Shown: piece after piece, positions 1 to 10,503 of the stretch
Numbering within the stretch: position 1 is the stretch's first letter
Layout: each line of letters opens with the position of its first letter
Assembly: GCA_934338765.1 (NCBI GenBank)
Contig: CAKRHL010000062.1
Location: forward strand, 1-10,503
From: an uncultured Lachnospiraceae bacterium
Lineage (GTDB): Bacteria; Bacillota; Clostridia; Lachnospirales; Lachnospiraceae
Direction: 5' to 3'
Length of the DNA: 10,503 nt
The notes under the pieces: model-generated
Told to the model about the DNA's origin: nothing
Database searches by the model: none
Seen by the model: the letters and a program-made list of their open reading frames with translations, nothing else
Made by a program: the position numbers and the translations under genes

Positions 1-810
1 TACTAACACCCAGTCTGTCCCGGAAATATCGCGGGTCACTACGACCTTATCACCAAGAGTCACAACCGAATCATCATCTTTTTTAATCTTGTCCGCCACC
101 TTCTTCAGAAACCCATCCGATGCATTGTCCACTGAGGTGGAAACCAGTCCGCTGTCACGGGACGCAAGAATATCACCATTCACCTGATCCACAAGCAACG
201 ATTCTGCCCCCTGCATGGATACACTTGAATTTACAATGATATTCACGGAATCCAGAGAAAGACTTGTCGCCAGCACCCGGACATCATCGGGATCATCCAG
301 CATGCCACAGACACTGATCATCATATTGCCCTCGCTGTCCTCATACGCCTGGGTATAACCGGGGTTCATCCGGGTAAGACCCTCCTTGTACCAGATCTGC
401 TCTGTTGCCCCGTCATATTTCGTCTGATTCTCCGATGCCTGCATCACATTCCCCTTCGTGTCAGCAATATAAAAGCCGCCCACAAAGGCACTGTCCAGTC
501 CATAATAATCATCCAGCTTCCGCTGAAGCTGCTTCTGATCCTTAATAGCCCCTGAGCTTTCCAGGTCATACTTCACCGTCTTGACCTCGTCCAGCTTACG
601 GTTCAGCCATGCTTCGATCTGGCTGCTCTGATCCTTTGCCGATGTGCTCAAAAGGCTCTGGGATGAGGCCATAATATCAGCCTCTGACACATTATAAGCA
701 ATCGCGATCATTACAATCACCATAATGATCGTAACCGGAAGAGATACCCCCAGTATCTTTGCCCTCAAGCCCGGCCGCAGGTTTTTTCCCTTCATCTTAA
801 TTTTTTTCAT
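1..810 (-). CDS. Methyl-accepting chemotaxis protein, N-terminal part (runs off the left edge)
   Basis: This is the first 270 codons of a chemotaxis receptor, read on the minus strand from ATG at 810 and open through base 1. The protein begins MKKIKMKGKNLRPGLRAKIL. One hydrophobic membrane segment follows at about residues 19-41, then a long extracytoplasmic region with the look of a double-Cache ligand-binding domain: a helical stretch at about 45-90, then segments such as GGFYIADTKGNVMQAS, EQIWYKEGL and a late LASRDSGLV. In this family the missing part would hold a second membrane segment, a HAMP domain and the cytoplasmic signalling helices that contact CheA/CheW; none of that is visible here. 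AAGGAG at 822-827 lies 11 bases before the start. An in-frame ATG at 831 is an alternative start but has a poorer ribosome site. The ligand cannot be read from sequence. Confidence 0.85.
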   Translation of the reverse strand, partial: MKKIKMKGKNLRPGLRAKILGVSLPVTIIMVIVMIAIAYNVSEADIMASSQSLLSTSAKDQSSQIEAWLNRKLDEVKTVKYDLESSGAIKDQKQLQRKLDDYYGLDSAFVGGFYIADTKGNVMQASENQTKYDGATEQIWYKEGLTRMNPGYTQAYEDSEGNMMISVCGMLDDPDDVRVLATSLSLDSVNIIVNSSVSMQGAESLLVDQVNGDILASRDSGLVSTSVDNASDGFLKKVADKIKKDDDSVVTLGDKVVVTRDISGTDWVLV

Positions 811-905
811 AGTATTTACCACTCCTTCCATGACAACCTGAAATGATTATCTAAATATGCTGCTTAAAACCTCCTGTTCTCTTCGGTGTTTTATCCTTAC
901 ATCAT

Positions 906-934
906 ATTATAACAAAAAACGGCATTTTTCTCAA
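906..934 (-). promoter_or_regulatory. Sigma-A-type promoter of the chemotaxis receptor gene
   Basis: On the minus strand TTGAGA (929-934) is followed after exactly 17 bases by a perfect TATAAT (906-911). Transcription should begin near 899, leaving a leader of about 90 bases before the ATG at 810. Directly upstream of the -35 box an inverted repeat, TGTGAT (936-941) and ATCACA (955-960) with a 13-base spacer, could bind an activator or repressor, but this is only suggestive. I did not find a convincing flagellar sigma-28 promoter. Confidence 0.75.
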
Positions 935-1004
935 CTGTGATCAGATATCAAAAAATCACAAATCCGCAACGTAAGGGAGCTTGTTCACTTGCGCAGAATC
1001 TGTG

Positions 1005-1039
1005 AACAACAAAATCCAGATGCAAAGCATCTGGATTTT
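1005..1039 (-). terminator. Intrinsic terminator after the M56 (BlaR1-like) gene
   Basis: A 13-bp perfect stem (1027-1039 pairing with 1011-1023) closes a 3-base loop. On the minus strand the end of the stem gives TTTT, followed by GTTGTT. It starts 20 bases past the stop codon of the M56 gene, so it should end that transcript. It also isolates the chemotaxis receptor gene, which has its own promoter. A second inverted repeat, TTGTTCAC (981-988) and GTGAACAA (1002-1009), overlaps its T-rich tail. Confidence 0.85.
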
Positions 1040-1058
1040 AAAGTTATTCTTAAAGCAG

Positions 1059-3713
1059 TCAGTTCACCTTAATATTCGCTTTTACATCCCGGGTATCTCC
1101 GGTCTCTACATCGGTGAACTGTACCATCCACTGGTTTTTATGCTCCCAGTCCTCATAAAAAGCTGAAATTTTCTCGCCCTCTCGCAGCGATACCCGGCTT
1201 ATCTTCTCTCCTGCATAATTACGAATCACCCCATTCTCCGAAATATACATGGAATCCTCCCAGATGATCCCCTGCAATTTCCGAACAAATCTACGCTCTT
1301 TACAATCATAGATAAAACAGGTTTCCTCCCCTTCTTTCATCCTGCAGTATACCGCCACACAGGTATTCATTATTTTGCAGGATATGACAGCTTCTACCCC
1401 TGCATCCTGTTTCCGCATATCATATGTCTTTCCGTAAATGTAAAACTTGGTTTTATCTTTTCCGGAGCCCCTTTGGAACTGGTCCGCCGGAAAGCTGGTC
1501 CGTCCCACGGCATTTCCCAGTCCGTCATACCACTTGTCCTTATTCCGGCGAAAAATTCCCATCCCCGGATAATACCGCATCTGAGCATGTTTTCCCCCGA
1601 TATAGGTCAGCTCATACGTCACATAATTCGTTCTGACCCACTTTTTCGACCATAACTCATCCTCCGAATGATCCGGATCCGGTTTCTTCCGTCTCCGGTA
1701 ATATGTTTCCTCCAGCCACTCACTCACCTGCTTAAGCTGCCATTCGTCCAGTGTTCTGGTTCCAAACGCCTCATATCCGTCCATATGATAAGTGGCCCGG
1801 ATAGACACAAGCCCTTTGGTAAAATTCAGAATCTGTCCGCTTCCGGCGCTTTTCTTGTCTGAGGTTTCCATAAAGTCCGGATACATATCCTTCTTTCTCG
1901 ACTTTTCCGTCCGGTATGTATCATACAAAACCCCGTATGCTTCCCCCGTATTCGGATCAATCGCCTCCGGGTCATACGGCATATAAGAGATCATCCTGTG
2001 ACCGCTCTGATATGTTTCCGGCGTCGAAATCCCCGTATCCAGCTTGTAGGTTAAATCTTTCTGACATTTTACTCCCACCTCCGTCAGATACGCTTTATGG
2101 TTCTTATAATACCAGCATAGTTTCTCCGGTCCATAATTTGCCTCCATGACCGCTTTCGGAGAATCAAAATACGCTGCAAGCTTTTGACACAGTTGTTTCT
2201 GCTGTGTGGTTTTGCTAATTGCCATAACACTTTGCGCGTATATCTCATTCGAAATACGGATATCCTCTATCAAACCCTGATGTCTCGCCACAAGATAGTC
2301 CGGGTTTGTGCTATATTTCCAAATAACAATATCTGCTGATTTTAACTGCTCATCTATGTTCTTTGCATAATCATATGCCATAATATACAGCTTCACACCA
2401 AACCGCTTCCGCAGGATATCTCCATACCATCCCCACTGTGTCTCACCGGGAGCCGGAACATTTCCATCTGTATCAAGCACCCGGATCACCGGCAGCCCGT
2501 CTGACTCCTTCTGAGCATTATCTTTTTGATCTTCTGCCATCCCGGCTTTCCCGGAACCCGTTTTCCCGGTATCCTTTCCCGGATTTACAGCATTGGTCAG
2601 ACCAAAGATCCCCACTGCCAGGATCACAACCACTGCCGCTGCTCCGATCCATTTTGCATGCTTCCTGAACTTCATGACATGCTTTACTCTCCTCCGGGTG
2701 TCTGTCTCCCCAAAGGTCAGCATCCCCATCCCCGGGCTCCTCCGGTTTGTGGCAAATTGTAGCAAAGACTCGCTGTAGGCTGCCCGGATATCCTCCGGAC
2801 TATTCTGCAAAACATACTCGTCACAGCTCATTTCCATATCCCTGATCATCAGAAAATAAGACAGCCACACCAAAGGCTGGAACCAATATATGCTGCAGAG
2901 CAGAAACGCCGCCGCCTTTACCAGATTGTCCCGTCGGCGGATGTGATACCTTTCATGCCGGATAATATAATCCTTCTCCTGCTCCCCCAGACGGAAAGGA
3001 ATATAAATCCTCGGCGAAAGCAGTCCCATCACAAACGGAGACGGTATCGCATCGCATTCATATACATTGTCCTGCATACGGACCGCCGTCGCAACCCTCC
3101 CCTTCATCCTGAGATACAGGATAATATTTACAAACAGGATTACACACAAAACTACCAGCCAGAGATATGCTGCTCCGTATAATATCCTCCGAAGCAGCAC
3201 CGGAGAGAGTGCTTCCGTTTGGTTTGGAGATGTTTCCTCTGCCATATCACCGGACATATTATTACAGATATTGTCTGATTCTTTATCTGTATTTTTAACG
3301 GATTCATTCTGGGAAGCGGTCTGTAATTTTGCTGATGAATCAGTAGAACCTGTCTGATCAGCCTGTCCGTCATTTGGTACAGTATCTGTCTGAGCTTTGT
3401 TTTGATCATCCGAAGTACTCTTTTTCTGAGATGATTTTTTGCCGGTCATCCTGGCATTTTGCCATGAGACTCCCGTATACTTCTCCAGAGACTGCTCCAT
3501 CCGATCTGAGCTCTGCGGAAGCAGATTATATACACTGAATGGTGATGCAATTTTTGCAGGACATACCAGCTGTATCCCCACAATGATCCACAGAAGATAC
3601 GCATATTTCTTCGGCGCTTTCCCCAATAATATCCTCGCCAGAAGAACCAGTACGATCACGACCGAAGCATCAATCCCCATCTGTAAGATCCCCATAAATA
3701 ACCGAAATACCAT
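1059..3713 (-). CDS. BlaR1-like M56 membrane metalloprotease with solute-binding-protein-like C-terminal segment
   Basis: This is an 884-residue membrane sensor protease. Membrane segments are visible at about residues 14-31, 36-52, 174-200, 265-288 and 354-376. The zinc protease site is HERYH (253-257), with the downstream EMSCDEYVL (294-302) supplying the usual third ligand Glu; this is the M56/BlaR1 signature. In BlaR1 and MecR1 the outside domain binds beta-lactam and the protease relieves BlaI/MecI repression. Here no penicillin-binding SxxK...KTG domain is seen. Residues about 408-600 instead resemble parts of a lipoprotein-type solute-binding protein (RKRFGVKL, SADIVIWK, NYGPEKLCWYYKN, AYLTEVG, DPNTGEAYG). 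A beta-rich region of unknown type runs from about 625 to the end. Residues 66-170 form an unusually long Ser/Thr/Gln/Asp/Asn-rich linker. No blaI gene is adjacent. A G-rich ribosome site (GGGGGAGG) precedes the ATG closely. The protease assignment is firm; the ligand is unknown. Confidence 0.85.
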   Translation of the reverse strand: MVFRLFMGILQMGIDASVVIVLVLLARILLGKAPKKYAYLLWIIVGIQLVCPAKIASPFSVYNLLPQSSDRMEQSLEKYTGVSWQNARMTGKKSSQKKSTSDDQNKAQTDTVPNDGQADQTGSTDSSAKLQTASQNESVKNTDKESDNICNNMSGDMAEETSPNQTEALSPVLLRRILYGAAYLWLVVLCVILFVNIILYLRMKGRVATAVRMQDNVYECDAIPSPFVMGLLSPRIYIPFRLGEQEKDYIIRHERYHIRRRDNLVKAAAFLLCSIYWFQPLVWLSYFLMIRDMEMSCDEYVLQNSPEDIRAAYSESLLQFATNRRSPGMGMLTFGETDTRRRVKHVMKFRKHAKWIGAAAVVVILAVGIFGLTNAVNPGKDTGKTGSGKAGMAEDQKDNAQKESDGLPVIRVLDTDGNVPAPGETQWGWYGDILRKRFGVKLYIMAYDYAKNIDEQLKSADIVIWKYSTNPDYLVARHQGLIEDIRISNEIYAQSVMAISKTTQQKQLCQKLAAYFDSPKAVMEANYGPEKLCWYYKNHKAYLTEVGVKCQKDLTYKLDTGISTPETYQSGHRMISYMPYDPEAIDPNTGEAYGVLYDTYRTEKSRKKDMYPDFMETSDKKSAGSGQILNFTKGLVSIRATYHMDGYEAFGTRTLDEWQLKQVSEWLEETYYRRRKKPDPDHSEDELWSKKWVRTNYVTYELTYIGGKHAQMRYYPGMGIFRRNKDKWYDGLGNAVGRTSFPADQFQRGSGKDKTKFYIYGKTYDMRKQDAGVEAVISCKIMNTCVAVYCRMKEGEETCFIYDCKERRFVRKLQGIIWEDSMYISENGVIRNYAGEKISRVSLREGEKISAFYEDWEHKNQWMVQFTDVETGDTRDVKANIKVN

Positions 3714-3840
3714 ACGCCTCCCCCTATCTGTTTGTTTTATCCCATATCAGATTATGCTGCTGACATTTTATAACTGCCACGCATAACGCTTTGTAATCCC
3801 GCATAGAAACATATGAAAGTCTTTCCTTTTTATGTTGCAA

Positions 3841-3894
3841 GTTTATAATCATAAACCTTGTGTTTAGTTTACAATAATAGACCTGTATTGTCAA
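3841..3894 (-). promoter_or_regulatory. Promoter of the M56 gene with two operator-like dyads
   Basis: On the minus strand TTGACA (3889-3894) and TAAACT (3866-3871) are separated by 17 bases, a strong sigma-A-type promoter with a start near 3859. Two related 16-base partly palindromic sequences sit on it: GTTTACAATAATAGAC (3867-3882, between and over the -35/-10 boxes) and GTTTATAATCATAAAC (3841-3856, just past the start). They are identical at 13 of 16 positions and lie 26 bases apart. TTACA/TGTAA-type dyads placed like this are typical of BlaI/MecI-family operators, so a repressor of that family is the best guess. About 130 bases of leader follow without a repressor gene. Confidence 0.7.
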
Positions 3895-3923
3895 GAAAAT
3901 CCTGTGTATAAATTTTCTATAAT

Positions 3924-4841
3924 TTATCCGTACAATATTTGAAGCTTGCTGATAAAATCCTCAATAATAAAGCGTGAATTGATCGATGTGTATACTCTGA
4001 TCTGCGGACTGTTCTCCGGATAGCGATAAGAGGTATCCTCCTGTACCTCCGGTGCTTTGCAGTACATAAAGCTGCCGCAATTTGGTTCCAGGGTCACTCC
4101 TACCGCCGGGGAGTCTCCAAGCGACCAGCTCTCTCCCGCCGACCACGAGGCGTTTTCTGTTTCATAAAATGATATGAGATTTTCGTACAATAATCTGCCG
4201 ATCTCGCCATAAGGAGCGATCCGTCGTTGTATTTCTCCAAAACCAATATGCATGGTTCCGTAAACATTGTTGGGAATCAGCCATATATCTCCTCCACAGT
4301 GAAGCACTGTATTGGCCGCCTCCACATCATTTCCAAAATTAAATTCCCATCCCGGCTTCTCACAACCAATGGGATTGCCTCCAATGCAGACCACCGTCAT
4401 CCTGTCCACAATTTCAGACTTTGCCCGGATGGCTTCCGCCACATTTGTAACTGCCCCAATACATAAGACAAACAGTGGCTTGTCATCCTCCTTCATGGCC
4501 TCCCCGACGATAAACTGCGCTGCCTCTGTCATGGGTTCCCCATGATGCTCTGACATTTTGCCGGTCTGTCCCCGAAGCACCGGCACTTCTGCCCCCATCG
4601 CTTCCGTCACGCGACAGATCATCTCATAACTCTGCTCCATGCTTCCCTCTTCCACAAAATGTTCCGCACATATTCCCTTCACCTCAAGCATTTTACTCAT
4701 CAATGCCTGTGCGATCGCAAAAGGATCATCCGCCTCACAGGCGGCATCCGTATCAATGATCACTCGTCTTTTACGGTATTCCTGCACATGATAACGCAGG
4801 GAAGCTTTTCTCTGCTCCAGTGTAATTTTACCTGATGACAT
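3924..4841 (-). CDS. Nucleoside hydrolase-family protein (variant metal site)
   Basis: The protein fits the inosine-uridine-preferring nucleoside hydrolase fold, which splits the N-glycosidic bond of ribonucleosides using a Ca2+ held by an Asp cluster. The N-terminal metal motif reads DTDAACEADD (residues 30-39 from the chosen start), two residues longer than the textbook DTDPGxDD. EFNFGNDVEAAN (166-177) matches the family's second conserved block. The C-terminal block is GDSPAVG (242-248), where classical enzymes carry HD. The substrate may therefore differ from common nucleosides. I chose ATG at 4841 because AAGGAG (4848-4853) lies 6 bases before it. The longer reading from 4868 would overlap the upstream gene and has no ribosome site; an ATG at 4859 would overlap that gene's stop as ATGA. 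It is the third gene of an operon from the promoter near 6170. No convincing terminator follows it. Length is 305 residues, normal for the family. Confidence 0.8.
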   Translation of the reverse strand: MSSGKITLEQRKASLRYHVQEYRKRRVIIDTDAACEADDPFAIAQALMSKMLEVKGICAEHFVEEGSMEQSYEMICRVTEAMGAEVPVLRGQTGKMSEHHGEPMTEAAQFIVGEAMKEDDKPLFVLCIGAVTNVAEAIRAKSEIVDRMTVVCIGGNPIGCEKPGWEFNFGNDVEAANTVLHCGGDIWLIPNNVYGTMHIGFGEIQRRIAPYGEIGRLLYENLISFYETENASWSAGESWSLGDSPAVGVTLEPNCGSFMYCKAPEVQEDTSYRYPENSPQIRVYTSINSRFIIEDFISKLQILYG

Positions 4842-4847
4842 TTCCTG

Positions 4848-4853
4848 CTCCTT
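4848..4853 (-). promoter_or_regulatory. Ribosome binding site that decides the hydrolase start
   Basis: AAGGAG stands 6 bases before ATG 4841 and lies just beyond the upstream gene's TGA (4856-4858). It argues for the 305-residue form over the 314-residue form. Confidence 0.7.
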
Positions 4854-4855
4854 TA

Positions 4856-5821
4856 TCATTTCGCCCATGTTGTTTTATCCCGTTCTCCCTGATAATCAAA
4901 AAGTCCGTCATTTTTCTCCTCCAACGCTTTGATCATATGATAGGTGTATTCATTATAAGGGGTTAGGATCCCAAGCTCTTCTCCCATACGCATCAACGCA
5001 CCGGAAAACATGTCGATCTCCGTATGACGTCCCGCATCCAGATCCTGCAGGGTAGAATATCTCGCAGAAGCAGGAACCGCACTTCCTCTTCCGGATGTGC
5101 CCGCCATCTTGCTCATATCAATTCCTTTCGCTAATGCAATCTGCTCCAGTTCCCTGCGAAGCCCGTCACTGATGGCTTTCATATGTGTACTGTCACTGTA
5201 GCAGCCTACCCCCGCTCCCAGAATCGCCTGAGGAAGATTATTGCAGACATTCAGGCGAAACTTTCCCCATATCTCCTCCCGAATAAACTCCGTAGAGCGG
5301 AAATGAATCCCTGTGTCCGCAAAAAGGGACTCGATTGCATGTACCCTTTCACTGTCAAAAGGTGCCGCAAGCTCTCCAAAAATAATCCCCAGAGTAGTTT
5401 CCGGATTGAAATAATATCCATTTTCCTCTTTGTGGGATGCCACCTTGATCAGAGAACGAAGAACCCTGTCATCCCCGACCTGTTCTGCAATCAGTTCCTC
5501 GCTGTCTACGCCATTCATCAGGCTCATAACTGTTGTATGTTCCCCAACGATCGTCTTAATGCTTTCCAGCGCTCCCGGAAGAGAACCGTATTTCAATGAC
5601 ACAATAAGCAGATCAACATCCTTTGCCTCCTGCGGACTCCACACCTCCGGACGATAAACTTCATCATTGATCCGACAGCCGTCCTTTTTCAGCCTTTCCG
5701 CCCGTTCTCCCTCTGCGACCACACCCAGACGTATGTCCTTTTTGTGAGACATTCCCCAGATCACATAAGAACCAACTGCTCCTGCCCCTAATACGGCTAC
5801 TGATTTTATGTTCATAATCAC
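4856..5821 (-). CDS. Ketopantoate reductase-family (ApbA/PanE-like) NADPH oxidoreductase
   Basis: The 321-residue protein carries the layout of 2-dehydropantoate 2-reductase: an N-terminal Rossmann fold with GAGAVGS (residues 12-18), a DVDLLIVSLK strand (68-77), and MNGVDSEE (102-109) in place of the usual QNG loop. The C-terminal helical domain has the likely catalytic Lys in WGKFRLNVCNN (K187, with N191 and N195) and the signature STLQDLDAGRHTEID (256-270, E268). In pantothenate synthesis this fold reduces ketopantoate to pantoate, but many paralogues act on other 2-oxo acids. Its place between a small unknown gene and a nucleoside hydrolase suggests such a paralogue, so I give no gene symbol. 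The start is GTG at 5821 with AAAGGA seven bases upstream; ATG at 5815 is possible and would remove only two residues. The cofactor fold is confident, the substrate is not. Confidence 0.85.
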   Translation of the reverse strand: MIMNIKSVAVLGAGAVGSYVIWGMSHKKDIRLGVVAEGERAERLKKDGCRINDEVYRPEVWSPQEAKDVDLLIVSLKYGSLPGALESIKTIVGEHTTVMSLMNGVDSEELIAEQVGDDRVLRSLIKVASHKEENGYYFNPETTLGIIFGELAAPFDSERVHAIESLFADTGIHFRSTEFIREEIWGKFRLNVCNNLPQAILGAGVGCYSDSTHMKAISDGLRRELEQIALAKGIDMSKMAGTSGRGSAVPASARYSTLQDLDAGRHTEIDMFSGALMRMGEELGILTPYNEYTYHMIKALEEKNDGLFDYQGERDKTTWAK

Positions 5822-5869
5822 TCTACATTCCTTTCTCTTCCTGCTTGCTTTATGCTTTTTTCCGCCTTC

Positions 5870-6094
5870 TTAATTCTTTAGCTTTCCCTCTGCCAGATCC
5901 CGCTCTGTCATATAGTTGGTTGAAAATGCCGCATTACATTCTGTGATTTCCTTTGTCCCGTTAATATAATCTGCATACAGATCCCAAAGATCCATTCCTC
6001 CGTCCGCTTCCAGTCCATCATCGTCCGGCAGCCACTCCCGGATCAGGGCGATCCGCTCCTCTTTTGTTGTGTCTTTGATCAATGTTGATTTCAT
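5870..6094 (-). CDS. Small acidic protein of unknown function (74 aa)
   Basis: I do not recognise this protein. From ATG at 6094 it reads 74 residues beginning MKSTLIKDTTKEERIALIRE, then an acidic turn WLPDDDGLEADGGMDLW, then DLYADYINGTKEITECNAAF. It has no signal peptide or membrane segment and is likely cytosolic. AAAGGTGG (6101-6108) six bases before ATG 6094 decides the start; the frame extends to an ATG at 6136 (88 residues), which has no ribosome site. It is the first gene of the operon with the ketopantoate reductase-like and nucleoside hydrolase genes, 48 bases ahead of the former. One invariant-looking Cys and the GGMDLWDLY block are the most distinctive parts. It could be an accessory subunit or regulator of the operon's enzymes, but nothing in the sequence proves that. 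Confidence 0.7.
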   Translation of the reverse strand: MKSTLIKDTTKEERIALIREWLPDDDGLEADGGMDLWDLYADYINGTKEITECNAAFSTNYMTERDLAEGKLKN

Positions 6095-6166
6095 AATGAA
6101 CCACCTTTCGCTTTCCAGCATCAGCAGTATGTTCATACTGTTCTTATCATGTTGTCTTTATATAAT

Positions 6167-6195
6167 ATGATATTTTACCCTTTGACTTCTGTCAA
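6167..6195 (-). promoter_or_regulatory. Strong promoter of the small protein/reductase/hydrolase operon
   Basis: Minus-strand TTGACA (6190-6195) and TATCAT (6167-6172) are 17 bases apart, five of six consensus bases in the -10. The start should fall near 6160, about 65 bases before ATG 6094. The -35 box is half of an inverted repeat, TTGAC-ttct-GTCAA (6182-6195), a possible operator. The promoter begins 22 bases past the GH2 stop codon. I see no terminator in between, so transcription from the GH2 gene may also read in. Confidence 0.75.
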
Positions 6196-6216
6196 TAATC
6201 TATCCCGTTTTCATTT

Positions 6217-7920
6217 TCACCCCTTGTCATTGTCATAATAATTAGAATATCTTTTAAATATTTCGGTAACTCTTTCATATGCCGCTTTTGGTCTGCGATA
6301 TTCATCAACAATTCCCTTGTTATTCATTTCTCTCGGTCGTCCCGCGAACCATTCTCTGCTTACCCTTACGTCACAAAACTGCCAGATATATACGCCAAGA
6401 CATTCCGGAAATTCCAGACATTCTGTCACCTGCTCCGTCAGTGCTTCCGCCTGATACTCCTCGGTCCATTTTCCGTGATATGCATTATGACAGCCATACA
6501 GGGCACCTGCTCCAATCTCAGAAACAATAAATGGTTTTCCTTTACCCTTTCCATCCTCCTTGATCCATCCATATACCTCATCCAAATAATCCTTCACCGA
6601 TTTATCCACATACCATCCCGGATAAAGATTACAGGAAATCACATCCGGAAGATCAAAGCAGATATCCTGAAAAAACTTACAGCTTGCAAAAGTACATGGT
6701 CTGGTATCATCCATTTTTCGGATCAGGTCAAACTGTTTTTCGTAACATGAACGTCCAAATATCGTCTCACTGGCACATTCATTTAAAATTCCCCAAATAA
6801 AGATACTTGGATGATTATAATGATTCAAAATCATTTCCCGGATCACCGCTTCCGCCTGCGTCTCAAACAACGGATGCCTCATGCGGTCTTCTTCCAGACC
6901 ACGGGCATGATTTTCCTCCCAGACCAAAATCCCCAATTCGTCACATAGATCCAAAAAAATCTCATCATTGGGATAATGCGCCGTCCGTATTGAATTCGCC
7001 CCCATCTGTTGTATCAAAACAAGATCATTGTAAATTGTCTGATACGGAAGAGCACAGCCGTAATCCGGATGATCCTCATGCCGGCATACTCCTTTAATCC
7101 TCAGGCTTTTCCCGTTGAGCCGGATATTCTGTCCCTCAACACAGATTTCCCGAAATCCAAAGCGATCAATGATATCATCCAGAATTTTCTTTCCCCTTGC
7201 AGCCTGCAATTCCACCGAATATAACTGAGGATTCTCAGGACTCCATGGCTTCACATCATCTATTTCCAAATCCTTTTGAAGCTCATAATGCTCCTGTCCT
7301 GTCAACAAAATTTTCCATTCAAATACTGTATTTGTATTTCCAATCCGCCCTTTTACAGTAATTTCTTTTTCTTTGCACTGTCCTGTTTTCAGTACAGATA
7401 TTGCAGTACTGATCTGTGCATGCCACCTCCTATCCTTCATGTATGTCTTTACATGAACATACTCAAAATAAAGCTCATTTAACTCTTCTACAACAACAGG
7501 TCTTGACACACCTCCATAAGACATATAATCATTAGGCACATGAAGCGCACTCTCCTCATGAAACCGATTATCTGCCTTAATCTCCAGTATATGCTCTCCC
7601 GGCTGCACATCAGAAACGATCACAGAAAACGGTGTATATGCATTATAATGGTGTGCAATTTCTCTGCCATCCAGATATACCGTTGCTGTATGGCTGACGC
7701 CTTTACATTCTATCCGGATATCTCCCTGTGCCGTAAAATTTTTTCTAAAAATTCCTTCTCCCCTGTAATCAGCAAAAAGAGGATGATTCTCCCAACACCC
7801 CGGGGTTGCAAGCAGAAACTTTTGACCGGCATATCTCCCGGAACACGGTTCAAACTCCCATAAGCTCCCTGTCATTTCTGTCTGCTTTCTGATTTTATGT
7901 GTAGTAAACGTTCGAATCAT
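6217..7920 (-). CDS. Glycoside hydrolase family 2, beta-glucuronidase-like
   Basis: This 567-residue GH2 enzyme has the family's order: a sugar-binding jelly-roll domain (about 15-150), an immunoglobulin-like domain (about 150-260) and a TIM barrel (about 262-555). Acid/base is E381 in GILNECASE; nucleophile is E468 in FIVSEIGAG. NLYPGWYV (431-438), WTEEYQAEAL (485-494) and NNKGIVDEYRRPKAA (533-547) closely match the corresponding blocks of E. coli beta-glucuronidase. N533-N534-K535 keeps the NxK motif that contacts the uronic acid carboxylate. The stretch between VWEE and EAVIREM is short, so the large active-site loop of some gut enzymes is absent. No signal peptide is seen, so it should act inside the cell on imported glucuronides or oligosaccharides. 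A beta-galacturonidase or a related GH2 activity remains possible. AAGGGAG lies about 11 bases before the ATG. The upstream gene ends 45 bases away, suggesting a shared transcript. Confidence 0.88.
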   Translation of the reverse strand: MIRTFTTHKIRKQTEMTGSLWEFEPCSGRYAGQKFLLATPGCWENHPLFADYRGEGIFRKNFTAQGDIRIECKGVSHTATVYLDGREIAHHYNAYTPFSVIVSDVQPGEHILEIKADNRFHEESALHVPNDYMSYGGVSRPVVVEELNELYFEYVHVKTYMKDRRWHAQISTAISVLKTGQCKEKEITVKGRIGNTNTVFEWKILLTGQEHYELQKDLEIDDVKPWSPENPQLYSVELQAARGKKILDDIIDRFGFREICVEGQNIRLNGKSLRIKGVCRHEDHPDYGCALPYQTIYNDLVLIQQMGANSIRTAHYPNDEIFLDLCDELGILVWEENHARGLEEDRMRHPLFETQAEAVIREMILNHYNHPSIFIWGILNECASETIFGRSCYEKQFDLIRKMDDTRPCTFASCKFFQDICFDLPDVISCNLYPGWYVDKSVKDYLDEVYGWIKEDGKGKGKPFIVSEIGAGALYGCHNAYHGKWTEEYQAEALTEQVTECLEFPECLGVYIWQFCDVRVSREWFAGRPREMNNKGIVDEYRRPKAAYERVTEIFKRYSNYYDNDKG

Positions 7921-7965
7921 AGATTAATGCACTCCCTTCATTGATACAATCTGTTCATTATTTTT

Positions 7966-8775
7966 TTATACCGACAAGCCGAAGGAACGCAGTTTCTCCG
8001 TATTTTTTCTTTTACGACGTTCCATTTCCTCCATGGCTTCGGCATATTTATCAGCATCCGCTAATATTTCATCCCACCCTGCCATTTTGAATTTCCAATA
8101 TCCTCCAAATTGTTCCGGAAGCTCTGCAATATATTCTTCCTTGTTTACAATAGCACTGCTATGCTCCGCTTGAAATATTTCCTCCCGAAGCAGCTTCTCG
8201 ACTTCCTCCTCTAGCTCTGCCCGGTTATTCACCCTGAGATACAGCTTATTTTCATCATTATCCTGTCCATACCGCATGAACAACTTAGCACAGGCATTTA
8301 AATTCACTGCTTTGTCAAACACCGGCAGCATCACCTTTCTGGTTTCCTCCAGTGCCCGCTGCATTGCCTCATGCAGACTTCCGGGCTCATCGGTATTATA
8401 CCCAAACGAGTACAATACTTCCTTCCGATATGTCTCATCACATTCAATCTTATTGGTGCGATAATAAAACTGAAACAAATTCCACAATACGTCATTGTTT
8501 CGGGAAGGTACTATTGAAAAGTCTATAGCATATGCACGATATACCGTTGCCACACCTCCAAGAATCTGAAACGCCTTATACTGGGGTCCATTTGCACTCT
8601 CCATGCAAAATTCCGTTTTGCAGGTCAATATATGGATAATTTCTCCACCTTCTACTACTCTGACCAAATAGGGCTGTCTTCCCTTGACTTTTACATACCC
8701 TTCTTCCTTTAATGCTTCCAGAAATACGTTCTTAAACTCCTTATTTAATGCTGCGACTGTATTTTGTGCTGCCAT
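7966..8775 (-). CDS. Uncharacterised 269-residue protein
   Basis: I do not recognise a firm family. The N-terminal third (FLEALKEEGYVKVKGRQPYLVRVVEGGEIIHILTC, about residues 18-52, split here only for description) loosely recalls DUF4304-like proteins, in which a helix and a GF/GY turn are followed by beta strands. The middle is mixed helix and strand, and the last 40 residues are strongly charged and probably helical, ending in RRKRKNTEKLRSFGLSV. There is no signal peptide or membrane segment, so it is likely cytosolic. Start ATG 8775 has AAAGGGG about ten bases upstream. It lies 57 bases past the remains of a histidine kinase gene and 45 bases before the GH2 gene, with which it is probably cotranscribed. 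I found no clear promoter of its own. Confidence 0.75.
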   Translation of the reverse strand: MAAQNTVAALNKEFKNVFLEALKEEGYVKVKGRQPYLVRVVEGGEIIHILTCKTEFCMESANGPQYKAFQILGGVATVYRAYAIDFSIVPSRNNDVLWNLFQFYYRTNKIECDETYRKEVLYSFGYNTDEPGSLHEAMQRALEETRKVMLPVFDKAVNLNACAKLFMRYGQDNDENKLYLRVNNRAELEEEVEKLLREEIFQAEHSSAIVNKEEYIAELPEQFGGYWKFKMAGWDEILADADKYAEAMEEMERRKRKNTEKLRSFGLSV

Positions 8776-8832
8776 GACATCCTGTCCCCTTTCTTAATTC
8801 CTGATATCGCATTGTCTGTGTGATGGCCATTA

Positions 8833-9533
8833 TCATTTCAATGGTCCCAGCCCTGCTTTCATTTTTCCAAATAATAACAACACTGCCGCCATAACAATGC
8901 CGGCTCCGGTATCTGATACCTGTTTAACAGACAAAGTAATAATATCATAAAACAGGAAAACACATAACATCTCATCCGGGTTTTTGCATGATAACCGGCA
9001 ATCCGTTTTTCCACTGAACCGCATGAAATGTATTTTTTACACGAACAGACAACATTTCATGATATCCACTGATTTCAACAATAATTTTCCGATTACTCCT
9101 TAGCTTTTCGCAGGCTTCTATTGCATTGTCCAGCAAATTGCCAAATATTGTGGTAATATCGATAGCATCCAAAAAATTTAAGCTCACATTATCTACATGT
9201 ATTTCAAATTCTATTTCCTTTTCTGACATCATTGCCGTCCTATCTGTCAACAAAATATCCAAAATGGGATTCCCTGTATATTGCACCGGAATTAATGACT
9301 GCAATCTTCCTCCTATTTCCTCTGTATATTTTGTAACATCCTCTCTATAACCATTAAATGCATATTGCTGCTATTCCAAAAACAAAGCATGCCTTAATTC
9401 CAATATAAATACATCTTTTTTCAACTGCTCTATGATATCTTCCATCCATAAATCCAAAAAGAATCGTAATGACAATAAAGCATGACAGGCAGCTGCTGAA
9501 ATATAAAATCATATCCTGCATATAAATTTCCAT
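8833..9533 (-). pseudogene. Decayed AgrC-type sensor histidine kinase (GHKL), internally deleted and frameshifted
   Basis: Three pieces in three minus-strand frames add up to one broken kinase. Piece one (ATG at 9533, or 9521 with AGGATGG upstream, to a stop at 9354) gives membrane-like MILYFSSCLSCFIVITILFG and a second hydrophobic stretch, as at the start of AgrC. Piece two, in another frame from about 9370 to 8972, resumes at NGYREDVTKYTEEIGGRL, leads into the ATPase domain with N-box DITTIFGNLLDNAIEACEKL and SVRVKNTF, then meets a stop. Piece three (stop at 8833) gives LSVKQVSDTGAGIVMAAV, which fits the end of the same domain, but the expected HGxGL glycines are absent. Intact relatives are about 430 residues, so roughly 200 are missing: the remaining membrane segments and the phospho-acceptor His. 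The gene starts two to fourteen bases after the response regulator stop, the expected place for its partner kinase. It should be non-functional. Confidence 0.82.
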
Positions 9534-9534
9534 C

Positions 9535-10272
9535 CTAAATATTATTATGTATAAATTCATTCATCTTTTCTTTAAACTTTACAGCCCTCTTTTGAGACAA
9601 GTTCAATATCTTTCCGTTATCCAAATAAATGTCATATCCCTGGATCTTTACAATATGCCTCAGGTTTACCAGACTGCCACGGGCATTGATCATAAATCCA
9701 TAGGCTGCCAATTCCGCAGCAAGCTTTTTCATTATATAAGAAAATTCATATTCTTCCTCCGCTAAGATCATCGCAATTCGGCGTTTCGATTTGATATATT
9801 CAAAATATACGATGTCTTTTAGCTTTAATTTTAATATGAGATATTCATCCCCCTTCCCATTCGAAATATTGTAAAAAATCTTTTCCGGATCTTCTGCCTG
9901 ATGAAATATATTTAACAGATCTAATATTTGATTTTCTAATTTTTCTTTTTGTACCGGCTTGCACAGATAAGAATGTGCATGGATATCATTGATAGCCTGC
10001 AGACAATATCTCTCATAACTTGTTGTATATATAATTTTTATAAGAGAAAATTTCCCTTTTAGTCTCCTGCCCAAATCAATTCCATTTACGTGTCCCATTG
10101 ATATATCCAGAATCGCAATATCCGCTTTCTCCGTCTGCTCCAGCAAGTCCATAGGAGACAGAAAGGTTTTCAAATCATAATTTACTTCATACCTCTGAAA
10201 GATATCTGAAAGAATATTAACCACTTTGTTCAAATCATTTATATCATCGTCACATGCAACAACATTTAACAA
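9535..10272 (-). CDS. AgrA/ComE-type LytTR response regulator
   Basis: The 245-residue protein has a receiver domain (about 1-120) with the acidic pair D9/D10, phospho-acceptor D56 in AILDISMG and conserved K105 in CKPV. A LytTR DNA-binding domain follows (about 143-240), with DIVYFEYIKSKRR and the typical FMINARGSLVNLRHI block. Such regulators bind short direct repeats upstream of target genes and are usually switched by an AgrC-like kinase responding to a peptide. All key residues look intact, but the partner kinase gene immediately downstream is broken, and no agrB or agrD gene is seen. The start is TTG at 10270-10272, chosen because AGGAGG (10281-10286) lies eight bases before it; no in-frame ATG near the N terminus is better placed. 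It sits downstream of rpsI, beyond that operon's terminator, as its own transcription unit. Confidence 0.88.
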   Translation of the reverse strand: MLNVVACDDDINDLNKVVNILSDIFQRYEVNYDLKTFLSPMDLLEQTEKADIAILDISMGHVNGIDLGRRLKGKFSLIKIIYTTSYERYCLQAINDIHAHSYLCKPVQKEKLENQILDLLNIFHQAEDPEKIFYNISNGKGDEYLILKLKLKDIVYFEYIKSKRRIAMILAEEEYEFSYIMKKLAAELAAYGFMINARGSLVNLRHIVKIQGYDIYLDNGKILNLSQKRAVKFKEKMNEFIHNNI

Positions 10273-10280
10273 CCTGATGA

Positions 10281-10286
10281 CCTCCT
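10281..10286 (-). promoter_or_regulatory. Perfect Shine-Dalgarno for the TTG start of the response regulator
   Basis: AGGAGG with eight bases to TTG (10270-10272) makes the rare start codon convincing. Confidence 0.85.
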
Positions 10287-10350
10287 GTATTTATGTGTGC
10301 GATTCATTGACCGACAACAGATTATTATTTTGAATAATATGCATGTAATA

Positions 10351-10379
10351 ATATTATCATATTTGTTGTTTATATGCAA
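10351..10379 (-). promoter_or_regulatory. Candidate promoter of the response regulator gene
   Basis: Minus-strand TTGCAT (10374-10379) and TAATAT (10351-10356) are 17 bases apart. A TG one base before the -10 gives an extended -10 (TGATAATAT). The start would be near 10345, about 70 bases before the TTG. The whole stretch 10321-10380 is very AT-rich with small inverted repeats (for example ATTATT-ttga-AATAAT near 10324-10339), so alternative boxes exist. I could not see clear LytTR-type direct repeats. Confidence 0.5.
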
Positions 10380-10386
10380 TTTTCAA

Positions 10387-10424
10387 CAAAAAAACACCCC
10401 GAACACACTGCATTTTCGGGGTGT
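10387..10424 (-). terminator. Intrinsic terminator of the rpsI transcript
   Basis: A 10-bp GC-rich stem (10415-10424 with 10394-10403) with an 11-base loop is followed on the minus strand by a run of seven T. It lies 28 bases past the rpsI stop and separates the ribosomal protein operon from the response regulator gene. The plus-strand side lacks a T run, so it works in one direction. Confidence 0.92.
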
Positions 10425-10451
10425 AATAAATTTTCGATTTTCGTAATAAAA

Positions 10452-10503
10452 TTATCTCTTTGAGAACTGAGGAGCTCTACGAGCCTTCTTGAGACCGTAT
10501 TTC
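10452..10503 (-). CDS. rpsI: 30S ribosomal protein S9, C-terminal tail (runs off the right edge)
   Basis: The last 16 codons and stop read KYGLKKARRAPQFSKR, the strongly conserved C-terminal end of bacterial ribosomal protein S9, whose final Lys-Arg reaches the P-site tRNA in the 30S subunit. In Firmicutes it is normally the last gene of the rplM-rpsI operon, in keeping with the terminator directly downstream. The start and most of the gene lie outside the window. Confidence 0.95.
   Translation of the reverse strand, partial: KYGLKKARRAPQFSKR

Follow-up and report, generated by a model that had tools for sequence, protein, structure and literature searches.

A BlaR1-like M56 protease from an uncultured Lachnospiraceae bacterium with one lobe of a solute-binding protein in its sensor region

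BlaR1 and MecR1 of Staphylococcus aureus (structures 8exs and 8exp) combine a membrane part and a cytosolic HExxH...ExxxD protease with an extracellular C-terminal sensor, a penicillin-binding, class-D beta-lactamase-like domain, and are expressed from an operator-type promoter. Recognition of another kind is found in solute-binding proteins, where the ligand pocket sits between two lobes and the lobes contact permeases. The binding-protein fold also serves signalling, as in BvgS, which has flytrap domains in a kinase, and in CuaD, which occurs with signalling genes; their output is a kinase or a two-component system, unlike the site-specific protease and half domain described here. On the side of the repressors, BlaI_0696 of Clostridium thermocellum binds paired inverted repeats of GTCTAT, and the promoters of its regulon carry two inverted repeats of GTCTAT-type half-sites (PMC8457756).

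The DNA analysed here (the window) is a stretch of 10,503 nucleotides from an uncultured Lachnospiraceae bacterium. As originally predicted, its gene of interest (Table 1) encodes an M56 (BlaR1-like) protease. The M56 peptidase family (PF05569) is the sole Pfam match above cut-off in the protein (152.9 bits, cut-off 31), and it is matched by 7 of 7 members of alignment A1. The NCBIfam models of BlaR1 stay far below cut-off (85.2 of 400 bits). The ATG is preceded by GGGGGAGG at about 3717–3725. Hydropathy places membrane segments at about residues 12–30, 38–56, 181–199 and 355–373, with a weaker one at 264–282. The protease looks catalytically competent by its motifs because HERYH and E294xxxD298 line up with their BlaR1 counterparts; these zinc motifs, and the membrane topology of BlaR1, are described in PMC9834060. 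By analogy with BlaR1, everything beyond residue 373 would be extracellular. Since an inverted repeat followed by ATTTTG ends the gene, it is probably monocistronic.

Table 1. Features of the M56 protease gene and its promoter in the window
Feature	Position	Strand	Basis
M56 protease gene, 884 aa, stop codon included	1059..3713	-	ORF list; same gene and order in the RUG13384 locus (L001)
Ser/Gln/Thr/Asn/Asp-rich loop between TM2 and TM3, residues 57–176, putatively in the place of BlaR1's EL1	3186..3545	-	Hydropathy, composition; BlaR1 topology (PMC9834060)
HERYH zinc motif, residues 253–257	2943..2957	-	Aligns with HExxH of BlaR1 (8exs)
E294xxxD298, third zinc ligand motif	2820..2834	-	Aligns with E242xxxD of BlaR1
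Last membrane segment, residues 355–373	2595..2651	-	Hydropathy
Binding-protein-like N-part, residues 406–486	2256..2498	-	Profile positions up to 134; pairwise 33% over 64 aa
Junction, residues about 486–493; about 229 profile positions (central lobe) absent	2235..2258	-	27-protein profile
Binding-protein-like C-part, residues 493–600	1914..2237	-	Profile positions 364–489, 67.6 bits; per-genome E to 3.3e-14
Residues 601–884, probably beta-rich extracellular region	1062..1913	-	No significant Pfam match; low-confidence model with predicted strands
Inverted repeat then ATTTTG, probable terminator	1016..1034	-	Sequence; absent from the terminator-scan list
-35 box TTGACA	3889..3894	-	Promoter scan, sequence
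Operator-like dyad 1, GTCTATTATTGTAAAC	3867..3882	-	Sequence resemblance
-10 box TAAACT, overlaps right half of dyad 1; spacer 17	3866..3871	-	Promoter scan, sequence
Operator-like dyad 2, GTTTATGATTATAAAC	3841..3856	-	Sequence resemblance

What sets the protein apart from BlaR1/MecR1 is its outer part. No penicillin-binding sensor domain was matched by Pfam in the whole protein, nor in residues 400–620 or 601–884 alone, in keeping with the prediction that this domain of BlaR1 is replaced; a binding-protein lobe and the region of residues 601–884 are found instead. Also unlike BlaR1/MecR1 systems, the nine window ORFs scanned include neither blaI nor a beta-lactamase gene.

The original prediction located the marks of family-1 solute-binding proteins at residues 408–600 of the 884-residue frame (window 1914–2492 (-)), and position and relation both stood. 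Residues 370–884 were searched against 397 genomes around the MAG of the uncultured Lachnospiraceae RUG13384 (G001), the contig of which carries the orthologue at locus L001. Matches at E <= 0.001 were obtained in 31 of the 397, the best non-orthologue one at E 3.3e-14. The open frames matched are mostly 550–660 residues long, and a simple pattern search picked out a lipobox-like motif in 22 of the 29 binding-protein ORFs. A profile from 20 relatives matched the solved 9pmy ('Extracellular solute-binding protein family 1') at E 8.8e-11. In a one-sequence comparison, a 571-aa protein of the RUG13384 MAG (contig C19) gave 33% over 132 aa (E 2e-15) and 33% over 64 aa (E 2e-05); its gene adjoins what we take to be a DUF624-like and two permease-like genes.

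The 397-genome search gave 41 matches, and loci were taken for 29 besides the orthologue (L007–L035). These 29 ORFs, minus L013 (interrupted), L024 (contig end) and L031 (odd start) and plus the C19 protein, made a profile of 27 binding proteins that scores 88.6 bits on the whole M56 protein in two colinear domains: profile positions 5–134 on residues 354–485 (20.5 bits) and 364–489 on residues 494–620 (67.6 bits). Before about residue 405, the first domain is a poorly aligned stretch over membrane helix and linker. Residues 376–884 alone score 85.9 bits, as against 12.0 for the top of 2000 shuffles of the same stretch. The profile depends on the query because its members were found with the query itself, a dependence of which the per-genome E-values are free. 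All the marks listed in the prediction align, in order, with binding proteins or the profile consensus: RKRFGVKL with DKFNVKL, SADIVIWK with GDIVVFG, LIEDI with the consensus 'llldw', AAYFDSPKAVMEANYGPEKL with NWLCTPEGR...EYGPK, CWYYKNHKAYLTEVG with the consensus cWdYdedgktyltelG, and DPNTGEAYG with NPDSNGETYN. Chance short matches or motif-spotting were rejected on the score relative to the shuffles and on the colinear double match.

The relation is visible only through close Lachnospiraceae relatives, since the matches listed from searches of 5.8 billion proteins with the region include no binding protein at E <= 0.01 and no aligned binding-protein match at E <= 0.001, and a PDB sequence search with residues 400–620 none at E <= 10. 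The profile relation anticipated for this region was borne out by the 27-protein profile. In Pfam, no SBP family matched the domain, and none matched the three full-length relatives scanned either.

The centre of the binding protein is indeed cut out, as had been suspected: 229 profile positions (135–363) are without counterpart between residues 485 and 494. The last part is missing too, the remaining pieces are joined via about 8 residues, and there is no lipoprotein signal, the domain coming after a membrane helix. Structure models of the domain (five, mean pLDDT 75.1 to 91.6) predict one compact lobe, like that of the family-1 oligosaccharide-binding lipoproteins AlgQ1/AlgQ2, 5gub and NgtS. 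The domain shares with these, and with 9pmy through the profile of its relatives, one lobe of the fold; unlike them, it has no second lobe, lipobox or C-terminal part and is fused to a protease. The expected type-2 binding-protein fold was thus predicted as a single lobe, but Foldseek on either model gave no match at E <= 0.001. For the underlying alignments (A4, A6), 17/27 binding proteins were entered as separate N and C fragments, and the choice of proteins and the trimming were varied at random until every fragment was put by MAFFT at its profile-assigned place. The models are not independent evidence of homology because their alignments held these fragments. As to a separate gene for the lost lobe, no frame of at least 40 residues in the window or in L001 scored beyond 2.8 bits, the M56 gene itself excepted.

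In alignment A6, 64 columns are conserved to at least 80% in 17 binding proteins; 26 of them are identical in the window protein and 38 are changed. The kept columns (Q.GW, F.V, D.V, Y..A...G, YGP....W.Y and T..G) look structural, belonging to the core, and 25 of the 26 are present in all eight orthologue rows. Gone are the conserved motifs QLAN..G, TRM, N-R-.-W and N..TW, which would line the ligand pocket. Between the window and L001 (one pair only), dN/dS is 0.41 for residues 406–600 (0.63 for 406–486, 0.30 for 487–600); elsewhere, for the same single pair, it is 0.09 for 166–375, 0.25 for 601–720 and 0.16 for 721–884. The lobe is still constrained, more loosely than the protease. It is an example of a two-lobed protein that was trimmed to a single lobe and retained.

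The 284 residues that follow (601–884) are not binding-protein-like. Modelling suggests that they are probably beta-rich, and they are perhaps the real sensor. A comparison with the other M56 ORFs collected gave no relation (best E 0.18).

The promoter is putatively of the BlaI-operator type. Read from 3894 to 3841, it consists of TTGACA, 6 bases, dyad 1, 10 bases and dyad 2. The L001 orthologue conserves this type, with an identical -35 box and three changes within the dyads, none of them in the GTYTA/TAAAC half-sites. Past dyad 2, L001 departs from the window and has about 100 bases fewer; the extra bases of the window, in the interval from dyad 2 to the start of the M56 gene (3714–3840 (-)), may be the remnant of a lost blaI or of a leader. 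A pattern written after these promoters were seen, TTGAC-5..9-GTYTA-6..7-TARAC, has 17 distinct sites in about 0.5 Mb per strand and none in 20 mononucleotide shuffles, the scanned DNA including overlapping loci and being rich in BlaI–M56 loci by how it was fetched. Fifteen of the 17 precede blaI genes, of which 61 distinct ones were examined; the other two are the M56 gene and its orthologue. In those 15 Lachnospiraceae blaI loci (among L054–L107, e.g. L102, L104 and L107), the GTYTA-N6/7-TARAC dyad sits between the -35 and -10 boxes, and a second dyad often follows just downstream. The dyads of the M56 gene resemble both the promoters of blaI genes and the BlaI_0696 sites, so that the gene has the layout of a BlaI target. 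BlaI_0696 is a known repressor in an operon with two BlaR1s (PMC8457756), unlike the present case, in which the repressor would have to act from elsewhere.

Candidates for such a repressor exist in G001, where a PF03965 search gave three BlaI matches, on contigs C12, C14 and C41 and none on the orthologue's contig (C106). The C12 BlaI shares its contig with another M56 match; the C14 and C41 contigs are without M56. From its relatives, the C14 BlaI (L043, 2517–2885 (-)) is a possible partner of the M56 protein: its best relative is without the dyad pattern and four of the next seven have it. Its own promoter carries TTGAC and a TTCTA-N6-TAGAA dyad, not GTYTA half-sites. When G001 was scanned with the dyad pattern, the M56 promoter was the sole exact match, with 48 weaker matches as against 68 in the control; when the pattern was relaxed and included the -35 box, there was again no excess, and the M56 promoter was the only exact match listed. 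No wider regulon is therefore seen in G001, the dyad matches being no commoner than in the control.

We are highly confident of the anatomy, an M56 protease with a halved binding-protein lobe, and regard a BlaI/M56 regulatory circuit as moderately supported. The explanation that we favour, at somewhat better than even, is an autoregulated BlaI/M56-type receptor protease with a captured single lobe and a probably beta-rich region, acting on a repressor encoded elsewhere. In place of the penicillin-binding domain of BlaR1, its outer part has one lobe of a captured family-1 solute-binding protein, the second lobe having been deleted, and the beta-rich region, which is unrelated to it. Outside the cell, a ligand or partner would make contact with the lobe, the beta region or both, and the change would pass through the last membrane helix. 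The protease would then cut a BlaI-family repressor encoded elsewhere in the genome, freeing the two dyads and allowing expression of the receptor's own gene and perhaps of others. Most likely the lobe has been remodelled for recognition or docking and does not work as a classical two-lobe flytrap. Several observations speak against this explanation, namely that blaI is not beside the M56 gene and the G001 matches sit on other contigs, that the C14 promoter has TTCTA half-sites, that no wider dyad regulon is seen in G001, and that the agreement in fold, with no Foldseek match and the pLDDT values given above, adds nothing independent to the homology. The faster evolution of the lobe relative to the protease, with many conserved columns changed, would also fit a passive spacer. 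Such a spacer or structural relic, with residues 601–884 doing the sensing, is a doubtful reading in our judgement: residues 721–884 are tighter than the lobe in the one pair compared, and in the outer part of five close M56 relatives the scan recognised DUF4825, DUF4829 below cut-off, or nothing, but six orthologue clusters retain the lobe in frame at a pairwise identity of at least 78%, with the 25 binding-protein columns preserved throughout the eight rows.

The original idea was that a captured transporter domain lets a membrane protease sense sugars, peptides or other small ligands. The captured and shrunken domain stood, and the sensing is a reasonable guess. That the shrunken domain continues to bind a sugar or other small ligand in the way of its transporter ancestor, and thereby sets off the protease, is unlikely; it is a homologue of oligosaccharide-type binding proteins and preserves the YGP...CWYY block and T544/G547 in 8 of 8 orthologue rows, but only one of two lobes is left and several motifs are among the changed columns. 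Ligand sensing in its simple form is less likely because a whole lobe is lost. The lobe might instead dock on an ABC permease or on a full-length paralogue, so that the protease reports the state of a transporter. This appears improbable as well: the 571-aa paralogue in G001 sits beside the two permease-like genes mentioned above, but no transporter gene, ABC permeases included, is among the nine window ORFs scanned, and the L001 gene order is the same. We would also give little weight, for now, to a half-flytrap in which the lobe and residues 601–884 form a composite pocket, the latter replacing the lost lobe; binding of a glycan or transporter would close it, activate the protease and release a BlaI-type repressor. 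If true, it would be a new wiring of nutrient sensing to proteolytic derepression. An assembly artefact or chance short matches are extremely improbable, for although the relatives come largely from metagenome assemblies, the junction is common to six protein clusters and a MAG contig, and the score is far over the shuffles.

The same fusion was sought in other genomes and found only as orthologues. In the 5.8-billion-protein database, where part of the searches scored only the roughly 8000 candidates sharing most words and another 469, it occurs in six orthologue clusters of 33, 2, 14, 462, 110 and 5 members (626 in all), every one with M56. The genome_contigs scan gave one locus, L001, of the nearest named relative, which we take from its name to be of rumen origin; the viral_contigs scan gave none. 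M56 matches are present in 243 of the 397 genomes. Among 63 HExxH ORFs (from the 30 best M56 loci, 31 long matches and L002–L004 of G001, with some genes twice), a sample far smaller than all M56 genes in the 397 genomes, none but the orthologue (L003) exceeded 3.8 bits with the binding-protein profile. The capture looks like a recent, lineage-restricted event, as only orthologues carry the domain among the proteins and M56 ORFs examined. The lobe's best matches are the C19 protein of the MAG and its 92% relative in G287; in a tree built from the parts that were kept, with 5 M56 and 27 binding-protein rows, the M56 branch is very long (2.85) and takes no settled place, and for this reason we claim no donor. 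At title and abstract level, the literature searched has no description of such an M56–binding-protein fusion. M56 receptors are common in Lachnospiraceae, and in the present one an outer domain goes back to a transport protein, a lead to what BlaR1-type receptors sense besides penicillin. If the lobe senses a glycan or a transporter, nutrient sensing would proceed by BlaI/M56 proteolysis, and the protein is small and experimentally tractable.

Some features of the neighbouring DNA may be recorded. Window 3924–7920 (-) is a tight run of genes for a GH2 glycosidase, an 88-aa ORF (5870–6136 (-)), a PanE/ApbA-like reductase and a nucleoside-hydrolase-like protein, the gene of the last overlapping that of the reductase by 13 bases. 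The same genes lie upstream of the M56 gene in L001, except that the 88-aa ORF is too short for the ORF list there and that the ORF of the reductase seems shortened. The 88-aa ORF and a 269-aa ORF (7966–8775 (-)), which has a relative in L001, are without significant Pfam or NCBIfam match. At L040, about 1900–3166, a binding-protein gene minus its N-terminal part is joined to a repeated frame, presumably reductase-like; the joint is probably an assembly chimera of the MAG. Finally, within window 8833–10272 (-), a LytTR response regulator (9535–10272) is followed by short separate ORFs at 9354–9560, 8972–9304 (GHKL match) and 8833–9024, where a kinase is expected, and the kinase gene looks broken.
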